From Deltaproteobacteria bacterium RBG_13_61_14 (GTDB taxonomy: Bacteria; RBG-13-61-14): a DNA stretch of 6,483 nucleotides. Shown here one piece after another: positions 1 to 6,483 of the stretch. Below the pieces are notes generated by a model that worked only from the letters and a program-made list of their open reading frames with translations, was not told the origin of the DNA and did not search any database. The stretch spans positions 3,527 to 10,009 of the forward strand of contig MGQK01000024.1 of the NCBI GenBank assembly GCA_001797815.1, written 5' to 3'. The translations under genes were made by a program, and so were the position numbers. How positions within the stretch are numbered: position 1 is the stretch's first letter; the number at the start of each line of letters is the position of its first letter.

Positions 1-999
1 ACGCTCGAGTTCGAGGAGCACCGGCCGCTTTACGACTGGTTCATCGAAGCCCTCGGCATCCACCATCCCCGGCAGATCGAGTTCGCCCGGCTCAACCTCA
101 CTTATACGGTTTTGAGCAAGCGCCGGCTGATCGAGCTGGTCCAGGGTGGGTTCGTCCGCGGCTGGGACGACCCCCGCATGCCCACTATCTCCGGGCTCCG
201 CCGGCGCGGCTACACGCCCGAGGCGATCCGCAATTTCTGCAACCGGATCGGCGTGGCCAAGGCCGACAGCACGGTGGACGTGGCCTTCCTCGAGCACTGC
301 CTGCGGGAGGACTTGAACCAGCGGGCGCCCCGGGTGCTGGCGGTCTTGCAGCCGCTCAAAGTGATTATTGATAATTACCCCGAGGGCCGAGTGGAGGAGC
401 TCCCGGCGATCAACAACCCGGAAGATGCGGGCATGGGCACCCGGATGGTGCCGTTCTCCCGCGAGCTGTTCATCGAGCAGGAAGACTTTCTGGAGAACCC
501 GCCCAAGGGTTTTTACCGGCTGGCTCCGGGCCGGGAGGCGCGGCTGCGCTACGCCTACTTCATCAAGTGCGAGAAGGCGGTGAAGGACGCGGCTGGAAAG
601 GTGGTCGAGCTGCATTGCACCTATGACCCGGCCACGCGGGGCGGCGACTCGCCGGACGGCCGCAAGGTCAAGGCCACCTTGCACTGGGTCTCCGCGGCGC
701 ATGCGGTCGCGGCCGAGGTCCGGCTTTACGACCACCTGTTTATCAAGCCGGACCCGGACGACATAGCCGAGGGCAAGGACTGGAAGGACAACTTGAACCC
801 GAACTCCCTGGAGGCGCTGACCGGGTGCAAGCTGGAGCCGTCGCTGGCCGGCGTGGAGGTCGGGAGCCGCCGGCAGTTCGAGCGCAAGGGTTACTTCTGC
901 GTGGACCCGGACTCCCGGCCGGGAAGACTGGTCTTCAACCGCACGGCCTCGCTCAAAGACACCTGGGCCCAGATCCAGAAGGCGCAGGCCAAGAAATAA
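1..999 (+). CDS. glnS: Glutaminyl-tRNA synthetase, C-terminal part (5' end outside window)
   Basis: Class I cytoplasmic synthetase that attaches glutamine to tRNA-Gln using ATP. The frame is open from base 1, giving 332 residues before TAA; by recall of the 554-residue E. coli enzyme, about the first 230 residues are missing. The fragment opens with [13 protein letters not shown], the end of the catalytic fold. VLSKR at fragment residues 37-41 is the KMSKS-type ATP loop (VMSKR in E. coli), closely followed by [18 protein letters not shown]. The remainder is the two anticodon-binding beta-barrels, with [17 protein letters not shown] and GYFCVDPDS as family landmarks. The TTG at 112 encodes the Leu of VLSKR and is not a start. 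No lesion is visible. A glnS gene implies direct Gln-tRNA charging, although a GatCAB route elsewhere in the genome cannot be excluded. GluRS is unlikely because the motif wording is that of GlnRS. Confidence 0.96.
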
Positions 1000-1004
1000 G
1001 GTGT

Positions 1005-1024
1005 CGCGGGTGAGGTCACCCGCG
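1005..1024. terminator. Perfect hairpin between convergent glnS and XRE gene
   Basis: CGCGGGTGA and TCACCCGCG form a perfect 9-bp inverted repeat around GG, so a real hairpin would have 8 pairs and an AGGT tetraloop. It starts 5 nt after the glnS stop and ends 37 nt short of the stop of the opposing regulator, as expected of a bidirectional terminator. No T-run follows on either strand, so it is not a canonical intrinsic terminator and may equally be a REP-like element. The same arms recur at 1838-1916. Confidence 0.5.
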
Positions 1025-1061
1025 CTCCTAACAATATCCGCGATTGCGCTTGGAGGCGGAT

Positions 1062-1526
1062 TTAAGGCAAAGGACCCGGCAACTTCTGCCTGGAAAGGTG
1101 AGGCCTATTCCTTCGCGTTCGGCGGGGTCCGGATTTAAGGTCCTTGGCCTTTTCTCTCGGGATGGAACTCGCTTCGAGAGATGGGCTCGGCTCTTCTTTC
1201 TCGGGAACCTTCCCTAAAAGCACTTCTCCGATTTCCAGGATCATCTTTAACCGTTCCGAATCGGATTCGTGCAGCCGGAGCACAAACTCCTCGATCCGGT
1301 AATCCTGCTCGCTCATCTCATCAAACCGGAACAGCTCACAAAGCGGCACGCGCAAGGCCTTGGCAAGCCTAAGACAGGTCTTGAGCGAGGGAATACTCCA
1401 GCCCCGCTCGGTGGTGCCCAGGAAGGTGATGCTCAAGCTTGCCATCTCGGCCAGTTTCTCCTGGCTCAGCTTTCGCGCTTTCCGAAAGCTCCGGATCTTC
1501 CTCCCCAAAGCTCGCTTCAAGTCCAT
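1062..1526 (-). CDS. XRE-family helix-turn-helix transcriptional regulator
   Basis: A 154-residue DNA-binding protein. Residues 5-66 form a Cro/C1-type HTH domain: LGRKIRSFRKARKLSQEKLAEMA is helix 1 through helix 2, SITFLGTTERG lies at the recognition helix, and PSLKTCLRLAKAL is the usual fourth helix. Residues 70-107 are probably helical (EQDYRIEEFVLRLHESDSERLKMILEIGEVLL), and the tail after about 110 is basic and low-complexity, rich in Arg, Lys and Pro. No ligand or peptidase domain is visible, so a small repressor or Cro-like protein is the best reading. The ATG is supported by GGAG at 1536-1539 with a 9-nt spacer. A consensus-like promoter with operator-like repeats lies about 100 bp upstream, suggesting self-repression. 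It converges on glnS. Its targets are unknown; the nearby toxin-antitoxin pair has a separate promoter without these sites. Confidence 0.87.
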   Translation of the reverse strand: MDLKRALGRKIRSFRKARKLSQEKLAEMASLSITFLGTTERGWSIPSLKTCLRLAKALRVPLCELFRFDEMSEQDYRIEEFVLRLHESDSERLKMILEIGEVLLGKVPEKEEPSPSLEASSIPREKAKDLKSGPRRTRRNRPHLSRQKLPGPLP

Positions 1527-1622
1527 CGGCTCATGCTCCAGCTTTTAGCACATCAGGGTCTTAAGAAAATCCTCGGATTCAACAACCCTGGTCTCAAAGC
1601 TCCGATTGGTGGGCCGGCCCCG

Positions 1623-1656
1623 ATACGTTATGGTATCATACTATACGTATAAGTAT
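1623..1656. promoter_or_regulatory. Two operator-like ATAC-N6-GTAT sites upstream of the XRE gene
   Basis: ATACGTTATGGTAT (1623-1636) and ATACGTATAAGTAT (1643-1656) are 14-bp dyads with identical 4-bp half-sites, 10/14 bases alike, and starts 20 bp apart, close to two helical turns. A 4-6-4 layout is that of the phage 434 repressor operator, whose repressor is an XRE-type HTH protein. One site covers the promoter spacer and edge of the -10, the other the expected transcription start, so a bound repressor would block polymerase. Binding by the adjacent regulator is inferred. The region is AT-rich, which makes chance repeats more likely. Confidence 0.45.
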
Positions 1657-1666
1657 TATTTGTCAA
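1638..1666 (-). promoter_or_regulatory. Sigma70-type promoter of the XRE regulator
   Basis: On the minus strand a perfect TTGACA (1666-1661) is followed after 17 nt by TAGTAT (1643-1638, 4/6 match to TATAAT). An alternative -10, TATAGT (1645-1640, 5/6), has a 15-nt spacer. The expected start is near 1631, leaving a leader of about 100 nt before the ATG at 1526. Confidence 0.6.
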
Positions 1667-1837
1667 GAAAAATCTGAATTTTGTCCCAATTTTATAATTT
1701 TTCAGGGAAGTTACCAGAAAGCGGGGGTTAGTAAAAATTGTTAAAAAATACAGTATTGGTTTCTGGTCAAGGCAATGCGCCCGGAGACTTGGGGGACTGG
1801 ATCTCAACCTTGGACATTAACGGGACAGGCCAGCACT
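1667..1837. other. AT-rich to mixed intergenic stretch with no supported gene
   Basis: Together with its flanks, the stretch from 1527 to 1927 lacks a convincing gene. The only open frame here starts at a TTG (1738), has no well-placed ribosome binding site, and its translation shows no recognisable motif. A perfect TATAAT lies on the plus strand at 1693-1698 but has no acceptable -35 at 16-18 nt spacing. AATACAGTATT (1747-1757) is an 11-bp palindrome that again contains ATAC/GTAT. Composition changes from AT-rich to GC-rich at about 1765. Confidence 0.5.
1713..1767. repeat. 8-bp inverted repeat around an AT-rich loop
   Basis: ACCAGAAA (1713-1720) and TTTCTGGT (1760-1767) are perfect inverted copies separated by 39 nt. 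The loop holds a G-run and two A-runs. It could be a weak hairpin or a chance match; no gene ends next to it, so a terminator role is not supported. Confidence 0.3.
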
Positions 1838-1916
1838 GCGCGGGTGAGGCTTTCGGCCGTGAGCTCCCTTCGGGTCTGAGCCTCAGGGTCGAAGACAGCC
1901 GAACGGGCACCCGCGC
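1838..1916. repeat. Long interrupted hairpin sharing arms with the glnS-end repeat
   Basis: GCGCGGGTG (1838-1846) and CACCCGCGC (1908-1916) pair over 9 bp. Inside them TTCGGC (1852-1857) pairs with GCCGAA (1898-1903), and CTGAGCCTCAG (1876-1886) is a further local palindrome, so the whole can fold into a stacked stem. It begins 12 nt beyond the stop of the esterase remnant on the minus strand, where that gene's terminator would be expected. The outer arms match those at 1005-1025: CGCGGGTGAGG is identical over 11 nt and CACCCGCGC over 9 nt. It may be a REP-like element that gained about 58 nt, or an RNA structure. Confidence 0.45.
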
Positions 1917-1927
1917 CCCTTGCGGAC

Positions 1928-2040
1928 CTAGGGCAAATTAGGCAGGTATTTTTCGAACCAGGCCAGCGGGGTTTCGGCAACGAAGACGTGGGCGCCGGGG
2001 TGGACGTCGTGGATAACTTTATCCGGCGCGCCGGCGAGGG
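1928..2040 (-). pseudogene. C-terminal remnant of a second esterase (alpha/beta hydrolase)
   Basis: The minus strand reads LAGAPDKVIHDVHPGAHVF, then VAETPLAWFEKYLPNLP and a TAG stop. This matches the end of the intact esterase at 2780-3787: 29 of 33 residues agree over LAGAPD...YLP, and 83 of 100 bases agree between 1941-2040 and 2796-2895 without gaps. Only 4 residues differ against 17 base changes, so the two copies diverged while selected as protein. The piece retains the probable catalytic His of HPGAH, but homology ends abruptly near 2040 and the nucleophile-bearing body is gone. Twenty bases further on lies the stop codon of the HepT-like toxin. It has no start of its own and is almost surely non-functional. 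It may be the displaced original 3' end of the esterase or the last trace of a tandem paralogue. Confidence 0.85.
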
Positions 2041-2060
2041 TGGAGACCGGCGCGACGCTA

Positions 2061-2411
2061 TTACTCTGTTGAATCTTTTTCCAGGATTTTTTCTAACTCC
2101 GCAATCAAGGCAGGAAGTTCTTCCTGCACGGTGCGCCAGACGATATTCAGGTTGATCTTGAAATAGGCGTGGATCAATTTGTGACGCATGCTGATCATGT
2201 CGTCCCAGGCAATCTGGGGATGGGCCTGGCGGAATTCTTTGGAGATTTTGCTGGCGGCTTCCCCCACGACTTCCAAACACCGAACCAGGGAATGGGTGAA
2301 GGGACGATCGGTCTCGAGGTCTTTCCGGGTGCGCCCTTGCGCGTAGCCGACCGCCTCCCGGCTGGATTCCAGGATGTGATACAGGCGATCCTCGTCCTCA
2401 AGCCGCGACAT
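2061..2411 (-). CDS. hepT: HEPN-domain toxin, HepT-like (DUF86)
   Basis: A 116-residue all-helical protein, probably the RNase toxin of an MNT-HEPN toxin-antitoxin pair. The signature R-X4-H-X-Y is intact as RHKLIHAY: Arg76, His81 and Tyr83, in the usual setting [15 protein letters not shown]. In characterised HepT proteins Arg and His form the RNA-cleaving site, and the Tyr is AMPylated by MntA to silence the toxin. Upstream, [18 protein letters not shown] is the family's first conserved helix pair. I chose the ATG at 2411, giving the typical [16 protein letters not shown] start; it overlaps the antitoxin's 3' end by 14 nt, implying coupled translation. An upstream in-frame ATG at 2456 would add 15 atypical residues. 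No strong ribosome binding site precedes 2411. The 3' end abuts the esterase remnant. The motif is complete, so the toxin looks active. Confidence 0.88.
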
Positions 2412-2703
2412 ATTGAACTTCAGCCGATTGCAGCACCCGGTTCCGGAACCGATCACTCAAATCCTCGGGCGTGCGCAAATCCACCTCTTTCCCCAGGACC
2501 TGAGATAACTCCCGCTCCATCCGGGCCAAGGCCAAGAGACCCGGTTCCTGTCCAGGCTCAAATTCGACCAAAATATCAATGTCACTGTCCGGCCGGAAGT
2601 CTTCCCGGAGAATGGAGCCAAAGAGAGCGAGTTGGCGGATGCGATGCTTCCGGCAAAACTCGGCGATTTTCTCCTTTGGAATTTCAATCCCATGGTAGGT
2701 CAT
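2398..2703 (-). CDS. mntA: MntA-like minimal nucleotidyltransferase antitoxin
   Basis: A 101-residue minimal nucleotidyltransferase and first gene of the pair. The catalytic signature G-S-X10-D-X-D is complete: Gly29-Ser30, then Asp41 and Asp43 in [11 protein letters not shown], with a likely third acidic ligand at Asp75 ([10 protein letters not shown]). Characterised MntA antitoxins use ATP to AMPylate the Tyr of the partner HepT motif, and this function is inferred from the neighbour and the intact site. The length is typical of the single-domain family. The start is well supported: GGAGG at 2713-2717 precedes the ATG by 9 nt. Its own promoter lies at 2733-2761. It is co-directional with, but separately promoted from, the esterase whose stop lies 76 bp upstream. 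Antitoxin first, toxin second, with overlap, should keep antitoxin synthesis ahead. Confidence 0.92.
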
Positions 2704-2732
2704 GCTCGCCTTCCTCCGCTTTCTCGGGGACT

Positions 2733-2761
2733 AGTATAAACGAGCTTATCCTGGCGGTCAA
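2733..2761 (-). promoter_or_regulatory. Sigma70-type promoter of the mntA-hepT operon
   Basis: On the minus strand TTGACC (2761-2756, 5/6) and TATACT (2738-2733, 5/6) are separated by the optimal 17 nt. The expected start near 2726 gives a leader of about 23 nt that contains the GGAGG. The promoter lies between the esterase stop and mntA, so the module carries its own expression signals. No dyad operator is evident over it. Confidence 0.65.
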
Positions 2762-2779
2762 GCCGATTCACATCTGTAT

Positions 2780-3787
2780 TCAAGGCGACCGAAAAGGCAG
2801 GTATCGGTTAAACCATGCCAGTGGAATTTCGGCAACGAAAACGTGGGCGCCGGGATGGACGTCGTGGATCACTTGGTCGGGCGCCCCGGCCAGGGCGTAG
2901 GCCTGTTGGATGAAGGCAAAGGCTTGGCGGGCGGATTTGATCGGGAAGATGGGGTCGCGCTCGCCGCTCTGGATGATGAGCGGCCGGGGCGCGATCAGCG
3001 CGGCCACATCGTAGTAATCCAGGACCCCATCTATCCGGGCCAGGTATTGGCAACGGCAGTGGATCAGGGTGGTGTGCCACATGCGGTGATGCATGATCAG
3101 GTTGCCGGAGGCGACCGTGAGTTTGACCCTCGGGTCCATGGCGCCTGCGAACAGGGCCGTCACGCCGCCGTTGCTCAGGCCGACCACCCCGATCTTCTCG
3201 GGGTCCACTTCGGGCAGGGTTTGCAGCAAGTCTATCCCGCGCTTGGCCATCCACACCCGCTGGCCCATGGGCGGGAACTGGAAATGCCGGGGCAGCGGCC
3301 ACTGGGCGTGGATCAACTTGGGATGGATGTCGGTCAGGTCCTCATGCTCGAGGTTAAGGGCGAGGACGATGTAGCCCTTGCTGGCCAGCAGGTCGCCATA
3401 GTAATACATGTTTTTCGGATCGAAGGTTTCATGGGCGCGAAAGTCATGGCCATGGAGCGCGAGCACCGCGGGCAGCTTCTCGGCCGCCGGCTGGAGCGGC
3501 CGGGCCAGCCAGCCGGTGGTGACGTGCCCGGGCCGGTCGTGGAATTTGACCTCCTGGAGCTTGTAATTCTCCCGGGTCTCTTTCTCTCCAAACTCCGGCG
3601 CCAGCGCCACCGCCTCCGGCGGCGGGCCGTTATAGAGGACGTCGGCCAGAAAGGCCCGGGTCCGGGTCTGCCAGGCCGCGAATTCCTGCGGCGAGGCATT
3701 CGGCGGAAAAGATTTCTCCGCGGCCGCCAGGCTGAGGGCCCAAAAGAAAGCCGCTAATGAGCACCCGAGTAGCCATAGCTTTTTCAT
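2780..3787 (-). CDS. Secreted alpha/beta hydrolase, acetyl-xylan esterase / dienelactone hydrolase type
   Basis: A 335-residue probable carboxylic-ester hydrolase exported by Sec. A signal peptide covers residues 1-23 (MKKLWLLG, a hydrophobic core, then AAA before Glu). The core has the oxyanion-side LALHGHDF (Leu110-Phe116), the nucleophile elbow GLSNGG with Ser205, Asp278 in SGERDPIFP, and His315 in HPGAHVF, giving a complete Ser-Asp-His triad. The substrate is not readable; acetylated polysaccharides are one possibility for the family. I chose the ATG at 3787 because the longer frame from 3865 would put 26 polar residues ahead of a clear signal peptide. Only a weak AGAAG precedes the ATG. 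It diverges from the M20 peptidase across 107 bp. Its last 100 bp before the C-terminus recur as the remnant at 1941-2040, and the toxin-antitoxin module sits directly downstream. A dipeptidyl-type hydrolase is possible but less likely at this length. Confidence 0.85.
   Translation of the reverse strand: MKKLWLLGCSLAAFFWALSLAAAEKSFPPNASPQEFAAWQTRTRAFLADVLYNGPPPEAVALAPEFGEKETRENYKLQEVKFHDRPGHVTTGWLARPLQPAAEKLPAVLALHGHDFRAHETFDPKNMYYYGDLLASKGYIVLALNLEHEDLTDIHPKLIHAQWPLPRHFQFPPMGQRVWMAKRGIDLLQTLPEVDPEKIGVVGLSNGGVTALFAGAMDPRVKLTVASGNLIMHHRMWHTTLIHCRCQYLARIDGVLDYYDVAALIAPRPLIIQSGERDPIFPIKSARQAFAFIQQAYALAGAPDQVIHDVHPGAHVFVAEIPLAWFNRYLPFRSP
2796..2895. repeat. Direct repeat copy of esterase 3' end (partner at 1941-2040)
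   Basis: These 100 bases inside the esterase match 1941-2040 in the same orientation, ungapped, at 83/100 positions, offset by 855 bp. The longest identical runs are 13-14 nt (1972-1984, 1986-1999, 2001-2014). Between the copies lie the mntA-hepT module and its promoter. Confidence 0.85.
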
Positions 3788-3823
3788 GCTTCTATTCAAG
3801 CAGATTCGCAATCCGCTGGCAAC

Positions 3824-3852
3824 TTGATCCCCGCATCGGTTCGCGTTATGCT
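3824..3852 (+). promoter_or_regulatory. Possible promoter of the M20 peptidase gene
   Basis: TTGATC (3824-3829, 4/6) and TATGCT (3847-3852, 4/6) are 17 nt apart. The expected start near 3859 falls inside the hairpin at 3851-3872. It is a moderate match only. No comparable promoter for the divergent esterase was recognised on the other strand. Confidence 0.35.
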
Positions 3853-3872
3853 GAGTCTTTACCAAGACTCAG
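3851..3872. promoter_or_regulatory. Perfect 9-bp dyad before the peptidase ribosome binding site
   Basis: CTGAGTCTT (3851-3859), a TACC loop and AAGACTCAG (3864-3872) form a perfect inverted repeat, 8 nt before AGGAGG. Placed over the predicted -10 and start of the peptidase promoter and about 65 bp from the esterase start, it could be an operator for both divergent genes. It could also be a hairpin at the 5' end of the peptidase mRNA. Confidence 0.5.
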
Positions 3873-3894
3873 TTAACCTCAGGAGGTCTTCCCG

Positions 3895-5313
3895 ATGAAA
3901 AATTTCAAGGTCCGTGAATTTTTCCCGGTCGCTCTCGCCGTCCTGGCCACGGTCATGTCCCTGACGGCCGCTGCCGCCGGTCCGGACCAGGCGGCCGAAA
4001 GCTTGTCCCAGGCGGTCCAATTTCAGACCATTTCCTTCCAGGATCCGGCCCAGGTGGACCAGAGCCTGTTCCTCGCCTTCCACGAATTCCTCGCCAAGCG
4101 CTACCCCCTGGTCCACCAGCGCCTCAAGAAGGAGATGGTCAACGGCCTGAGCCTGCTTTACACCTGGGAGGGCAGCGACCCCCAAGCCCGGTCCGTGATC
4201 CTTTGCGCCCACATTGACGTGGTGCCTATTGCGCCGGGCACGATGGCGGATTGGACCTACCCGCCCTTCTCGGGCCAGATCGCGGAGGGCTTCATCTGGG
4301 GCCGGGGCACCATGGACGACAAAGGCTCGCTGATCGCGATTCTGGAAGCGGTCGAAAATCTCCTGGCCCAGGGCTTTGAGCCCCGCCGGACGATCTATCT
4401 TGCCTTTGGCCAGGATGAGGAAGTGGGCGGCGCGGAGGGCGCGGTCAAGATGGCCGAGCTGCTGGCCGCTCGCGGCGTGAAGGCGGAATACGTGCTGGAT
4501 GAGAGCGGCGTTATCATTGACGGCAAGATGCTGGGCATCAGCAAGCCGGTGGCCGTGGTGGGTATTGCCGAGAAGGGCTACTTGTCAGTCGAGCTTAAAG
4601 TGAAGACCGAGGGCGGCCACTCCTCCATGCCGCCTCCGCACACCGCCATCGGCATCCTGGCCGGCGCCATTGTCCGGCTGGAGAACCACCCCTTTCCGGC
4701 CCGGCTCGAAGGCGTCCCTGAAAAGACCTTTGTGGCCCTGAAGCCGGAATTGCCGGGTTACATGCGTTTCGCCATCGGAAACCGCTGGCTGCTCAGCGGA
4801 GTAATCAAGAAGATGCTCTCCGGGATTGATGCCACCAACGCCATGATCCGCACCACCACCGCGGCCACCATCATCGCGGCCGGGACCAAGGAGAACGTGC
4901 TGCCCCAGGAGGCGCGGGCAGTGGTGAACTTCCGGCTGCTGCCCGGCGACAGCGTGGACCAGGTAGTGGAACGGGTCAAGCAAGTGATTGATGATTCGCG
5001 CGTGTCGGTGGAAGCGCTGGGCACGCCGCGCGAGGCCTCCGCGATCACGGACACGAACTCCGAGGGCTATGGGATCGTAAAGCGCACGATCGGCGACCTC
5101 TTCCCGGAAGCGGTGGTGACGCCGCTCTTGGTGCTGGGCGGCACCGACTCGCGCTTCTACGATCAGGTGAGCGACTGCATCCTCCGCTTCATACCCATGC
5201 GAGTGAGCGAGGAAGACCAAAAGCGAGCCCACGGGACCAACGAGCGGGTGGCGGTGGACAACTTTCAGGAAATGGTGAATTTCTACGCGCAGGTGGTCAA
5301 AAATTCGGAATAA
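3895..5313 (+). CDS. Secreted M20-family metallopeptidase (PM20D1 / carboxypeptidase S-like)
   Basis: A 472-residue dinuclear-zinc amidohydrolase. A signal peptide covers residues 1-28 (KNFKVR, hydrophobic core, TAAAA before Gly), so it acts outside the cytoplasm. All family metal and catalytic positions are present: AHIDVVP (His106, Asp108), GRGTMDDKG (bridging Asp141), QDEEVGG (general base Glu175, ligand Glu176), LDESG (Asp202) and RAHGTNE (His446). The lid/dimerisation domain lies near 225-345, with GGHSSMP (His242), which reaches the partner active site in relatives. Length and the GRGTMDDKGS, DESG and GGTDSRFY wording favour the PM20D1/CPS1 branch, whose members cleave, or reversibly form, N-acyl amino acids or peptides; DapE or ArgE are shorter and lack a signal peptide. 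The substrate is not predictable. The start is certain: AGGAGG (3881-3886) with 8-nt spacing. It is followed by a strong hairpin and looks monocistronic. Confidence 0.93.
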   Translation: MKNFKVREFFPVALAVLATVMSLTAAAAGPDQAAESLSQAVQFQTISFQDPAQVDQSLFLAFHEFLAKRYPLVHQRLKKEMVNGLSLLYTWEGSDPQARSVILCAHIDVVPIAPGTMADWTYPPFSGQIAEGFIWGRGTMDDKGSLIAILEAVENLLAQGFEPRRTIYLAFGQDEEVGGAEGAVKMAELLAARGVKAEYVLDESGVIIDGKMLGISKPVAVVGIAEKGYLSVELKVKTEGGHSSMPPPHTAIGILAGAIVRLENHPFPARLEGVPEKTFVALKPELPGYMRFAIGNRWLLSGVIKKMLSGIDATNAMIRTTTAATIIAAGTKENVLPQEARAVVNFRLLPGDSVDQVVERVKQVIDDSRVSVEALGTPREASAITDTNSEGYGIVKRTIGDLFPEAVVTPLLVLGGTDSRFYDQVSDCILRFIPMRVSEEDQKRAHGTNERVAVDNFQEMVNFYAQVVKNSE

Positions 5314-5314
5314 A

Positions 5315-5354
5315 AATAGGGGCGCGGTCCCGCGCTTCGCGGGAGGCCCCTATT
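5315..5354. terminator. Two-tier terminator-like hairpin after the peptidase gene
   Basis: AATAGGGGC (5315-5323) pairs with GCCCCTATT (5346-5354) over 9 bp, enclosing CCCGCG-CTT-CGCGGG (5329-5343). The unpaired bases between the stems are GCGGT on one side and AG on the other. It begins 2 nt after the peptidase stop, in a gap between convergent genes. The A/T ends of the outer stem supply short A- and T-rich flanks on both strands, so it could work in both directions, although no long T-run is present. Confidence 0.7.
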
Positions 5355-5374
5355 CATTCCCGGATAAATGACCA

Positions 5375-5393
5375 GCGACCGAAGCGCGGTCGC
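5375..5393. repeat. Second intergenic hairpin, REP-like
   Basis: GCGACCG (5375-5381) and CGGTCGC (5387-5393) form a 7-bp stem with an AAGCG loop, lying 8 bp past the stop of the opposing gene. It may add termination for the minus-strand gene. GC-rich palindromes of this kind are often dispersed repeats, which this window alone cannot show. Confidence 0.45.
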
Positions 5394-5400
5394 GGCTACC

Positions 5401-6483
5401 TCAGATTCCTAAAGATTGATCCTTAGTGTGCACTGTCCACTGTGCACTGTGCCCTTTCTCTTTCGGCTCAATCCGCGCCAGATAGGTGGCCAGCCGCTCG
5501 TTCAGGCCCGGCTCGCCGTCGTAAAACAGGGTGACCATGGGCACCTCCAGCCGGTCCTGGATCTCCTGGAAGATGGCAGAGGTCAGGGTGCCGGGCATGC
5601 AGCCGAAAGGCGCGCAGTTGACCACCATGCTCGCGCCCTGCTCGGCGAACTTGATCGCCCGGCCCAGGGTGATGATGGCCTCGCCCTCGAAGTTGATGGG
5701 CAGGAATTTCTCACCCGCGTCCATCACCTCGGCCATGGCCGGCTCGTGCCGGTCGTTCAGGATCTCTCCCGCGGCCCGATAAAAATCGCGCTCCACCCCG
5801 GTCATGAACCGGTTCTTGATCAGGCTCATGCCCCGGGCGGTGAAGTTGAGCAGGTCTTCCTTGGCCGACCAGGCCTGGATGTGGGCGGTGTAGAGGAACC
5901 ACTCGGCGATGGGGGCCAGCCAGGCCTCGCCGCCGAAGCGCTCGACCGCTTCGATCACCCGGTCGTTGGTGAAGAGGTTGCAGCGCACGTAGATCTCGCC
6001 TACTACGCCGACTAACGGCTTGCGGCCGGGTTTTCTTTCGATCCGGGCGATGCGCTCGGCCGCGCGCCTGAACGCGGGCAGCAATTTCTTGTCCTGCTCC
6101 AGGTCCCGGCTCAAGCTCTGGACCTCTTCCAGGAGCACCCGCTCGGTCTCGCCCGGGTTTTTCTCATAGGGCTTGATCTTGCAGCGGAGCTTCATCAGCA
6201 CGTCGCCGGCTACAAATGCGGACCAGATCCGCCGGCGCAGGGGCTCGTCCAGGCCCTGGTAGTTGTTGATCGAAGAGGGCGACATGATGAGCAGGTCGGA
6301 GTAGCCCTCGCTGTTGAGGATGATGCGGTGCTTGGTCGCATACTGGCCGAAGCGGCAGGGCCCGGTGGCGGTGGGCATAAAGTAGGCGTGCTGCTTCGGG
6401 TCCGCGTCCAGGCTCCGGAGCACGTGGAGCAGCGAGCCGATGGTGGTGACCGTGGGTAGGCACTCGGAGCCGCGGGGGACGCG
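5401..6483 (-). CDS. Acyl-CoA dehydratase activase-related protein (DUF2229 / 2-hydroxyacyl-CoA dehydratase region), C-terminal part
   Basis: The frame is open to the right edge, so the N-terminus is missing; 360 residues are visible before TGA. GSECLPTVTTIGSLL (5-19), MPTATGPCRFGQY (36-48), GVVGEIYVRCNLF (159-171), EWFLYTAHI (194-202), NCAPFGCMPGT (289-299) and LFYDGEPG (319-326) are hallmarks of the C-terminal half of large activase-type proteins that combine a BcrAD/BadFG ATPase with a DUF2229 and dehydratase-like region. Cys8, Cys43, Cys290 and Cys295 are probable iron-sulfur ligands. Relatives couple ATP hydrolysis to low-potential electron transfer, but the physiological substrate of this long type is not established. 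The GTG at 6423 is internal and should not be taken as the start. The last 16 or so residues (HSAQWTVHTKDQSLGI) are encoded partly by a short direct repeat and look like a non-conserved extension. Confidence 0.87.
   Translation of the reverse strand, partial: RVPRGSECLPTVTTIGSLLHVLRSLDADPKQHAYFMPTATGPCRFGQYATKHRIILNSEGYSDLLIMSPSSINNYQGLDEPLRRRIWSAFVAGDVLMKLRCKIKPYEKNPGETERVLLEEVQSLSRDLEQDKKLLPAFRRAAERIARIERKPGRKPLVGVVGEIYVRCNLFTNDRVIEAVERFGGEAWLAPIAEWFLYTAHIQAWSAKEDLLNFTARGMSLIKNRFMTGVERDFYRAAGEILNDRHEPAMAEVMDAGEKFLPINFEGEAIITLGRAIKFAEQGASMVVNCAPFGCMPGTLTSAIFQEIQDRLEVPMVTLFYDGEPGLNERLATYLARIEPKEKGHSAQWTVHTKDQSLGI
5427..5450. repeat. Short direct repeat TGTGCACTGT inside the 3' end of the activase gene
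   Basis: TGTGCACTGT occurs at 5427-5436 and again at 5441-5450, a 14-nt period, with CCAC between. It lies in the codons for the atypical C-terminal tail (HSAQWTVHT) of the minus-strand protein, suggesting that repeat expansion lengthened the reading frame. Confidence 0.5.

Follow-up and report, generated by a model that had tools for sequence, protein, structure and literature searches.

By what route toxin–antitoxin modules that lack a recombinase travel along chromosomes is a long-standing question; published papers state that they are mobile, not how. It is raised by the window, a stretch of 6,483 nt (contig 24, bases 3527-10009) from the 4.7-Mb genome bin of Deltaproteobacteria bacterium RBG_13_61_14, a member of a thinly sampled phylum, in which a mntA-hepT operon lies between two copies of the 3' end of an esterase gene. 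The features concerned, in window coordinates, are:

1838-1916, minus strand: GC-rich hairpin downstream of the remnant (fold -53.9 kcal/mol; arms match in L095 and L096)
1928-2048, minus strand: remnant, a displaced 3' end of the esterase that closes with a separate TAG stop at 1928-1930; the homologous part, 1940-2048, is 82% identical to 2795-2903 and in frame
2049-2794, no strand: insert between the repeat copies, 746 bp, delimited by the repeat edges
2061-2411, minus strand: hepT, predicted HEPN-family RNase toxin of 116 aa with an RX4HXY motif (RHKLIHAY); PF01934, 2.8e-24, 85.6 bits
2398-2703, minus strand: mntA, minimal nucleotidyltransferase antitoxin of 101 aa with a GSX10DXD motif; PF01909, 1.5e-17
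2733-2761, minus strand: operon promoter TTGACC-17-TATACT, read from the sequence
2780-2794, minus strand: last five codons of the esterase including the stop (TTT CGG TCG CCT TGA), supplied by the insert; outside the repeat, with a different end in the remnant
2795-2903, minus strand: repeat partner of 1940-2048, the duplicated 3' segment of the esterase within the intact gene, from the repeat comparison
2780-3787, minus strand: intact secreted alpha/beta-hydrolase (acetyl xylan/glucuronyl esterase-like) of 335 aa; PF22244, PF05448; one intact copy in the genome

The initial annotation had placed a repeat of the esterase 3' end on both sides of the module, and the comparison agrees: the two segments form a direct repeat of 109 nt, 82% identical, at an offset of 855 (BLAST E 4e-25 for a search space of 1e8), and both copies are in frame with the esterase C terminus on the minus strand. 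On that strand the remnant reads TLAGAPDKVIHDVHPGAHVFVAETPLAWFEKYLPNLP, and the matching C terminus of the intact esterase reads ALAGAPDQVIHDVHPGAHVFVAEIPLAWFNRYLPFRSP. Across the 36 codons compared, the remnant contains neither an indel nor a stop; there are 20 differences, 12 of them at third positions, with synonymous changes in 10 codons and amino-acid changes in 7. Toward the module, the homology breaks off 15 nt short of the end of the esterase gene, and the last esterase codons, FRSP*, are absent from the remnant, which has NLP* as its last residues and the hairpin behind it. At the opposite edge of the insert, the homology of the remnant stops 12 nt past the hepT stop, a distance given earlier as 20 bp. 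The repeat occurs exactly twice in its stretch and is absent from every other sampled stretch, and an esterase search of the genome returned only the intact gene and the remnant. Compared with shuffled sequences the hairpin reaches only z = -1.4, and it lacks a U tract, so that its role as a terminator is putative; because its arms recur elsewhere in the genome (L095 3429-3479, L096 456-505), it may belong to a dispersed palindrome and not be a terminator of the esterase itself.

In class I HEPN/MNT systems, RNase toxicity is neutralised by adenylylation. The window has the arrangement of this class, a PF01909 gene directly upstream of a PF01934 gene and overlapping it, here by 14 nt, and it contains both class I HEPN/MNT motifs, GSX10DXD in MntA and RX4HXY in HepT. 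Against the narrow NCBIfam equivalogs, HepT (30.3 bits) and MntA (48.5 bits) score below the 60-bit cut-offs, and the pair is assigned to the broader HEPN/MNT family rather than to those equivalogs. The promoter (2761-2733) lies 18 nt past the esterase stop, and the insert consists of promoter, mntA, hepT, and essentially nothing more; the earlier description of a complete operon with its own promoter and little flanking DNA holds, as does the statement that the module has no integrase. A domain search found no transposase in the insert, and its edges show neither an inverted repeat nor a short target duplication.

The same architecture is seen at many other HepT modules. We sampled 42 HepT modules from ~30 other genomes, with up to 20 kb around each, and found 14 bracketed by direct repeats (45-209 nt, 81-98% identity), compared with 2.7% of control points in the same stretches; in 1,000 permutations the mean was 1.07 of 42, with a maximum of 4. 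Among controls, none of 30 ribosomal S7 loci and 3 of 30 PIN toxins were bracketed, as against 9 of 28 HepT modules in short loci like those used for S7 and PIN. At 4 of the 14 bracketed loci (L168, L173, L176, L180) the repeat has more than two copies in the stretch. A strict survey, in which the repeat had to be present exactly twice in its stretch, gave 9/42 versus 0.85% for the control (2,000 permutations: mean 0.29, maximum 3; binomial p 8e-11). Repeats of different HepT loci do not match one another and are therefore derived from the target. Many of them are the 3' end of the adjacent gene, and the targets, named from our reading of the translations, include gyrB (L178), a glycosyltransferase (L179), purA (L192), a type I restriction subunit (L189), and others. 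In nine gene-end cases (the window, L144, L178, L179, L185, L189, L192, L201, and L204) the module-side edge lies no more than 24 nt from the end of the target gene. The inserts mostly measure 0.7-0.9 kb, and because they share no terminal motif and their flanks vary in length, no site-specific recombinase is indicated.

One of these loci (L201), in the complete genome G048, can be compared with its empty site, its genus being represented by seven genomes in the collection. Both copies at this locus map to one single copy in each of three relatives (G121, G120, and G116), and the flanks match on either side. The copies share 97.4% identity, but neither exceeds 90% with any congener, which indicates that the target was duplicated on insertion of the 832-bp insert and was not imported from another species; the target gene gains a new stop at the junction. 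This locus appears to be the structure of the window in young form. As judged by genome comparison, the empty site in this genus demonstrates that insertion of this form does occur for HEPN/MNT modules. At the gyrB locus, a relative (G122) has a single gyrB end, but its far flank is not syntenic. Separately, in G116 a TnpB/IS605-type insertion (L274 5822-7186) lies ~160 bp from the end of the gene that bears mntA-hepT in G048.

We propose that the window probably arose by insertion with a long target duplication, the target being the 3' end of an esterase gene present once, and that it is an old member of this class. A piece of ~746 bp, comprising mntA-hepT, the operon promoter, and no more than a few bases on the flanks, would have inserted at the esterase 3' end, where ~109 bp of the gene end would have been doubled, leaving one copy on either side of the module. 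The copy joined to the gene body would have kept its frame and reached a new stop 15 nt inside the insert, which would have left the esterase intact; its partner, which has another stop and is followed by the hairpin, would have been pushed 855 bp downstream and then diverged. The module would have been retained by addiction, since loss of MntA would free the HepT RNase. Our simplest guess for the mechanism is that fragments may be inserted between long staggered breaks and then fixed by addiction. Of the two models in the initial annotation, that of a gene-restoring insertion which displaces the native end fits the structure best, although the foreign replacement end that it included is not required. 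The annotation's argument that this is not a recent simple duplication is borne out, yet an old target duplication suffices, because the repeat identities at other HepT loci spread over 81-98%. Several observations count against the proposed target duplication: no empty site turned up for the window among the three genomes of its phylum; the 18% divergence puts the window at the low-identity end of the survey; the deviant base composition, as described below, lies in the intact tail and not in the remnant, the reverse of what simple decay of the remnant would give; and the share of differences at third positions, also given below, is somewhat, though not significantly, raised.

The collection holds three genomes of the window's phylum, including its own, and in the other two (G001 and G002) we found no empty site and no syntenic locus. 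Their esterase homologues are 51-59% identical to that of the window, lie in unrelated surroundings at separate loci (one at a contig edge), and are not in tandem; as outgroups in a phylogeny of the tails they are too distant to resolve the remnant from the intact tail. Two contig scans with the esterase returned nothing close besides these two MAGs, and M20 peptidase orthologues in the relatives stand without the window's neighbours. Within the phylum, 2 of 18 HepT loci are bracketed, with a partial repeat at a further contig (C123), figures that are unconvincing by themselves; the phylum alone proved little, because comparable direct repeats occur in the background, several of them across 344 kb of the genome that contains the window; one is a gene-end remnant of HU with no link to a toxin. 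In that case (L095 5730-5882 and 7204-7367, contig C3), the 3' end of an HU-like gene and a downstream stem are duplicated with 84% identity around a lipoprotein gene, and the remnant has a 13-nt frameshift: the same architecture without a toxin. The partial repeat (L075 10161-10230 and 10358-10426) belongs to another mntA-hepT pair, 17 nt past a gene stop, where the hepT 3' end and ~70 nt are repeated 198 bp downstream at 87% identity.

It is possible, though in our estimate unlikely, that the incoming DNA brought the end of a related esterase along with the module, in which case the esterase would be a hybrid with a foreign tail and the remnant would be the native one; the route would call for recombination within the body of the gene and for a step of end joining. 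Base composition speaks for this reading: GC3 is 0.45 in the last 20 codons of the esterase, whereas the body has 0.84 and the remnant 0.70-0.76; no other 20 codons in a row in this gene have a lower GC3, 1.7% of 174 genes of the genome show a drop of such size, and at every synonymous difference within these codons the intact copy has A/T where the remnant has G/C. The argument, however, comes from one short tail. The share of differences at third positions (12/20) is somewhat, not significantly, higher than the ~44% roughly estimated for a neutral remnant facing a constrained gene, and these codon-position counts do not clearly exclude a neutrally drifting remnant. A second mntA-hepT pair, on contig C5 of G001, bears on the question from both sides. 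It lies between 109-nt copies, 78% identical, of a segment that covers the leader and 5' end of an adjacent gene (L081 2146-2254 and 3222-3327), for which G002 has a single copy (L091, contig C693). This single copy resembles the remnant in the leader (12:2), as a donor end would predict, but the coding part points the opposite way, toward the intact copy (14:3). Such a mosaic would fit excision by recombination between the repeats, and uneven decay could also give it; the upstream flanks of the two loci do not align. In the clean case of G048, whose two copies resemble each other more than they do any congener, no foreign end took part.

Less likely than a donor end is an origin from tandem esterase paralogues, between which the module would have landed before the downstream one was reduced to its 3' end. 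This was the other model in the initial annotation, and it is weakened by the present data, although partial tandem duplications do occur in this genome (the HU-like gene with its remnant, and a tandem pair in L096) and the remnant is free of frameshifts and stops. The homology in the HU case runs through the stop and the downstream stem, whereas that in the window ends before the stop, on the module side; moreover, the genome contains one intact esterase, the homologues in the two relatives are not tandem, and the enrichment of repeats around HepT modules would need a second, independent reason. Chance or dispersed repeats, with the module merely between two copies of a common element, might account for survey loci with more than two copies but are hardly credible at the esterase and are refuted for the window, whose two-copy repeat is coding and recurs in the genome only as gene and remnant, while the enrichment persists in the strict survey.

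The target duplication that we prefer for the window has a counterpart in restriction-modification genes, for which passages of PMC3031569 and PMC3874152 describe insertion with long target duplication (Nobusato et al. 2000, Gene 259:99; Furuta et al. 2010). As portrayed there, those insertions likewise concern a small addictive gene complex, produce long target duplications of variable length, and were found by comparing related genomes; the window insert, too, is flanked by target-derived direct repeats of tens to hundreds of bp, here 109 nt of esterase. Unlike in those passages, the inserted unit is a HEPN/MNT toxin–antitoxin pair, often at gene 3' ends, and the target gene is kept whole. 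In gene order, in the PF01909/PF01934 pair, and in both motifs, which the relevant passages of PMC7641770 give as HEPN/MNT signatures, the module resembles the HepT/MntA system as presented in parts of PMC7641770, which covers roughly 16,000 class I pairs, and of PMC2701414. Strain-level, recent HEPN/MNT insertions in Thermus thermophilus HB8, where the module sits in the lysine operon, and in Deinococcus radiodurans are noted in a passage of Makarova et al. 2009 (PMC2701414), and the passages at hand from PMC7641770 and PMC2701414 do not describe flanking target duplications or restoration of gene ends. Toxin–antitoxin pairs, HEPN/MNT among them, also occur in Tn3-family transposons (PMC7157771), which similarly place such a pair on a mobile unit, but the window has no transposase, terminal inverted repeats, or short target duplication. 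In the open-licence literature we found no report that ties HEPN/MNT mobility to long target duplication, a result that is not proof of novelty.

Some genomic islands integrate at gene 3' ends and restore them. The window is like these in that the gene end is duplicated, the frame is kept, and the displaced native end is left as a repeat; it differs in having neither an integrase gene nor a conserved attachment core, in an insert below 1 kb, and in repeats that vary in length among loci.

The frequent bracketing by duplicated ends offers a clue to the spread of these very common modules, which have no recombinase of their own. The scar, consisting of long direct repeats, often of gene ends, with single-copy sites in relatives, turns this spread into a process that can be counted and tested, and it links toxin–antitoxin modules to a pattern known for restriction-modification genes. 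It also calls for caution in annotation, as short esterase-, gyrB-, or purA-like remnants beside such modules would be insertion scars, not separate genes.

Near the insertion, at 1062-1526, the window encodes a solo HTH regulator similar to restriction-modification control proteins (PADLOC, up to 48 bits); the window contains no restriction system. MntA matches are also present on plasmids. Finally, the three bracketed PIN-domain toxin loci (L250, L254, and L256) have direct repeats of 52-227 nt, and because of them the insertion process may not be limited to HEPN/MNT modules.
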